Assembly: GCF_028737315.1 (NCBI RefSeq)
Contig: NZ_JAQZAO010000006.1
Span: 62,001-126,000, forward strand
Source: Actinomycetospora lemnae
Lineage (GTDB): Bacteria > Actinomycetota > Actinomycetes > Mycobacteriales > Pseudonocardiaceae
Direction: 5' to 3'
DNA length: 64,000 bases
In this document: positions 1-64,000 of the stretch, one piece after another
Position numbering within the stretch: the first letter of the stretch is position 1
Layout of the letters: each line of letters starts with the position of its first letter
Translations under genes and position numbers: made by a program
The notes under the pieces: generated by a model
Databases searched by the model: none
Seen by the model: the letters and a program-made list of their open reading frames with translations, nothing else
What the model was told of the DNA's origin: nothing

Positions 1-1168
1 TCGCGACGTGCGGGCCGACCTCTCCGGCGAGGTGGGCCTGCACGTGGGCGAGCTGCCAGGTGCGTCGCACGGTCTCGCCGATCCGGCCCATGCCGAGCGC
101 GTCGGAATTGACGATCGCGATCGCGCCCTCGTCGTGCAGGTGGTTCTCCGCGGCGATGGCGTGCTCGCGGATGCGGCTGGCGGCGATGCTCCGGTCGCTG
201 GGGAGGTCGGGGTGCCCGCGGTGCACGGTCATCGTCATCGGGCCCAGCTCGCGGACGGTCGCCGGCGTCAGGGGCAGCGTCGGCGTCGTCGAGGACGTCA
301 GGACCGCCGGGTCGCCGACGATGCGCAGCAGGTCGGGGTGCCCGCCGCCGCCCTCCACGTGGTACGCGTGCACGGTCCGCCCGCCGATCGCGTCCAGGGT
401 GTCGTCGAGGAAGCCCGACTCGTTGAGGGTGTCGGTGTGCAGGGCGACGGGGAGGTCGGCCTGCTCGGCGACGCGCAGGCAGGTGTCGACGGCGTCGGGC
501 CCCGCGCCCCAGTCCTCGTGGACCTTGAACCCGCCGGCGCCGGCGAGGACCGCCCGTTCGAGCAGGTCCGCCGAGCCCGAGGAGCCGCGGGCGAGGAACG
601 CGGCGTTGACGGGGGCGCCGGTCCACGACGCCATGAGGGTGTGCAGGTTGGGCGCGGGGTTGGCGCCGACGTCCCACACCCCGCCGATCCCCATCCCGAC
701 GATCGTCGTCACGCCGGTGGCGAGCGCGGCCGGAGCGAGGTCGGCGTTGGAGAGGTGGACGTGCGAGTCGACGACGCCGGGGGTCGCGATGAGTCCCTCG
801 CCGGGCACCATCGCCGTGTGCGCGTCGACGACGAGCTCGACGCCGTCCTGGACGTCCGGGTTGCCGGCCCGGCCCACCCCGACGACGCGCCCGTCCTTGA
901 CCCCGATCGAGGTCTTCCGGATCCCGAGCACGGGGTCGAGCAGCAGGACCCCGAGGACGACGAGGTCGAGGGCGCTGTCGCGCGGGGCCCGGTCGGCGAC
1001 CAGCGCGCCCTGGCGGGCGGTCTTCCCGCAGCCGCCGAGCATCTCCTCGCCCGGTTCGGCGTCGTCGTGCTCCACCTCGACCCACAGGTCGGTGTCACCG
1101 AGGCGGACACGGTCGCCGGTGGTCGGCCCGTAGACCCGCGCGTAGGCGCCCCGGTCGAGGGCGCTCAC
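1..1168 (-). CDS. ureC: Urease subunit alpha, divergent type (C-terminus beyond left edge)
   Basis: Catalytic subunit of urease (urea to ammonia and carbamate). It reads from GTG at 1168 off the left edge, giving about 389 of the usual ~570 residues. The N-terminus AYARVYGPTTGDRVRLGDT is the classic alpha-subunit start. The nickel and catalytic positions known from Klebsiella urease can be traced: DSHVH (His134/136), FKVHEDWG (carbamylated Lys217 and His219), ALHTDTLNESGF (His246), AYHVEG (His272), a His in the flap (TVHRG, His320) and NSDALGMG (Asp360). The flap cysteine is replaced by Val, and several glycine-rich stretches differ from textbook ureases. It therefore belongs to the atypical second urease type of actinobacteria. 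The start overlaps the ureAB stop by 4 nt (GTGA), so translation is probably coupled. Accessory genes ureF/G/D are not in view. Confidence 0.93.
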   Translation of the reverse strand, partial: MSALDRGAYARVYGPTTGDRVRLGDTDLWVEVEHDDAEPGEEMLGGCGKTARQGALVADRAPRDSALDLVVLGVLLLDPVLGIRKTSIGVKDGRVVGVGRAGNPDVQDGVELVVDAHTAMVPGEGLIATPGVVDSHVHLSNADLAPAALATGVTTIVGMGIGGVWDVGANPAPNLHTLMASWTGAPVNAAFLARGSSGSADLLERAVLAGAGGFKVHEDWGAGPDAVDTCLRVAEQADLPVALHTDTLNESGFLDDTLDAIGGRTVHAYHVEGGGGHPDLLRIVGDPAVLTSSTTPTLPLTPATVRELGPMTMTVHRGHPDLPSDRSIAASRIREHAIAAENHLHDEGAIAIVNSDALGMGRIGETVRRTWQLAHVQAHLAGEVGPHVA

Positions 1169-1752
1169 CGGACACCGCCGAGGTGCACGGCCGTCGCGGC
1201 GCGCGTCCCGCCGGCCTCGACGCGCAGCGCGGTGCCGGCGGGGAGGTCGAGGCGCAGGTGGGCGGGGTCGGTGCCGTCGTCGACGTCGACCCGTAGCCGG
1301 CGGTTGAGTCGGTCGAGGGGGACGTGCGAGGTCACCCAGACCGCCTGCTCCCCGTCGTTGCGCAGGACGACGCCGGAGCGCGCCCGGCCGGGGGCGAGCT
1401 CGACCTCTCCGGGCGCCGGGCGGACCGCGCCGGGGCCGTCGGGCTCGGGCGGCCCGAACGGCCGGTCGACGTGGACCAGGGTCGTGCCGTGCGGGAAGAG
1501 CGCCTCGACCTGCAGGGACGGCACGGCTGCGGCGGTGCCGTCGAGCAGCTGCTCGGGGCCGACGATCTCCCGGGCGCGGCGCACGACGTCGTCGAGGTCG
1601 TGCCCGTCCCAGGCGAGCTCGCAGATCTCGTCGCAGACCAGCGCGATCGCCTCGGTCGCCCCGAGCCGCGCGCCGCGGGCGAGGCGCCGGCGCGCCAGCT
1701 CCGCCGCGCCGTGCAGCAGGACCCTCTCCTCCTCGCGCGGGGTGAGGTGCAC
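1165..1752 (-). CDS. ureAB: Urease gamma-beta fusion subunit
   Basis: Structural subunit of urease, 195 residues. Residues 1-100 are the gamma part (MHLTPREEERVLLHGAAEL, then ATEAIALVCDEI and VEALFPHGTTLVHV). Residues ~110-195 are the beta part (PGEVELAPGR, ending RLDLPAGTALRVEAGGTRAATAV). GTG at 1752 is chosen because GGGAGG lies about 7 nt upstream and the gamma family begins with this HLTPRE motif. A longer frame reaching 1893 only reads through a dispersed repeat. Gamma-beta fusions are known in bacteria such as Helicobacter and in actinobacteria. In the same direction upstream is a MarR regulator. UreC follows with a 4-nt overlap. Confidence 0.93.
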   Translation of the reverse strand: MHLTPREEERVLLHGAAELARRRLARGARLGATEAIALVCDEICELAWDGHDLDDVVRRAREIVGPEQLLDGTAAAVPSLQVEALFPHGTTLVHVDRPFGPPEPDGPGAVRPAPGEVELAPGRARSGVVLRNDGEQAVWVTSHVPLDRLNRRLRVDVDDGTDPAHLRLDLPAGTALRVEAGGTRAATAVHLGGVR

Positions 1753-1840
1753 CGGCGGTCCTCCCGGGGCGGCGGTAGCGGTGGGTGAGCAGCCCAGCGT
1801 GCCGCGTGACGAGGCCGGGGGGAAGGTGCGTCTCCTCCGT

Positions 1841-1893
1841 GTCAGCGAAGTGCCGTCACGGACACTCAACGTCCGTATCGGTACTTCGATCAC
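1841..1893. repeat. Dispersed 53-bp imperfect palindrome, copy A
   Basis: A 53-bp element also present at 22434-22486. The outer 23 bp (GTGATCGAAGTACCGATACG...) and the other outer 14 bp (GGCACTTCGCTGAC) are identical in both copies when this copy is read on the minus strand. The two arms are also imperfect inverted repeats of each other (both contain CGAAGT.CC). The central 11 bp is inverted relative to copy B. It lies between the MarR gene and ureAB. Just beyond it, 1902-1935 holds short direct repeats of ATCACCACCG that run into the MarR stop codon. Confidence 0.75.
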
Positions 1894-1929
1894 GACGGAT
1901 GATCACGAATCACCACCGATCACCACCGA

Positions 1930-2382
1930 TCACCACGCCGGCCGCAGCGGCCCCGGGGTGACGACGCGCCGCAGCATCGCGTGCAGCGCCCCCAACGACG
2001 CGCCGGGCAGCACGTCGCTCCACCCCGCGACCACCTCGGCCGCCGCCTCCTCCGCCGCGCGCGTGCACGCCTCGCCCGCGGGCGTCAGGCGCAGCAACCG
2101 GGCCCGGGCGTCGCGGGGATCGGGCTCGCGCACGACGTAGCCCCGCTCGACGAGCCCCGCCACGAGCTGGCTCGCGGCCTGCTTCGTGGTCCCGAGGTGC
2201 TCGGCGAGGTCGACGACCGTCGTGTCCGCCGCGGCGATCCGGGCGAACGCGAAGCCGTGGGCGGGGCGCAGGTCGTCGTAGCCCCGGGCGGCCAGGCCCT
2301 CCTGCACGCCGTCGACCACCTCCGTCGCCGCGCGCAGGACGAGCATCGCCAGGTCGGTCGCCGCGCGGTCGTCCACGGGCAC
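1930..2382 (-). CDS. MarR family transcriptional regulator
   Basis: A dimeric winged-helix DNA-binding regulator of about 150 residues, the usual MarR size. The HTH is DTTVVDLAEHLGTTKQAASQ, followed by the wing EPDPRDARARLLRLTPAGE. The start is uncertain: GTG at 2382 or 2376 gives a normal N-terminus but no clear ribosome site. An ATG at 2415 in the same frame lies inside the palindromic operator. It is divergent from a cupin gene and shares a 60-nt region containing GACCATATGGTC and related half-sites, which suggests autoregulation and control of the cupin gene. It is also upstream of ureAB on the same strand, 177 nt away, but a link to urease is not shown. Confidence 0.85.
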   Translation of the reverse strand: MPVDDRAATDLAMLVLRAATEVVDGVQEGLAARGYDDLRPAHGFAFARIAAADTTVVDLAEHLGTTKQAASQLVAGLVERGYVVREPDPRDARARLLRLTPAGEACTRAAEEAAAEVVAGWSDVLPGASLGALHAMLRRVVTPGPLRPAW

Positions 2383-2386
2383 GAGC

Positions 2387-2437
2387 TTGACACGGTGGTC
2401 AAGCAGGCTGACCATATGGTCAAACAGGTTGACCACC
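2387..2437. promoter_or_regulatory. Probable MarR operator with repeated TTGACC/GGTCAA half-sites
   Basis: The region between the divergent MarR and cupin genes contains a perfect 12-bp palindrome GACCATATGGTC (2410-2421), flanked by GTGGTCAAGC to the left and CAGGTTGACCAC to the right. The whole tract is a series of TTGACC/GGTCAA half-sites. MarR proteins typically bind such palindromes in a shared divergent promoter. Binding by the adjacent regulator is inferred. Confidence 0.65.
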
Positions 2438-2448
2438 AAGGAGCTGCG

Positions 2449-2820
2449 ATGCCCGTCCTCCGTCCCGCCGACGCCGTCCGCCACGAGGCGCACGGCGCCG
2501 CGTTCCACACCCTCGTCGCGCCCTCGCGCGGCAGCGCCGAGCTCTGCGCCTGGCGCCTCGAGGTCCCCGCCGGCCAGGTCGGCGCACCGCACCGACCGAG
2601 CCGCGAGGAGGTGCTGCTCGTCCTCGACGGCGACCTGCACGTCACCCTCGACGGCACGACCACGACGGTCGTTGCCGGGGACGTGGTCCTCGTGCCGGCC
2701 GGGGCCGAGCTCCGGGTCGACGGCGGGGACGCGCCCGCCTCGGTGTGGGTCACGACGTCACCGGGGCTGGAGGCCGAGCTGGCCGACGGCTCACGCCTCG
2801 TCCCGCCGTGGGCGAGGTAG
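2449..2820 (+). CDS. Small cupin-domain protein
   Basis: A 123-residue single-domain cupin. The central beta-barrel shows the two cupin motifs in diverged form: GAPHRPSREEVLLVLDGDLHV (metal-ligand region H..E) and GDVVLVPAGAELRV. Function cannot be read from sequence; such proteins may be sensors, isomerases or dioxygenases. The ATG at 2449 has AAGGAG 5 nt upstream. It is divergent from the MarR gene and likely under that regulator through the intervening operator. The flavin monooxygenase begins 28 nt after its stop. Confidence 0.82.
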   Translation: MPVLRPADAVRHEAHGAAFHTLVAPSRGSAELCAWRLEVPAGQVGAPHRPSREEVLLVLDGDLHVTLDGTTTTVVAGDVVLVPAGAELRVDGGDAPASVWVTTSPGLEAELADGSRLVPPWAR

Positions 2821-2836
2821 TTCGACGATCGAGAGG

Positions 2837-2842
2837 TATGAT
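2837..2842 (+). promoter_or_regulatory. -10 box TATGAT for leaderless transcript
   Basis: TATGAT lies exactly 6 nt before the GTG at 2849. Actinobacterial sigma-70 -10 boxes have consensus TANNNT with initiation 6-7 nt downstream, so the transcript would begin at the start codon. No convincing -35 box is visible. Confidence 0.5.
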
Positions 2843-2848
2843 GATGGA

Positions 2849-4081
2849 GTGAGTGACATCGTGGTCGTCGGTGGCGGGCCCGGCGGCGTCCTGCTGACCT
2901 ACCTGCTCGCCCGCGGCGGGGCGTCGGTGACGCTGCTGGAGTCGCGGCACGACTTCGCGCGCCGCTTCCGCGGCGACACGCTCGCGCCGGGCGTGCTCGA
3001 GTACCTCGACACGCTCGGGCTGGCGCGGCCGCTGCTCGACGAGGTGCCGCACACGCGCTCGGACGCCTTCCGCTGGCACACCGCCGAGCGCACGTGGACC
3101 CTCGTCGACTACCGCGGCGCCAGCCGGCGCTTCCCCTTCTACGCGCTGATCCCGCAGGCGTCGTTCCTGCCGTGGCTCGCCGAGCGGGCGCGGGCGCACG
3201 GTGCGCAGATCCACATGGGCGCGCGGTTCTCCGCGCTGCGCCACGACCCCGACGACCCAGCGGGCCGCGTGTGCGGGGTCGCGTACAGCGTCGACGCCGT
3301 CAGGCACGAGCTGGACGCGGCGCTCGTCGTCGGCGCCGACGGGCGGAACTCCAAGGTCCGCGCGGCGTCCGGGCTCGCGGCGACCGAGCTGGGCGCGAGC
3401 CTCGACATCCTCTGGCACGCCTTCCCGCGCCGCGCCGACGACCCGTCGTACTCGGGGCTCGACCTGTTCGGCACGCCGACCGGCAGCGTCGCCCTGCTCG
3501 ACCAGGGGCGGGACTGGCAGCTCGGGTGGACGATCCGCGCCGGCTCGCTGCCGGAGGTCCGCGCGCAGGGGATCGGCGCGCTGCGGGCGGCGGCGGTCGG
3601 GGTGCTGCCGTGGCTCGAGGGCCGCCTCGACGACCTCGCCGACGTCGCCGACCTGACCCTGCTGCCCGTGCGCATCACGACGGTCGAGCGTTGGACGCGG
3701 CCGGGACTCGTGCTGCTCGGGGACGCGGCGCACGTCGTGTCGCCGGTGGGTGGCAACGGGATCAACCTCGCGCTCGCCGACGCGGCGGACCTCGCCAACC
3801 GGCTCATCGGCCCCCTGCGCCGCACCCCGCCCGACCCGGCGCAGCTCGACGACGCGGCCGCGGGGCTCGAGGCCGCCCGCCGGCCGGCGGTGGAGCGCGA
3901 GCAGCGGGGGCAGGTGCGCACGGAGCGCCTGGCGGCGCAGAGGATCGCGAGCGGCGACGCCGGGCCGCCGGAGGCCCTGCGCGCGCTGACCCGCGTGCCG
4001 GGGTTCGCGCGCCTGGCGGGGCGGCGGGCGCGGGTCGAGGTGCCGGCGCCGGTGCCGGTGATCGCCGCCGGCGCGCCGTGA
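2849..4081 (+). CDS. FAD-dependent (group A) aromatic-type monooxygenase
   Basis: A 410-residue flavoprotein. It has the N-terminal dinucleotide fold VVVGGGPGGVLLTYLLARGG, the mid-protein DG motif VVGADGRNSKVR, and the FAD/GD motif LLGDAAHVVSPVGGNGINLALADA. This is the p-hydroxybenzoate hydroxylase fold, using NAD(P)H and O2 to hydroxylate an organic substrate. The substrate is unknown. GTG at 2849 was chosen because a TATGAT box lies 6 nt upstream (leaderless) and the Rossmann strand begins right after it. An in-frame GTG at 2861 is possible but would clip the first beta strand. Relatives include tetracycline-inactivating and polyketide-tailoring enzymes; nothing here decides among them. Confidence 0.88.
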   Translation: MSDIVVVGGGPGGVLLTYLLARGGASVTLLESRHDFARRFRGDTLAPGVLEYLDTLGLARPLLDEVPHTRSDAFRWHTAERTWTLVDYRGASRRFPFYALIPQASFLPWLAERARAHGAQIHMGARFSALRHDPDDPAGRVCGVAYSVDAVRHELDAALVVGADGRNSKVRAASGLAATELGASLDILWHAFPRRADDPSYSGLDLFGTPTGSVALLDQGRDWQLGWTIRAGSLPEVRAQGIGALRAAAVGVLPWLEGRLDDLADVADLTLLPVRITTVERWTRPGLVLLGDAAHVVSPVGGNGINLALADAADLANRLIGPLRRTPPDPAQLDDAAAGLEAARRPAVEREQRGQVRTERLAAQRIASGDAGPPEALRALTRVPGFARLAGRRARVEVPAPVPVIAAGAP

Positions 4082-4120
4082 TCGTGGGGGTCGGCCCGGG
4101 TGGCGCGCTCGGACGCCCGC

Positions 4121-4852
4121 TCACGCCAGGAGGGGGGCCAGGTCGCCGGCGTGGGCGTGGAGGAGGTCGACCAGCTCGGTGTTCGGGGCCGCGACCCGCT
4201 CGGCCGGGCCGGTGAGGGCGAGGCCCGCGACGAGGCGCCGGTCGTCGGGGGCCCGGACGGCGACGGCGAGGCAGCCCAGCGTCGCGTGGAACTCGCCGCA
4301 CTGGCGCGCCAGGCCGGTCTCGCGGACCTCGTCGAGGCGCCGGGCGAGCTCGTCGCGGTCGACGACGGTGTCCGGGGTCAGGCGGGTCAGCGGGCCGTCG
4401 GGCAGGCCGTGCTCGGCGAGCAGCAGGCGTCCGAGGCCGCTGGCGTGGGGGTGGCGGGAGAGCTCGTCGGCGTCGGTGGGCGGGTGGTCGGGGTCCGGGT
4501 CGAGGAACGTCAGCCGGTGCCGGTCGAACGCGACGAGGTGCGCGCCCCAGCGGACGCGGTCGCGCAGCCGGCGCATCACCTGGCGGGCCGCGGTCGGCGC
4601 CGCCACCGACGACGGCGCGAGGTTCGCGCTGCGCCGGCCCAGGGCGAAGCCGCCGAGGTCGGGCAGGCGCACGAGGTACTCCTCGGCGACGAGCAGGTTG
4701 AGCAGCCGGTAGGTCGTCGCCGGGGGGATGCGCAGCGCCGTCGAGATCTCCTTCGCGGTGATCCCGACCCCCGCCGCCGCGACCTCCTCGAGGATCGCCA
4801 GCGCGCTGCGGACCGCCTGCGGCTGCCGCCCGCTGATCGAGGACGACGTCAC
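4121..4852 (-). CDS. IclR family transcriptional regulator
   Basis: 243 residues. The N-terminal winged HTH (AVRSALAILEEVAAAGVGITAKEISTAL...ATTYRLLNLLVAEEYLVR) is followed by the IclR effector-binding domain (RWGAHLVAFD..., HPHASGLGRLLLAEH, RETGLARQCGEFHATLGCLAVAVR). GTG at 4852 overlaps the TGA of the upstream APC permease by 4 nt, and GAGGGCG lies just ahead, so the two are co-translated. It most likely senses the substrate or product of the adjacent amine/amino-acid transport genes and binds the palindromes at 6394-6463. That link is inferred from position. Confidence 0.92.
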   Translation of the reverse strand: MTSSSISGRQPQAVRSALAILEEVAAAGVGITAKEISTALRIPPATTYRLLNLLVAEEYLVRLPDLGGFALGRRSANLAPSSVAAPTAARQVMRRLRDRVRWGAHLVAFDRHRLTFLDPDPDHPPTDADELSRHPHASGLGRLLLAEHGLPDGPLTRLTPDTVVDRDELARRLDEVRETGLARQCGEFHATLGCLAVAVRAPDDRRLVAGLALTGPAERVAAPNTELVDLLHAHAGDLAPLLA

Positions 4853-6345
4853 CGCGCCCTCACGGCGAGGACGTCGGCGGTCGTCGTCTCGTCGTAGACC
4901 CCCATCGCGCGCAGCGCCGGCCCCCGCAGTCGTCGCAGCAGCAGCCACCCGCCGGTGCCGACCACGAGGAGCGCGGCGAGGGTCACCACCAGCCCGGTGC
5001 CCGCGTGCAGCACGACGACGACGGCCGTGGCGGCCAGCGCGACGGAGGCGAGCACCGAGGTGATGACCACCCCGCGCGTCAGCTCGCCGATCCGCGCCAG
5101 GAACCGGGGCGCGGCCACGCAGACCAGCAGGTAGGCGGCGAGGAAGGCCAGCGTGCCCACCGAGAGGAGCCCGCCGAACACCGCGCCCGGCGCGATCCCG
5201 GCGAGGGTGCCGACGACCACGACCGCCGCGAGCACCGGCACCGTGACGGCGACGGCGATCGCGGGCGTGAGGTGCCGGCGGTGCGTGCGCCCCAGGGCCG
5301 CCGGCGCGAGCCCCTCGCGCGCCAGCGAGAACAGCACCCGGACCAGCGTGTTCAGTGCGGCCAGGGCGCAGGCGCCGAACGAGGCGACGATGCCGGCGTC
5401 CATGAGCACCGACGCCCAGCTCAGGTCGCCGCTCGGCGGGCTCGTCACCCCGGACGCGGCCGCCCCGGGCGCGGCGAGCAGGACCAGGGTGGCGACGAGG
5501 TAGAGCACCGCGGTGACCGCCGCGGTCGCGCCGATCGCCCGCGGCACCGATGCGTAGGGCCGCCGGGCCTCGACGCCGAGCGTTGCCGCGCTGTCGAAGC
5601 CGATGAACGCGGCCAGGGCCGGGAGCACGCCGACCGCGACGCCACCGATGCCGACCGCGCCGACCGCGCCGACCCCGGAGACCCCGGAGACCCCGGAGAC
5701 CCCGGAGACCCCGGAGACCCCGGAGACCCCGGAGACACCGGCGACCCCGCCCTCCGCCACCATCCCGGACGGCGCCGTCGTCACCGCGAGCGCCACGAGC
5801 ACGACGAGGATCAGCCCGATCGACGCCGCCTCGATCACCAGCATCACCCGGCCCGCGAGGCGCACGCCGCGGACCGCGCACACGGCCACCGTCACCGCCA
5901 GCACGACGACGAGCGCGACGCCCGCGCCGACGGCGGGCACCCCGGGGAACACCCGGGCGAGCAGCGCCCCGCCGTACCAGGACACCCCAGAGAACGCGGC
6001 CGCGACGAGCAGGCCGTAGCCGACCACCATCGCCACCGCGCACGCGTACGCGCCGCCGGCCCCGAGGCCCTTGGCCGTGAAGCTGTAGAGGCCGCCGGCC
6101 GCCGCCATCCGGCGCGCGAACACCGCGATGCACGCCGCGACGAGCCCGACGAGCACGGCGGCCACGGCGAACGACCACGGCGCGCCCCGCCCGGCGACGG
6201 CGATGACGAGCAGCGGCGTCGAGGCCATCGCGCCCGCCGGCGCCGTCGTCGCCACGGACTGCGCGAACACCCCGAGCGGGCGCAGCGCGCGCCGGTGCAG
6301 ACCGGCCACCGGGGACCGCGCACGCAAGCCGGGGATCCGCGTCAC
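4849..6345 (-). CDS. APC superfamily amino acid/amine permease with GVS repeat
   Basis: A 498-residue multispanning membrane protein of the amino acid-polyamine-organocation superfamily. TM1 begins at GVFAQSVATTAPAGAMASTPL, matching the unwound substrate-binding TM1 of APC transporters, and FIGFDSAATLG is the conserved TM6 region. Start GTG at 6345: a TACGGT box sits exactly 6 nt upstream, indicating a leaderless mRNA; there is no ribosome site. A hydrophobic loop contains seven tandem Gly-Val-Ser units (5673-5737). It is divergent from a second APC permease and forms an operon with the IclR gene. Confidence 0.9.
   Translation of the reverse strand: MTRIPGLRARSPVAGLHRRALRPLGVFAQSVATTAPAGAMASTPLLVIAVAGRGAPWSFAVAAVLVGLVAACIAVFARRMAAAGGLYSFTAKGLGAGGAYACAVAMVVGYGLLVAAAFSGVSWYGGALLARVFPGVPAVGAGVALVVVLAVTVAVCAVRGVRLAGRVMLVIEAASIGLILVVLVALAVTTAPSGMVAEGGVAGVSGVSGVSGVSGVSGVSGVSGVGAVGAVGIGGVAVGVLPALAAFIGFDSAATLGVEARRPYASVPRAIGATAAVTAVLYLVATLVLLAAPGAAASGVTSPPSGDLSWASVLMDAGIVASFGACALAALNTLVRVLFSLAREGLAPAALGRTHRRHLTPAIAVAVTVPVLAAVVVVGTLAGIAPGAVFGGLLSVGTLAFLAAYLLVCVAAPRFLARIGELTRGVVITSVLASVALAATAVVVVLHAGTGLVVTLAALLVVGTGGWLLLRRLRGPALRAMGVYDETTTADVLAVRAR
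5673..5737 (-). repeat. Seven tandem 9-bp units encoding Gly-Val-Ser
   Basis: The unit GACCCCGGA (plus strand) is repeated about seven times inside the APC permease gene, coding GVS repeats followed by degenerate GAV units. Such a perfect in-frame minisatellite can change copy number by slippage without breaking the frame. Confidence 0.9.
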
Positions 6346-6393
6346 GCCGTCACCGTAGAGCGCGGACCGCTCGGAGCGAAGGGCCCGCGCCCC

Positions 6394-6463
6394 GAACGAG
6401 AATCCCGCCCGACAGTTTCTCGTTCGACCGCGGAAAAGCCGGTGCCGTTCTCCGTTCGGAGAA
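6394..6463. promoter_or_regulatory. Two inverted repeats between divergent permease genes (probable IclR operators)
   Basis: The 269-nt divergent region holds GAACGAGAA (6394-6402) and its exact complement TTCTCGTTC (6417-6425) with a 14-nt spacer, then a second palindrome TTCTCCG-TT-CGGAGAA (6448-6463). Both share the TTCTC core, and a further CATTCTCCGCGGG copy follows at 6474. Repeated related palindromes between two transporters next to an IclR gene make regulator binding likely; this is inferred. Confidence 0.6.
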
Positions 6464-6614
6464 TCCGGCCGCCATTCTCCGCGGGAAGCGAGAGACCGGA
6501 TCTCGCCGGCGACCGCGCAGCTCAACGAGGGGTTGACCCCGTGGGAACGCCTCGGCAAACGTGACGCGCGACATTCTTCTCGCCCCCCCGTCCACCATTG
6601 TCCCGGGAGTCGCC

Positions 6615-8084
6615 ATGGCCGCACCCGTCGAATCCCCCGCACCACCCGCCCGCCTGTCGGGCACGCTCGGTGTGGGGTCGATCGTCTTCATGGTCATCGC
6701 GGCCGCGGCGCCGCTGACCGTCATCGCGGGCACGATCCCGCTGGGGGTCGGCGCCGGGAACGGCGCGGCCTTCCCGATGACCTTCGTGCTCTGCGCGGTC
6801 GTCCTGCTGCTCTTCGCCGTCGGCTTCTGCGCGATGAGCCCGCACGTCCCCGACGCCGGCGCCTTCTTCACCTACATCCGCCACGGCCTCGGCCGGCCCC
6901 TCGGGCTCGGCGCCGCCTTCCTCGCCCTCGCGACCTACACGGCCGTGCAGGCCGCGGTCTACGGCTACATCGGCGCGGCGATCAACGAGCTCGTCACCAG
7001 CTTCGGCGGCCCGAGCGTGCCGTGGTGGGCGTGGACGCTGCTCGTCGTCGCCGTCGTCGGCGTGCTGGGCTACCGCCACATCGAGCTCTCCAGCCGCGTG
7101 CTCGGGGTGCTGCTCATCGCCGAGATCGCCATCGTGCTCGTCCTCGACGTCGTCGTCGTCGCCCGCGGCGGCGGGGCCGAGGGCTTCTCGACCGCGCTGC
7201 TCGACCCCGCGCAGGTCGTGTCCGGCGAGGTCGGCATCGCGATCATGTTCGCGATCGCCAGCTTCATCGGCTTCGAGGCCACCGCGGTGTTCCGCGACGA
7301 GGCGCGCGACCCGCAGCGCACGATCCCCCGCGCCACCTACCTCGCGCTGGTCGTCGTCGGTGTCTTCTACGCCCTGTCGACCTGGGCCATCGTGTCCGCC
7401 TGGGGCGACGAGGCCGCGGTCGCCGAGGCCGGCGCGGACCCCGCGACGTTCCTGCTCAGGACGTTCGAGAACTGGCTCGGCCCGGTCGGCCTGCACCTCG
7501 TGACGGTCCTGCTGGTGACGAGCCTGTTCGCGGCGATCCTGTCGTTCCACAACGTCGCCGCCCGCTACTGGTTCGCCCTCGGAGGGCACGGCGCCTTCCC
7601 CGGCGCGTGCGCCCGCACCCACGACCGCCACGGCTCGCCGCACGTCGCCTCGCTGGCCCAGACCGTGCTCGCGGCCCTGCTCGTCGTGGTCTTCGCGATC
7701 GCCGGCCTCGACCCCGTCGCCCAGGTCTTCGCGTGGATGGCGGGCACCGCGACGCTCGGCGTGCTCGTGCTCATGGTGCTGACCTGCGTGGCCGTGCTCG
7801 CCTTCTTCGCCCGCAGCGGCGTCGACCGCCGGGTCTGGCACACGCGCGTGGCGCCCGCGCTCGGCCTCGTCGGGCTCCTCGTCTGCCTCGCGCTGACGAT
7901 CAACAACTTCGCGACGCTCATCGGCGGCTCGACCGGCCTGGCCGTCGCCATCGGCGCGGTGCTCGTCGTCGTGTTCCTCGCGGGCGTCGTCGTGGCGCTG
8001 GTCCGGCGGCCGACGACGGCCGACGGAACCGATCCGGACAACACGGACGGTGTTGCACGCCGCACCCCGCGCGAGAACGTCTGA
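6615..8084 (+). CDS. APC superfamily amino acid/amine permease
   Basis: A 489-residue inner-membrane transporter with about 12 hydrophobic segments. TM1 VFMVIAAAAPLTVIAGTIPLG and FIGFEATAVFRDEARDPQRTIPRATY (TM6 and the following loop) are classic for APC permeases. ATG at 6615 has GGGAG 5 nt upstream. Only 46 nt separate it from the copper amine oxidase, so it probably imports the primary amine that the oxidase degrades. It shares the divergent promoter region with the GVS-repeat permease. Confidence 0.93.
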   Translation: MAAPVESPAPPARLSGTLGVGSIVFMVIAAAAPLTVIAGTIPLGVGAGNGAAFPMTFVLCAVVLLLFAVGFCAMSPHVPDAGAFFTYIRHGLGRPLGLGAAFLALATYTAVQAAVYGYIGAAINELVTSFGGPSVPWWAWTLLVVAVVGVLGYRHIELSSRVLGVLLIAEIAIVLVLDVVVVARGGGAEGFSTALLDPAQVVSGEVGIAIMFAIASFIGFEATAVFRDEARDPQRTIPRATYLALVVVGVFYALSTWAIVSAWGDEAAVAEAGADPATFLLRTFENWLGPVGLHLVTVLLVTSLFAAILSFHNVAARYWFALGGHGAFPGACARTHDRHGSPHVASLAQTVLAALLVVVFAIAGLDPVAQVFAWMAGTATLGVLVLMVLTCVAVLAFFARSGVDRRVWHTRVAPALGLVGLLVCLALTINNFATLIGGSTGLAVAIGAVLVVVFLAGVVVALVRRPTTADGTDPDNTDGVARRTPRENV

Positions 8085-8130
8085 GACGCGGCCCAGTCCA
8101 GCCCCGAACCCCCCACCAGGAGGAGTGCCC

Positions 8131-10071
8131 GTGACCGCCACCGCCCCCACGTCCACCGGCGTCGCCCCCGGCGCCGCCACACACCCGCTGGACATGGCCA
8201 CCCCGGAGGAGTTCCGCACGGTCCGCGAGGTGCTGGCCGACGCCGGGCTGCTCGGCGAGGCCGTGCGCTACTGCTTCGCCGGGCTCGAGGAGCCCGACAA
8301 GGCCACCGTGCTCGCGTACACCGACGGCGACCCGATCGACCGTCGCTTCCGGGTGCTGCTGCTCGACATGAGCGGCGCGGCGTCGCGCGACGTCGTCGTC
8401 TCCGCCACCCGCCGCGAGATCGACGCGGCCGTCGAGCTCGACCCCGCCACGAGCGGCCAGCTCCCGATCATCGACGCCGAGTTCGACATCATCGAGGGCA
8501 TCGTCAACACCTCCGACGAGTGGCGCGACGCGCTGCGCCGTCGCGGCATCGATCCGGACAAGGTGCGCGCCGTGCCGCTGTCGGCCGGCGCCTACTACCC
8601 GGAGGAGGTCGGGCACCGCATGGCGCGGGTGCTGGGCTTCCGCCAGGACCACGAGAAGGACTCGCCCTGGGCGCACCCGGTGGACGGCCTCGTCGCCTAC
8701 ATCGACCTCACCCGCCAGGAGGTCACCCGGGTCATCGACCACGCCGAGATCCCCGTGCCCGACGAGCCCGGCAACTTCGACGACCCCGAGCAGGTCGGCC
8801 CGCAGCGCACCACCCTCAAGCCGATCGAGATCACCCAGCCCGAGGGCGTCAGCTTCACCGTCGAGGGCAACCGCCTGCGCTGGGAGGGCTGGGACCTGCG
8901 GATCGGGTTCAACGAGCGCGAGGGCCTGACCCTGCACCAGATCGGCATCCACGGCCGCCCGGTGATCTACCGGGCGTCGATCGCCGAGATGGTCGTGCCC
9001 TACGGCGACCCGTCGCCGGTGCGCTTCTGGCAGAACTACTTCGACGCCGGCGAGTACATGTTCGCCCGGTACGCGAACTCCCTCGAGCTCGGCTGCGACT
9101 GCCTCGGCGAGATCCACTACATGGACGTCGTGGTGGCCGACGACCTCGGAGAGCCGCGCACCATCACCAACGCGATCTGCCTGCACGAGGAGGACTACGG
9201 GGTGCTCTGGAAGCACACCGACCTCTTCACGAACGCGCAGGAGACCCGCCGTCAGCGGCGCATGGTGGTCTCGTTCTTCACCACCATCGGCAACTACGAC
9301 TACGGCTTCTACTGGTACCTCTACCTCGACGGCTCGATCGAGTGCGAGGCCAAGCTGACCGGCATCCCGTTCACCTCGGGAATGCCGTCGGGCGAGCACC
9401 GGTTCGCCACCGAGGCCGCGCCCGGCCTCGGGCTGCCCTTCCACCAGCACCTGTTCTCGGCCCGGCTCGACATGACCGTCGACGGCACCGCGAACGCCGT
9501 GGAGGAGGTCGAGGCGGTCCCGCTGCCGGTCGGCGAGGAGAACCCGTGGGGCAACGCGTTCGTCGAGTCGCGCACGCGCCTGACCCGGGAGTCCGAGGCC
9601 TCGCGCCTGGCGAACCCGGCGAGCAACCGGAGCTGGCAGGTCGTCAACCCGGGCTCGACCAACCGGTTCGGCCGCCCCGTCGGGTACGCGCTGCTCGCGG
9701 AGGGACGCCCGACGCTGCTGTCCGACCCCACCGCGGTGGTCTCGGGTCGCGCGGCCTTCGCGACGCGGCACCTGTGGGTCACGGCGTACGACGCCCACGA
9801 GCGCTACCCCGCCGGTGCCTACGTCAACCAGCACCCGGGCGGCGCGGGCCTCCCCGAGTGGACCGCCGCCGACCGGAGCCTCGACGAGGGCGGGCAGGGC
9901 GCCGACGTCGTCCTCTGGCACACGTTCGGCCTGACCCACGTGCCGCGTCCCGAGGACTGGCCGATCATGCCCGTCGACTACGCGGGCTTCCGGCTCATGC
10001 CCGTCGGGTTCTTCGACCGCAACCCCACGCTGGACGTGCCGCCGTCGTCGAACGGTCACTGCCACAGCTGA
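8131..10071 (+). CDS. Copper-containing primary amine oxidase (TPQ enzyme)
   Basis: 646 residues, the normal length for bacterial copper amine oxidases such as Arthrobacter globiformis AGAO. It oxidises primary amines (phenylethylamine, tyramine or histamine type) to aldehyde, ammonia and H2O2. The cofactor precursor tyrosine is in TTIGNYDYGFYWYLY (first Tyr of NYDY becomes topaquinone). The catalytic base Asp is in YFDAGEY, the disulfide cysteines are in GCDCLG and ICLHEEDYG, and two copper His are in FHQHLFSARLD. Start GTG 8131 follows a strong AGGAGGAG at 8118-8125. It forms an operon with the upstream APC permease and ends at a strong hairpin terminator. Confidence 0.96.
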   Translation: MTATAPTSTGVAPGAATHPLDMATPEEFRTVREVLADAGLLGEAVRYCFAGLEEPDKATVLAYTDGDPIDRRFRVLLLDMSGAASRDVVVSATRREIDAAVELDPATSGQLPIIDAEFDIIEGIVNTSDEWRDALRRRGIDPDKVRAVPLSAGAYYPEEVGHRMARVLGFRQDHEKDSPWAHPVDGLVAYIDLTRQEVTRVIDHAEIPVPDEPGNFDDPEQVGPQRTTLKPIEITQPEGVSFTVEGNRLRWEGWDLRIGFNEREGLTLHQIGIHGRPVIYRASIAEMVVPYGDPSPVRFWQNYFDAGEYMFARYANSLELGCDCLGEIHYMDVVVADDLGEPRTITNAICLHEEDYGVLWKHTDLFTNAQETRRQRRMVVSFFTTIGNYDYGFYWYLYLDGSIECEAKLTGIPFTSGMPSGEHRFATEAAPGLGLPFHQHLFSARLDMTVDGTANAVEEVEAVPLPVGEENPWGNAFVESRTRLTRESEASRLANPASNRSWQVVNPGSTNRFGRPVGYALLAEGRPTLLSDPTAVVSGRAAFATRHLWVTAYDAHERYPAGAYVNQHPGGAGLPEWTAADRSLDEGGQGADVVLWHTFGLTHVPRPEDWPIMPVDYAGFRLMPVGFFDRNPTLDVPPSSNGHCHS

Positions 10072-10080
10072 CACGACGAG

Positions 10081-10116
10081 CACCGGCCGGTATCGCAGGT
10101 GCGGTACCGGCCGGTG
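10081..10116. terminator. Bidirectional hairpin terminator
   Basis: CACCGGCCGGTA (10081-10092) and TACCGGCCGGTG (10105-10116) form a perfect 12-bp stem with a 12-nt loop, extended by flanking CACGA/TCGTG. It lies between the amine oxidase and the convergent membrane-protein gene, so it can serve both. Confidence 0.8.
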
Positions 10117-10126
10117 TCGTGTCCGG

Positions 10127-10417
10127 TCAGGAGCGGCGGCGCACCGTCACCCAGAGGACGGAGACCCCGACGCCGACGGCGGCGAGGACGAGCACCCAGC
10201 GCGGGTCGACCGTGGCCAGGGTGCTGGTGACGGCGAGGACCGCGACGACGATCGCGGTCAGGCCCGCCACGAGGGCCAGCGGGTCGGGACCGGGACGCCG
10301 GGCCGGCGCCGTGTCCTCGTCGTGGGTGTCGGTCGTGGTGTCGGTGGTGGTCGTGGTGTCGATCGCGTCGACGTCGTCGTGGATCGTGTACGGGTCCCGG
10401 GGCGAGCGCTCATCCAC
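10127..10417 (-). CDS. Small two-TM membrane protein
   Basis: A 96-residue protein of unknown function. A polar Thr/Asp-rich N-terminus (residues 1-45, with TTTTTDTTTDT) precedes two hydrophobic segments, ALVAGLTAIVVAVLAVTSTL and WVLVLAAVGVGVSVLWVTV, ending in VRRRS. GTG at 10417 overlaps the end of the PspC-protein gene by 8 nt, so it is translationally coupled to it and probably works with it at the membrane. Confidence 0.75.
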   Translation of the reverse strand: MDERSPRDPYTIHDDVDAIDTTTTTDTTTDTHDEDTAPARRPGPDPLALVAGLTAIVVAVLAVTSTLATVDPRWVLVLAAVGVGVSVLWVTVRRRS

Positions 10418-11627
10418 GGCGCACCTCCACGTCTCCGCCGCCGCTGACGGCCTGCACATCGATGACCGGTCCGCCCGGTCCGTCGGATCCGAGGTCACGG
10501 ATGGGTCCGGCACCGAGGCACTGCGCGTCGCCGCCGCCGGACTCGCAGGTCGCTGCCACGTCGGCGTTCGCCGGGACGATCACGGTGACGTCGCCGGCAC
10601 CGCTCTGCGCCTGCGTGCGGACCGGCGGGGTGCCGGGCGGGACCGCGGCGAGGCCGCGCAGGTCGAGGGTGATGTCGCCGTAGGCGGTCTCGTACGCCGG
10701 TGCGACGGCGTACGGGGCGGGCGCCCACGTGGCGTCGCCGAGCGCCTGGACCGCGCCGGTGCGGTCGTCGGTCCACGGGGCGACGCCGTCGTCCCACGGT
10801 CCGCCGCGGCCCGGCCCACCGTTGGCGGCGGCCACGAGGACCAGCGCGAGCGGCACCGCGGCGACGACGAGGCCGCGCCCCTTGTGCAGGAACGCCCCGA
10901 CGACGAGGCCGGCGCCGACCACGGCGAGCGCGGTCGCGATGACCGCGGTGGCCCCGAGCGGCAGCACGCCGAGCAGGCCCAGCCCGGCGACGGCCGCGGC
11001 CGCGAGCAGCGCGGCGGCGAGCGTCACCGGCACCAGCCGGGAGCGTGGCGGCTTCGGCGCGGGCGGCTCGGCGGGCTCCGGCAGGTCCCACGCGAACGGC
11101 GCGGCACCCAGCGGGTCCCACGACGGCGGGCGCGGGGTGTCGGTGGTGTCGCCGGCCGCGAGGCCCTCCGCCGGCGTGCTCGCGTCGGCCGGGTCGATCG
11201 GGCGCTGCGGGTCGCGCAGGTGCCCGCGGGTGCGGTGCAGCGCGTAGAACAGGCCGACCACGGTGACCACACCGATGACGGTGCCGAGGTCGCCGGAGAA
11301 CGCGCCGGCGACCGCGGCGATCCCGAGCAGGCTCCCGAGGACGATCGCCCAGACCGGGGTCTCGCGGCGGCCGTGCTCGTCGACGCGCGGCAGCACCAGG
11401 ATGCCGGCGAGGTAGACCAGCAGGCCGATGCCGTAGAACGCCGCCACGACGAAGGCGACCCGCACGATCGTCGGGTCGATCGCGTAGCGGCGCGCGATCG
11501 CGGCCGCGACGCCCGCGACCTTGCGGTCCTCCTTGAGGCGCGCGGGGCGCGTCGCCCACATCTCGCGCAGGGTCGTGCCGACGTCGGCGCCGGCCGGCGC
11601 CCGCGACCCCTGCCCCGGACTGCTCAT
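10410..11627 (-). CDS. PspC-domain membrane protein
   Basis: 405 residues. A PspC domain lies at about residues 27-95 (RKVAGVAAAIARRYAIDPTIVRVAFVVAAFYGIGLLVYLAGILVLP), followed by further TM segments and a C-terminal repetitive beta domain (SGAGDVTVIVPANADVAATCESGGGDAQ) like the LiaF/DUF2154 fold. PspC proteins take part in envelope-stress sensing. ATG 11627 is preceded by AGGGAGG; an upstream ATG at 11636 would have no spacing. It is divergent from a histidine kinase that also carries PspC, the usual actinobacterial trio, so this protein probably modulates that kinase. Confidence 0.88.
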   Translation of the reverse strand: MSSPGQGSRAPAGADVGTTLREMWATRPARLKEDRKVAGVAAAIARRYAIDPTIVRVAFVVAAFYGIGLLVYLAGILVLPRVDEHGRRETPVWAIVLGSLLGIAAVAGAFSGDLGTVIGVVTVVGLFYALHRTRGHLRDPQRPIDPADASTPAEGLAAGDTTDTPRPPSWDPLGAAPFAWDLPEPAEPPAPKPPRSRLVPVTLAAALLAAAAVAGLGLLGVLPLGATAVIATALAVVGAGLVVGAFLHKGRGLVVAAVPLALVLVAAANGGPGRGGPWDDGVAPWTDDRTGAVQALGDATWAPAPYAVAPAYETAYGDITLDLRGLAAVPPGTPPVRTQAQSGAGDVTVIVPANADVAATCESGGGDAQCLGAGPIRDLGSDGPGGPVIDVQAVSGGGDVEVRRG

Positions 11628-11830
11628 CGTCCTCATCCTCCCTCGTCGACCGTCGGAGCCGGGCTCCGCGGCGCGTGTCCCGCCGACCACGTCCGGGCCG
11701 GCTCGCCCCACCGAGACTGGGCGAGCGGGAGGGCCGCGGAATCCGGGAGCGACCCCGGTCCCCACCCCGAGGCGACCCCGAGGACCCCGGGGGTCGCACC
11801 GGAGCCACCGGGGGCCGGTGCCGTGTGACG

Positions 11831-13276
11831 ATGGGTGACGTGGAGGACGTGGCACCCCGGCGCGAGGGGATCGACCCCGCCGTCGCTCCCGCCGCCCCCG
11901 GTGCCACCGGCGCGGGCGGCGCGGGTGGCGGCGCGGGTGCTGCTGCCGCCTCCACGGTTCCGTCCGCCCCGGCCACTCCCGGGATCCGCCGCGTCCGGCG
12001 CCGGCGGGAGGGTGCGGTCATCGCCGGCGTCACCGGCGGCGTCGCCGACCACCTCGGCGTCGACGTCCTGCGCGTCCGGCTCGTGTTCGTGCTGCTCGTG
12101 GCCGCCGCCGGCTCGGGGTTCGCCGCCTACGCGCTCCTCTGGCTGTTCTGCCCGATCGAGCCGCGCGGGGTGCGGCGCACCGTGCCGCCGCGCGAGCGCC
12201 GGCAGGGCCTGGGCCTCGCGACGCTCGGCGTGCTCCTCGCGCTCGTGCTCTCCGGCATCGGCGGGCAGCTCTCCGGCTGGATCGTCGGGCCGCTGGCCGT
12301 GGTGCTCACCGGCGTCGCGCTGGTGTGGCGCGAGGCCGACACCCCGGACGCCGAGACGGGCCTGGCGCGACGCTCGCGCCGGCTCGTCGGGGGCCGGCTG
12401 GGGCTCCTGCGGCTGCTCGCCGGCGCCGTGCTCGTGACGGCCGGGATCGCGGCGTTCCTGCTCGGCAACGTCGACCTCTCGCAGGTGCAGTTCGGCCTGC
12501 TCGCCGCGCTCGCGACGCTGGCCGGGGTCGTGGTGCTCACCGTGCCGTGGTGGATGCGGCTGGTGCGCGAGCTCGGTGCCGAGCGCCGCGAGCGCATCCG
12601 CGGCCAGGAGCGCGCCGACATCGCCGCGCACCTGCACGACTCGGTGCTCCAGACGCTGGCGCTCATCCAGAAGCAGGCCGGCGAGGACGCCGCCGGCCGC
12701 GAGGTGCGTCGCCTGGCCCGCAGCCAGGAGCGCGAGCTGCGCGCCTGGCTCTACGGCCCGCCCGGCGGGGACGCGGGACACCCCGCGGGCGCCGGCGACG
12801 CCACCTTCGCCGCGGCCCTCGCGTCGACGGCGGGCGAGGTCGAGGACGACTACGGGCTGCGGGTCGCGCCGGTCGTCGTCGGCGACGCCCCGCTCGATCC
12901 CGACACCACCGCGCTCGTCGCCGCGGCCCGCGAGGCGATGGTCAACGCGGCCAAGCACGCGGGCGTCGACGAGATCGACGTCTACGCCGAGGTGGAGCCG
13001 GAGACCGTCGAGGTGTTCGTGCGCGACCGCGGGTGCGGCTTCGATCCCGACGCCGTCCCCGAGGACCGCCGCGGCCTCGCGGGCTCGGTCCGCGACCGCA
13101 TGACCCGCCACGGCGGCCGCGTCCGGCTGCGCACCTCGCCCGGCGAGGGCACCGAGGTCGGCCTGGTGCTGCCCCGGACCCCGCGCAGCACCAACGGGAC
13201 CAACGGCACGAACGGCACGAACGGCACCGTGACCGAGGGCCCCGACCCCAGCGAGCTCGAGGAGGAGGCCCGATGA
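11831..13276 (+). CDS. PspC-domain sensor histidine kinase
   Basis: 481 residues. The N-terminal Pro/Ala/Gly linker is followed by a PspC domain ([31 protein letters not shown]), further TM helices, a HisKA_3 dimerisation helix with the phospho-acceptor in DIAAHLHDSVLQTLALIQKQ, and an HATPase_c domain (REAMVNAAKHAG N-box, DRGCGFD G-box). It is a NarL-type two-component sensor, predicted to respond to membrane stress. The C-terminus carries a Thr-Asn-Gly tandem repeat (13190-13225). Starts GTG 11825, ATG 11831 and GTG 11840 are all in frame; ATG is preferred but no ribosome site decides it. The response regulator follows with an ATGA overlap. Confidence 0.9.
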   Translation: MGDVEDVAPRREGIDPAVAPAAPGATGAGGAGGGAGAAAASTVPSAPATPGIRRVRRRREGAVIAGVTGGVADHLGVDVLRVRLVFVLLVAAAGSGFAAYALLWLFCPIEPRGVRRTVPPRERRQGLGLATLGVLLALVLSGIGGQLSGWIVGPLAVVLTGVALVWREADTPDAETGLARRSRRLVGGRLGLLRLLAGAVLVTAGIAAFLLGNVDLSQVQFGLLAALATLAGVVVLTVPWWMRLVRELGAERRERIRGQERADIAAHLHDSVLQTLALIQKQAGEDAAGREVRRLARSQERELRAWLYGPPGGDAGHPAGAGDATFAAALASTAGEVEDDYGLRVAPVVVGDAPLDPDTTALVAAAREAMVNAAKHAGVDEIDVYAEVEPETVEVFVRDRGCGFDPDAVPEDRRGLAGSVRDRMTRHGGRVRLRTSPGEGTEVGLVLPRTPRSTNGTNGTNGTNGTVTEGPDPSELEEEAR

Positions 13277-13959
13277 CCGAGCCGTCCGCCACAGCCACAC
13301 CCGACGAGCCCGTCACCGTCGTGGTCGTCGACGACCACGCCCTGTTCCGGCGCGGGGTGCGCGCCGAGCTCGAGTCGCTGGCGCGCCGCACCGTCAGCGT
13401 CGTGGGCGAGGCGGGGTCGGTCGACGAGGCCGTCGCGGTCATCGGGCACCGCAAGCCCGACGTCGTGCTGCTCGACGTCCACATGCCCGACGGCGGCGGG
13501 GCCGCGGTGCTCGCGCGCACCCGCCCCGAGCACCCCGAGGTCGTGTTCCTCGCGCTGTCGGTGTCCGACGCCGCCGAGGACGTCATCTCGGTGATCCGCG
13601 CCGGCGCCCGCGGCTACGTCACCAAGACGATCTCCGGACGCGAGCTCGCCGACGCCGTCGTGCGCGTCCGCGCCGGGGACGCCGTGTTCTCCCCGCGGCT
13701 GGCGGGCTTCGTGCTCGACGCGTTCGCCGACCGGCCGGGCGCGACCGGCGTCGTCGACCCGGAGCTCGACCAGCTCACCCGCCGCGAACGCGACGTGCTG
13801 CGCCTGCTCGCACGGGGCTGGTCGTACAAGGAGATCGCCGCCGAGCTCGTCATCTCGGTGAAGACCGTCGAGACCCACGTGTCGAGCGTGCTGCGCAAGA
13901 CGCAGTCGTCGAACCGCCACGAGCTCTCGCGCTGGGCGAGCGACCGCCGGCTCGTCTGA
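13273..13959 (+). CDS. NarL/LuxR-family response regulator
   Basis: 228 residues. The receiver domain has acidic pocket VVDDHALFRRG, phospho-acceptor Asp in DVVLLDVHMP and Lys in GYVTKTISG. The C-terminal LuxR HTH is LTRRERDVLRLLARGWSYKEIAAELVISVKTVETHVSSVLRKT. ATG 13273 overlaps the kinase stop (ATGA) with GGAGGAGG at 13261-13268. It is the cognate partner of the upstream PspC kinase and probably regulates the divergent PspC gene. It ends close to the convergent Ser/Thr kinase gene. Confidence 0.95.
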   Translation: MTEPSATATPDEPVTVVVVDDHALFRRGVRAELESLARRTVSVVGEAGSVDEAVAVIGHRKPDVVLLDVHMPDGGGAAVLARTRPEHPEVVFLALSVSDAAEDVISVIRAGARGYVTKTISGRELADAVVRVRAGDAVFSPRLAGFVLDAFADRPGATGVVDPELDQLTRRERDVLRLLARGWSYKEIAAELVISVKTVETHVSSVLRKTQSSNRHELSRWASDRRLV

Positions 13960-13970
13960 GCCGGGCGCGC

Positions 13971-15731
13971 TCAGCCGTCGTCCCCGTGCCCGCGGTCGTC
14001 GGACCCGCGGTCGGACCCACGGTCGGAGCCACGGTCGGAGCCGCGGTCGGAGCCACGGTCGGAGCCACGGTCGGAGCCGCGGCCCGGGTCGTCGTCGCCG
14101 GAGTGGTCGTCGTCCCCGCGGTCCCGGTCGTCCCCGTGGTCCGCGCCGGACTCGGCCGCGGGAGAGGGGGAGGCGGAGGTGGTCGGGCCCTCCGCCAGCG
14201 GCGTCTCGAGGCGCAGGCCGGTGGCCGCGGCGCGCGGGCTCGCCCCGTCGACGCTCTCGTCGCTGTCGATCAGCCAGCGACCGTCGGGGCCGCGGACCAT
14301 CCCGAGCTCGTGCACCTCGCGGATGGCGGCGCGGCCCTCGGGCACGAAGTCGAGGGTGGCACGCACCGTGTCGCCGTCGACCGCGGCGGCGTCCACGACC
14401 TGCACCGACGCGATCGTCGCCCAGAACGCCTGGTAGCGCGCGAAGCCGCCGGTCTGGTTCTGCAGACCCGGGCCGAGGCGCGCCCAGCCGGCGGCCTCGT
14501 CGCTGGTGACCACGCCGTAGTAGTCGCGGACGGCGGCCACCATGGCGGCGGCCGGGTCCGCGCGCGGCGCGTCCGGTGACGCGACCGTGGCGCCGCTCGA
14601 GTCGGAGCCGTTCCCCGACAGGAGCGCGACGCCGACGATGCCACCGGCCGCGAGGGCGACGAGCAGGACGAGGACCGCGATCGCCGCCGTCGGCCGCCGC
14701 GGGAGTCGCCGGCGGGCGGGCGCGTCGGGGATCGGCATGCCCTGGCGCGTGGGCGGGCCGGCGGGGGCGGGGCCGCTGCCGGGGGCGGCGAGGTGACCGG
14801 CGTGCGCCGCGGGGCCGGCGAGCCACGGGTCGGACGAGTGCCGCGCCTCCGGGACCGCCGGGGCCGGCGGGCCCGGGGCCACGAGGTCGGCGAGCGGCTC
14901 CTCGGTGCGCCCGCCCGCGTGGGCGATGCGGCCCAGCTCCTGGCGGGCCTGCGCGGCGCTGGGGCGCTCGGCGGGATCGTCGCGCAGCAGCCGCATGAGC
15001 AGCGCGGTCAGCGGCCCGGCCTGCGCGGGCGGCACGACCTTGCCGGCGGCGACGTTGTGCAGCAGCGCGAGGGCGTTGTCGTCGGCGCCGAACGGCGGCA
15101 CCCCCTCGACGGCGGCGTAGAGGGTCGCGCCGAGGGAGAACACGTCGGACGCCGACGTCGAGTCCTCGCCGCGGGCCACCTCGGGGGCGAGGTACGCGGG
15201 GGTGCCCGCGAGCATCCCGGTGCGCGTGAGCGTGAGGTCGCCGGTGGCGCGGGAGATGCCGAAGTCGGTGATCTTGACGGTGCCGTCGGCCCCGAGCAGC
15301 ACGTTCCCGGGCTTGACGTCGCGGTGGACGATGCCGGCCTGGTGGGCGGCGTCGAGGGCGTCGGCGACCTGCCGCCCGATGCGCGCCACCGTGCGCGGCT
15401 CGAGGGTGCCCTGCTCGCCGAGCACGTTCGCGAGGCTGCGCGAGGGCAGGTACTCCATGACCAGCCACGGCTCGTCGCCCTCGATGGAGGCGTCGAACAC
15501 CGAGATCGCGTGCGGGTGCTGCAGACGCGCGGCGATGCGGCCCTCGCGCAGCGTGCGCTGGCGGACCTCCTCGGCCTCGCGGTCGTCCAGACCCGCGTGC
15601 AGGAAGACCTGCTTGACGGCGACGACCCGGCCCAGGCGCTCGTCGGTCCCGCGCCAGACCACGCCCATCGCCCCGGACCCGATGCGCTCCTCGAGGCGGT
15701 ATCGCCCGGCGACCACGCGGGGAGAGCTCAC
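13971..15731 (-). CDS. Transmembrane Ser/Thr protein kinase (PknB-like kinase, no PASTA)
   Basis: 586 residues. The cytosolic kinase domain spans about 1-270, with P-loop IGSGAMGVVW, VAVKQ lysine, catalytic loop HRDVKPGNVLL and DFG (KITDFGIS). After a Pro-rich linker there is one TM helix (AIAVLVLLVALAAGGIVGVALL, near residue 350). The extracytoplasmic part resembles an NTF2-like fold (MVAAVRDYYGVVTSDEAAGWARL) and has no PASTA repeats. It ends in an Asp/Arg/Gly/Ser tail with seven Arg-Gly-Ser-Asp repeats (about 14005-14085, 12-bp units). The ligand is unknown. Start GTG 15731. It converges on the response regulator gene. Confidence 0.93.
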   Translation of the reverse strand: MSSPRVVAGRYRLEERIGSGAMGVVWRGTDERLGRVVAVKQVFLHAGLDDREAEEVRQRTLREGRIAARLQHPHAISVFDASIEGDEPWLVMEYLPSRSLANVLGEQGTLEPRTVARIGRQVADALDAAHQAGIVHRDVKPGNVLLGADGTVKITDFGISRATGDLTLTRTGMLAGTPAYLAPEVARGEDSTSASDVFSLGATLYAAVEGVPPFGADDNALALLHNVAAGKVVPPAQAGPLTALLMRLLRDDPAERPSAAQARQELGRIAHAGGRTEEPLADLVAPGPPAPAVPEARHSSDPWLAGPAAHAGHLAAPGSGPAPAGPPTRQGMPIPDAPARRRLPRRPTAAIAVLVLLVALAAGGIVGVALLSGNGSDSSGATVASPDAPRADPAAAMVAAVRDYYGVVTSDEAAGWARLGPGLQNQTGGFARYQAFWATIASVQVVDAAAVDGDTVRATLDFVPEGRAAIREVHELGMVRGPDGRWLIDSDESVDGASPRAAATGLRLETPLAEGPTTSASPSPAAESGADHGDDRDRGDDDHSGDDDPGRGSDRGSDRGSDRGSDRGSDRGSDRGSDDRGHGDDG

Positions 15732-15830
15732 CGGCTGCTCCGGGTCCGCGGGTCCACGGGGGTCACAGTAGAGGTCCCGACCGGGTGACGACCACGCGCC
15801 CGGCGGCGGCCCAGGTCACCGCCGGCCCGC

Positions 15831-18287
<2,457 letters not shown>

Positions 18288-18499
18288 GTCCCTCGGCTCC
18301 TCGTCCCGTGTCCACTCCCCGTAGGGGAATAGCTACTCGGGCGTCACCCGATCGTGCAGAGCCGTCCAGGGGACGAGGTGCCACCGTTCGTGTCCGGGCG
18401 CCCAACGGGCGTGTCCGCGGGTTGGGCCGACCACTGACGTTCGTTCGCCGGACAGCCGAAGGTCAAGCACCGCCGGGCGCCGGAACGTGACCGTTGGGC

Positions 18500-18817
18500 T
18501 CAGCGCGGCGGGGCGGCGAGGCGCTTGCGGGCGCCCTGGAGCTGGTTCGTCGCGACGAGGCCCACGCCACCGCCGACGAGCAGCCCGATGACGTCGAGCG
18601 GGATGCCGCCACCCGTGAGGAGCAGGGCGACGAGCGCGCCCAGGGCCAGGCCGCCGGCGGCGGGCAGCCGCTTGCGTGCGTCGGTCGCGAGGTGCGCGGC
18701 CCCCGGGCGCTTGGAGGCCACCGACGAGATCATGAGCAGGTAGCCGCCGTAGCCCACCGCGGCGAGCAGGCTCAGCACGGTGACGATCGTGGCGATCAGG
18801 TCGATGACCGTTCCCAT
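18500..18817 (-). CDS. Small hydrophobic membrane protein of unknown function
   Basis: 105 residues with three hydrophobic stretches: VIDLIATIVTVLSLLAAVGY, LALGALVALLLTGGG and VIGLLVGGGVGLVATNQL. The loops are basic (ARKRLPAAG, ARKRLAAPPR). No family recognised. ATG 18817 has a weak CACGCT box 6 nt upstream and no ribosome site, so a leaderless start is possible. It stands alone between the surface-protein gene and the chorismate mutase. Confidence 0.72.
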   Translation of the reverse strand: MGTVIDLIATIVTVLSLLAAVGYGGYLLMISSVASKRPGAAHLATDARKRLPAAGGLALGALVALLLTGGGIPLDVIGLLVGGGVGLVATNQLQGARKRLAAPPR

Positions 18818-18919
18818 GACACCAGCGTGCCACCACCGGCGTGTGGTCGGTGCTCGTCGGACCCCGGAACACCTCAGGGTGTCGGGTCGGGGTCGCCGGC
18901 CGCCCGCGGTGCTAGGGGG

Positions 18920-19270
18920 TCAGGCCCGCCCGCCGAGCCGTCCGCGCCCGAGCCGCAGCAGCAGCATGGCGAGCTCCCGGCCCTCGGCGCCGAGCTCACG
19001 GAACCGGGCGAGGACCTGCATCTCGCGGTTGTAGACGATCCGGGGCCCGCCGGCGGCCATCCGCGCCAGCCCGATGCGCTGCGAGATCTCCGAGCGGCGC
19101 CGGACGAGGCGCAGCAGCTCGGCGTCGATCGCGTCGATCTCCTCGCGCAGGGAGGGGATCTCGTCGGCGGTCGCCGGGGCGAGGGGGGCCGACGGGGCAC
19201 CGGTGGACGCGTCGGCGGACCCGTCCCCGGTGTCGGCGGGGCTGTCGGTGGAGCTGGTCGCGGCACTCAC
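18920..19270 (-). CDS. Chorismate mutase (AroQ-delta type, Rv0948c-like)
   Basis: 116 residues. It converts chorismate to prephenate, the branch point to Phe and Tyr. After a ~35-residue Ala/Ser/Thr-rich leader comes the helical AroQ domain: IPSLREEIDAIDAELLRLVRRRSEISQRIGLARMAAGG, then the active-site Arg/Glu region (YNREMQVLARFREL) and LLRLGRGRLGGRA. The short basic C-terminus matches the mycobacterial Rv0948c class, which is activated by complex formation with DAHP synthase. GTG 19270 has GGAGG 9 nt upstream. It is divergent from pcrA exactly as in Mycobacterium. A Phe/Tyr-containing leader ORF and terminator precede it. Confidence 0.93.
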   Translation of the reverse strand: MSAATSSTDSPADTGDGSADASTGAPSAPLAPATADEIPSLREEIDAIDAELLRLVRRRSEISQRIGLARMAAGGPRIVYNREMQVLARFRELGAEGRELAMLLLRLGRGRLGGRA

Positions 19271-19341
19271 GGGGATCGGCCTCCAGGGTGTGTCCGGGTG
19301 GTACCCGGGTCGGTGGGCCCTCGCGACCCCGGACACGAGAA

Positions 19342-19369
19342 CGCCCCGGGGTCCGTGGACTCCGGGGCG
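19342..19369 (-). terminator. Candidate attenuator terminator upstream of chorismate mutase
   Basis: On the minus strand CGCCCCGGAGTC and GACCCCGGGGCG form a 12-bp stem (one G-U pair) with loop CACG, followed by TTCTC. It lies after the leader-peptide stop and 72 nt before the chorismate mutase start, so in mRNA order it is leader peptide, hairpin, gene. A competing pairing can be drawn between GTCCACGG (19360-19353) and CCCGTGGTC (19406-19398). Confidence 0.6.
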
Positions 19370-19391
19370 GCGTGGCAGCGCGGCGGACGCG

Positions 19392-19463
19392 TCAGCTGAC
19401 CACGGGCACCGGGGTCCGGTACCCGTAGGAAAATCGACGGGACTGCTCGCGCACGGCGGTCAT
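19392..19463 (-). CDS. Phe/Tyr leader peptide of chorismate mutase (putative)
   Basis: A 23-codon ORF, ATG 19463 (a second ATG at 19466 directly precedes it), ending TGA at 19392. Its middle is RRFSYGYRTP: one Phe codon (19433-19431) and two Tyr codons (19427-19425, 19421-19419), residues otherwise uncommon in such a short GC-rich ORF. The Tyr codons sit in an 11-bp hairpin with a 3-nt loop (19402-19426, one G-U pair). A terminator follows. The layout matches ribosome-mediated attenuation of amino-acid biosynthesis genes, and Phe and Tyr are the end products of chorismate mutase. No clear ribosome site is visible. Inference from sequence only. Confidence 0.55.
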   Translation of the reverse strand: MTAVREQSRRFSYGYRTPVPVVS

Positions 19464-19580
19464 CATGCCATCGGCGGCGCGTGCGGCCAAACGGCCCGCC
19501 GTCCGGGGTGGGCGGCCGGGGCAGACCCGGGACGCCACGGGACCACCGCTGTCGGAGGGCCCCGGTAGCGTGGACCGACG

Positions 19581-22103
19581 ATGAGCACCGGTCCCGCCAC
19601 CCGCCACGCCGCGTCGGACACCACGTCGGACGTCGGGTCGGGCCCGCCCGTGCGCTCCGCGGCGTCCGCCCTGTCGCGCCGGCTCGCCGCGGCCGCTGCG
19701 GGCGGCGACGACGCGGGCGCCGGCGGCGCGCTGCGTCGCGGGACCGACCGTCCCGACCCGGCGGACGACCCGCTGCTCGAGGGCATGAACCCCCCGCAGC
19801 GCGAGGCGGTGGTGCACACCGGGTCGCCGCTGCTCATCGTCGCGGGCGCGGGGTCCGGCAAGACGCGGGTGCTCACCCACCGCATCGCCTGGCAGATGCG
19901 TCACCAGGGCGTCGGCCCGGGCCAGGTCATGGCCATCACGTTCACCAACAAGGCCGCCGCCGAGATGCGCGAGCGCGTGGCCGCGCTGGTGGGCCGGCGG
20001 GCGAACGCGATGTGGGTCTCGACGTTCCACTCGATGTGCGTGCGCATCCTGCGCCGCGAGTACCGCCACCTCGAGCTGAGCTCCACGTTCTCCATCTACG
20101 ACGCCGACGACTCGCGGCGGCTCGTCGCGTCGGTGGCCCGCGGGCTCGACCTCGACGCGAAGAAGTACTCGCCGCGCGGGCTGCTCGCGCGCATCTCGGC
20201 GTGGAAGAACGAGCTGGTCTCGCCGATCGAGGCCGCCGACGCCGCGGCCACCGAGGCGGAGAAGCGCACCGCCGAGGTCTACGCCGTCTACCAGCAGCGC
20301 CTGCAGCAGTCGAACTCGCTCGACTTCGACGACCTCATCGGTCGCACGGTCGACCTGCTGACCCGCTTCCCCGACGTCGCCGAGTACTACCGGCGCCGGT
20401 TCCGGCACATCCTGGTCGACGAGTACCAGGACACCAACCACGCGCAGTACATGCTGGTCCGGGCCCTGGCGGCGGGCAGCGACGACGGCTCGGTGCCCCC
20501 GGCCGAGCTGTGCGTGGTGGGCGACGCCGACCAGTCGATCTACGCCTTCCGCGGCGCGACCATCCGCAACATCGTCGAGTTCGAGCGCGACTACCCCGAG
20601 GCGCGCACCATCCTGCTCGAGCAGAACTACCGATCCACCCAGCGCATCCTCACCGCCGCCAACGCCGTCATCAGCCGCAACCCGGACCGTCGCGACAAGC
20701 GGCTGTGGACCGACGCGGGCGACGGCGAGCTGGTGGTCGGGTACGTCGCCGACAACGAGCACGACGAGGCCGCGTTCGTCGCCTCCGAGATCGACCGGCT
20801 GGTCGACGCCGGCGAGGCCCGCTTCGGCGAGGTCGCCGTCTTCTACCGGACCAACGGCCAGTCGCGCGTGTTCGAGGACGTGTTCATCCGCCTCGGGCTG
20901 CCGTACAAGATCGTCGGCGGCGTGCGCTTCTACGAGCGCCGCGAGGTCCGCGACGCCATGGCCTACCTCAAGGTGCTGTCGAACCCCGAGGACACGGTCT
21001 CGCTGCGGCGCATCCTCAACGTCCCCAAGCGCGGGATCGGCGACCGGGCGGAGTCGGTGGTCGCCGACGCCGCCGACCGCGAGCGCATCACCTTCGCGGC
21101 CGCCCTGCGCCGGGCCGCCGCGGGCGAGGTGCACGGCCTGGCCACGCGGTCGCAGCGCAACATCGCCGACTTCGTCGAGATGCTCGACGGGCTCGCGGCG
21201 CTGGTCGCCGACGGCACGTCGGTCGACGAGGTGCTCGAGGCGATCCTCGACCGCTCGGGCTACCGGGCGGAGCTCGAGGGCTCGGAGGACCCGCAGGAGC
21301 AGTCGCGGCTGGAGAACCTGCAGGAGCTCGTCAGCGTCGCGCGCGAGTTCGTCCAGGACGCGCTCAACGCCGAGGGGCTGGACGAGGCCGTCGAGGAGCA
21401 GACGGCGGAGCAGGCGCAGGGCACCGACGGCCAGGCGGTGCCCGGGTCGCTCGAGGCGTTCCTCGAGCGCGTGTCGCTGGTGGCCGACGCCGACTCGATC
21501 CCCGACGGCGGCGACGGCGTGGTCACGCTGATGACGCTGCACACCGCGAAGGGCCTCGAGTTCCCGGTCGTGTTCACCACGGGCTGGGAGGACGGCGTCT
21601 TCCCGCACTCACGGGCGCTCGCCGACCCCGCCGAGCTCTCCGAGGAGCGCCGGCTCGCCTACGTCGGCATCACCCGCGCGCAGAAGCGGCTCTACCTCTC
21701 CCGCGCGATCATGCGCTCGGCGTACGGGCAGCCGCAGGCGAACCCGCCGTCGCGGTTCCTCGACGAGGTGCCCGCCGACGTGTGGGAGTGGCGCCGCGTC
21801 GAGCCCAGCTCCGAGCGCTCCTCGCCGGTCGGGCGCACGCGCTTCGGCTCCGGGCGCTGGGCGAGTCCCGGCACCGACCTGTCCGGCCGGGCCTCGCGTC
21901 CCTCGCCGGTGCGCCCGGACTGGAAGGAGGCGCCGACGATCTCGCTCGACGTCGGCGACCGGGTGAGCCACGACAAGTACGGCCTCGGCACGGTGGTCAC
22001 CGTCGACGGCGTCGGCTCGCGCGCCACGGCCACCATCGACTTCGGCTCCTCGGGCACCGTGCGGCTGATGCTCATCGGCGGCGTGCCGCTCACGAAGCTG
22101 TAG
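19581..22103 (+). CDS. pcrA: ATP-dependent DNA helicase PcrA/UvrD1
   Basis: 840 residues. SF1A 3'-5' helicase acting in nucleotide excision repair and replication-fork clearing. Visible motifs: Q-motif/Walker A (NPPQREAVVHTGSPLLIVAGAGSGKT split over ~70-95), motif Ia TFTNKAAAEMRERV, motif II VDEYQDTNHAQ, motif III VVGDADQSIYAFRGA, motif IV QNYRSTQRI, motif V LMTLHTAKGLEFP and motif VI EERRLAYVGITRAQ. The C-terminal KYGLGTVV/ATIDFG segment is the Tudor-like RNAP-binding domain of PcrA. An extra ~60 disordered residues precede the core. ATG 19581 lies 9 nt after TAGCGT, compatible with a (near-)leaderless mRNA. Divergent from the chorismate mutase leader, as in mycobacteria. Confidence 0.97.
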   Translation: MSTGPATRHAASDTTSDVGSGPPVRSAASALSRRLAAAAAGGDDAGAGGALRRGTDRPDPADDPLLEGMNPPQREAVVHTGSPLLIVAGAGSGKTRVLTHRIAWQMRHQGVGPGQVMAITFTNKAAAEMRERVAALVGRRANAMWVSTFHSMCVRILRREYRHLELSSTFSIYDADDSRRLVASVARGLDLDAKKYSPRGLLARISAWKNELVSPIEAADAAATEAEKRTAEVYAVYQQRLQQSNSLDFDDLIGRTVDLLTRFPDVAEYYRRRFRHILVDEYQDTNHAQYMLVRALAAGSDDGSVPPAELCVVGDADQSIYAFRGATIRNIVEFERDYPEARTILLEQNYRSTQRILTAANAVISRNPDRRDKRLWTDAGDGELVVGYVADNEHDEAAFVASEIDRLVDAGEARFGEVAVFYRTNGQSRVFEDVFIRLGLPYKIVGGVRFYERREVRDAMAYLKVLSNPEDTVSLRRILNVPKRGIGDRAESVVADAADRERITFAAALRRAAAGEVHGLATRSQRNIADFVEMLDGLAALVADGTSVDEVLEAILDRSGYRAELEGSEDPQEQSRLENLQELVSVAREFVQDALNAEGLDEAVEEQTAEQAQGTDGQAVPGSLEAFLERVSLVADADSIPDGGDGVVTLMTLHTAKGLEFPVVFTTGWEDGVFPHSRALADPAELSEERRLAYVGITRAQKRLYLSRAIMRSAYGQPQANPPSRFLDEVPADVWEWRRVEPSSERSSPVGRTRFGSGRWASPGTDLSGRASRPSPVRPDWKEAPTISLDVGDRVSHDKYGLGTVVTVDGVGSRATATIDFGSSGTVRLMLIGGVPLTKL

Positions 22104-22138
22104 CTCCACCGGCGCCGGCGAGGCGCGGGGGCAGGAGC

Positions 22139-22344
22139 GCGTGCTCGTGATCATGCGCTGGGCGCTGCTCCTGGGCGGCGCTCGTCCGCGTCGGGGTGAT
22201 CAGGAGCGTCGTCATGTCCCTGCTCGGCGAGTGCGCGGGCCGTCGTGGTGATCAGGAGCGACACCACGCGCCTGCGCGGGCGGGGCCCGGTGCACCGTGC
22301 GCTCGTGATCTCCGCGGGGTGCCGCCGCCGCGCTCGTGATCTCC
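22139..22344. repeat. Cluster of five short repeats (CGCTCsTGATCwCC) in both orientations
   Basis: The 454-nt gap between pcrA and the M23 gene (22104-22557) contains no gene. It holds repeats of one 14-bp motif: GCTCGTGATC (22143-22152), GGTGATCAGGAGCG twice (22195-22208 and 22247-22260, reverse orientation), and CGCTCGTGATCTCC twice (22300-22313 and 22331-22344), the last two followed by GCGG.GTGCC. Then come the 53-bp element copy B and a terminator. Confidence 0.65.
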
Positions 22345-22433
22345 GCGGCGTGCCGATCCCCCGCGAGCGGCACGTTCTGCGCGCCCGCGAGCCCGCCGGT
22401 CATGCGCACGGTGCCGTTCGCCCCGGCACCCCG

Positions 22434-22486
22434 GTGATCGAAGTACCGATACGGACACTCAACGTCAGCGAAGGCACTTCGCTGAC
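22434..22486. repeat. Dispersed 53-bp imperfect palindrome, copy B
   Basis: Second copy of the element at 1841-1893. The outer 23 bp (from GTGATCGAAGTACC) and the outer 14 bp on the other side (GGCACTTCGCTGAC) are identical. The central 11 bp is ACACTCAACGT here and ACGTTGAGTGT in copy A, exact reverse complements. The right part forms a local hairpin GTCAGCGAAG-GCA-CTTCGCTGAC. Confidence 0.75.
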
Positions 22487-22507
22487 ACACCCCGCACACG
22501 ACGACGA

Positions 22508-22535
22508 GGGCCCCGGAGCGCGTGCTCCGGGGCCC
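22508..22535. terminator. Hairpin terminator after M23 peptidase gene
   Basis: GGGCCCCGGAGC and GCTCCGGGGCCC form a perfect 12-bp stem with loop GCGT, 22 nt beyond the M23 stop codon on the minus strand. There is no real U-tract. It may also stop read-through from pcrA. Confidence 0.75.
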
Positions 22536-22557
22536 TGGCCGTCCTGCGGGGAGCGGA

Positions 22558-23805
22558 CTAGTCCTGGGGGGAACCCAACGAGATGCCGCGCTCGGCGAGC
22601 CACGGCAGCGGGTTGATCTTGCGGGAGCCGTCCTCCCACACCTCGAAGTGCAGGTGGGGGCCGGTGGAGCGGCCGCGGTTGCCGATCTCGGCGATCTCCT
22701 CGCCGGCCCGGACCCGCTGCCCCTCCTCGACGTAGGAGCGGTTGACGTGGCCGTAGACGTTGATCGTGCCGTCGTCCAGCTCGACCTTGACCCACATGCC
22801 GAAGCCGCTGGCCGGCCCGGACTCGACGACCGTGCCGTCGGCGACCGAGACGATCGGGGTGCCGATCGGGCCCGCGATGTCGATGCCGCGGTGCGAGGAG
22901 CCCCAGCGGGCGCCGAAGCCCGAGGTGAAGCGGCCCTCGGCGGGCTTGACGTAGTCGGGGCGCGCGGCCTCGGCGGCGGCACGCGCCGCGGCGGCCGCAC
23001 GGTCGGCGGCCTTGCTCAGCGAGCCGACCTGGTGGCCCTCGTCGGCGGACGCGGAGCCCGCGGACCCGGTCGACGTGGTGGCGGCCGGCGCGGCCACCGG
23101 CAGGACGCCCGAGGTGGCCGCGTCGAGGCCGGCGGCGCGGGACGAGGTCGCGTCGCTCGTGGTGGCACGGTCAGAGGCCAGGGCGAGCTCGGCGGTCGTC
23201 GGCGCCTCGGAGAGGGCGTCCATTCCGGCGAGGCTGTGCCCCGCCGTGGCCAGGGCACCCGCGGCGACGGCGGCGACGGCGAGACGCCCGCGCAGCGGCG
23301 ACGGCCCGCGACCGACCGGCGGCGCGGGTCGCGGCGGACGGCCGGGGTCGAGGTCGCGACGGCGGGGAGCGCCCTGCTGCGGGCGGGGCGCGCGGTGGTC
23401 CCGGGGGTCGCCGGGACCACCGGGACCACGGTGCTCGCGCGGCAGCTCGCGCAGCGTCTCCTCGCGGGGCACAGCGCCGGGGACATCGCGGTGAGCGGGC
23501 CGCGGGTGGCCGCCGGTGGTCGGGCCCGCGGGCCGCTGCGGCGCGGGCGCCGGGGGAGCGGCGCCGGGACGCAGCCCGACGGGACGGGCAGGCACCTCCG
23601 GTGCGCGGCCGGTGCCGCTGACGAACCCGGCGGCGTCACCGCCGCGGCGCCCGCCGCGGGCACCGAGACCGGGCAGGCCGGCGAAGTCGGGGAAGCGCGG
23701 TCCCGCGGGGCCGCCACCGAAGCCGCCGGCGAGGGCGGGGGTGAGGCCGAGGGAACCGAACAGGGGCGCGGACGGCGGGCGTGGGGAGCTGTTCGCCAAG
23801 ACCAT
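22558..23805 (-). CDS. M23 family zinc metallopeptidase (cell-wall endopeptidase)
   Basis: 415 residues, syntenic with Rv0950c. A long Pro/Gly/Arg-rich N-terminal region (1-165) precedes one hydrophobic anchor (RLAVAAVAAGALATAGHSL) and an Ala-rich helix. The LytM/M23 domain (300-400) has zinc ligands in SSHRGIDIAGP and the HxH motif GPHLHFEVW. It probably cleaves peptidoglycan cross-bridges outside the membrane. ATG 23805 lies close behind GGGAAGG, so an internal start is possible. The gene is convergent with pcrA and has a 369-nt gap upstream. Confidence 0.92.
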   Translation of the reverse strand: MVLANSSPRPPSAPLFGSLGLTPALAGGFGGGPAGPRFPDFAGLPGLGARGGRRGGDAAGFVSGTGRAPEVPARPVGLRPGAAPPAPAPQRPAGPTTGGHPRPAHRDVPGAVPREETLRELPREHRGPGGPGDPRDHRAPRPQQGAPRRRDLDPGRPPRPAPPVGRGPSPLRGRLAVAAVAAGALATAGHSLAGMDALSEAPTTAELALASDRATTSDATSSRAAGLDAATSGVLPVAAPAATTSTGSAGSASADEGHQVGSLSKAADRAAAAARAAAEAARPDYVKPAEGRFTSGFGARWGSSHRGIDIAGPIGTPIVSVADGTVVESGPASGFGMWVKVELDDGTINVYGHVNRSYVEEGQRVRAGEEIAEIGNRGRSTGPHLHFEVWEDGSRKINPLPWLAERGISLGSPQD

Positions 23806-23932
23806 CCTTCCCGCGGATCGGGGTCGGTCCCGGCGACATCCAGGGCGGGGAGTTCGGGGAGAGCCCTGACGGAACGTTCGGGGTCGTTCCGTATGTCGTT
23901 CGTGACCTGACCGTGATGAGGACGGCGAGAAG

Positions 23933-23989
23933 GTAGCGACGCGGTCACGGGCTGAGCAAACGACAGGAGTGCCTCGAGCCGGTCGCTAC
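23933..23989. other. Inverted repeat in the long 5' region of the M23 gene
   Basis: The 369-nt gap 23806-24174 upstream of the M23 gene has no coding frame I can support. It contains GTAGCGAC (23933-23940) and its exact complement GTCGCTAC (23982-23989), 41 nt apart, with further complementary GC bases inside. This could be an operator pair or a structured 5' UTR. I looked for a ydaO/c-di-AMP riboswitch, which often precedes actinobacterial cell-wall hydrolase genes, and could not match its core. Confidence 0.35.
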
Positions 23990-24174
23990 GCCGTGCGTGC
24001 GGGCGTGCGCGCCGAGCGGTCATCACCGTGTCGGGTGACCCGTCCTCGCTCGGTCGGACGCATCCTCCCCGTTCGGCGCGCGCTCGGCGCGGGCCGTCAC
24101 GCCTGGTCGACCGCTCACCCGGTGCTGGGGCCTACGCGGCGTCCGGATCGCCCCGCATGTCGGGTTTTCCCCGG

Positions 24175-25203
24175 TCAGCCCGCCACGGCGTGGGGCGAGC
24201 CCGCGCGCTCGCGACGGCCCGGCACCGGTCGGCGGGAGAGCAGGCGGGTCACGAGGTGCACGACCTCCGGGTCGATCGTCATCGACAGGTGCCCGACGTG
24301 CTCGAGCTCGACCTCCGTGACCGCGAGATCGGGGTGGGTCAGCCGCGCCGCCGACTGCGGGACGATCAACTGGTCCTGGCGGCTCCACACCGCGAGGAAG
24401 CGGGTCCGGCAGCCCGGCGCCGGCTCCTCGAGCTCGCGCAGCAGGTCCGAGCCCGGCTGCAGCTGCTGCGGGACCCGCGTCGGCGGCAGGAAGTGGGCGA
24501 TGAGGCTGCCGCGGTGCGGGGTCCCGAGCGTCACGAGCGTGTCGACGCGCGCGTCGCCCCCGAGCCGCTGGACGTAGTAGCGCGCCATCAGCCCGCCCAG
24601 TGAGTGCCCGACGATGTGGACACGGTCGGCGCCGGTGCTCGCGCAGAGCCGCTCGACGTGGTGGCCGAGCTCGCGGGCGGCGGCGCGGACGTCGCCGGTG
24701 AACGCGGTGAGGACGCTGAAGTTCACCGCGTGCACCACGCCGAACCCGCGCCGGCGCAGCGCGCGGGAGAGCAGCGCGAAGATCGAGCGGTTGTCGACGA
24801 TGCCGTGCACGAGCAGCACGGGCGTCGTCGAGGTCTCCATGTCCGAGACGACGAGGCTGCGCTGCGCGGTGGAGAGCGCGGCGGTGCGGTGGTGGACGAA
24901 CGTGCCCGCCGGGCGCAGCACCTCGTCGACGAGACCCCAGGGATAGAGGGAGACGTGGACCGCGGTCCACGCGATCTCGACGGCCAGCCCGCGCACACCC
25001 GCCGGCACCCCGACGGTGCGCGCCGCGTAGCCCAGCCCGCGCCAGACGGCGCCCGCGACGGTCGCCAGCGGCCGCTCGGCGGGCGTGGGGAGGCCTGCCG
25101 GCTCGGTCCCCGTCTCCTCGGCAGGATCGACGGGTCCGGCTCTCCTGTCGGCGTGCTCGTCCGGATGCGGCGCGTCCCGCGACATGACGCCCGTCACGTC
25201 CAT
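24175..25203 (-). CDS. Alpha/beta hydrolase, triacylglycerol lipase-like
   Basis: 342 residues. The lipase core contains LLVHGIVDNRSIFALL (HG oxyanion strand), nucleophile elbow HIVGHSLGGLMARYYV, Asp in VWSRQDQLIVP and catalytic His in ELEHVGHLSM. The fold resembles EstA/PGAP1-type lipases that act on acyl esters; the substrate is unknown. There is no signal peptide, but an amphipathic N-terminal region (GVRGLAVEIAWTAVHVSLYP) may associate with the membrane. ATG 25203: a TAACGT box sits exactly 7 nt upstream, suggesting a leaderless transcript; ATG 25185 is the alternative. It is divergent from sucC. Confidence 0.9.
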   Translation of the reverse strand: MDVTGVMSRDAPHPDEHADRRAGPVDPAEETGTEPAGLPTPAERPLATVAGAVWRGLGYAARTVGVPAGVRGLAVEIAWTAVHVSLYPWGLVDEVLRPAGTFVHHRTAALSTAQRSLVVSDMETSTTPVLLVHGIVDNRSIFALLSRALRRRGFGVVHAVNFSVLTAFTGDVRAAARELGHHVERLCASTGADRVHIVGHSLGGLMARYYVQRLGGDARVDTLVTLGTPHRGSLIAHFLPPTRVPQQLQPGSDLLRELEEPAPGCRTRFLAVWSRQDQLIVPQSAARLTHPDLAVTEVELEHVGHLSMTIDPEVVHLVTRLLSRRPVPGRRERAGSPHAVAG

Positions 25204-25499
25204 GAGGTGGACGTTAAGGGTTGTTCACGCGAACCGTCGCGATAGGACGTGCCCGGACCGATCAAGTACGGCCCCGATCGGGCGCACCCGAGCGCACCCC
25301 GAAACGATTCAGCACCGCGCCGACCGGCGCGTGTGTCCGGTGTCGCCCCCGCCGCACCGCCCGGGTACCCGTCGCGTGGATAGGGTCGCCGCGCATCCGT
25401 CGGGACGTGGGCGCGCCGCTGGACAGGTGGGCGCCACGCGACCTCGCCCGGCCGTCGCCGCCGGCGGCGGGCCGGGGAGTTGGTGAGGAGAGTTCACGA

Positions 25500-26669
25500 G
25501 TGGACCTGTACGAGTACCAGGCGAAGGACCTCTTCGCCGCCCACGGGGTGCCGGTGCTGCCCGGGCGCACCGTCGACACCGCCTCCGAGGCCGAGCGGGC
25601 CGCGCAGGAGATCGGCACCGCCGTGGTCGTCAAGGCGCAGGTGAAGACGGGCGGTCGCGGCAAGGCCGGCGGCGTCAAGCTCGCCCAGACCCCCGCCGAG
25701 GCCAAGGAGAAGGCCGAGGCCATCCTCGGGCTCGACATCAAGGGCCACATCGTGCACCGGGTCCTGGTCACCGAGGCCAGCGACATCGCGCAGGAGTACT
25801 ACTTCTCCTTCCTCCTCGACCGCTCGAACCGCACCTTCCTCGCCATGTGCTCGGCCGAGGGCGGCATGGAGATCGAGGAGCTCGCGGTCGAGCGGCCCGA
25901 GGCGCTGGCCCGGGTGCCGATCGACCCGATCGCCGGCGTCGACCGCGCCAAGGCCGACGAGATCGTCAAGCAGGGCAACATCCCCGCCGAGGTCGCCGAC
26001 GAGGCCGCGCAGGTCATCGTCAAGCTGTGGGACACCTTCGTCGGCGAGGACGCGACGCTGGTCGAGGTCAACCCGCTGGTGCGCGACCCGCAGGACCGGG
26101 TCGTCGCGCTCGACGGGAAGGTCACCCTCGACGAGAACGCCGACTTCCGGCACGAGTCCCACACCGAGCTGGTCGACGAGCGCAGCCAGAACCCGCTCGA
26201 GGCGAAGGCCAAGGAGAAGGGCCTCAACTACGTCAAGCTCGAGGGCGGCCAGGTCGGGATCATCGGCAACGGTGCCGGCCTCGTCATGTCCACCCTCGAC
26301 GTCGTCGCGTACGCGGGCGAGCAGTACGGCGGGATGAAGCCCGCCAACTTCCTCGACATCGGCGGCGGCGCGTCGGCCGAGGTCATGGCGGCCGGGCTCG
26401 ACGTCATCCTCGGCGACGACGACGTCAAGAGCGTCTTCGTCAACGTCTTCGGCGGCATCACCGCCTGCGACGCGGTGGCCAACGGCATCGTCGAGGCGCT
26501 GAAGATCCTCGGCGACAACGCGACGAAGCAGCTCGTCGTCCGCCTGGACGGCAACAACGTCGACGAGGGCCGCCGGATCCTCGCCGAGGCGAACCACCCG
26601 CTGGTCACGGTGGTGGACACGATGGACGACGCGGCCGCGAAGGCCGCCGAGCTGGCGGCAGGGGCGTAG
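25500..26669 (+). CDS. sucC: Succinyl-CoA synthetase (ADP-forming) subunit beta
   Basis: 389 residues, standard length. TCA-cycle enzyme: succinyl-CoA + ADP/GDP + Pi to succinate + NTP. The start [22 protein letters not shown] is diagnostic. The ATP-grasp lysine region [21 protein letters not shown] and the C-terminal flavodoxin-like part [14 protein letters not shown]...[16 protein letters not shown] are intact. GTG 25500 has GAGGAGAG at 25485-25492. The 297-nt region before it (25204-25499) carries no gene and presumably holds the promoters of sucC and the divergent lipase. sucD follows 5 nt later. Confidence 0.97.
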
Positions 26670-26674
26670 AAGCG

Positions 26675-29369
<2,695 letters not shown>

Positions 29370-29455
29370 CCCCACCGGCCCCACCGGCCCCACCGACCCC
29401 ACAGCCCGCGGCGTGGGAGCGCCGGTCGGGACCCGTCACCTGACAGGGTCCGAGC

Positions 29456-30838
29456 GTGACCGTCCGGACCAGCCCCTCGCCGCGGCGCGGTGGCCGGCGC
29501 GGCGGGCGTGGCGCCGACACCCCTGACGGCACCGCCGGGAGGAGCGCACCCGCCTGGGTGCCCGTCCTCGCGCGCGTGGCGCTCCTGCCGCCACTGACCT
29601 GCTACGGGATCGCGGTGGTGGTCGCCGGGGTGGTCGCGGCGCTGGCGTCGGGCACGACGCCCGGCGGCGAGCCCGGCCTCGGGCAGGCGCTGGCCGTCGG
29701 GATCCCGCTGTGGCTGGTCGCGCACCTGGTCCCGCTGCAGGTCACCGGCGTCCCGCTGGGCGTCCTGCCCCTCGCGCCCGCCGCGCTGCTCGCGGTCCTG
29801 GTGGCCACCGTCGCGCGGGGTGCGGTGGCGCGTCTCGAGGGCGACGGGCGGTCCGCCGGCCTGCTGCACGGGGTCGGGGTGCCGGTCGTGGCGACGGCCG
29901 CGGCGGCGCACGCGGTCATCGGGGTGCTGGCGGCCGCCCTGCTGACCCCGGAGACGGTGGTGGACGCCTCGCCCGGGCTCGCGGGCGTCGTGTGCGGGGT
30001 GCTCGCCGGGCTCGCCGCGGTCGCGGGCGTGGCGCGCCCCTGCGGGCTGCTCGCGCTGCCGCGCCGCCTCCCGCGCTGGGCGCGCCACGGGCTGCGCGGC
30101 GGTCTCCTCGCGGCGTCGGCGCTGCTCACCGCCGGTGCCGCACTCCTGCTCGCGGCCCTGCTCGCGGACGCGGCCGCGGTGGCGGACGTGGTCGCCGACG
30201 TCGCCCCGGAGGCGGGCAGCGGCGCCGGGCTGACGCTGCTGACGCTCGCCTACCTGCCGAACGCCGTCGTCGCGGCGGCGTCCTGGCTGATCGGTCCCGG
30301 GGTGTCGATCGGGGCCGCGTCGGCCACCCCGACCGCCATCAGCTCCGGCCTGCTGCCGCCGATCCCGCTGGCCGCGGTGCTCCCGCAGAGCCCGCCGCCG
30401 ACCTGGGCCGGGCTCGCCTTCGCGGTCCCGCTGGCCGTCGGGAGCCTCGTCGGCTGGCGCCTCGCCCCCACCGCGCCGGACGCGGCGACGCGCGTGCGCT
30501 CGGTCGTCGTCGCGGCCGTCTCCGCGGCGCTGCTGCTCGGGCCGGCCGCGGCCCTGTCCGGTGGGCGGCTCGGGGCGGGCCCCTTCGACCCGGTCACCGT
30601 GCCCGCCGGCCCCGTCGCCCTGGCGGTGCTGGGCTGGGTGCTGGTGCCGGGGCTGGTCGTCGCCCTGCTCGCGGTCCCGCTCGGGACGGCGTCGGACACC
30701 CGGCGGCGGTCGCGACCGGCCCCGTCGGCGGCCGCCGACCAGGCCCCGGCCGACCCTGCGGAGCAGGACGCGGCCCCCGCGGAGGAGGACGGGAGCGGGT
30801 CCGAGGGCGTTGCTGCTGGTGGCGACGGTCGCAGCTAA
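29456..30838 (+). CDS. DUF6350 polytopic membrane protein
   Basis: 460 residues, corresponding by position and shape to Rv0955. About ten hydrophobic segments; characteristic stretch [38 protein letters not shown] split over residues ~260-300. The tail is Ala/Glu/Asp-rich and cytosolic. Function unknown, though it is conserved next to purN in actinobacteria. GTG 29456 is preceded by CAGGGT 6 nt upstream (weak -10, possible leaderless start) and no good ribosome site. Confidence 0.85.
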
Positions 30839-30910
30839 CCTGGTCGGGACATCCACATCCGCCCGGGAGCAGCGCTGACCACCACCGAGCCGCACCGGCT
30901 GCGTCTGCCC

Positions 30911-31516
30911 GTGCCCGCCCGCGTCGTCGTCCTCGCGTCCGGCTCGGGGAGCCTGCTGCAGGCCCTGCTCGACGCGTGCGAGGGCGCGGACTACCCGGCG
31001 CGCGTCGTCACCGTCGTCTCCGACCGTGCCGGCGTGGGCGCCCTGGACCGCGCGACGGCCGCGGGCGTCGCCACCGCGGTGGTCCGGCCCGCCGAGTACG
31101 GCGACCGGGTCGTCTGGGACGCCGCGCTGGCCGACGCCGTCGCGGCGGCCGAGCCCGACCTCGTCGTGTCCGCGGGTTTCGGGCGGCTGCTCGGGGAGGC
31201 GTTCCTGGCCCGCTTCGGCGGCCGCACCATCAACACCCACCCGGCCCTGCTCCCGGCGTTCCCGGGCGCCCACCCCGTGCGCGACACCGTCGCCTACGGG
31301 GTGAAGGTCACCGGCGCGACCGTGCACCTGGTCGACGCCGGCGTCGACACGGGGCCGGTCCTGGCCCAGGAGGCCGTCGGGGTCGAGCCGGACGACACCG
31401 AGGACACGCTGCACGAGCGCATCAAGGTGGTCGAGCGCCGGATGCTCGTCGAGACCGTGGCCGCGCTGGCCCGCCACGGTGCCACCGTCACCGGACGAGG
31501 AGTGAACATTCCGTGA
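30911..31516 (+). CDS. purN: Phosphoribosylglycinamide formyltransferase (GART)
   Basis: 201 residues from the first conventional start. Third step of IMP synthesis: transfers formyl from 10-formyl-THF to GAR. Motifs: [19 protein letters not shown] (phosphate-binding loop), [13 protein letters not shown], catalytic [17 protein letters not shown] (Asn, His) and [19 protein letters not shown] (Asp). The true start is probably CTG at 30875: GGGAG lies 5 nt before it, and reading from there adds 12 residues ([12 protein letters not shown]) that align with the N-terminus of mycobacterial PurN. No ribosome site precedes GTG 30911. The stop overlaps the purH GTG. Confidence 0.95.
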
Positions 31517-33135
31517 CAGCCACCGAGGCCCAGCCCACCGCCGGCGTCGAGGGCCGGCGTCCCGTCCGTCGCGCGCTGGTCAGCGTGTTCGACAAGGCGG
31601 GCCTGCTCGACCTCGCCACCGGCCTGCACGCGGCGGGCGTCGAGGTGGTCTCCACCGGCTCGACGGCCGGCCGCATCGAGGACGCGGGCGTGCCGGTGAC
31701 GCGCGTGGAGGAGGTCACGGGGTTCCCGGAGTGCCTCGACGGGCGGGTCAAGACGCTGCACCCGCGCGTGCACGCGGGCCTGCTCGCGGACATGCGGCTG
31801 CCCACGCACGCCGAGGCGCTCGAGTCGCTGGACATCGCGCCGTTCGATCTGCTCGTGGTCAACCTCTACCCGTTCACCCAGACCGTCGCGTCCGGCGCCG
31901 CCCCCGACGACTGCGTCGAGCAGATCGACATCGGTGGTCCGGCGATGATCCGCGCGGCCGCGAAGAACCACGAGTCGGTGGCCGTCGTCACCGACCCGAC
32001 GCGCTACGCGTGGGTGCTCGAGCAGGTCGCGGCGGGCGGGGTGACGCAGGCCGACCGCCGGGGCCTGGCCGCCGAGGCGTTCCGGCACACCGCGTCCTAC
32101 GACGTCGCCGTGGCCTCCTGGATGGGCAACGTCCTGGCGCCCGACCCGGACCCGTCGGTGCCCGGCTCCCCCTTCCCCGGCTGGGTCGGCACCACCGCCC
32201 GGCGCCGCGCGGTGCTGCGCTACGGCGAGAACCCGCACCAGGCCGCCGCGCTCTACGGCGACCCGGAGGTGGCCACGGGCGTGGCCGGCGCGACGCAGCT
32301 GCACGGCAAGGAGATGTCGTACAACAACTACGTCGACACCGACGCCGCCTGGCGCGCCGCGCACGACCACGACGGGATCTGCGTCGCGATCATCAAGCAC
32401 GCCAACCCGTGCGGGATCGCGGTCGCGACGGGTCACGACCCCGATGACGACACCGTGGCCGCGGTCCACCGCAAGGCCCACGCCTGCGACCCCACCAGCG
32501 CGTTCGGGGGCGTGATCGCCACGAACACCGAGGTCAGCGTGGCCATGGCCGAGACCGTCTCAGAGATCTTCACCGAGGTGATCGTCGCCCCGTCCTACGC
32601 CGACGGCGCGCTCGACGTGCTGACCCGCAAGAAGAACATCCGCGTGCTCACCGCGACCTGGGCGCCGTCTCCGGTCGAGCAGCGACCGATCTCGGGCGGC
32701 CTGCTCCTCCAGCAGCGCGACGCCGTCGACGCCCCCGGCGACGACCCGGCGAGCTGGACGCTGGCGTGCGGCGAGGCGGCCTCGCCGGAGGTGCTGGCGG
32801 ACCTCGCGTTCGCCTGGCGGGCCTGCCGGGCGGTGAAGTCGAACGCGATCCTGCTGGCCCACGACGGCGCCACCGTCGGGGTCGGCATGGGCCAGGTCAA
32901 CCGGGTCGACGCCGCCCGCCTCGCGGTGACGCGCGCCGGCGACCGCGTGCGCGGCGCGGTGGCCGCCTCGGATGCGTTCTTCCCGTTCCCCGACGGGTTC
33001 GAGGTCCTCGCCGAGGCGGGCGTCGCGGCCGTCGTCCAGCCCGGCGGGTCGGTGCGCGACGAGCAGGTCATCGAGGCGGCGCAGCGGGCCGGTGTGACCA
33101 TGTACCTCACCGGCACCCGGCACTTCGCTCACTGA
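31513..33135 (+). CDS. purH: Bifunctional AICAR transformylase / IMP cyclohydrolase
   Basis: 540 residues, standard length. Final two steps of IMP synthesis. The N-terminal IMPCH/MGS domain contains [36 protein letters not shown] and [15 protein letters not shown]. The C-terminal AICARFT domain contains [13 protein letters not shown], the catalytic Lys-His in [15 protein letters not shown], and [14 protein letters not shown] 31513 overlaps the purN stop (GTGA), with GAGGAG about 10 nt upstream. Its stop overlaps that of the convergent esterase gene by 7 nt. Confidence 0.97.
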
Positions 33136-34034
33136 GCCGCGAGCACCTGCCGCAGCCAGGCGCCGGCGCGGTCCAGGGCGGCCGCGGCCTCGGGGTAGAC
33201 CCCGACGCCGAGCTGGAAGAAGTGCTGCATCCGCGACCAGACGTCGAGGGTCACCGGGACGTCGGCGAGCGCCGCCGCGCGGGCCACGGCCAGCGCGTCG
33301 TCGAGCAGCACCTCGTGGCTGCCGACCTGCACGAGCAGCGGCGGCCACGCGGCGGCGACCTCGGCGGGTGACGCGAGGGCGGGGGAGGCGGCCGGGTCGG
33401 CGGGGTCGTGGCCGTCGAGGTACTGGCCGGCCATCCGTCGCAGGCTCTCCCGGCTGCACTCGAGGTCGACGTCGCTGCGCTGCTCGAACGAGCCGGACCG
33501 GCACGTGAGGTCCGCCCAGGGCGACATCAGGTAGGCCGCGGCGGGGCGCGGGAGCCCGGCACGGGCGGCGGCGAGGAGCGTCTCGAGCACGAGCCCGCCC
33601 CCGGACGACTCGCCGACGAGGACGAGACGGTCGGCGGTGACGCCCTGCTGCTCGAGCAGCCACCGGGCGGCGCGGACCGCGGCGTCGACGTCCTGCGGGT
33701 ACGGGTGCTCGGGCGCGAGGGGGTAGTCGAGCAGCAGGACGCGGGCGTCCAGGGTGCGGGCGAGGTGGCCCGCGAACTTGTGGCGCGCGGCCGGCGAGGT
33801 GATGACGTGCCCGCCGCCGAACAGGTAGAGCACGGTGGCGGTGTGCGTCGGGCCCACCGCCCAGACCCCCGCGACGCCGTCCGCGGCGACGGTCTCGTAG
33901 GTGACGTCCTCCGGGGTCGCGGTGAGGTCCTCGGCGTGCTCGCCCGCGGCCCGCTGCTGGTCGAGCGGCATCTCGGCCATGCGCGGCGCCTGCCGCAGCA
34001 TGTCGGCGAACTGCTCGGCCTCCACACTGGCCAC
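33129..34034 (-). CDS. Alpha/beta hydrolase (HSL-type esterase) with altered HGGG motif
   Basis: 301 residues. Hormone-sensitive-lipase-like carboxylesterase fold: nucleophile elbow [13 protein letters not shown] (Ser), [19 protein letters not shown] and the C-terminal catalytic His in [10 protein letters not shown]. The family oxyanion motif HGGG reads LFGGGHV here, with His replaced by Phe, which may alter activity. The acid residue is probably one of the Asp in VLLDDA. GTG 34034 has GAGGAGGA 6 nt upstream. It follows the MFS gene 11 nt away on the same strand, so the two form an operon, possibly pairing drug export with ester hydrolysis. Confidence 0.88.
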
Positions 34035-34045
34035 GGCCGTCCTCC

Positions 34046-35446
34046 TCAGGCGTGTACGGGATCGGTGGACTCGGCGGCGCGGCGGCGCGGCCACTGGCTG
34101 ATCAGCGTCGCCACCCCGGCGACGAGCAGGAGCGCGGCGAGCGCGACGAGGGTCACGTCGATCCCGGCCGAGGTCGGCGGCCGCGCACCGACGGCCTCGA
34201 TGACCGCCGTGGCCGCGACGACGCCGATCCCGCCGACGCAGATCAGCGCGGTGAGCATGACCCCGGAGCCCTCCGCCGACCGCTGCGGCGGCAGCACGTT
34301 CTGCACCGCGAGCTGGCCGAGCCCGTAGCCCATGCCCGTGGTCAGGCCGCACAGGCCGAGCGCGAGGACGTAGAGCGGCAACGGTCCGGCGACCGCCAGC
34401 AGGAGGAGCGCCGGCGTGCACGCCAGCACCGAGACGGCCATGAGGAGGCCGGCGGGCACCTTCGTCGTCAGCCACCCGGACAGCGGCCCGCACGCCGCGA
34501 GCCCCACCGAGGACACGACGAACGCCAGCCCGGCGGTGGCGGCGGAGAGACCGCGCAGGGTCTGCAGGTCGATGGTGGCGGCGACGACGTAGCTCACCGT
34601 GCCGATGTTGGCCAGCGTCCCGGCGGCGCAGAGCACGACGAACAGGCGGTTGCGCACCAGCGAGGGCCGCACCAGCGGCGCGGGGGCGTGCCGCTCCCGG
34701 ACCGCGAACGCGACGAGCAGCGCGATCCCCCCGAGCAGCGGTCCCCAGGTCGCCGGGGTGGTCCAGCCCTGGACGCCCACGTCGTCGATCGCGACGCTGA
34801 CCGCGGCGAGCCCGCCGACGACGGTGAGCACGCCCCACCAGTCCAGCGTGCGCAGGTCCCGCCCGGCCTCCTCGTCCCGGGAGGTCCGCAGGCGCCGGCC
34901 GCTCCACAGCGCGAGCAGGGCCACGGGCACGTTGACGAGGAAGACCCAGCGCCAGCCCACCGTCGAGGACAGGACGCCGCCGACGACCGGCCCGAGGGCG
35001 GTGCCGACGCCCGCGATCCCGAGGAGCGCCCCGGTGACCCGCGGTCGCTCCTCGGGGGTCGTCGCGTTGGTGACCAGTGCGAAGCTCGCCGGCATGATCA
35101 GGGCGGCGCCGACGCCCTGCACCACGCGGGCCGCGATGAGCACCGGGACCGCGGTCGCGAGACCGCACACGAGCGAGCTCAGGCCGAACACCGCGATCCC
35201 GGCGAGGACCACCTCCCGGCGCCCGAGCATCTCGCCGAGCCGGCCCGCCGGGATGAGCAGGGCTCCGAGGGCGATCATGTAGCCGCTGAGCAGCCACTGC
35301 AGGTTCGTCACCGTCGTGCCGAGGTCGACGGCGATGGTCGGCAGGGCCAGGCCCAGTGAGAAGAAGTCGAGCTGGATGCAGAACAGGCCCGCGGCCACGG
35401 GCAGGAACGGCGCTGTCGCACGCAACGTAGTCGCGGACAGCGCCAT
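34046..35446 (-). CDS. MFS transporter, DHA2-like (14-TM drug exporter type)
   Basis: 466 residues, proton-driven exporter. Motifs: TM1 entry LDFFSLGLALPTIAVDLG, motif A GRLGEMLGRREVVLAG, motif B region RVVQGVGAALIMPASFALV, and motif C LLGIAGVGTALGPVVGGVL, typical of antiporters such as EmrB/QacA. ATG 35446 is preceded by TAACGT exactly 7 nt upstream, with no ribosome site (leaderless). An in-frame ATG at 35482 would add 12 residues. It is divergent from the second chorismate mutase and forms an operon with the esterase. The substrate is unknown. Confidence 0.9.
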   Translation of the reverse strand: MALSATTLRATAPFLPVAAGLFCIQLDFFSLGLALPTIAVDLGTTVTNLQWLLSGYMIALGALLIPAGRLGEMLGRREVVLAGIAVFGLSSLVCGLATAVPVLIAARVVQGVGAALIMPASFALVTNATTPEERPRVTGALLGIAGVGTALGPVVGGVLSSTVGWRWVFLVNVPVALLALWSGRRLRTSRDEEAGRDLRTLDWWGVLTVVGGLAAVSVAIDDVGVQGWTTPATWGPLLGGIALLVAFAVRERHAPAPLVRPSLVRNRLFVVLCAAGTLANIGTVSYVVAATIDLQTLRGLSAATAGLAFVVSSVGLAACGPLSGWLTTKVPAGLLMAVSVLACTPALLLLAVAGPLPLYVLALGLCGLTTGMGYGLGQLAVQNVLPPQRSAEGSGVMLTALICVGGIGVVAATAVIEAVGARPPTSAGIDVTLVALAALLLVAGVATLISQWPRRRAAESTDPVHA

Positions 35447-35508
35447 GCGACGTACGTTAGGGCCTTGCGTCCCGACAGTCATCACTCTGCGTCGAGAGGA
35501 TCGGAACC

Positions 35509-35832
35509 GTGACCGCTGCGGACGAGCTCGCCGTGCTGCGCGCCGAGCTCGACGAGATCGACGACGCCCTCTACGACCTCGTGCGACGGCGGATGCGGTG
35601 CATCGAGCGCGTCGGCGCGGTGAAGGCGCGGGCCGGGATACCGGTGTTCCAGCCCGGGCGGGCGGCCGAGGTGGAGCGCCAGGCCGCGGCCCGGGCGCGC
35701 GAGCACGGCCTCGACGAGGGCCTCCTGGTCCGGCTGGCCGACCTGCTCATGGCGGAGGCCATCCGGATCGAGGAGGGGATCGTGGCTCAGCCCGGGTCGT
35801 CGGCGGGGCCGCAGAACTCCCCGCCGACGTAG
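35509..35832 (+). CDS. Second chorismate mutase-domain protein (AroQ fold)
   Basis: 107 residues. AroQ helix: LRAELDEIDDALYDLVRRRMRCIERVGAVKARAG carries the N-terminal Arg, second Arg and Lys active-site positions; PVFQPGRAAEVERQAAARAREHG and LLMAEAIRIEE complete the fold. It is a plain single-domain mutase, unlike the Rv0948c-like one at 18920. Alternatives are isochorismate pyruvate-lyase or aminodeoxychorismate mutase of secondary metabolism, which share this fold. GTG 35509 has AGAGGA upstream. Its 3' end overlaps the convergent uronate-dehydrogenase-like gene by 46 nt. Confidence 0.85.
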   Translation: MTAADELAVLRAELDEIDDALYDLVRRRMRCIERVGAVKARAGIPVFQPGRAAEVERQAAARAREHGLDEGLLVRLADLLMAEAIRIEEGIVAQPGSSAGPQNSPPT

Positions 35833-36566
35833 ACGTCGGTGTCGGCGACCCGGTCGCCGACCTCCGCGGCGAACACCTCGGCGTCGTCCTGCGGGCGGTA
35901 CCCGAGCTCGTGCGCGCCCGCGAGGGCCCAGCGCCGGCGGGTGTTGGCCGAGACGCCCCACACCACGCGGAACCCGGGTGAGCGGCAGGTCAGGGCGGCC
36001 TCGACCAGGCGGCCGCAGTCGTCGGGGGAGAGCCAGGTCGCGAGCCCGCGGGCGTCGGTCGGGGCCTCGCGGCACGTCCCGATCCGCAGGCAGACCACGT
36101 CGAGGCCGTGGCGGTCGTGGTAGAGGCTGCCGAGCGCCTCCCCGGCCACCTTGCCCACGCCGTAGAAGGTGTCGGGCCGGGGCGGGAGGTCGTCGGGGAC
36201 GGGGTCGAGGGTGGGGTGGAAGCCGGCGGCGTGGTTGCTGCTCGCGAACACCACCCGCGGCACCCCGGCCCGGCGCGCGGCCTCGAGGACGACGTAGGTG
36301 CCGTGGATGTTGGTGGCGAGGATGTCCTCCCACGCCTCCTCGCCGGCGTACCCGCCGAGGTGGACGACGGCGTCGACGTCCCGGCAGGCCCCGACCAGCG
36401 CGTCGAGGTCGGTGACGGAGGCGGTGACGGTCTCCTCGTGCCCGCCCGGGTCCGCCGGTCCCTGCACGTCGAGCAGGCGCAGGACGCGGCCGGGTCGGGC
36501 GAGACGGGGCCGCAGGTAGCCGCCGATCCGGCCGGCGGCGCCGGTGACGAGGACGCGCTCGGTCAT
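35787..36566 (-). CDS. NAD-dependent epimerase/dehydratase family, uronate dehydrogenase-like
   Basis: 259 residues, short-chain extended SDR. NAD-binding VLVTGAAGRIGGYLRPRLA, RLLDV, VVHLGGYAGEEAW...NIHGTYVVLEAARRAGVPRVVF and ASSNHAAGFHP. The catalytic Tyr-Lys is YGVGK. LRIGTCREAPTDARGLATWLS and VVWGVSANTRRRW are shared with bacterial uronate dehydrogenases, which oxidise glucuronate/galacturonate to aldarolactones. That is the best guess; substrate specificity is not proven. ATG 36566. The gene stands alone, tail-to-tail with the second chorismate mutase. Confidence 0.88.
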   Translation of the reverse strand: MTERVLVTGAAGRIGGYLRPRLARPGRVLRLLDVQGPADPGGHEETVTASVTDLDALVGACRDVDAVVHLGGYAGEEAWEDILATNIHGTYVVLEAARRAGVPRVVFASSNHAAGFHPTLDPVPDDLPPRPDTFYGVGKVAGEALGSLYHDRHGLDVVCLRIGTCREAPTDARGLATWLSPDDCGRLVEAALTCRSPGFRVVWGVSANTRRRWALAGAHELGYRPQDDAEVFAAEVGDRVADTDVYVGGEFCGPADDPG

Positions 36567-36687
36567 GGGGTGACCCTGCCCGGCCGCCGGACCGTCGGCG
36601 ACCGGAGCACCGGTCCCGGACCGCTCCCGGTCCCGTCGTGGACCGTCGCTACGCTGCGCCGATCTTCCGGCGGACGAGGGGGCGCGG

Positions 36688-38517
36688 GTGGGCGGGATCG
36701 ACTGGGGCCAGGAGTGGCTCGCGTCCCTGATCTGGATCGCCGCGGTCTTCGTCGCGACCGTCGTGGTGGTCGTGCTCGTGGCCGTGGTCCTCGCCCGGAC
36801 GACCACCTGGGGCCGGCAGGTCCGGCGCCTCGTGGGTCCGTGGTTGCGGCCCGGCGGCGAGGACGGGTGGCGCCCGATCCTGCTCGCGCTCGTGCTCCTG
36901 GCGCTGGTCGTCGTCTCGGTGCGGCTCAACGTCCTGCTGTCGTACAACAGCAACGCGCTCTACACCGCGCTGCAGGAGCTCGACGCCGGCGGCTTCTGGG
37001 CCGCGGTGGGCGTCTTCGCGGTCCTCGCGACCATCTACGTGGCCCAGGTCCTGGTGGCCTACTACCTGGGTCAGGCCTTCGTGATCCGGCTGCGGGAATG
37101 GCTGAACGAGCGGCTGCTCGGCGACTGGCTCGCGGGACGGGCCTACCACCGGTCGCGGTTCACCTCGCACCAGGTCGACAACCCCGACCAGCGCATCCAG
37201 GAGGACATCACCTCCTTCGCCGACACGTCCGTCGACCTGTCGGTGGGGCCGTCGGGGGCGGTCAACGCCGTGCTCTCGGTCGCGTCGTTCACCTACGTGC
37301 TGTGGGAGCTGTCGGGCCCGTTGTCGATCGCCGGCGTGGAGATCCCGCGGGCGATGACCTTCCTCGCGTTCCTGTACGTGATCGTCGCGACCGTCATCGC
37401 GTTCCGGATCGGCAAGCCGCTGATCAGGCTCAACTTCCTCAACGAGGGGCTCGGCGCGAACTACCGGTACGGCCTCGTGCGCGTGCGCGACAACGCCGAG
37501 AACATCGCCTTCCTGCGCGGCGAGGCGCCGGAGAAGCGCACGCTCGACTCCCGCTTCGCCGCCGTGATCGCCAACTACTGGCGGATCGTGCGGCGGAACC
37601 TGCGGTTCCAGGGCTTCAACCTGGCGGTCACCCAGATCTCGGTGGTCTTCCCGATCGTCATCCAGGCGCCGCGCTTCTTCGCCCAGGCCATCACCCTCGG
37701 CGACGTCCAGCAGACCGCGAGCGCCTTCGGCCAGGTGCACGACGGGCTGTCGTTCTTCCGCAACGCCTACGACCAGTTCGCGGCCTACCGCGCGGTGCTC
37801 GACCGCCTGACCGGCCTGCTCGACGCGGACGCCGAGGCGCGCGAGCTCCCCGAGGTCGGCGTGACCGAGCGGGGGGACGGGATCGCCGTCCGCGACCTGA
37901 CCGTGCGCCGACCCGACGGGGAGGTCCTCGTCGACGGCCTGGACCTCGACCTCGGCCCGGGGGACCGGCTCCTCGTCACCGGACGGTCCGGGTCCGGGAA
38001 GACGACGCTGCTGCGCAGCCTGGCGGACCTGTGGCCGTTCGCCGACGGTGACGTCGCCCGGCCGTCCGGCCCCCGCGCCGTGTTCCTCTCCCAGCAGCCC
38101 TACGTGCCCCTCGGCGACCTGCGCACCGGCGTGACCTACCCCGAGCGGCCCGAGGACGTCGGCGACGACCGGATCGCGGCCGTGCTGCGCGCGGTGTCCC
38201 TGGGGCAGCTGGCCGAGCGGCTCGGCGAGGAACGCGTGTGGTGGCGGGAGCTCTCGCCCGGTGAGCAGCAGCGCCTCGGCTTCGGCCGGTTGTTGCTCGC
38301 CCGCCCGGACGTGGTCTTCCTCGACGAGGCCACGGCGGCGCTCGACGAGGGGCTGGAGCACGAGCTCTACACGCTGCTGCGCCGGGAGCTGCCGGAGCTG
38401 ATCGTGGTCAGTGTGGGCCACCGCAGCAGCCTCGAGGCGTTCCACGACACCCGCCTCGACCTGCAGGGCGACGGACGATGGGAGCTCGGCCCGCTGCGGG
38501 CGGCCGCGCCGGGCTGA
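36688..38517 (+). CDS. ABC transporter, SbmA/BacA-like membrane domain fused to ATPase (Rv1819c-like)
   Basis: 609 residues. The membrane part (1-390) has the SbmA/BacA pattern: NVLLSYNSNALYTALQELDAGGFW, LGQAFVIRLREWLNERLLGDWL, DNPDQRIQEDITSFAD and GANYRYGLVRVRDNAENIAFLRGE. The C-terminal nucleotide-binding domain has Walker A TGRSGSGKTTLLRS, Q-loop FLSQQPYVPLG, signature ELSPGEQQRLGFGRLLLARP, Walker B VVFLDEATAALDEG and H-loop SVGHRSS. Rv1819c of M. tuberculosis imports cobalamin and hydrophilic antibiotics; a similar import role is likely. GTG 36688 with GAGGGGG upstream. Self-contained, no partner genes. Confidence 0.92.
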   Translation: MGGIDWGQEWLASLIWIAAVFVATVVVVVLVAVVLARTTTWGRQVRRLVGPWLRPGGEDGWRPILLALVLLALVVVSVRLNVLLSYNSNALYTALQELDAGGFWAAVGVFAVLATIYVAQVLVAYYLGQAFVIRLREWLNERLLGDWLAGRAYHRSRFTSHQVDNPDQRIQEDITSFADTSVDLSVGPSGAVNAVLSVASFTYVLWELSGPLSIAGVEIPRAMTFLAFLYVIVATVIAFRIGKPLIRLNFLNEGLGANYRYGLVRVRDNAENIAFLRGEAPEKRTLDSRFAAVIANYWRIVRRNLRFQGFNLAVTQISVVFPIVIQAPRFFAQAITLGDVQQTASAFGQVHDGLSFFRNAYDQFAAYRAVLDRLTGLLDADAEARELPEVGVTERGDGIAVRDLTVRRPDGEVLVDGLDLDLGPGDRLLVTGRSGSGKTTLLRSLADLWPFADGDVARPSGPRAVFLSQQPYVPLGDLRTGVTYPERPEDVGDDRIAAVLRAVSLGQLAERLGEERVWWRELSPGEQQRLGFGRLLLARPDVVFLDEATAALDEGLEHELYTLLRRELPELIVVSVGHRSSLEAFHDTRLDLQGDGRWELGPLRAAAPG

Positions 38518-38597
38518 GACGCGGGCCGGTCACCGGGGTGACCCTCGCCCGGGGACTCGGCGACTGTCGGGGGTGTGGGTTAGCGTTCTCCTGTCGT

Positions 38598-38613
38598 TCG
38601 AACACGTGTTCGA
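38598..38613. promoter_or_regulatory. LexA (SOS) box
   Basis: A perfect 16-bp palindrome TCGAACACGTGTTCGA, matching the actinobacterial LexA site TCGAACnnnnGTTCGA. It ends 11 nt before the imuA ATG and abuts the ribosome site (GAGGAGGG, 38612-38619), so LexA would block this promoter until DNA damage. Confidence 0.95.
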
Positions 38614-38624
38614 GGAGGGCGCTC

Positions 38625-39536
38625 ATGGGCGGTGCGTCGTCGTTGCTCGACGAGCAGGGTTCCCCGTCGCGGCGGTGGTCCGACCTCGGGGTGGTGCGGG
38701 CCTCGGAGCTGCGGGGGCGGCGCGCCGGGCGTCGTGGCCCGGCGCCGGTGGAGGAGCGGCCGGAGCCGGTCGCGAGCCCGGCTCCACCGGCGACCCCGGC
38801 CACGTCCCCGGTGGAGCCGGCGCCGGTGGAGCCGGCCCCGGTCGACCGCGAGGGCAGCGCGGTGCTGCCGGTGAGCGCGCCGCTGGCCGGGCTGCTGCCC
38901 CACGGCGGGCTGCGGCGCGGGTCGGCGGTCGCGGTGTGCGGGTCGACGTCGCTGCTGCTCGCGCTGCTGGCCGAGGCGTCGCGGGCCGGGTCGTGGTGCG
39001 CGGTGGTCGGGCTGCCGGACCTGGGGATCCAGGCCGCCGCCGAGGCGGGGCTCGACCTGGCCCGCACGGCGCTGGTGCCCCGGCCCGGCCCGCGCCCGGC
39101 GGCGGTGGTGGCGGCGCTGGTCGACGGGGTGGACGTGGTCGTGCTCGACACCACGCTGCCCGGCGTGCGGTGGCCGGCGGGGGAGCGGCAGCGGCTCGGC
39201 GCCCGGGTCCGGCAGCGGGGCGCGGTGCTGGTGCCGGTCGGGGCCGCGGGCGCCTGGCCGGGTGCCGAGGTCGAGCTGCGCGCCGAGGGCAGCGCCTGGG
39301 CCGGGCTCGGGGGAGACGGCACGGGGCGGCTGCGCTCGCGGCGGGTCCGCGTCCGCTGCGCCGCCCGGGGCCGCCCCGGCGAGCAGGAGGAGCCGCTGCT
39401 GCTGCCCGGGCCGGCCGGGACGTGCCTGCCGGACGGCGAGCTGCCGATCGGCGCGCCGCTCACCGGCCCGCCCCGGCGGACGGGGCGGGCGGACGAGCCC
39501 CTCCCCGCGCCCGCCCGCATCGGGGTGGCGGGGTGA
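38625..39536 (+). CDS. imuA: Mutasome accessory protein ImuA'
   Basis: 303 residues. RecA-like accessory factor of the ImuA'-ImuB-DnaE2 translesion mutasome. A Pro/Val-rich linker (about 40-80) is followed by a degenerate RecA-like core: LLPHGGLRRGSAVAVCGSTSLLLALLAEASRAGSWC and VDVVVLDTTLPGVRWP. The Walker A lysine is not obvious, as in other actinobacterial ImuA' proteins. ATG 38625 has GAGGAGGG 5 nt upstream, directly behind the LexA box. Stop overlaps the imuB start (GTGA). Induced by DNA damage. Confidence 0.9.
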   Translation: MGGASSLLDEQGSPSRRWSDLGVVRASELRGRRAGRRGPAPVEERPEPVASPAPPATPATSPVEPAPVEPAPVDREGSAVLPVSAPLAGLLPHGGLRRGSAVAVCGSTSLLLALLAEASRAGSWCAVVGLPDLGIQAAAEAGLDLARTALVPRPGPRPAAVVAALVDGVDVVVLDTTLPGVRWPAGERQRLGARVRQRGAVLVPVGAAGAWPGAEVELRAEGSAWAGLGGDGTGRLRSRRVRVRCAARGRPGEQEEPLLLPGPAGTCLPDGELPIGAPLTGPPRRTGRADEPLPAPARIGVAG

Positions 39537-41254
39537 GCGCGCCGGCGCGGGTGCTCGCGCTGTGGTGTCCCGACTGGCCGGTGGTGGCGGGCGCCGCCGA
39601 CGCGGGGCTGCCGCCCGCCCGGCCCGCGGCGGTCCTCGCGGCGCACCGGGTGGTGGCCTGCTCGGCGACGGCGCGCGCCCAGGGGGTCCGCCGGGGGCTG
39701 CGCCGGCGCGAGGCCCAGGCCCGCTGCCCGGACCTCGCCGTGCTCGCCCGCGATCCCGAGCGCGACGCCCGCTGCTTCGAGCCCGTCGCGGCCGCGGTCG
39801 AGGAGCTGGCGCCCGGGGTCGAGGTGGTCCGCCCGGGGCTGGTCGCGCTCTCGGCACGCGGGCCGGCGCGGTACTTCGGCGGCGAGGAGGTCGTGGCCGA
39901 GCGCCTGGTCGACCACGTGGCGGGGCGCACCCGCGTCGAGTGCCAGGTCGGGGTGGCCGACGGGCTGTTCGCGGCGGGGCTCGCCGCGCGCCGCTCGCTG
40001 CTCGTGCCGCCGGGGGAGAGCCCGGGGTTCCTCGCGCCGCTCCCGGTCACCGAGCTCGAGCTCGAACCGGGGGTCGAGCCCGACACCGCCGGCGCCGACG
40101 ACGACGCGAGCGCCGCCCGCGCGGAGCTCATCGGCCTGCTGCGCCGGCTCGGGCTGAGCACGCTCGGGGCCTTCGCCGCCCTGTCGGCCACCGATGTGGC
40201 CTCGCGCTTCGACGCGGCCGCGGTGCGGGCCCACCGGCTGGCCCGCGGGCTCGACGACCGCCCGCCGTCGCGGCGGCGCATCCCCGACGAGCTCACCGTG
40301 GAGCTCCCGCTCGACCCGCCGGTCGACCGGGTCGACGCCGCCGCCTTCGCCGCCCGCTCGCTGGCCGAGCGGCTGCACGAGGCGCTGGGCCGGGCGGGGC
40401 TCGCGTGCACGCGCCTCGGGGTGCAGGCGCGCACCACCGAGGGCGAGGAGCTGGCCCGGGTGTGGCGCTGCGCCGAGCCGCTGACCCCGCACGGCACCGC
40501 CGACCGCGTGCGCTGGCAGCTCGAGGGCTGGCTGTCGCGGCGGGGTCAGGCCGGGAACGGCCGGGACGGCGGGCTCGTCGTGCTGCGCCTGGTGCCCGAG
40601 GAGGTCGTCGAGGCCGGCCGCCTGCAGCTCGGGCTCTGGGGCGAGGTCGGGGTCGCCGACGAGCGGGCCGGGCGGGCGCTCGTGCGGGTGCAGGGCCTGC
40701 TCGGTCCCGAGGAGGTGCTCACCGGGGTCGCCGGTGGCGGGCGCGGGCCGGGGGAACGGATCCGGCTGGTCCCCTGGGGGGACGAGCGCACCCCGGCGAC
40801 CGACCCGGAGGCGCCCTGGCCCGGCGCGCTGCCCGCGCCCTCGCCGGCCCGGGTCCCGCCCGAGCCGCTGCCCGCGCGGGTGCTCGACGCCGACGGCGCC
40901 CCGGTGCGCCGGGCCTCCCGCGGCCGGCTCACCGCGTCGCCCGCGCACGTGGCGCTCGGCACCGACCCGGCCGCCCCCACCGCGCCGGTCCGCGCCTGGG
41001 GCGGCCCGTGGCCCGACCCCGGCCGTTGGTGGGACCCCCGCGCGGTGGCCGAGGTCGGGGCCGAGGGCAGCGTGCGCATCCAGGTCGTGTGCAGCACCGA
41101 CGCCGACGAGCTCGCCGCCGGCCGCGACCCCGAGCCCGACCCGGCGGCCGACCTGGCCCCCGACCCGGTCGCCTCCGGTGCCGACGCGGTCGGCCGGGCT
41201 CTGCTGCTCGTCCACCGCGACGGCCGCTGGGCGGTGGAAGGGATCTACGACTGA
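39533..41254 (+). CDS. imuB: Y-family polymerase-like mutasome protein ImuB
   Basis: 573 residues. DinB-fold protein: RVLALWCPDWPVVAGA at the N-terminus in place of the DxD of active Y polymerases, then HRVVACSATARAQGVRRGLRRREAQARCPDL, helix-hairpin region (LLRRLGLSTLGAFAAL) and little-finger domain. The missing catalytic acids fit ImuB, which serves as a beta-clamp-binding adaptor rather than a polymerase. Overlaps imuA (GTGA); its TGA shares one base with the dnaE2 ATG. Part of the SOS operon. Confidence 0.95.
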   Translation: MSAPARVLALWCPDWPVVAGAADAGLPPARPAAVLAAHRVVACSATARAQGVRRGLRRREAQARCPDLAVLARDPERDARCFEPVAAAVEELAPGVEVVRPGLVALSARGPARYFGGEEVVAERLVDHVAGRTRVECQVGVADGLFAAGLAARRSLLVPPGESPGFLAPLPVTELELEPGVEPDTAGADDDASAARAELIGLLRRLGLSTLGAFAALSATDVASRFDAAAVRAHRLARGLDDRPPSRRRIPDELTVELPLDPPVDRVDAAAFAARSLAERLHEALGRAGLACTRLGVQARTTEGEELARVWRCAEPLTPHGTADRVRWQLEGWLSRRGQAGNGRDGGLVVLRLVPEEVVEAGRLQLGLWGEVGVADERAGRALVRVQGLLGPEEVLTGVAGGGRGPGERIRLVPWGDERTPATDPEAPWPGALPAPSPARVPPEPLPARVLDADGAPVRRASRGRLTASPAHVALGTDPAAPTAPVRAWGGPWPDPGRWWDPRAVAEVGAEGSVRIQVVCSTDADELAAGRDPEPDPAADLAPDPVASGADAVGRALLLVHRDGRWAVEGIYD

Positions 41255-44200
41255 TGGGGTGGGGCAATCCGCCGGTGAGCTGGTCGGAGATGGAGCGCCT
41301 GCTGTCCGGGCGCCCGTCCGACAACCCCAGCATGCAGGGGCGGGGCAACGGGTCGCGCGACGCGATCCAGGGTCGCGGTGGACGGGACGGTCGCGGGCAC
41401 CGCGGGAGGCACCGCGGGAGGCACCGCGACGAGCCGCACGAGGGGCACGTCGGTCCCTGGCCGCCGGAGGCGGAGGTCCCGGACGGCTTCGTCCGCGACC
41501 CCCTCGCGTTCGACGACAGCGAGCGGGTCGACGGCCCGGGGCGGCTCCGTCCGCCGCGCGACGAGCAGTTCCCCGGCGACGGGGGCGACAGCCCGGCCTG
41601 GTCGCGGCACCGCACGCCCTACCGGCCGCCGGCGGGGACGCTGGCCGAGCCCGCCGCGGGCCTGACCGTCCCCTACGCCGAGCTGCACGTGCACTCCAAC
41701 TTCAGCTTCCTCGACGGCGCGTCACACCCCGAGGAGCTGGTCGAGGAGGCCGCGCGGCTGGGGCTCGAGGCGATCGCGCTCACCGACCACGACGGCATGT
41801 ACGGGGTGGTCCGCTTCGCCGAGGCGGCCCAGGAGCTGGGAGTCCCGACGGTCTACGGCGCGGAGCTCTCGCTGGGCCTGACCGCCCCGCAGAACGGCGT
41901 GCCCGACCCCGAGGGCGACCACCTGCTGGTCCTCGCCCGCGACCCCGACGGCTACCGGGCGATCTCGCGGGCGATCACCGAGGGGCAGATGCACACCCAC
42001 GGCGAGAAGGGCCGCCCGGTGTACGACCCGGAGCGCGTCGCGGCGACGCTCGGCGGGCACGTGCAGGTGCTGACGGGCTGCCGCAAGGGATCGGTGCGCC
42101 GGGCCCTGGCCGCCGAGGGGGCCGACGGCGCGGCGCGCGAGATCGACCGGCTGGTCGCGCTGTTCGGGGCCGAGAACGTCGCGGTGGAGCTCACCGACCA
42201 GGGCCTGCCGGACGACACCGAGCGCAACGCGGCGCTCGCCGAGCTCGCCGGGCGCGCCGACCGGGGGCGGGGGCTGCGCACCGTGGCGACCACCGGCGCC
42301 CACTACGCGACGCCGGACCGCGCGCGGCTCGCGGCCGCGCTCGGCGCGGTGCGGGCACGTCGCAGCCTCGACGACGCCGAGGGCTGGCTGCCACCGGGCC
42401 CGGCGCACCTGCGGTCCGGCGCGGAGATGGCGCAGCGGTTCGCCCGCCACCCGCAGGCCGTCGCCCACGCCGCGCGGCTGGGGCGCGAGTGCGCGTTCGG
42501 CCTCGAGCTGCTGGCGCCCGAGCTGCCGCCGTTCGCGGTGCCCGAGGGCGAGACGGAGGCGAGCTGGCTGCGCCGGCTGACGTGGATGGGGGCGGCGGTG
42601 CGTTACGGCGACCGGCTGCGCTCGCCCCGGGCGTTCGAGGTGATCGACCACGAGCTCGACGTCATCGAGCGCCAGGGCTTCCCCGGCTACTTCCTCATCG
42701 TCGCCGACATCGTGCAGTTCTGCGTCGACCACGACATCTACTGCCAGGGCCGGGGGTCGGCGGCCAACTCGGCGGTCTGCTTCGCGCTGGGCATCACCCA
42801 CGTCGACGCCGTCGAGATGAACCTGCTGTTCGAGCGCTTCCTGTCCCCGGAGCGCGACGGCTACCCCGACATCGACCTCGACATCGAGTCCGACCGTCGC
42901 GAGGAGGCCATCCAGTACGTCTACGCGCGCTACGGGCGCGACCGGGCCGCGCAGGTCGCCAACGTCATCACCTACCGGCCGCGGTCGGCGGTGCGCGACG
43001 CGGCCCGCGCGCTGGGGTTCGCGCAGGGCCAGCAGGACGCGTGGAGCAAGCAGATCGACCGGTGGGGTCCGGGGGCGGAGCTCGCCGGGCAGGTGCCCGA
43101 GATGCCGGCGGCGGTGGCGTCGCTCGCCGAGCAGATCGCAGGCTTCCCGCGCCACCTCGGCATCCACTCCGGCGGCATGGTCATCTGCGACCGGCCCGTC
43201 GACCAGGTGGTGCCCGTCGAGTGGGGGCGGATGCCGGGGCGCAGCGTCATCCAGTGGGACAAGGACGACGCGGCGGCGGTGGGCCTGGTCAAGATCGACC
43301 TGCTGGGCCTCGGGATGCTCTCGGTGCTGCACTACGCCGCCGACCTCGTCGCCGAGCACCACGGGGTGCGGGTGAAGCTGCACGACCTGCAGGCCACCGA
43401 CCCGGCGGTGTTCGCCATGCTCGCCGAGGGCGACTCGGTGGGCGTGTTCCAGGTCGAGTCCCGGGCGCAGATGGCGACGCTGCCGCGGCTGCGACCGCGG
43501 ACGTTCTACGACCTGGTCGTCGAGGTCGCGCTCATCCGGCCCGGGCCGATCCAGGGCGGGTCGGTGCACCCCTACATCCGGCGCCGCAACGGGCTGGAGC
43601 GCATCGTCTACGACCACCCGCTCTGCGAGCCCGCGCTGGAGAAGACCCTCGGGGTGCCGCTGTTCCAGGAGCAGCTCATGCAGCTCGCGGTCGACGTCGC
43701 CGGCTTCTCCGCCGCCGAGGCCGACGAGCTGCGCCGGGCGCTGTCCGCCAAGCGCTCCTCCGAACGGATCGAGCGGATGCGCGAGCGGTTCTACGAGGGC
43801 ATGGCGGCCAACGGCATCACGGGCGACCTCGCGGACACGATCTTCGGGAAGACCAAGGCGTTCGCGAACTTCGGCTTCCCGGAGAGCCACTCGATCAGCT
43901 TCGCGTCGCTGGTCTACGTCAGCGCCTGGTACAAGCTCTACTACCCGGCCGCCTTCTGCGCGGCGCTGCTGCGCGCCCAGCCGATGGGCTTCTACTCGCC
44001 GCAGTCGCTCACGGCCGACGCCCGCCGGCACGGGGTGGTGGTGCTCGGCCCGGACGTCCTGGTCTCCGCCGACACCCCCGGTCTCGAACCGCACCCCGAC
44101 AGCACCGGCGGGGTCGCCGTGCGCCTCGGGCTCGCCGGGGTGCGCGGGCTCGGCGACGAGGTGGCCGCCCGGATCGTGGCCCGCCGGGACGGCACGGAGG

Positions 44201-44865
44201 ACGGCGCCGAGCGGGGTCCCTACCGCGACGTCGCCGACCTCGCCCGGCGCGCCGAGCTCACCACCGCCCACGTCGAGGCCCTCGCGACGGCCGGGGCCCT
44301 GGGGTGCTTCGGGCTCGACCGCCGCGAGGCGCTGTGGGCGGCGGGCGCCGCGGCGGCGGGGGTCGGGGTGGTGCGCGACGGCGTGCGCCACGACCGCCTG
44401 CCCGACACCGCCGTCGGGCTCGAGGCGCCCGCGCTGCCGGGCATGAGCGCGGTCGAGCTCACCGTCGCCGACGTGTGGGCCACCGGGCTGACCCCCGACA
44501 GCCACCCCGTGACCCACCTGCGCGCCGCGCTCGACGAGCGCGGCGCGCTGTCGGTGGCCGCGGTCGCCCGCGTGCCCGAGGGCGAGCGCATCGAGGTCGG
44601 CGGGGTGGTGACCCACCGCCAGCGCCCCGCCACCGCGGGCGGCACGACGTTCCTCAACCTCGAGGACGAGACGGGCATGCTCAACGTCGTCTGCTCGGAG
44701 GGCCTGTGGGCGCGCCACCGGGTGGTGGCCCGCACCAGCGCCGCGCTCGTGATCCGCGGGCGCGTCGAGCGGGCCCACGACGCCCCGAGCGTGGTCAACC
44801 TCGTCGCCGATCGCGTCGAACGCCTCGACCTGCGCGTCCCCTCGAGCTCGCGGGACTTCCGGTGA
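41254..44865 (+). CDS. dnaE2: Error-prone DNA polymerase III alpha subunit DnaE2
   Basis: 1203 residues. SOS-induced translesion C-family polymerase. A disordered N-terminus (about 1-135) has Arg/Gly/His tandem repeats near 41400. Then come the PHP domain (YAELHVHSNFSFLDGASH near 142, ALTDHDGMYGV), the palm with YPDIDLDIESDRREE (catalytic Asp pair near 540), RGSAANSAVCFALGIT, and fingers/beta-binding (PGPIQGGSVHPYIRRRNG). The C-terminal OB fold (RIEVGGVVTHRQRP, TFLNLEDETGMLNVV) ends in SSRDFR, a DnaE2 hallmark. ATG 41254 overlaps the imuB stop (TGATG). Confidence 0.97.
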   Translation: MGWGNPPVSWSEMERLLSGRPSDNPSMQGRGNGSRDAIQGRGGRDGRGHRGRHRGRHRDEPHEGHVGPWPPEAEVPDGFVRDPLAFDDSERVDGPGRLRPPRDEQFPGDGGDSPAWSRHRTPYRPPAGTLAEPAAGLTVPYAELHVHSNFSFLDGASHPEELVEEAARLGLEAIALTDHDGMYGVVRFAEAAQELGVPTVYGAELSLGLTAPQNGVPDPEGDHLLVLARDPDGYRAISRAITEGQMHTHGEKGRPVYDPERVAATLGGHVQVLTGCRKGSVRRALAAEGADGAAREIDRLVALFGAENVAVELTDQGLPDDTERNAALAELAGRADRGRGLRTVATTGAHYATPDRARLAAALGAVRARRSLDDAEGWLPPGPAHLRSGAEMAQRFARHPQAVAHAARLGRECAFGLELLAPELPPFAVPEGETEASWLRRLTWMGAAVRYGDRLRSPRAFEVIDHELDVIERQGFPGYFLIVADIVQFCVDHDIYCQGRGSAANSAVCFALGITHVDAVEMNLLFERFLSPERDGYPDIDLDIESDRREEAIQYVYARYGRDRAAQVANVITYRPRSAVRDAARALGFAQGQQDAWSKQIDRWGPGAELAGQVPEMPAAVASLAEQIAGFPRHLGIHSGGMVICDRPVDQVVPVEWGRMPGRSVIQWDKDDAAAVGLVKIDLLGLGMLSVLHYAADLVAEHHGVRVKLHDLQATDPAVFAMLAEGDSVGVFQVESRAQMATLPRLRPRTFYDLVVEVALIRPGPIQGGSVHPYIRRRNGLERIVYDHPLCEPALEKTLGVPLFQEQLMQLAVDVAGFSAAEADELRRALSAKRSSERIERMRERFYEGMAANGITGDLADTIFGKTKAFANFGFPESHSISFASLVYVSAWYKLYYPAAFCAALLRAQPMGFYSPQSLTADARRHGVVVLGPDVLVSADTPGLEPHPDSTGGVAVRLGLAGVRGLGDEVAARIVARRDGTEDGAERGPYRDVADLARRAELTTAHVEALATAGALGCFGLDRREALWAAGAAAAGVGVVRDGVRHDRLPDTAVGLEAPALPGMSAVELTVADVWATGLTPDSHPVTHLRAALDERGALSVAAVARVPEGERIEVGGVVTHRQRPATAGGTTFLNLEDETGMLNVVCSEGLWARHRVVARTSAALVIRGRVERAHDAPSVVNLVADRVERLDLRVPSSSRDFR

Positions 44866-44879
44866 CGCGGGCGCCGGGG

Positions 44880-45548
44880 TCAGCCGCCGATGATCGGCTT
44901 GCCCATCGGCAGGGCCTTGCCGCCGGTGGCCTGGCCGAGGGCGTCGACGAAGAGGTAGACGCCGACGAGGGTGAACGCGAACACCGCGATCCCCCCGCCG
45001 AACAGCAGCCCGGTCGAGCCGTTGGCCGTGCCCAGCAGCACGAGCAGCAGTGCGGCGTCGACCAGCACGAACAGCAGCGTGAAGATCGACGGCAGGCGCA
45101 GCGAGGCCAGGGTGAGCACGACGATGCCGACCAGCCAGGACAGCAGGAAGGTCTCCTGCGCCCCGGTGGCGACGGCGGTGTCGGTGGAGGTCGGCCCGAA
45201 CCAGTCGGCGCCCAGCGCCGTCGCGAGCACGGCGAAGCTCAGCCAGAAGCCCGCGAAGATGCCGAAGATGGCGGCGACGGGCCCGGCCCCGGTGCGGATC
45301 GCCCAGAACGTGGCGATCAGCTGCCCGATGCCGGTGCACATGAACAGGATCGGGAGCATGCCCACGAGCGCCGTGCTCGAGGCCCCGGTGAACCCGACGA
45401 GGTAGAGGCCGAGGGCCACCGATCCGACGACGAAGGTGGGTACGCCCACCAGTGCCGGGTTGGCGGCGGCTGCTGCCGCAGCGGCCTCGTCCGCGCCGGT
45501 GTCGGCTGCCGCGTGGGCGGCGGTGGGTCGCTCGTCGATCGTGCTCAT
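44880..45548 (-). CDS. GPR1/FUN34/YaaH (SatP-type) acetate/succinate transporter
   Basis: 222 residues. Six TM helices; the family motif NP(A)xVG appears as NPALVGVPTFVVGSVALGLYLVGF. Later helices: MLPILFMCTGIGQLIATFWAI, GPVAAIFGIFAGFWLSFAVL and ETFLLSWLVGIVVLTLASLR. Likely acetate/succinate-proton symporter of the AceTr family. ATG 45548 has GGAGGAG upstream. It is convergent with dnaE2 and divergent from the next gene across a 229-nt intergenic region (45549-45777) in which I see no further gene. Confidence 0.9.
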   Translation of the reverse strand: MSTIDERPTAAHAAADTGADEAAAAAAAANPALVGVPTFVVGSVALGLYLVGFTGASSTALVGMLPILFMCTGIGQLIATFWAIRTGAGPVAAIFGIFAGFWLSFAVLATALGADWFGPTSTDTAVATGAQETFLLSWLVGIVVLTLASLRLPSIFTLLFVLVDAALLLVLLGTANGSTGLLFGGGIAVFAFTLVGVYLFVDALGQATGGKALPMGKPIIGG

Positions 45549-45777
45549 CCCCAGCTCCTCCGTGTCCGACCGGGACCACGCGATGGGGGCTCCCCCCGGC
45601 GATGCGCCACGGAGCGCAACGACGTGGTCCCGATGCGCAGTCGAGTGTGGTGTGGGGCATGTCACGAGGGGCACCGGCCGAACGGACGGGCACAACAGGA
45701 GGGGGCACCTGCCCGACCGCATCGTGTACCGATCCAGGGCACGATGGGTCTCCATGGGGCGACGGAGGGGCGGACCG

Positions 45778-46284
45778 GTGCTGCGGGAGATCGCCCGGGG
45801 AGTGGTCGCGGGGGCCGTCGGCACCGGGGCGATGAGCCTCGCGGCCGTGATCCGCCGCCGCCGCTACGCCCGCCGGCAGGGCATCGACGCCTCCGAGATC
45901 GACGTCATCCTCGACTACGACGACAGCGAGCACGTCGTCATCGCGGCGTCGACGCTGCTGCGCCACGTCATCGGCTGGGCGCCGCGCTCCGCGGAGGGGC
46001 GCGAGGCCCTCTTCTGGCTCGTGCACTGGGGCTACGGGTCGGCGGTCGGCACCGCCCACGTCGGCCTCCAGCACCTCCTGGGCCGCGAGCCGGGCCCGGG
46101 GCTGGCCTTCTTCGCCGGGAGCCAGGCGATGGCCCTCGGCCTCTTCCCGGTGCTCGGCGACACCCCGCCACCGTGGCGCTGGGAGCGTCGGCTGCTCGTG
46201 ACGAGCTTCGTGCAGCACGGCATCTACGCCGGCGCCGTCGCGGCGGCGAACACGGCGACGGCGCGGATGATCACCAGGCGCTAG
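45778..46284 (+). CDS. Membrane protein of unknown function
   Basis: 168 residues from GTG 45778, chosen because GGAGGGG lies 7 nt upstream; ATG 45754 would add 8 residues. Begins MLREIARGVVAGAVGTGAMSLAAVIRRRR, a TM segment with a basic stop-transfer. A polar region with DYDDSEHVVIAASTLLRHV follows, then more hydrophobic helices (LFWLVHWGYGSAVGTAHVGLQ, AFFAGSQAMALGLFPVLG) and a final helix. Resembles the unnamed actinobacterial YagU/DUF1440-like membrane proteins in layout; not assigned with certainty. Next gene begins 12 nt downstream. Confidence 0.75.
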   Translation: MLREIARGVVAGAVGTGAMSLAAVIRRRRYARRQGIDASEIDVILDYDDSEHVVIAASTLLRHVIGWAPRSAEGREALFWLVHWGYGSAVGTAHVGLQHLLGREPGPGLAFFAGSQAMALGLFPVLGDTPPPWRWERRLLVTSFVQHGIYAGAVAAANTATARMITRR

Positions 46285-46296
46285 GTTCCCCGGACC

Positions 46297-47345
46297 GTGG
46301 CCGCTCCTCGCACCGCTCTCGGGCTCGCCGGTGCCTTCGTCACCGGCGGGTTCATCGTGGCCCAGGCGCGGGTCAACGCCGAGCTCGGCGTGGCCCTCGG
46401 CGACGGGGTGCTCGCCGCGGTCGTCTCGTTCGGTCTCGGCCTGGTCCTGCTGCTCGTGCTCCTGGCGCTGCTGCCCGCGGGGCGGCGCGGGTTCACGCGC
46501 GTCCGGGCCGCCCGGCGCCGGGGCACCCTGCGGCCCTGGCAGCTGCTCGGCGGTCTGGGCGGGGCGCTGCTCGTCGCCGGGCAGGGCCTCACCGCCCACG
46601 TGCTCGGCACCGCCCTGTTCACGATCGCCGTCGTCGCCGGCCAGTCCAGCGGCGGCCTCGTCGTCGACCGCGTCGGGCTCGGGCCGGCGGGACCGCGGCG
46701 CACGACGCCGCCGCGGGTGCTCGGCGCGGTCCTCATGCTCGGGGCGGTCGTGCTGTCGGTGGCGCCGTCGGTGAGCACCGAGGCCCCGTGGCGCTCGCGC
46801 TGCTCCCGCTCGCCGCCGGCGTCGCGATCGCCACGCAGCAGGCGCTCAACGGGCGCGTCGCCGCCGCGGCCAGCGGGGCCGGGGCGGGCGGGACCGCCGG
46901 GGACGGAGACAGCCCGGGCGAGCGCGACTCCGTCGTCGCGTCCGTGCTGCCCGCGGCCACGATCAACTTCGTCGTCGGGCTCGCCGCGCTCGTCGTCGCC
47001 GGGGTCGTCGCGGTGCTGCTGCTCGGACCGCCGCACCCGTTCCCGAGCGCCTGGTACCTCTACCTCGGCGGGCCGTTCGGCGCGATCTTCATCGGGCTGA
47101 GCGCATGGATCGTCGGGCAGATCGGGGTCCTGCTGCTCTCGCTCGGTGCCGTTGCCGGGCAGATCGTGGGCTCGCTGGCGTTCGACCTCGCGCTCCCGTC
47201 GGTGGCGGGCACCCCGAGCGCCACCACCGTCCTCGGCGCGCTGCTCACGCTGGTCGCGGCGGGGGTGGCGTCGGCGCCGTGGCCGCTGTCCCGGCCGCGG
47301 CGACGGTCGGCTCCGCGGGAGACGGGGTCCGACCTGCCATCATGA
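46297..47345 (+). pseudogene. YdcZ/DMT-type transporter with frame disruption near 46,770-46,800
   Basis: Two frames together make one DMT (DUF606/YdcZ) transporter. From GTG 46297 the first frame gives about 160 good residues (LGLAGAFVTGGFIVAQARVNAELG... RVLGAVLMLGAVVLSVAPSV), then turns into Arg/Ser-rich nonsense up to a stop at 47100. The second half resumes in another frame at about 46788 (VALALLPLAAGVAIATQQALNGRVAAA ... GASS-like [19 protein letters not shown]) and ends at 47345. A single -1 shift near the CCCC at 46784 restores one ~348-residue protein. It may be a sequencing error, a true pseudogene, or two cooperating half-transporters (second start GTG 46788). TAGGTT lies 9 nt before the start. 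Confidence 0.72.
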
Positions 47346-47349
47346 GGTC

Positions 47350-48201
47350 GTGACCGCGACCAAGCTGGACGGGAAGGCCACCCTCGCCGCGATCCTGGAG
47401 GACCTGCGCGCCCGGGTGGAGAAGCTCACGGCCGCCGGCCGCACACCCGGTCTCGGCACCGTCCTGGTCGGCGACGACCCGGGCTCGCACTCCTACGTCA
47501 AGGCCAAGCACAGCGACTGCGCGAAGGTCGGGATCGACTCGATCCGCCGCGACCTGCCCGCCGACGCCACCCAGGCCGACGTCGAGCGCGCGATCGACGA
47601 GCTCAACGCCGACCCGGCGTGCACCGGCTACATCGTCCAGCTCCCGCTGCCGAAGGGCCTGGACTCGGGCGCGGTGCTGGAGCGCATCGACCCCGACAAG
47701 GACGCCGACGGGCTGCACCCCACCAACCTCGGGCGCCTCGTGCTCCAGGAGCCGGGCCCGCTGCCGTGCACGCCGCGCGGCGTGGTCGAGCTGCTGCGCC
47801 GCTACGACGTGCCGCTGAACGGCGCGAAGGTCACCGTCCTCGGCCGTGGCGTGACGGTCGGGCGCCCGCTGGGCCTGCTGCTGACGCTGCGCTCGGTCAA
47901 CGCCACCGTGACCCTGTGCCACACCGGCACCAAGGACGTCGCCGCCGAGCTGCGCGCCGCCGACGTGGTCGTCGCGGCGGCCGGGGTGCCCGGGCTCGTC
48001 ACCGCGGACATGGTCAAGCCGGGCGCGGCGGTGCTCGACGTCGGCATCACGCGCGGCGAGAACGGGCTGGTCGGCGACGTGGCCCCCGAGGTCGCGGAGG
48101 TGGCCTCGTTCCTCGCCCCGGTCCCCGGCGGCGTCGGCCCGATGACGCGCGGGATGCTGCTCACCAACGTCGTCGAGCGCGCCGAGCGGATGAGCGGATG
48201 A
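47350..48201 (+). CDS. folD: Bifunctional methylenetetrahydrofolate dehydrogenase / methenyl-THF cyclohydrolase
   Basis: 283 residues, standard length. Interconverts 5,10-methylene-THF and 10-formyl-THF, supplying PurN and PurH. Motifs: [23 protein letters not shown] (catalytic Lys), [38 protein letters not shown], the NADP fold [17 protein letters not shown], and [15 protein letters not shown]. The usual SxxVGxP reads GVTVGRP. GTG 47350 lies 6 nt after CATCAT (weak -10, maybe leaderless), with GAGG too close for a good ribosome site. DUF3017 gene follows 7 nt later. Confidence 0.97.
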
Positions 48202-48208
48202 GCACCGG

Positions 48209-48682
48209 ATGACCGCCGTGACACCCCGCCCGGGCCCGCCCCCACAGGCGCCGCCGTCGCGGCAGGCGCCGCCGTCGCAGCAGGGACCCCCGGCGCCGCA
48301 GGAACCCCCGCCCGTCACCCCCGCGCCGCCGCCCGACGAGAGCCCCACCGAGATGCTCCCGGCGGGCCGGCACGCGCGCCCACGCCGCACCCGCGCCGAG
48401 CTGCTGCGCAAGCTCCGCGGGCACCTGGCGTTCCTCGCGGTGATGGTCGTCGTGGTCGTCGCGTTCGGGCGGATCGGCCTGCAGCACTGGCGTGAGGGCA
48501 CCACCGAGCTGGGCCTCGCGCTGCTGCTCGCGGGGGTCCTGCGCGCGAGCCTCACCCGCACCGCGGCGGGCCTGCTCGCGGTGCGCAGCCGGCGCGTCGA
48601 CATCGTCACGTACGTGCTCTTCGGACTGGTCATGATCGCGGTCTCGCTCACGATCACCGGTGGCCCACTCGCCTACCGATGA
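48209..48682 (+). CDS. DUF3017 membrane protein
   Basis: 157 residues. Pro/Gln-rich disordered N-terminus (1-60) and three TM helices (LAFLAVMVVVVVAFG, LGLALLLAGVLRASL, IVTYVLFGLVMIAVSLTI). The stretch RIGLQHWREGTTELGLALLL and LLAVRSRRVDIVTY is typical of DUF3017, a small protein that follows folD throughout actinobacteria. Function unknown. ATG 48209, 7 nt after folD; operon. Confidence 0.88.
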   Translation: MTAVTPRPGPPPQAPPSRQAPPSQQGPPAPQEPPPVTPAPPPDESPTEMLPAGRHARPRRTRAELLRKLRGHLAFLAVMVVVVVAFGRIGLQHWREGTTELGLALLLAGVLRASLTRTAAGLLAVRSRRVDIVTYVLFGLVMIAVSLTITGGPLAYR

Positions 48683-48806
48683 CGTGCCGGTGACACCGCC
48701 CACCTGGGTATTCCTCACCCGTCGTGGTCGCCGGACGCGTTGATAGCGTGCGGTCAAGTCAGCCGGGCGTCGGTGGTCGGCGCCCCAGGAGGAGGTCTCC
48801 CGAGTC

Positions 48807-50039
48807 GTGGCGAAGATCAAGGTAGAGGGCACCGTCGTCGAGCTCGACGGTGACGAGATGACCCGGATCATCTGGCAGTTCATCAAGGACAAGCTGATCC
48901 ACCCGTACCTCGACATCGACCTCGAGTACTACGACCTGGGCATCGAGCACCGCGACGAGACCGACGACCAGGTCACGGTCGACGCGGCCAACGCGATCAA
49001 GAAGCACGGCGTCGGCGTCAAGTGCGCGACCATCACGCCGGACGAGGCGCGGGTCGAGGAGTTCGGGCTCAAGCGGATGTACCGCTCGCCCAACGGGACG
49101 ATCCGCAACATCCTCGGCGGCGTCATCTTCCGCGAGCCGATCGTCTGCCAGAACATCCCGCGCTACGTCCCGCACTGGACGAAGCCGATCGTCGTCGGCC
49201 GCCACGCCCACGGCGACCAGTACCTGGCCCAGGACTTCAAGGTCCCCGGCCCCGGCACGGTCACCATCAGCTACACGCCCGACGACAGTGCCGACGGTTC
49301 CGGGGCCGAGCCGATGGAGTTCCAGGTCGCGAAGTTCCCGGAGAACGGGGGCGTCGCGCTGGGCATGTACAACTTCCGGGACTCGATCGTCGACTTCGCC
49401 CGCGCCTCGCTGCGCTACGGGCTGGACCGCAACTACCCGGTCTACATGTCGACCAAGAACACCATCCTCAAGGCGTACGACGGCATGTTCCGCGACACCT
49501 TCGAGGAGATCTTCGAGTCGGAGTTCAAGGCCGACTTCGAGAAGGCGGGCCTGACCTACGAGCACCGCCTCATCGACGACATGGTCGCCGCCGCCCTGAA
49601 GTGGGAGGGCGGGTACGTCTGGGCCTGCAAGAACTACGACGGCGACGTGCAGTCCGACATCGTCGCGCAGGGCTTCGGCTCGCTCGGCCTCATGACCTCG
49701 GTGCTCATGACGCCCGACGGCACGGTCGAGGCCGAGGCGGCCCACGGCACCGTGACCCGGCACTTCCGCCAGCACCAGCAGGGCAAGGAGACGTCGACCA
49801 ACCCGGTCGCGTCGATCTTCGCCTGGAGCCGTGGCCTGTCCCAGCGGGGCAAGCTCGACGGCAACGACGCCCTCGTCGACTTCGCGCAGAAGATGGAGGA
49901 CGTCTGCGTGAACACGATCGAGAGCGGCAAGATGACCAAGGACCTGGCGCTGCTCATCGGCAAGGACGCCGACTACCTCAACACCCAGGACTTCCTGGAC
50001 GCGATCGACGAGGGCCTGCAGAAGGCCGTCGCGAGCTAG
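48807..50039 (+). CDS. icd: NADP-dependent isocitrate dehydrogenase (homodimeric type II)
   Basis: 410 residues. TCA-cycle oxidative decarboxylation of isocitrate to 2-oxoglutarate. Motifs: [22 protein letters not shown] at the N-terminus, [30 protein letters not shown] (substrate Ser/Asn/Arg), [29 protein letters not shown] (metal Asp) and [24 protein letters not shown] (NADP-specific). Matches the eukaryote-like dimeric class (M. tuberculosis Icd1). GTG 48807 has AGGAGGAGG 11 nt upstream. Monocistronic, ending at a strong hairpin. Confidence 0.97.
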
Positions 50040-50058
50040 CCGCGAGCCGGCACGCTCC

Positions 50059-50093
50059 TCGGGCCCCTTCCCGCACGTCGGGGAGGGGCCCGA
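50059..50093 (+). terminator. Hairpin terminator of icd
   Basis: TCGGGCCCCTTCCC (50059-50072) pairs with GGGGAGGGGCCCGA (50080-50093), a 14-bp stem with one G-U pair, 19 nt after the icd stop. No strong U-tract, common in high-GC actinobacteria. Confidence 0.8.
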
Positions 50094-50247
50094 CGCGTGT
50101 CCGGGCGCACACGGTGACGGGGACGGCCACGGACGGGTACGGCGCGGGGCGGTTGGGCATCCCGCCGCCGACCACGCCCCCACGTCCGCCACCGCGCGGC
50201 GTGACCTCGAGCCCCGGAGGGCCTCGATCGCTGAGAGACTCACGTCC

Positions 50248-51636
50248 ATGGACGAGGCGCCCGCGTCCCGGGACATCGAGCGAGGGCACTCGCCCTCGCG
50301 CGGTCACGTCATCGGTGAGGGCCTCGCCTGGACCGCCCGGTGGAGCCTGCGGTTCCTGCTGGTGGCGGCCGCGCTGACGCTGCTCGGCCTGCTGTCCGTC
50401 TGGCTCTGGGCGATCGTCTTCCCGGTGTTCCTCGGGCTCGTCATCGCGACCGTGCTGGAGCCGCCGGTGACGCGCCTGCGCCGCCGCGGCGTGCCGGCCG
50501 CGCTGGCCACCGCGCTGGTGCTCGTGCTGGGGCTCGGCGTCCTCGGGGGGATCGTCGCGCTCATCGCCCCGGCCGTCGCGGGGCAGGCGCCGGCGATCGT
50601 CCAGGGCGCGATCCAGGGCATCCAGCAGATCCAGAACTGGTTGCAGGGCCCGCCGTTCAACCTGGGCGCGAGCCAGATCGGCGGCTACGTCCAGATGGCG
50701 ACCGAGCGCCTGCAGCAGAGCGCGGGCCAGATCGCCACCGGCGTCCTCACCGGCGTCACCACCGTCGCCAACGGCGTCGTCAACGCGGTGCTCGCGCTCG
50801 TCCTCGCGTTCCTGTTCGTCAAGGACGGCCCGAAGTTCCTGCCCTGGCTGCAGCGTGTCGCCGGCCCGACGTCGGGCGGGCACCTCGCCGAGGTCGGCCG
50901 CCGCAGCTGGCGCAGCCTCGGCGGGTTCATCCGCAGCCAGGCGATCATCGGCTTCGTCGACGCGGTGTTCATCGGCATCGGGCTGGTGATCTTCGGGGTG
51001 CCGCTGGCGCTGCCGCTCGCCGTGCTGACGTTCTTCGGCGCGTTCATCCCGATCGTCGGCGCGCTCGTGGCCGGCGCCCTGTCGGTGCTCATCGCGCTCG
51101 TCGTGCAGGGCCTCGGCACCGCGATCGGGGTGCTGATCCTCATCCTCGCCGTGCAGCAGATCGAGGGGAACCTGCTCCAGCCGCTCGTGCAGGGCCGCGG
51201 CCTGGGGCTCAACGCGGCGCTGGTGATCCTCGCCGTGACCGCCGGCTCGAGCCTCGCCGGCATCGCCGGGGCGTTCCTCGCGGTGCCCGTCGCGGCGGTG
51301 ATCGCCGAGATCCTGCGCTACATCGGCCAGCAGATCGACGTCCGGACCGGGGAGCGGGCGGCGTCCCCCGACGAGGCCGCGGCGTCGGAGACCCCGGAGC
51401 CCGACGAGGAGCCGACGGGCGTGCGGCCGGTCGAGGAGGCGCTCGGCACCCAGGACGGGAGACCGGAGGGCGCCTCGCCGGACACCCCGCTCGACACCCG
51501 GGCCGACACCCCGCCCGACACCCCGCCCGACACCCCGCCCGACACCCCGCCCGACAGCCAGGCCGACCCCGGCGTGCCGTCGCGGGACGGCGCGCCGGAG
51601 GGCCGGGGCGGGTCGGGGTCGTCGTTGCGGTCCTGA
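50248..51636 (+). CDS. AI-2E family (TqsA/PerM-like) transporter
   Basis: 462 residues. Seven to eight TM helices of the AI-2 exporter superfamily: WLWAIVFPVFLGLVIATVLEPPV, a periplasmic helical part (GAIQGIQQIQNWLQGP), VLALVLAFLFVKDG, FIRSQAIIGFVDAVFIGIGL, FFGAFIPIVGALVAGALSVL and LVQGRGLGLNAALVILAV. Members export small molecules or ions; the substrate is unknown. The cytosolic tail is acidic and ends in Pro-Pro-Asp-Thr repeats (12-bp units, about 51505-51555). ATG 50248. Convergent with the DUF3159 gene. Confidence 0.92.
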   Translation: MDEAPASRDIERGHSPSRGHVIGEGLAWTARWSLRFLLVAAALTLLGLLSVWLWAIVFPVFLGLVIATVLEPPVTRLRRRGVPAALATALVLVLGLGVLGGIVALIAPAVAGQAPAIVQGAIQGIQQIQNWLQGPPFNLGASQIGGYVQMATERLQQSAGQIATGVLTGVTTVANGVVNAVLALVLAFLFVKDGPKFLPWLQRVAGPTSGGHLAEVGRRSWRSLGGFIRSQAIIGFVDAVFIGIGLVIFGVPLALPLAVLTFFGAFIPIVGALVAGALSVLIALVVQGLGTAIGVLILILAVQQIEGNLLQPLVQGRGLGLNAALVILAVTAGSSLAGIAGAFLAVPVAAVIAEILRYIGQQIDVRTGERAASPDEAAASETPEPDEEPTGVRPVEEALGTQDGRPEGASPDTPLDTRADTPPDTPPDTPPDTPPDSQADPGVPSRDGAPEGRGGSGSSLRS

Positions 51637-51642
51637 CCCGGC

Positions 51643-52359
51643 TCAGGGCTCAGCTGGTGACCCGGCTCGTGACCCGCTCGTGACCAGGCGCTGCGTGCTG
51701 CGCCGGAAGGCCCAGACGGTGATGACCAGGGCGACGACGGACAGCGGCGTGCCCATGACGATGCGGGCGACGCCGAGGGCCCCGGTGGCCTCGGCGACGT
51801 AGAGCCACTGCTGCACGGCGAAGCGGGCGCCGAACACGAGGGCCGTCGCGACGGTGGCGACGTCGTGGGCGCGCAGGACGGCACGGTCGGCGCGCCAGTC
51901 GTGCGCCCCGCCGTGCAGGGCGTTCCACACGAGCCCCGTCACCGGGCGGCGGGCGATCACCGTGGCCAGCGTGGCGACGAACCCGGCCAGCGAGATCCAG
52001 ATGCCGATCGCGAAGAAGTCGCGCGCCGACCCCGTCCAGGCCACGAGGCCCGCCGCGACGGCGACGCCGACGAGGCTGCCGAGCGCGGACGCGACGCGCT
52101 CGCCCCGCAGCAGCCGGAACACGGTCAGCCCCAGGCCGGCGGCGAGCGAGACGGCGATCGTGACGCCCAGCGGGAGGAACGCGTTCGCCGTGACGAACAC
52201 GATCACCGGGACCGCCGAGGAGACGAACCCCAGAGGTCCGCCCACCTGCTCGAGGACGGTCGGCGTCCTCCGGGTCGGCGTCGGGGGGACGGTCACCGGA
52301 GCGGTCGGGGGGTCCTCCTCGGACGGGGCGTGGGGGTGGCGGTGCTCGGTCATGGTCAT
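51643..52359 (-). CDS. DUF3159 membrane protein
   Basis: 238 residues. Polar His/Pro-rich N-terminus (1-45), then six hydrophobic segments: GFVSSAVPVIVFVTANAFLP, LGVTIAVSLAAGLGLTVFRL, LGSLVGVAVAAGLVAWT, FFAIGIWISLAGFVATLATV, VATVATALVFGARFAVQQWL and PLSVVALVITVWAFR. The order and the RRPVTGLVWNALHG...WRADR signature match DUF3159, an actinobacterial family without known function. ATG 52359 has GGAGG 5 nt upstream. The stop is 6 nt from that of the convergent AI-2E transporter gene. Confidence 0.88.
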   Translation of the reverse strand: MTMTEHRHPHAPSEEDPPTAPVTVPPTPTRRTPTVLEQVGGPLGFVSSAVPVIVFVTANAFLPLGVTIAVSLAAGLGLTVFRLLRGERVASALGSLVGVAVAAGLVAWTGSARDFFAIGIWISLAGFVATLATVIARRPVTGLVWNALHGGAHDWRADRAVLRAHDVATVATALVFGARFAVQQWLYVAEATGALGVARIVMGTPLSVVALVITVWAFRRSTQRLVTSGSRAGSPAEP

Positions 52360-52581
52360 CCCGTCCTCCGGGCGGCAGGCGTGGCCGGCGTGGCCGGCGT
52401 GCTGGAGGACAGGGAACTCCGTGCCGCAGCGGCACACTCAACGTCGCGTCGCTGTGACCCGCCTCTCCGACGAGCGATGCGGCGTCGCTCCCACCGATCG
52501 TCAGGACGGCCACGTCCTCGCGAGACGACACGCCGCGGCGCCCGCCCCGCGAGCGAGGTCGGGCGCCGACGACCGGCGGGA

Positions 52582-53007
52582 TCACCGCCCGAGCAGGACC
52601 GCGCGCGGGTTGCGGAGCAGGGCGACGGTCTCGTGGCGGCGCACCCAGGAGACGACCGCGACGAGCACGAGCACGACCGCCGGGACGAGGATCATCGTGC
52701 CGCCCAGCGTGGACGCCGTGATGATCACGGCGCCGGTCATCAGCGCGACGCACCCGGCGGCGGCGAGGCCGGCGAGCCGGGGGACGAGCAGCCCGACGGC
52801 CGCGGCGAGCTCGACGACGCCGATCGCCACGGTGCCCGCGGTGCCGATCCCCATCATCGCGAAGCCGGCGACGACCATCGGCTCGAGCGAGATCTTGCCG
52901 GCAGCGGAGAACAGGTAGACGGCGGCCAGCAGGACCTGGAGCACGCCGAGGGCCCAGCGGACGGCGCGGGGACGCGTGGTGGCGGTGGTGACGGTGGCGG
53001 TGCTCAT
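52582..53007 (-). CDS. DoxX family membrane protein
   Basis: 141 residues, four TM helices. Opens with RWALGVLQVLLAAVYLFSAAGKI, the DoxX-like signature, then MMGIGTAGTVAIGVVELAAAVGLLVP and two further helices. DoxX-like proteins take part in redox or thiosulfate-linked membrane complexes; the role here is unknown. ATG 53007 has GAGGAG upstream and a palindrome CTCAACC-N4-GGTTGAG (53025-53042) at its promoter, so it is likely repressed by an ArsR/MarR-type factor encoded elsewhere. The 222-nt gap after it (52360-52581) shows nothing coding. Confidence 0.87.
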   Translation of the reverse strand: MSTATVTTATTRPRAVRWALGVLQVLLAAVYLFSAAGKISLEPMVVAGFAMMGIGTAGTVAIGVVELAAAVGLLVPRLAGLAAAGCVALMTGAVIITASTLGGTMILVPAVVLVLVAVVSWVRRHETVALLRNPRAVLLGR

Positions 53008-53024
53008 CGTGGACTCCTCAGCTG

Positions 53025-53042
53025 CTCAACCCCTTGGTTGAG
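53025..53042. promoter_or_regulatory. Palindromic operator at the DoxX promoter
   Basis: CTCAACC-CCTT-GGTTGAG, perfect 7-bp arms, located 18-35 nt upstream of the DoxX start. A second small palindrome GGACT-N4-AGTCC lies at 53054-53067. The cognate regulator is not obvious in the window. Confidence 0.6.
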
Positions 53043-53076
53043 TATGAAATCAGGACTGAAGAGTCCGGTCAAGGGG

Positions 53077-53559
53077 TCAGACGAGATCGAGCTCGTACGA
53101 CTGGCCCCGGACCTCACCCCCGAACTCGGTGTGGCTCGCCTCGCCGGGGAGGACGAACCCGGCCTCGAGGTAGAGGTGGCGGGCGGCCGCGAGGGGCTCG
53201 TTGGTCCACAGCACGAGGCGGGCGGCGCCGGTGTCGCGCGCGAAGTCGACGCACCGCGTCACGAGCCGGCGCCCGACGCCGTGTCCGCGCGCGACGGGGT
53301 CGACGAGCAGCAGGCGCAGGCGCGCCGTCTCCTCGTCCTCGCGCACGCACAGCACGCTGCCGACGCGCACGCCGTCGAGCTCGGCGATCCACCCGGCGTC
53401 GCGGCCCGGCACGGCGTCGGTGGCGAAGCGGGCGACGATCGGCGCCGTCACCGCGTCGATCGCCCACCCGTACTCGGCGGCGTAGAGCTCGCCGTGGGCC
53501 TGGAGCACCCAGCCCAGGTCCCCGGGGCGGCCCAGGTCCCGGATCGTCACCTCACCCAT
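53077..53559 (-). CDS. GNAT family N-acetyltransferase
   Basis: 160 residues. GNAT fold with acetyl-CoA motif A in LRLLLVDPVARGHGVGRRLVTRCV (R/Q-x-x-G-x-G/A reads RGHGVG) and the C-terminal LVLWTNEPLAAARHLYLEAGF. Similar to the acetyltransferase part of MarR-GNAT proteins; acceptor unknown. ATG 53559 has GGAGG 5 nt upstream (an in-frame GTG at 53562 precedes it). It is divergent from a TetR gene across a perfect operator, so it is very probably the TetR target. Confidence 0.9.
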   Translation of the reverse strand: MGEVTIRDLGRPGDLGWVLQAHGELYAAEYGWAIDAVTAPIVARFATDAVPGRDAGWIAELDGVRVGSVLCVREDEETARLRLLLVDPVARGHGVGRRLVTRCVDFARDTGAARLVLWTNEPLAAARHLYLEAGFVLPGEASHTEFGGEVRGQSYELDLV

Positions 53560-53570
53560 CACGACCTCCT

Positions 53571-53592
53571 CACTGAAACGACTGTTTCAGTG
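53571..53592. promoter_or_regulatory. TetR operator, perfect palindrome
   Basis: CACTGAAAC-N4-GTTTCAGTG, perfect 9-bp arms with centre GACT, placed between the divergent GNAT and TetR genes. Typical of an autoregulating TetR repressor. Confidence 0.8.
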
Positions 53593-53607
53593 AAGCACAC
53601 TGCAGGG

Positions 53608-54147
53608 GTGACCGGGAACGGGTCGGCGCGGCAGCAGGAGCTGCTCGAGGCCGCGTACGCGTGGGTGCTCGAGCACGGCTGGGCGGGGATGAGCCTGCGC
53701 CCGCTGGCGGAGGCCATCGGGTCGAGCCCCCGCGTGCTGCTGTTCCTCTTCGGCAGCAAGGACGGGCTGGTGCGCGCCCTGCTCGCGCGCTCGCGCACCG
53801 ACCAGCTCGCCGTCGTCGACGCCGTCGGCGAGGGCGGGGAGCTCGCCGAGGTCGCGGCCCGGGTGTGGGCGTGGCTCGCCGCGCCGGAGCACCGCGCCCT
53901 GCTGCGGCTCTGGCTCGAGGCCTACACGCACTCGGTCAACGACGCCGGCGACGGCCCGTGGGCGGGGTTCGCCGCGCGGACCGTCGCCGACTGGGACGCC
54001 CTCCTCGCCGAGCACCAGGCCGTCGACGACCCGGCCGAGCGCGCCCTGCTGCTCGCCGTGCTGCGCGGGGCCCTGCTCGACCTGCTCGCCACCGGCGACG
54101 CCGCCCGGCTCGACGCCGCCGTCGCCGCCCACCTCGCGACGCTCTGA
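53608..54147 (+). CDS. TetR/AcrR family transcriptional regulator
   Basis: 179 residues. N-terminal HTH: RQQELLEAAYAWVLEHGWAGMSLRPLAEAIGSSPRVLLFLFGSKDGLVRALL, with the atypical recognition helix SSPRVLLFLFGSKDG of this subgroup. All-helical ligand-binding domain follows. GTG 53608 gives the family N-terminus; GTG 53590 in the same frame would start inside the operator. Regulates itself and the divergent acetyltransferase by inference from the shared palindrome. Confidence 0.9.
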   Translation: MTGNGSARQQELLEAAYAWVLEHGWAGMSLRPLAEAIGSSPRVLLFLFGSKDGLVRALLARSRTDQLAVVDAVGEGGELAEVAARVWAWLAAPEHRALLRLWLEAYTHSVNDAGDGPWAGFAARTVADWDALLAEHQAVDDPAERALLLAVLRGALLDLLATGDAARLDAAVAAHLATL

Positions 54148-54166
54148 GCTCCTCCGCCGCCGTGTT

Positions 54167-54211
54167 CCAGCCTGGCGTCCACGCTGACGCTCAACGGCAG
54201 GAAAGCCCCCA
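54167..54211. repeat. Dispersed 45-bp repeat, intergenic copy
   Basis: A 45-bp stretch that matches 58705-58749 in inverted orientation at 40 of 45 positions. Shared blocks include TGGGGGCTTTCCTG and CAGCGTGGACGCCAGGCTGG (minus strand here). It lies between the TetR gene and the GDPD gene. A perfect palindrome CGATCACC-GG-GGTGATCG (54212-54229) abuts it, containing the GDPD stop codon. Confidence 0.8.
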
Positions 54212-54214
54212 CGA

Positions 54215-55246
54215 TCACCGGGGTGATCGCGCGGGATGGGCGTGGGGGAGAGGCAGTCCCCGGGCCGCGAGGACGGCGCGCAGCCGGTCGGGCCGGTCGG
54301 TGATGACGCCGTCCACGCCCGCGTCGAGCACCGCGCCCATCGTCGCCTCGTCGTCGACCGTCCAGACGATCACCGGCAGCCCCGCGGCGTGGGCCTCGTC
54401 GACGAGCGCGCGGGTGGTGAACGGCCGGTAGCCGGGGTCGGTGACCGTGGCGTCCTGCGGCTCCCCGTGCAGCGGCGACAGGGCGGCGACCCCGAGCGAC
54501 GCCGCCGCCCGCACCACGCTGCCGCCGAACGCGTCGACGTCGAGCCCGCCCAGCCACGGCGAGGCACCCGGGGCCCCGACCTCGAGGAAGTCGGGCTCGG
54601 TGAGCGCGACGGTCGGCAGCTCCGGCGCCGCCGCGCGGGCGAGGCGCAGCGCGCCCCAGTCGAAGCTCTGGATCGTGGTCCGGCCGGCGATACCCGCGGC
54701 GCGGACCTCGTCGACGACGCGGCGGACGAACACCTCCCGCGGCGCTGTCTCCGCGGGCGCCGCCGCCTCGACCTTCGTCTCGACGTTGAACCGCACGTCG
54801 TCCGCGCCGTGGCGGCTCACGAGGTCGGCGACCTCGGCCAGCGTCGGCATCCGCGCGCCCGGCGCGAGCTGCTGCTCGGGCTGCCCCTCGCGACGCTGCG
54901 ACCCGCAGTCGAGCGTCCGGACCTGCGCGAACGTCAGGTCCCTGACGTACCGGCCGACGTAGGGGAACAGCGGGTCGCCGGGCGTCGCGGGTGCGGTGTC
55001 CCGGCAGCGGCGCGGGTCGGTGCGGCGGTCGTGGGTGATGACGTCGCGGCCGTCGGCGGTGATCTGCACGTCCATCTCGAGCGTGCTCACGCCCAGCTCC
55101 AGCGCGCGGGCGAAGGCCGGCAGCGTGCTCTCGACGGTGAGGCCGAGCCCGCCGCGGTGGGCCTGGACGTCGATCACCCGGGGCGGCGCCGGCGCGGGCA
55201 CGCACGCGGTGACGAGCAGCAGGAGCAGGACCGCGAGGCGCACCAC
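54215..55246 (-). CDS. Lipoprotein glycerophosphodiester phosphodiesterase
   Basis: 343 residues. Signal peptide with lipobox LLLLLVTAC (Cys near residue 15), so an extracytoplasmic lipoprotein. GDPD TIM barrel: VQAHRGGLGLTVESTLPAF (catalytic His-Arg and Glu), LEMDVQITADGRDVITHD (Glu/Asp metal ligands and second His), FNVETKVE, TIQSFDWGAL and GLPVIVWTVDDEATMGAVLDAGVDGVITDRPD. Hydrolyses glycerophosphodiesters to glycerol-3-phosphate and an alcohol. GTG 55246. Its stop codon sits in the palindrome next to the 45-bp repeat. Confidence 0.93.
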   Translation of the reverse strand: MVRLAVLLLLLVTACVPAPAPPRVIDVQAHRGGLGLTVESTLPAFARALELGVSTLEMDVQITADGRDVITHDRRTDPRRCRDTAPATPGDPLFPYVGRYVRDLTFAQVRTLDCGSQRREGQPEQQLAPGARMPTLAEVADLVSRHGADDVRFNVETKVEAAAPAETAPREVFVRRVVDEVRAAGIAGRTTIQSFDWGALRLARAAAPELPTVALTEPDFLEVGAPGASPWLGGLDVDAFGGSVVRAAASLGVAALSPLHGEPQDATVTDPGYRPFTTRALVDEAHAAGLPVIVWTVDDEATMGAVLDAGVDGVITDRPDRLRAVLAARGLPLPHAHPARSPR

Positions 55247-55283
55247 GTCACCGTGGTGCCCCGGGGCGAACGCGGGGTGAACC

Positions 55284-56453
55284 TCAGGCGGCGAGCCCGA
55301 CCAGCGCGGCCAGGATCGTCGCGAGCCCGAGCACGAGGAACGCCGCGGGGAAGCCGCCGACGGCCGTCGCGACGGCCGCCCCGCCCGCCGGGGCGAGCGC
55401 GACCGCGAGCGTCACGGGGGCGGAGAAGACGCCGTTGACCCGGCCGAACGCGCGGGTGCCCCAGCGGTCGGCGACGGTCGAGGCCTGCAGCAGCGTGTGC
55501 AGCCCGCGTCCCGCGCCCGCGACGACCGCGAGCGCGACGAGCAGCACCGTCGGCCCGGGCACGAGCGCCAGCGCGACGACCCCGGTGCTGCCCAGGAGCA
55601 GGACGCCGGCGACGCGCGTGCGCGGGGTCGAGTGCCGGACCAGCGGGACGAAGGCGAGCCGGCCCGTCACCTGCCCGACGCCGGTGAGCCCGAGCGCGAG
55701 CGCGGCCGTGCCCAGGTCCAGACCGCGCCCGACGAGCAGCGGGACGAGGTTGATGGTCGTGGCGTAGAGGCCGAACGCGCCGACCGTCATCACCGTCGCG
55801 ACGACGGCGAAGCGGGGGCTGCGCAGGACGGCGCGGGCGTGGTCGGCGTCGCTCGTCCCGTCGCCCGCCGCGCCGGGACGCTCGTGCGCCCGCCACGGCG
55901 GGGTGAGGAAGGCGGCGTGCAGGGGGACGGTGACGACGGCGAGCACCACGGCGAGCACGAGGAAGACACCGCGCCAGCCCAGCGGGCCGAGCAGGGCGGC
56001 GGTCAGGGGTGCGAAGACGGTGCTCGCGAAGCCGGCGACGAGGGTGACCGTCGTCAGCGCGCGCACCCGGTCGTCGCCGTACCAGCCGGTGAGCGCGGCG
56101 AAGGCCGGCGGGTAGAACGTCGCGGCCTGGGCGAGGCCCGCGAGGGCCCAGGCGGCGTAGAACAGCGGCAGGGTCGGCGCCGTGGCGATGGCCACGGTCG
56201 CGAGGACGCCGACGACCGAGCCGGTGGTCATCACCACGCGCGGGCCGTGGCGGTCGATCAGCCGGCCGACGACGATGCCGGCGCCGGCCGAGACCAGCGC
56301 GCCGACCGAGAACGCGCCCGTGGCCGCCGCGACCGACCAGCCGGTGTCCGCGCTGATCGCCCCGACGAGCACCGGGAACGCGTAGTAGAGGACGCCCCAG
56401 CTCACGATCTCGGTGACGCACAGCGCGGCCAGCGCGCGGCTCCGGGGCTCCAC
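55284..56453 (-). CDS. MFS transporter (12-TM, monocarboxylate-porter/OFA-like)
   Basis: 389 residues. TM1 ALAALCVTEIVSWGVLYYAFPVLVGAI, motif A between TM2 and TM3 GRLIDRHGPRVVMTTG, TM4-5 LAGLAQAATFYPPAFAALTGWYG, and a clear second half (GFGLYATTINLVPLLVGRGLDLGTA). The pattern WGVLYYAFPVL...FYPPAFAALTGWYG is common in actinobacterial MFS permeases of unknown substrate. GTG 56453 has AGGGTGG upstream; GTG 56462 is the alternative. It is divergent from cofG, with only 123 nt between. Confidence 0.88.
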   Translation of the reverse strand: MEPRSRALAALCVTEIVSWGVLYYAFPVLVGAISADTGWSVAAATGAFSVGALVSAGAGIVVGRLIDRHGPRVVMTTGSVVGVLATVAIATAPTLPLFYAAWALAGLAQAATFYPPAFAALTGWYGDDRVRALTTVTLVAGFASTVFAPLTAALLGPLGWRGVFLVLAVVLAVVTVPLHAAFLTPPWRAHERPGAAGDGTSDADHARAVLRSPRFAVVATVMTVGAFGLYATTINLVPLLVGRGLDLGTAALALGLTGVGQVTGRLAFVPLVRHSTPRTRVAGVLLLGSTGVVALALVPGPTVLLVALAVVAGAGRGLHTLLQASTVADRWGTRAFGRVNGVFSAPVTLAVALAPAGGAAVATAVGGFPAAFLVLGLATILAALVGLAA

Positions 56454-56576
56454 GCCGCCCACCCTGGACCAGCCCGGACCGACGGGCCCGACGTGTCGCG
56501 ACGGCGACGGTGTGGCGGTCCCGACGACCGGTGCGAGCGATGCCGCATCGCGCGCACGGGCGCGTAGGTTCGGGAC

Positions 56577-57983
56577 GTGGTCTTCCTCGCCGATCTCCCG
56601 GACCCCGCGCCGCTGCCGCGCGGGCTGGTGGAGCTGCCGGAACCGCCGGAGCCGTCGCGCACCGACGTCGAGATCGCGCTCGGGCGGGCCGCGGAGGGCG
56701 CGCTCGCCGGCGACCCCCAGGACCCCGCCGCGCTGCGCGAGGCGACGACGCTGCTCGCGGCGCGGGGCGAGCAGCTCGACGCGCTGCTCGCGCTCGCCGC
56801 CGCCCGCCGCGACGCGCACCTCCGCGCCGAGGGGCGCCCGGGCGTCGTCACCTACAGCCCCAAGGTCTTCGTCCCGCTGACCCGGCTGTGCCGCGACCGC
56901 TGTCACTACTGCACGTTCGCGACGGTCCCGGGACGCCTGCCCGCGGCCTACCTCGAGCGCGACGAGGTGCTCGAGATCGCCCGCGCCGGCGCCGCGCAGG
57001 GCTGCACCGAGGTGCTGTTCACCCTCGGCGACCGACCCGAGGAGCGCTGGTCGGCGGCCCGCGAGTGGCTCGGCGCGCGGGGCCTGGGCACGACGCTCGA
57101 CCACGTGCACGACGCGGCGCGGGCGGTCCTGCACGAGACCGGGATGCTCCCGCACCTCAATCCCGGCGTCATGGACCTCGTCGAGCTGCAGCGGCTGCGG
57201 GCCGTGTCGCCGTCGATGGGGATGATGCTCGAGACCACGGCGAGGCGGCTGTGGTCGCGGCCCGGCGGCGCGCACTACGGCTCGCCGGACAAGGAGCCCG
57301 CGCTGCGCCGCCGCGTCGTCGACGACGCCGGGCGGGCGCGCGTGCCGTTCACCAGCGGGATCCTCGTCGGGATCGGCGAGCACCGGGCCGAGCGGGCGCA
57401 GTCGCTGCTCGTGCTCGCGGAGTCGGCGCGCCGCGGCGAGCACCTGCAGGAGGTCATCGTCCAGAACTTCCGCGCCAAGCCGGACACGGCGATGCGCGGG
57501 GAGCCCGACGCCGAGTTCGACGCGTTCGTCGCGGCCGTCGCGGTGGCGCGGCTGATCATGCCACTCGGTGTCAGTGTCCAGGCGCCGCCGAATCTGGCGG
57601 GGGAGCTGGACGACGCGGGAGACGGAGCGCAGCGGAGCTCGACCATCGATGCGGGAGACGGAGCGCAGCGGAGCTCGACCATCGACGCCACGAGCGCGGC
57701 CCAGGACCAGGCCCTGCTGCTGCGCGCGGGCATCGACGACTGGGGCGGCGTCTCCCCGGTCACGCCCGACCACGTCAACCCCGAACGCCCCTGGCCCGGG
57801 CTCGACGCCCTGCGCGAGGTGACGGCCGCGGCGGGGTTCACCCTCACCCCGAGGTTGACCATCTATCCCCGCTACGTGCGCGACCCGAACCGGTGGCTGC
57901 ACCCCGACCTCGTCGACCCGGTCATCGCGCTCGCCGACCCCGACGGGCTGGCCCGGGTGCGCCGGCCGGCGGCGGCCCGGTGA
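56577..57983 (+). CDS. cofG: FO synthase subunit 1, CofG-like radical SAM enzyme with internal duplication
   Basis: 468 residues, about 60-130 more than stand-alone CofG. It is one half of FO (7,8-didemethyl-8-hydroxy-5-deazariboflavin) synthase in F420 biosynthesis. Radical SAM cluster LTRLCRDRCHYCTFATVPG (CxxxCxxC) is intact, followed by CTEVLFTLGDRPEERW, LPHLNPGVMD, SPSMGMMLET, IVQNFRAKPDTAM and GVSPVTPDHVNPERPWP. An insertion after QAPPNLAG contains an exact in-frame tandem duplication. GTG 56577 is preceded by TAGGTT exactly 6 nt upstream (leaderless). Overlaps cofH by 4 nt. Most actinobacteria instead have the fused FbiC. Confidence 0.9.
   Translation: MVFLADLPDPAPLPRGLVELPEPPEPSRTDVEIALGRAAEGALAGDPQDPAALREATTLLAARGEQLDALLALAAARRDAHLRAEGRPGVVTYSPKVFVPLTRLCRDRCHYCTFATVPGRLPAAYLERDEVLEIARAGAAQGCTEVLFTLGDRPEERWSAAREWLGARGLGTTLDHVHDAARAVLHETGMLPHLNPGVMDLVELQRLRAVSPSMGMMLETTARRLWSRPGGAHYGSPDKEPALRRRVVDDAGRARVPFTSGILVGIGEHRAERAQSLLVLAESARRGEHLQEVIVQNFRAKPDTAMRGEPDAEFDAFVAAVAVARLIMPLGVSVQAPPNLAGELDDAGDGAQRSSTIDAGDGAQRSSTIDATSAAQDQALLLRAGIDDWGGVSPVTPDHVNPERPWPGLDALREVTAAAGFTLTPRLTIYPRYVRDPNRWLHPDLVDPVIALADPDGLARVRRPAAAR
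57615..57686 (+). repeat. 36-bp perfect tandem duplication inside cofG
   Basis: Two adjacent 36-bp units (57615-57650, 57651-57686), differing only in the last base, encode Ala-Gly-Asp-Gly-Ala-Gln-Arg-Ser-Ser-Thr-Ile-Asp twice. It is in frame and sits in a loop absent from other CofG proteins, so it is likely recent. Confidence 0.95.
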
Positions 57984-59080
57984 GTCTGCGCTCCCACCTC
58001 GCGCGCGCCGAGGCCGACCCCGCCGGCCTGTCCGACGAGGCTTACGTCGACCTGCTCGGCGCCGACCGCGAGGAGCTCGAGGCACTCGCCGCGCTCGCCG
58101 ACGGGGTGCGGCGCGACGTCGTCGGCGACCAGCTGACCTTCGTCGCCAACCGCAACCTCGACACGGCCGTCGTCCGGGACCCCGACCACACCACGGCCCT
58201 CGTCGACGAGGCCTGGGCGCTCGGGGCCACGGAGGTCTGCGTGCAGGGTCCGCTGCCGCCCGACGTCGGGGACCGCGCGCCGCTCGACCTCGTCACGCTG
58301 ATCACCGGCCGGGTGCCGCTGCACCTGCACGCGTTCCGCCCCGCGGAGGTCGCCGACGCCGCGGCGCGCCTGGGCGTCGACGCCCGCGACTTCCTCGTCG
58401 CCGCGCGCGAGGCCGGGCTCGGGTCGGTGCCGGGCACCGCGGCGCGCATCCTCGACGACGACGTCCGGGCCCTGCTCACCGGCGGCGCCGACATCCCCGC
58501 GGCGCGCTGGACCGAGCTCGTCACCACCGCGCACGAGGTCGGGCTCCGGTCCACCGCGACGATGGTCTACGGGCACGTCGAGACCCCGGCGCAGCAGGTC
58601 GCGCACCTGCGGGCGCTCGCGGCGATCCAGGACCGGACCGGTGGGTTCACCGAGTTCATCCCCATGCCCATCCAGCCCGAGGCGCTGCCGCCGGAGCTGC
58701 GAGATGGGGGCTTTCCTGGCCTTGGACGCCAGCGTGGACGCCAGGCTGGCAACCCCAGCGCCCGGGAGACGCGGGCGCTGTACGCGGTGGCGCGGCTGGT
58801 GCTGCACGGGCGGATCGACCACGTGCAGGCCGCCTGGCCCAAGCTCGGCCCCGGGCTCACGACCGCCGTGCTGCGCGGGGGTGCCGACGACGCCGGCGGG
58901 CTGCTGCTCGACGGCGCGATCGACCCGGCCGCCGGGGCGGAGGCGGGGCGCCAGCTCACGCTCGCGCAGGTCGAGGAGCTCGCCGCCGCGCTCGGCCGCG
59001 CCGCGCGTCAGCGCACGACCCTCTACGACGACGCGCCCGCCGACCGGCAGGCGGTGCTGCGGGAGGCGCAGCCCAGGTGA
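57980..59080 (+). CDS. CofH-like FO synthase subunit 2 lacking the radical SAM cysteine motif
   Basis: 366 residues. Clearly CofH-related: LTFVANRN, GATEVCVQGPLPPD, LHLHAFRPAEVADAAARLG, GLGSVPGTAARILDDDVR, ELVTTAHEVGLRSTATMVYGHVETP, IQDRTGGFTEFIPMP, HGRIDHVQAAWPKLG and RQRTTLYDD. But where CofH has VNRNINFTNxCxxxCxFCAF, this protein reads VANRNLDTAVVRDPDHTT: the [4Fe-4S] cysteines and about 20-25 neighbouring residues are absent in all nearby frames. It also carries a translated copy of the 45-bp repeat (58705-58749). So it is unlikely to be a normal radical SAM enzyme. GTG 57980 overlaps cofG (GTGA); stop overlaps the BVMO. Confidence 0.85.
   Translation: MSLRSHLARAEADPAGLSDEAYVDLLGADREELEALAALADGVRRDVVGDQLTFVANRNLDTAVVRDPDHTTALVDEAWALGATEVCVQGPLPPDVGDRAPLDLVTLITGRVPLHLHAFRPAEVADAAARLGVDARDFLVAAREAGLGSVPGTAARILDDDVRALLTGGADIPAARWTELVTTAHEVGLRSTATMVYGHVETPAQQVAHLRALAAIQDRTGGFTEFIPMPIQPEALPPELRDGGFPGLGRQRGRQAGNPSARETRALYAVARLVLHGRIDHVQAAWPKLGPGLTTAVLRGGADDAGGLLLDGAIDPAAGAEAGRQLTLAQVEELAAALGRAARQRTTLYDDAPADRQAVLREAQPR
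58705..58749 (+). repeat. Dispersed 45-bp repeat inserted in the CofH-like gene
   Basis: 40 of 45 positions match 54167-54211 (inverted). It lies between codons for PPELRD and NPSARETRALYAVARL, adding residues GGFPGLGRQRGRQAG at the site where CofH proteins have a conserved loop. It contains an internal direct repeat TGGACGCCAG (58722-58731 and 58735-58744). Confidence 0.85.
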
Positions 59081-60549
59081 GCACGGTGAGCACCGACGTC
59101 GACGTCGCGGTGGTCGGGGCCGGGTTCGCCGGCATCGGCCTGGGCATCCGCCTGGCCCGGCGACGGCGCGAGTCGTTCGTCGTCCTCGAGCGCGCGCCCG
59201 GGGTCGGCGGCACGTGGCGCGACAACCGCTACCCCGGCGTCGCCTGCGACGTCCCCTCGCACCTCTACTCGTTCTCGTTCCGGCCCAAGCCCGACTGGTC
59301 GCGGGTGTTCGCGCCGGGCGCGGAGATCCACGAGTACCTGCGGGAGTGCGCCCGCGACGAGGGCCTCGACCCGCACCTGCGCCTGGGCACCGACATGCAG
59401 CGGGCCCGCTGGGACGGCACCCGCTGGCGGGTCGTGACGTCGGCGGGCACCTACCGTGCGCGGGTGCTCGTCGTGGCCGCCGGCCGGCTGTCCGAGCCCC
59501 GCATCCCCGAGATCCCGGGGCTCTCGGCGTTCGACGGTCCGGTGTTCCACTCCGCGCGCTGGGACGGGGCGGCGGCGCTCGCAGGCCGGCGCGTCGGGGT
59601 GGTCGGCACCGGGGCTTCGGCCGCGCAGATCGTCCCCGCACTGGCCGGCACCGCGTCGCACCTCGTCGTCTTCCAGCGCACCCCGCCGTGGGTGGTGCCG
59701 CGCGGCGACCGCGCCTACACCGCGCAGGAGCGTCGCGCCTTCGCCCTCGACCCGGACGCCGAGCGCGCGCTGCGTGAGGAGCTGTTCGACGAGGCCGAGC
59801 GCGCCGTCGACGCCCGCCGCCGCGTGCGCCCCGACATCGACCAGCTGCGTGACCGCGCGCTCGCGCACCTGGCCGCGCAGGTCCCGGACGCCCGCCTGCG
59901 CGCGCAGCTGCGGCCGGACTACGAGATCGGGTGCAAGCGCATCGTCATCTCCGACGACCTCTACCCGGCCCTCGGCCGCGACGACGTCACCCTCGAGCCC
60001 AGCGCCCTGGAGCGCGTCGAGAAGTCGACCGCGATCGCCGCGTCCGGCGCCCACCACCCGCTCGACGCGCTCGTGCTCGCCACCGGCTTCTGGACGACAC
60101 GGCTGCCGTTCGCCCAGCGCATCGAGGGCCGCCACGGCCTGCTCGCCGACCGGTGGGCCGACGGCATGACCGCGCACGCCTCCACGGCCGTGCACGGCTT
60201 CCCGAACATGTTCGTGCTCAACGGGCCGAACGCGAGCCTCGGCCACAACTCGGCGGTCTACATGATCGAGACGCAGATCGACCACGTCCTCGGGGCGCTC
60301 GACCACCTCGCCGCCGGCGACGGCACGCCGCTCGAGGTCACCGCCGCGGCCGAGGAGGCCTACACCCGCGAGATCGACGCGATGGGCGCGGACACCGTCT
60401 GGCTGCAGGGCGGGTGCCGCAGCTGGTACGTCGACGAGGCCAGCGGACGGCTGACCCTGCTCTGGCCGGGCACCGCCCGCTCCTTCCGCGCGCGCAACGG
60501 CGTGTTCGACCCCCGGCCGTACGGACAACCGCCCGTCGGTGGCGCGTGA
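59077..60549 (+). CDS. Flavin-containing monooxygenase, Baeyer-Villiger type
   Basis: 490 residues. FAD fold VAVVGAGFAGIGLGIRLARR, NADPH fold RVGVVGTGASAAQIVPALA, and the BVMO fingerprint FDGPVFHSARWDG (FxGxxxHxxxW). GVGGTWRDNRYPGVACDVPSHLYSFSF, RTPPWVVPRGDR and ATGFWTT are usual for this class. Oxidises ketones to esters/lactones with O2 and NADPH; substrate unknown. GTG 59077 overlaps the cofH-like stop (GTGA), with GGGAGG upstream, so it is the third gene of that operon. GTG 59086 is an alternative start. Confidence 0.93.
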   Translation: MSTVSTDVDVAVVGAGFAGIGLGIRLARRRRESFVVLERAPGVGGTWRDNRYPGVACDVPSHLYSFSFRPKPDWSRVFAPGAEIHEYLRECARDEGLDPHLRLGTDMQRARWDGTRWRVVTSAGTYRARVLVVAAGRLSEPRIPEIPGLSAFDGPVFHSARWDGAAALAGRRVGVVGTGASAAQIVPALAGTASHLVVFQRTPPWVVPRGDRAYTAQERRAFALDPDAERALREELFDEAERAVDARRRVRPDIDQLRDRALAHLAAQVPDARLRAQLRPDYEIGCKRIVISDDLYPALGRDDVTLEPSALERVEKSTAIAASGAHHPLDALVLATGFWTTRLPFAQRIEGRHGLLADRWADGMTAHASTAVHGFPNMFVLNGPNASLGHNSAVYMIETQIDHVLGALDHLAAGDGTPLEVTAAAEEAYTREIDAMGADTVWLQGGCRSWYVDEASGRLTLLWPGTARSFRARNGVFDPRPYGQPPVGGA

Positions 60550-60572
60550 CCCGCGCGTGGGGGGCAGCCACC

Positions 60573-60588
60573 CGGGGTAGCTACCCCG
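60573..60588. promoter_or_regulatory. Perfect palindrome CGGGGTAGCTACCCCG upstream of yihY
   Basis: A 16-bp perfect palindrome 56 nt upstream of the YihY start and 24 nt after the BVMO stop. It could be an operator or a short terminator hairpin. Weak function assignment. Confidence 0.4.
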
Positions 60589-60643
60589 CGCGCGGGCCCG
60601 CCGGTCCGCCGCCAGTCGGGGACCGCGAGGGGACGCGCGCGCG

Positions 60644-61702
60644 ATGACCAGCACCGCCAGCACGGCCGACACGGACACGTCGAGCGAGCCGACGCAGCTG
60701 GAGAAGCTGCGCGCCCGCTACCCCTGGCTCGACCACCTGGTGCGGGCGGCCTCGCGCTACACCGACAAGCACGGCGACCACTACGCCGCGGCCATCACGT
60801 TCTTCTCGATCCTCGCGCTCGTCCCGATCCTCATGGTCGCGTTCGCCGCCGCGGCGTTCGTGCTGGCCAACAACGAGGCGCTGCTCACCCAGATCCAGCA
60901 GAGCATCACGGCCGCCGTGCCGCCGGGTCTGGGCGACCTGCTCAACTCGGTCATCGACCAGGCCATCGCGCAGCGCAACACCGTCGGCATCATCGGTCTC
61001 CTCGGCGCGCTGTTCTCCGGCCTCGGCTGGATGGGCAACCTGCGCGAGGCCCTCTCCGAGCAGTGGGACCAGCGCGGGGAGCCGCCGACGATCGTCAAGA
61101 AGTACGCCGGCGACCTGTTCGCGATGATCGGCCTCGGGCTCGCCTTCGCGCTCTCGTTCGCGATCACCGGCGTCGGCACGGGCCTGTCGAACACGATCCT
61201 CGGGTTCCTCGGCCTGGCCGACGAGACCTGGGCGGGCGTGCTGTTCTTCGTCGCCGGCCTCGTGATCACCCTGGCCGCGAACTGGCTGGTGTTCCTCTGG
61301 GTCATCGCCCGCCTGCCCCGCGAGCCGGTGACGCTGCGCTCGGCGGTGCGGGCCGCGCTGTTCGCCGCGGTCGGGTTCGTGATCCTGCAGCAGGTCATGA
61401 CGGTCTACATCTCGAGCGTCACGAACTCGCCCGCCGGCGCGGCGTTCGGCCCGATCATCGGTCTGCTGGTGTTCGCGAACTTCGTCTCGCGGTTCATCCT
61501 CTTCGTCACCGCCTGGGCCGCGACGCTCAAGGAGAACGAGCGCGAGGAGCTCCCCGAGCCCGCGCCGGTGATCGTCCGGCCGGCGGTGACGGTCGGGCGC
61601 ACGCCGGGTCCGCGGGCCGCCGCCGGCCTGCTCGGCGCGGGGGCGCTGCTCGGGGTGCTCGGCCTCGGGTACGGGGGACGGCGCCGCCGCGACGACGGCT
61701 GA
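60644..61702 (+). CDS. YihY/BrkB family membrane protein
   Basis: 352 residues. Six TM helices of the YihY/virulence-factor BrkB family (often misnamed RNase BN). DHYAAAITFFSILALVPILMVAFA and LGALFSGLGWMGNLREALSEQWDQ are signature stretches; NWLVFLWVIARLPREPVTLRSAVRAALFAAVGF also fits. Function unknown. ATG 60644 without a clear ribosome site. Tail is basic (GGRRRRDDG). Convergent with the PucR-type regulator. Confidence 0.93.
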   Translation: MTSTASTADTDTSSEPTQLEKLRARYPWLDHLVRAASRYTDKHGDHYAAAITFFSILALVPILMVAFAAAAFVLANNEALLTQIQQSITAAVPPGLGDLLNSVIDQAIAQRNTVGIIGLLGALFSGLGWMGNLREALSEQWDQRGEPPTIVKKYAGDLFAMIGLGLAFALSFAITGVGTGLSNTILGFLGLADETWAGVLFFVAGLVITLAANWLVFLWVIARLPREPVTLRSAVRAALFAAVGFVILQQVMTVYISSVTNSPAGAAFGPIIGLLVFANFVSRFILFVTAWAATLKENEREELPEPAPVIVRPAVTVGRTPGPRAAAGLLGAGALLGVLGLGYGGRRRRDDG

Positions 61703-61717
61703 CGCCTCCCGGCCCGC

Positions 61718-63028
61718 TCAGCCCGCCGGTGCCGCGGGCCCCAGCCAGGCGCACGCGAGCAGCGCGAGCTCGACGTCGAGACGGTCGTCGCCGAGCGGCC
61801 GGCCGCGGACCTCGTGCGCCCGGCCCACGCGGTACTTGACGGTGTTGCGGTGCACCTGCAGGCGCTTGGCGGTGCTCGCGAGGCTGCCGCCGGTCGCGAG
61901 GAACACCCGCAGCGTCTCCCGCAGCCGCCCCACCCCGGGGTCGGGGTCGGCCAGCGGGCCGAGCACCCGGCGCACCCAGGCCAGCGCGCCGTCGCGGTCG
62001 GCGCAGAGCAGGGCCACCGCGCCGACCTCGTCGAACAGCGTCACCGGCGGCGGTTCCCCACCGCCGGCGAGCGCGACGTCGCGGGCCCGGCGGGCCTGGT
62101 CGTGCGTGGTGCGGAAGCCCTCGACCCCGCCCGCCGGTGACCCGGCCGCGACGCGCAGGCCCGGGTCGTGACGGGCGAGGACCCCGGCGACGACCTCCCG
62201 CGACGGCGCCGCGTCGTCGCGACACGGCAGCCACGCCCAGGCGCTGTCGGCGTCCCACGGCACCACCAGCGGGCGGCCCGCGGCGCCCAGCGCCGTGCCG
62301 ACGTCCAGGGCGACGCGCTCGAAGGTCCCGAAGCCGGCGCCGTCCGCGCCGCCCTCGCCCGGGTCGCGCCACACCACGAGCCCCAGGTGCACTGTCGAGA
62401 AGCGGTAGCCCAGCGTCGACTCCACCGCGAGCCGGTCGTCGGGCGCGGTGGGGGCGCGGCCGGCGAGCACGTCGCGGACCCGCGCCACGCGCATCGCGTG
62501 CCGGCCGCGGCGTCCGCGGTCCCGCTCGGCCTCGTAGGCCGCGACGACGTGCTGGGTGACGTGGTCGACGTACTCCATGACCACCAGCACGATGCGCTGC
62601 GAGGCCGCCGCGGCCACGTCCCCGGGCCGTCGCGTGGCCTCGGCGAACGCCCACTCCATGAGGTGCGACTGCCCGACGCGGTAGGCGCGGATCAGCGCGT
62701 TGACCGGCACCTCGTGCTGCGCGAGCCGCTGCGCGTACGCGATGGCCGCGGCCGGGGGATCGACGGCCCGCGGGTCGAGCTCGTGGCGCAGGATGTGCAG
62801 GATCGTCTCGACGTTGCCCTCGACGCTCGCGCCGAGCAGGTCGCGCAGGGCGGGGTCGCCGCGCAGGTCGTCGATGCGGGTGGCGAGCACGTCGCTGATC
62901 GAGGCACTGACCTCGCCGCGGCGCGGGGCGAGCGCGGCGGCGACCTCGGCGACCTCGCCGGCGACGTCGGTGGCGTCGGTCGCGGCGCCGTCGCGGGCCG
63001 GGGTCGCCGAGGGCTCGATCGTCACCAC
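61718..63028 (-). CDS. PucR family transcriptional regulator
   Basis: 436 residues from GTG 63028 (GTG 63025 is equally possible; longer starts read an Arg/Gly-rich stretch without conserved features). N-terminal helical sensor-like domain (RQQRGEVSASISDVL-type, HEVPVNALIRAYRVGQSHLMEW), middle GGDEF-like region, C-terminal PucR HTH: LRETLRVFLATGGSLASTAKRLQVHRNTVKYRVGRAHEV. PucR proteins control purine, amino-acid or carbon catabolism. It is divergent from the alpha/beta hydrolase at the right edge, a plausible target. The intergenic 219 nt (63029-63247) shows no gene. Confidence 0.9.
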   Translation of the reverse strand: MVTIEPSATPARDGAATDATDVAGEVAEVAAALAPRRGEVSASISDVLATRIDDLRGDPALRDLLGASVEGNVETILHILRHELDPRAVDPPAAAIAYAQRLAQHEVPVNALIRAYRVGQSHLMEWAFAEATRRPGDVAAAASQRIVLVVMEYVDHVTQHVVAAYEAERDRGRRGRHAMRVARVRDVLAGRAPTAPDDRLAVESTLGYRFSTVHLGLVVWRDPGEGGADGAGFGTFERVALDVGTALGAAGRPLVVPWDADSAWAWLPCRDDAAPSREVVAGVLARHDPGLRVAAGSPAGGVEGFRTTHDQARRARDVALAGGGEPPPVTLFDEVGAVALLCADRDGALAWVRRVLGPLADPDPGVGRLRETLRVFLATGGSLASTAKRLQVHRNTVKYRVGRAHEVRGRPLGDDRLDVELALLACAWLGPAAPAG

Positions 63029-63247
63029 CTCGCGACCACCACCCGACGTCCCGACCGCCGCTGCCGGCCCTCCCGCGCGACGGTAGCCCTCCCGCGGTGT
63101 GGCGACCAGCACACGCTGTGCGACCGGGGTCGACCGACAGGGCGGGGACAAATCCGTGCGCGGCCTTCGTGCCGCGGGGACGAGGCGCGCCGCGTGTGTG
63201 ATCCGTCACGGTGACGTGGCAGCGTCGCCGACCCCACAGGAGCCCCC

Positions 63248-64000
63248 GTGCCCGTCCACCCCGAGGCCCAAGCACTGCTCGATGCGCTCGTCGAGCAGGG
63301 CATGCCGCCGATCGAGTGCATGACCGTGCCGCAGGCGCGCCAGGCCACCGCCGCGTTCGTCGACCTTCAGCCGCCGGCCGAGGACGTCGCGACCGTGAGC
63401 GACCGCGCGATCCCGGGCCCCGCCGGCGACATCCCGGTGCGGATCTACACGCCGTCCGGCGACCTCCCGCACGGGGTGCTCGTGTACTTCCACGGCGGCG
63501 GCTGGGTGATCGGCGACATCGAGACCGTCGACCGTCCGTGCCGCCAGATCGCCAACGCCGCGGGCGTCACCGTGGTGTCGGTCGACTACCGCCTCGCCCC
63601 CGAGCACGTGCAGCCCGCGGCCTTCGAAGACTGCTACGCGGCCACGTCGTGGGTCGCCGAGCACGCCGACGAGCTGGGTGTCGACGCCTCGCGCCTCGCG
63701 GTCGGCGGCGACTCCGCCGGCGGCCACCTCGCGGCGGCGGTCAGCCTCGCCGCGCGCGACCGCGGCGGCCCGGCGATCGCCTTCCAGCTGCTGATCTACC
63801 CGGTCGTCGACTTCGACTGGACGAGCCCCTCCATCAACGACAACGGCGAGGGCTACCTGCTCGGGCGCGCGACGATGCAGTGGTTCTGGGCGCACTACCT
63901 CGGCGCGACCGACCCGAGCGACGACCCGTACACGTTCCCGCTGCGCGCCCAGGACCTCACGAACCTGCCGCCCGCGTTCGTCGCGACCGCCGAGTACGAC
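63248..64000 (+). CDS. Alpha/beta hydrolase (HSL-family lipase/esterase), C-terminus beyond right edge
   Basis: 251 codons in view of about 310. Oxyanion motif VLVYFHGGGWVIGD (HGGG), VVSVDYRLAPEHVQPAAFED, nucleophile elbow VGGDSAGGHLAAAV, then PVVDFDWTSPSI and the run into the acid region VATAEYD at the edge, where the catalytic Asp of the family is expected (AEYDPL). GTG 63248 has AGGAG 5 nt upstream. Divergent from the PucR gene. Close in type to actinobacterial Lip esterases. Confidence 0.93.
   Translation, partial: MPVHPEAQALLDALVEQGMPPIECMTVPQARQATAAFVDLQPPAEDVATVSDRAIPGPAGDIPVRIYTPSGDLPHGVLVYFHGGGWVIGDIETVDRPCRQIANAAGVTVVSVDYRLAPEHVQPAAFEDCYAATSWVAEHADELGVDASRLAVGGDSAGGHLAAAVSLAARDRGGPAIAFQLLIYPVVDFDWTSPSINDNGEGYLLGRATMQWFWAHYLGATDPSDDPYTFPLRAQDLTNLPPAFVATAEYD

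Follow-up and report, generated by a model that had tools for sequence, protein, structure and literature searches.

The 64,000-nucleotide stretch of Actinomycetospora lemnae DNA analysed here (hereafter 'the window') very probably carries, upstream of a chorismate mutase (CM) gene, a ribosome-mediated transcription attenuator responding to phenylalanine and tyrosine, as comparative sequence analysis and RNA folding models suggest. Chorismate mutase is the step that commits chorismate to Phe and Tyr. Translation of the leader, termination, ribosome stalling and a response to starvation are what we infer from the features presented below. A preliminary description of the window had proposed a Phe/Tyr attenuator of CM, which is still the best reading, now backed by conservation of the leader and by compensatory changes: the comparison it had called for, in which relatives were searched for a conserved short open reading frame (ORF), for Phe/Tyr codons and for compensatory changes in the hairpins, was carried out and revealed all three. 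A conserved tRNA-charging switch of this kind would add a transcriptional layer to CM control across a large bacterial order. For Corynebacterium glutamicum, the accessible part of PMC11802643 gives the known control of CM as allosteric, via a complex with DAHP synthase.

The chorismate mutase gene and its putative leader

Residues 35-113 of the encoded CM match PDB entry 2qbv (Rv0948c; E 8.1e-28), and the protein clears the NCBIfam cut-offs for PRK07857.1 and TIGR01808. The gene is divergent to pcrA (a name taken from the preliminary description), whose ORF begins with ATG 19581. Downstream of CM lies an ORF (15831-18287, minus strand) whose 818 residues include long repeats rich in Gly, Val and Thr. 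Elsewhere in the window, at about 35416-35721 on the plus strand, a weak resemblance to CM protein (E 1.2e-7), interrupted by two TAG stops, is probably a composition effect. The leader ORF, the hairpin, the terminator stem and the GTG of CM on the minus strand were all located where they had first been reported (Table 1).

Table 1 Features of the candidate attenuator and its target gene in the window.
Feature	Coordinates	Strand	Remarks
-35-like TTGGCC	19485..19490	-	17 nt before -10 box; region weakly conserved in relatives
-10 box CATGAT	19462..19467	-	seven nt ahead of GTG 19454
Leader ORF VREQSRRFSYGYRTPVPVVS	19392..19454	-	20 codons + TGA; GTG start, predicted leaderless
Control codons TTT TCC TAC (Phe-Ser-Tyr)	19425..19433	-	Phe-Phe-Tyr in most relatives
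Hairpin 1:2	19401..19427	-	12 pairs, loop ACC; compensatory pairs in relatives
Segment 2 (antiterminator)	19400..19417	-	GGACCCCGG 19417-19409 + CGTGG 19404-19400
Segment 3	19357..19375	-	CCACG 19375-19371 + CCGGAGTCC 19365-19357; partner of segment 2
Terminator hairpin 3:4	19342..19369	-	GC stem; compensatory changes at base in relatives
Short T tract TTCTCGTG	19334..19341	-	directly after terminator stem
CM ribosome-binding site GGAGG	19280..19284	-	57 nt past terminator stem; read from sequence
Chorismate mutase (CM), Rv0948c type	18920..19270	-	GTG start at 19270

The leader had been described as a frame of 23 codons. That frame, from ATG 19463 to TGA 19394-19392 and including RRFSYGYRTP, does exist; its start most likely has to be revised. 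Both ATG codons (19466 and 19463) overlap a conserved -10 box and are thus likely untranscribed, for which reason we prefer GTG 19454 and a leader of 20 codons. The pattern [CT]ANNNT, followed after 6 or 7 nt by an in-frame GTG or ATG, was found in 114 of 123 distinct leaders (GTG in 102, ATG in 12), the commonest boxes being CAGACT (28) and CATACT (20), behind TGTG. As the pattern was fitted after inspection of the sequences (a stricter earlier one matched 10/123), out-of-frame start codons served as guard: it occurs at 2.6% of 193 out-of-frame ATG/GTG codons and at 10.8% of all positions. A strict consensus scan for sigma-70 promoters between 19250 and 19600 returned none. The spacing between box and start codon places the presumed transcription start at the start codon itself, so that the leader is most likely translated leaderless from GTG 19454, and the conserved frame and start together suggest that it is indeed translated.

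In 119 of 122 leaders, TTT serves as the first Phe codon (19431-19433 in the window). Across 22 ORFs of the window it accounts for one Phe codon in 277, and for 7 of 938 in ORFs of loci L031-L065, both sets having been picked for a GC3 above 0.88, a selection which by itself depresses TTT. TTT may have become nearly fixed because it is decoded more slowly or because the RNA requires it.

Conservation in the Pseudonocardiaceae

CM is present in all 100 Pseudonocardiaceae genomes, in one of them (G087) by a distant match alone. Upstream of it, the leader anchor, defined as TTT, TTC or TTAC before [TC][AG]CGGG, was detected in 97 genomes, or in 99 when the two diverged copies of G050 and G082 are counted, which the motif scan still picks up; neither anchor nor motif scan found a leader upstream of CM in G087. 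The anchor is absent from loci L061, L106, L119 and L120, and L142 gave no tblastn match. One genome (G059) has two CM genes, the first with a leader (L141) and the second without (L120). The motif matrix was built from leaders among the same loci and is hence a finder and no test; intact leaders score 27-50 and frameshifted ones 4-17; no reverse strand exceeds 14.5, with 11 of 136 reaching at least 12.

The commonest leader peptide reads [R/E/Y]-F-F-Y-G-x-[R/G]-T-P-[A/V]-P-V. Named Actinomycetospora loci, 15 in all, have R-F-x-[Y/H]-G-[Y/T]-R; the second Phe is replaced in seven of them and, by Ser, in the window, the substitutes being Ser, Ala, Arg or Pro. All 123 leaders contain both F and Y, which is partly built in by the definition of the anchor; for this count, the reading frame was forced in leaders without a matched -10 box, L136 included. 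The latter, in which the frame is lost before Tyr, is the one counter-example. In eight of the 123 leaders the frame shifts after FFYG while the hairpin is kept, owing to a 1-nt deletion in the hairpin (L027, L059, L060, L112, L122 and L126) or an insertion (L010 and L087). These eight leaders argue that the tail is conserved on account of the RNA, Phe/Tyr being the coded message.

Compensatory changes in the hairpins

Four alignments were made, A1 with 79 of the 123 regions, A2 with 46, A3 with 38 and A4 with 31 sequences; L026 was left out on account of its long spacer. Across the 79 leaders, 91.8% of cells in hairpin 1:2 and 84.7% in the terminator are paired. Covariation score and paired cells beat all shuffles (0/500 as good), and the number of pairs with changes on both sides shows no excess over shuffles in three alignments (212, 298 and 345 of 500, the first figure being that of the 79 leaders); shuffles and permutations ignore the relatedness of the sequences throughout. 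Individual exchanges in hairpin 1:2 include GC to CG and also AU, UG, CG and UA pairs. Across order and class, G gives way to C at the third position of the Gly codon as the Pro codon CCC on the opposite strand becomes GCC (Ala), and in Streptomyces-like leaders ACGGG:CCCGT is replaced by ATGGC:GCCAT.

What, then, keeps the tail constant, the peptide or the RNA? The near-invariant FFYGxRTPxPV could be an arrest peptide in the style of TnaC or SecM, for which free Phe, Tyr or prephenate might serve as ligand, and amino acid conservation across so many genera is unusual enough to invite this thought. We nevertheless consider it highly unlikely: the tail is out of frame in the eight leaders named above, which retain the RNA hairpin; the Pro-to-Ala exchange is matched by a change from GGG to GGC in the opposite strand of the hairpin; and Streptomyces-like leaders have an entirely different tail. 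Tail shifts and paired changes together indicate that RNA pairing explains the conservation of the tail. The same changes of frame, and exchanges that track the RNA pairing, speak against a small functional protein encoded by the leader, to which we assign a next to negligible probability: the short ORF is conserved, but has only 16-23 codons.

Predicted terminator and antiterminator

The predicted leader RNA (19454-19334) folds with -68.6 kcal/mol (z -4.8; 0/200 shuffles as good). A strict scan for intrinsic terminators between 19250 and 19600 found none, the T tract of the window being short and poor. Among relatives, T occurs on average 3.76 times in the 9 nt that follow the stem, where local composition would predict 0.96 (122 of 123 measured). 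The window's short T tract and negative scan would suit translational attenuation, or a leader RNA that binds a ligand or protein and governs ribosome access to CM, with the ORF being secondary. This T enrichment after the stem in relatives speaks against such a control, as does the distance of the stem, which ends 57 nt before GGAGG in the window and, in other genomes, 60-333 nt ahead of the CM match. Moreover, frame, rare TTT, leaderless start and a gene-specific Trp content (see below) are conserved, and the RNA has no Rfam match: no Rfam family, Phe leader, T-box and riboswitches included, reached its gathering score in the window, and the best weak match over the leader was sRNA P15 with 17.6 bits against a cut-off of 70. 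Control at the level of ribosome access therefore appears very unlikely to us, and transcription attenuation remains the preferred reading.

The segment 2/3 pairing of the preliminary description, CCCGTGGTC:GTCCACGG, turned out not to be the conserved antiterminator. The pairing CCGTGGTC:GTCCACGG forms 7 of 8 pairs in the window and is paired in 71.8% of cells in relatives, without compensatory change; it does no better than shuffles (500/500) or permutations (189/200) and was rejected. That it beats slid versions of itself is expected for a pairing drawn from one aligned sequence. What is conserved is GGACYCCGG:CCGGAGTCC plus CGTGG:CCACG. In the inner helix GGACTCCGG:CCGGAGTCC, 96.3% of cells are paired, but the helix is almost invariant, so that covariation cannot test it (78/200 permutations as good); in the window it contains an A-C mismatch. 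CGTGG:CCACG, the outer helix, shows pairing in 75-78% of cells, occurs in the compensatory forms CGTAG:CTACG and CGTGA:TCACG (GC to AU), and is more stable than permuted versions (native -9.7 versus -8.2 kcal/mol; 0/200 as good). The same holds for a helix that joins the 5' end to the region of the stop codon (native -16.5 versus permuted -13.2; 0/200). A candidate fifth segment after the terminator, CCGGGGTC, pairing with segment 4, was rejected as well (415/500 shuffles as good). Alignment and folding support the mutually exclusive pairings 1:2, 2:3 and 3:4.

Switching and proposed mechanism

Seven Pseudonocardiaceae leaders were folded. Their complete RNA adopts 1:2 plus 3:4. With a ribosome placed on the first Phe, the second Phe or the Tyr codon, and RNA up to segment 3, the antiterminator results, at energies between -20.8 and -34.0 kcal/mol that include the spacer hairpins; placing it at the stop codon instead yields the terminator fold. 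When a stalled ribosome was combined with the complete RNA, the terminator was still best in 20 of 21 cases, from which it follows that antitermination needs a kinetic lead of 2:3. In classical attenuators, the antiterminator wins by forming first.

We suggest that the attenuator senses charged Phe-tRNA and Tyr-tRNA in the following way. Transcription would begin at or next to the leader GTG, and the ORF would be translated leaderless. With ample Phe and Tyr, the ribosome would reach the stop codon and cover segment 2, allowing 3:4 to terminate transcription before CM. If Phe or Tyr is scarce, the ribosome would stall on TTT-NNN-TAC, cover segment 1 and open hairpin 1:2; the freed segment 2 could then pair with segment 3 before segment 4 exists, and CM would be transcribed for want of a terminator. 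In the absence of translation, 1:2 and 3:4 would form and CM would be off. Such a leader would be a ready-made Phe/Tyr sensor and would allow codon specificity to be tested cleanly in a leaderless attenuator.

Relation to known leaders

The E. coli pheL leader, with its Shine-Dalgarno start and Phe-only codons, is unrelated in sequence to that of the window and belongs to another CM type. As outlined in the accessible part of PMC11802643, pheL-pheA is a Phe-codon leader effecting transcription attenuation of a CM fused to prephenate dehydratase. Similar in another respect is the aroR leader of aroF (DAHP synthase) in C. glutamicum (Neshat et al. 2014; PMC11802643, PMC4046766): judging from the parts of these sources available, it is likewise an actinobacterial leader (Phe-Tyr-Phe) with ribosome-mediated attenuation of an aromatic-pathway gene, but it precedes DAHP synthase and not CM, and a response to Phe limitation is reported for it, Tyr availability being without effect (PMC11802643). 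L061, the only CM locus read from a named Corynebacterium, lacks the leader anchor. Streptomyces lividans, also an actinobacterium, has leaderless leader peptides with regulatory codons before amino acid genes (trpL, leuL, ilvL); among the eight leaders listed in the portion of that paper at hand none is for Phe/Tyr, and chorismate goes unmentioned in its text. The uORFC-13-1 before aroF of Acholeplasma, by the available extract a proposed Phe-codon uORF attenuator in the shikimate pathway, differs in phylum, gene and structure. Seliverstov et al. 2005 (PMC1262725), in the part accessible, report that actinobacterial genes for tryptophan, cysteine and leucine have RNA elements, and an absence of conserved structures upstream of other amino acid pathways. 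A word search of the available text of PMC13236596, PMC4633059 and PMC9094748 returned no CM or Phe/Tyr leader.

The statement that such control is undescribed for the Rv0948c-type mutase agrees with our search, which found no CM attenuator in the open-access literature; Lopatovskaya et al. 2010 could hold a prediction. The mechanism is classical attenuation, and its use on CM appears to be new as far as this literature was searched.

Distribution beyond the family

Across the order, covariance model R1 detects the element in 246 of 298 genomes and in 60 of 76 genera (the family included); CM was found in 283 of the same 298. For the 87 genomes listed with both an R1 and a CM match, the two lie on one strand without exception, with 60-333 nt between the end of the element and the CM match downstream. 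All 20 R1-positive loci read outside the family carry an F-x-Y-G leader, Mycolicibacterium palauense (L064) being a named carrier. Of 20 CM loci read in genomes missed by R1, 18 lack such a leader, and one (L180) has a frameshifted version. In another locus (L177, genome G305), a remnant frame MRGGDFLYGQQRVGRG (MRGGDFLYGQQ) without the hairpins lies directly before the CM start and is possibly a decaying copy of the leader. Three loci of one group (L167, L181 and L185; f8 g65) have a CM without the element, preceded by a conserved GLFHG-like short frame that may be a replaced or decayed leader. The own genome of the window contains a single strong full-length match, the next full-length one having an E value of 0.19 or worse.

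At class level, model R2 matches 129 of 296 genomes at E 0.001, partial terminator-only matches included. Twenty of these were read: nine precede CM (L206 weakly), nine precede DAHP synthase and two neither (L199 and L204). Seven of eight R2 matches read at phylum level likewise precede DAHP synthase, L212 being the exception.

Trp codons and DAHP synthase leaders

DAHP synthase supplies Phe, Tyr and Trp, whereas CM supplies Phe and Tyr only. Trp codons are present in 14 of 16 DAHP synthase leaders (e.g. FWRFYGYRP and FGFWFFYGG) versus 4 of 151 CM leaders, two of the latter four having Trp only in a shifted tail; since the leaders are related by descent, the Fisher value for this contrast is no true probability. 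On the sequence level, the contrast fits a sensing of the respective downstream products. That one model finds both kinds suggests common descent of CM and DAHP synthase leaders. We therefore propose, with even odds in our own estimate, that one ancient actinobacterial attenuator lineage, recognisable by its F-x-Y-G core and rare TTT, serves both entry points of aromatic biosynthesis, with Trp codons before DAHP synthase and none before CM. If true, this would amount to a phylum-wide, undescribed control layer in which codon content tracks the branch regulated.

We know of no earlier description of Phe/Tyr leaders before DAHP synthase outside C. glutamicum aroR. No such leader was seen by eye in the 350 nt upstream of the genome's own type II DAHP synthase. 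Among the loci read at class and phylum level, L194-L197, L200-L203, L205, L207-L211, L213 and L214 have a DAHP synthase preceded by Phe/Tyr leaders and terminators, mostly with Trp codons (MQRNFWRFYGYRP, MSRSFGFWFFYGG).
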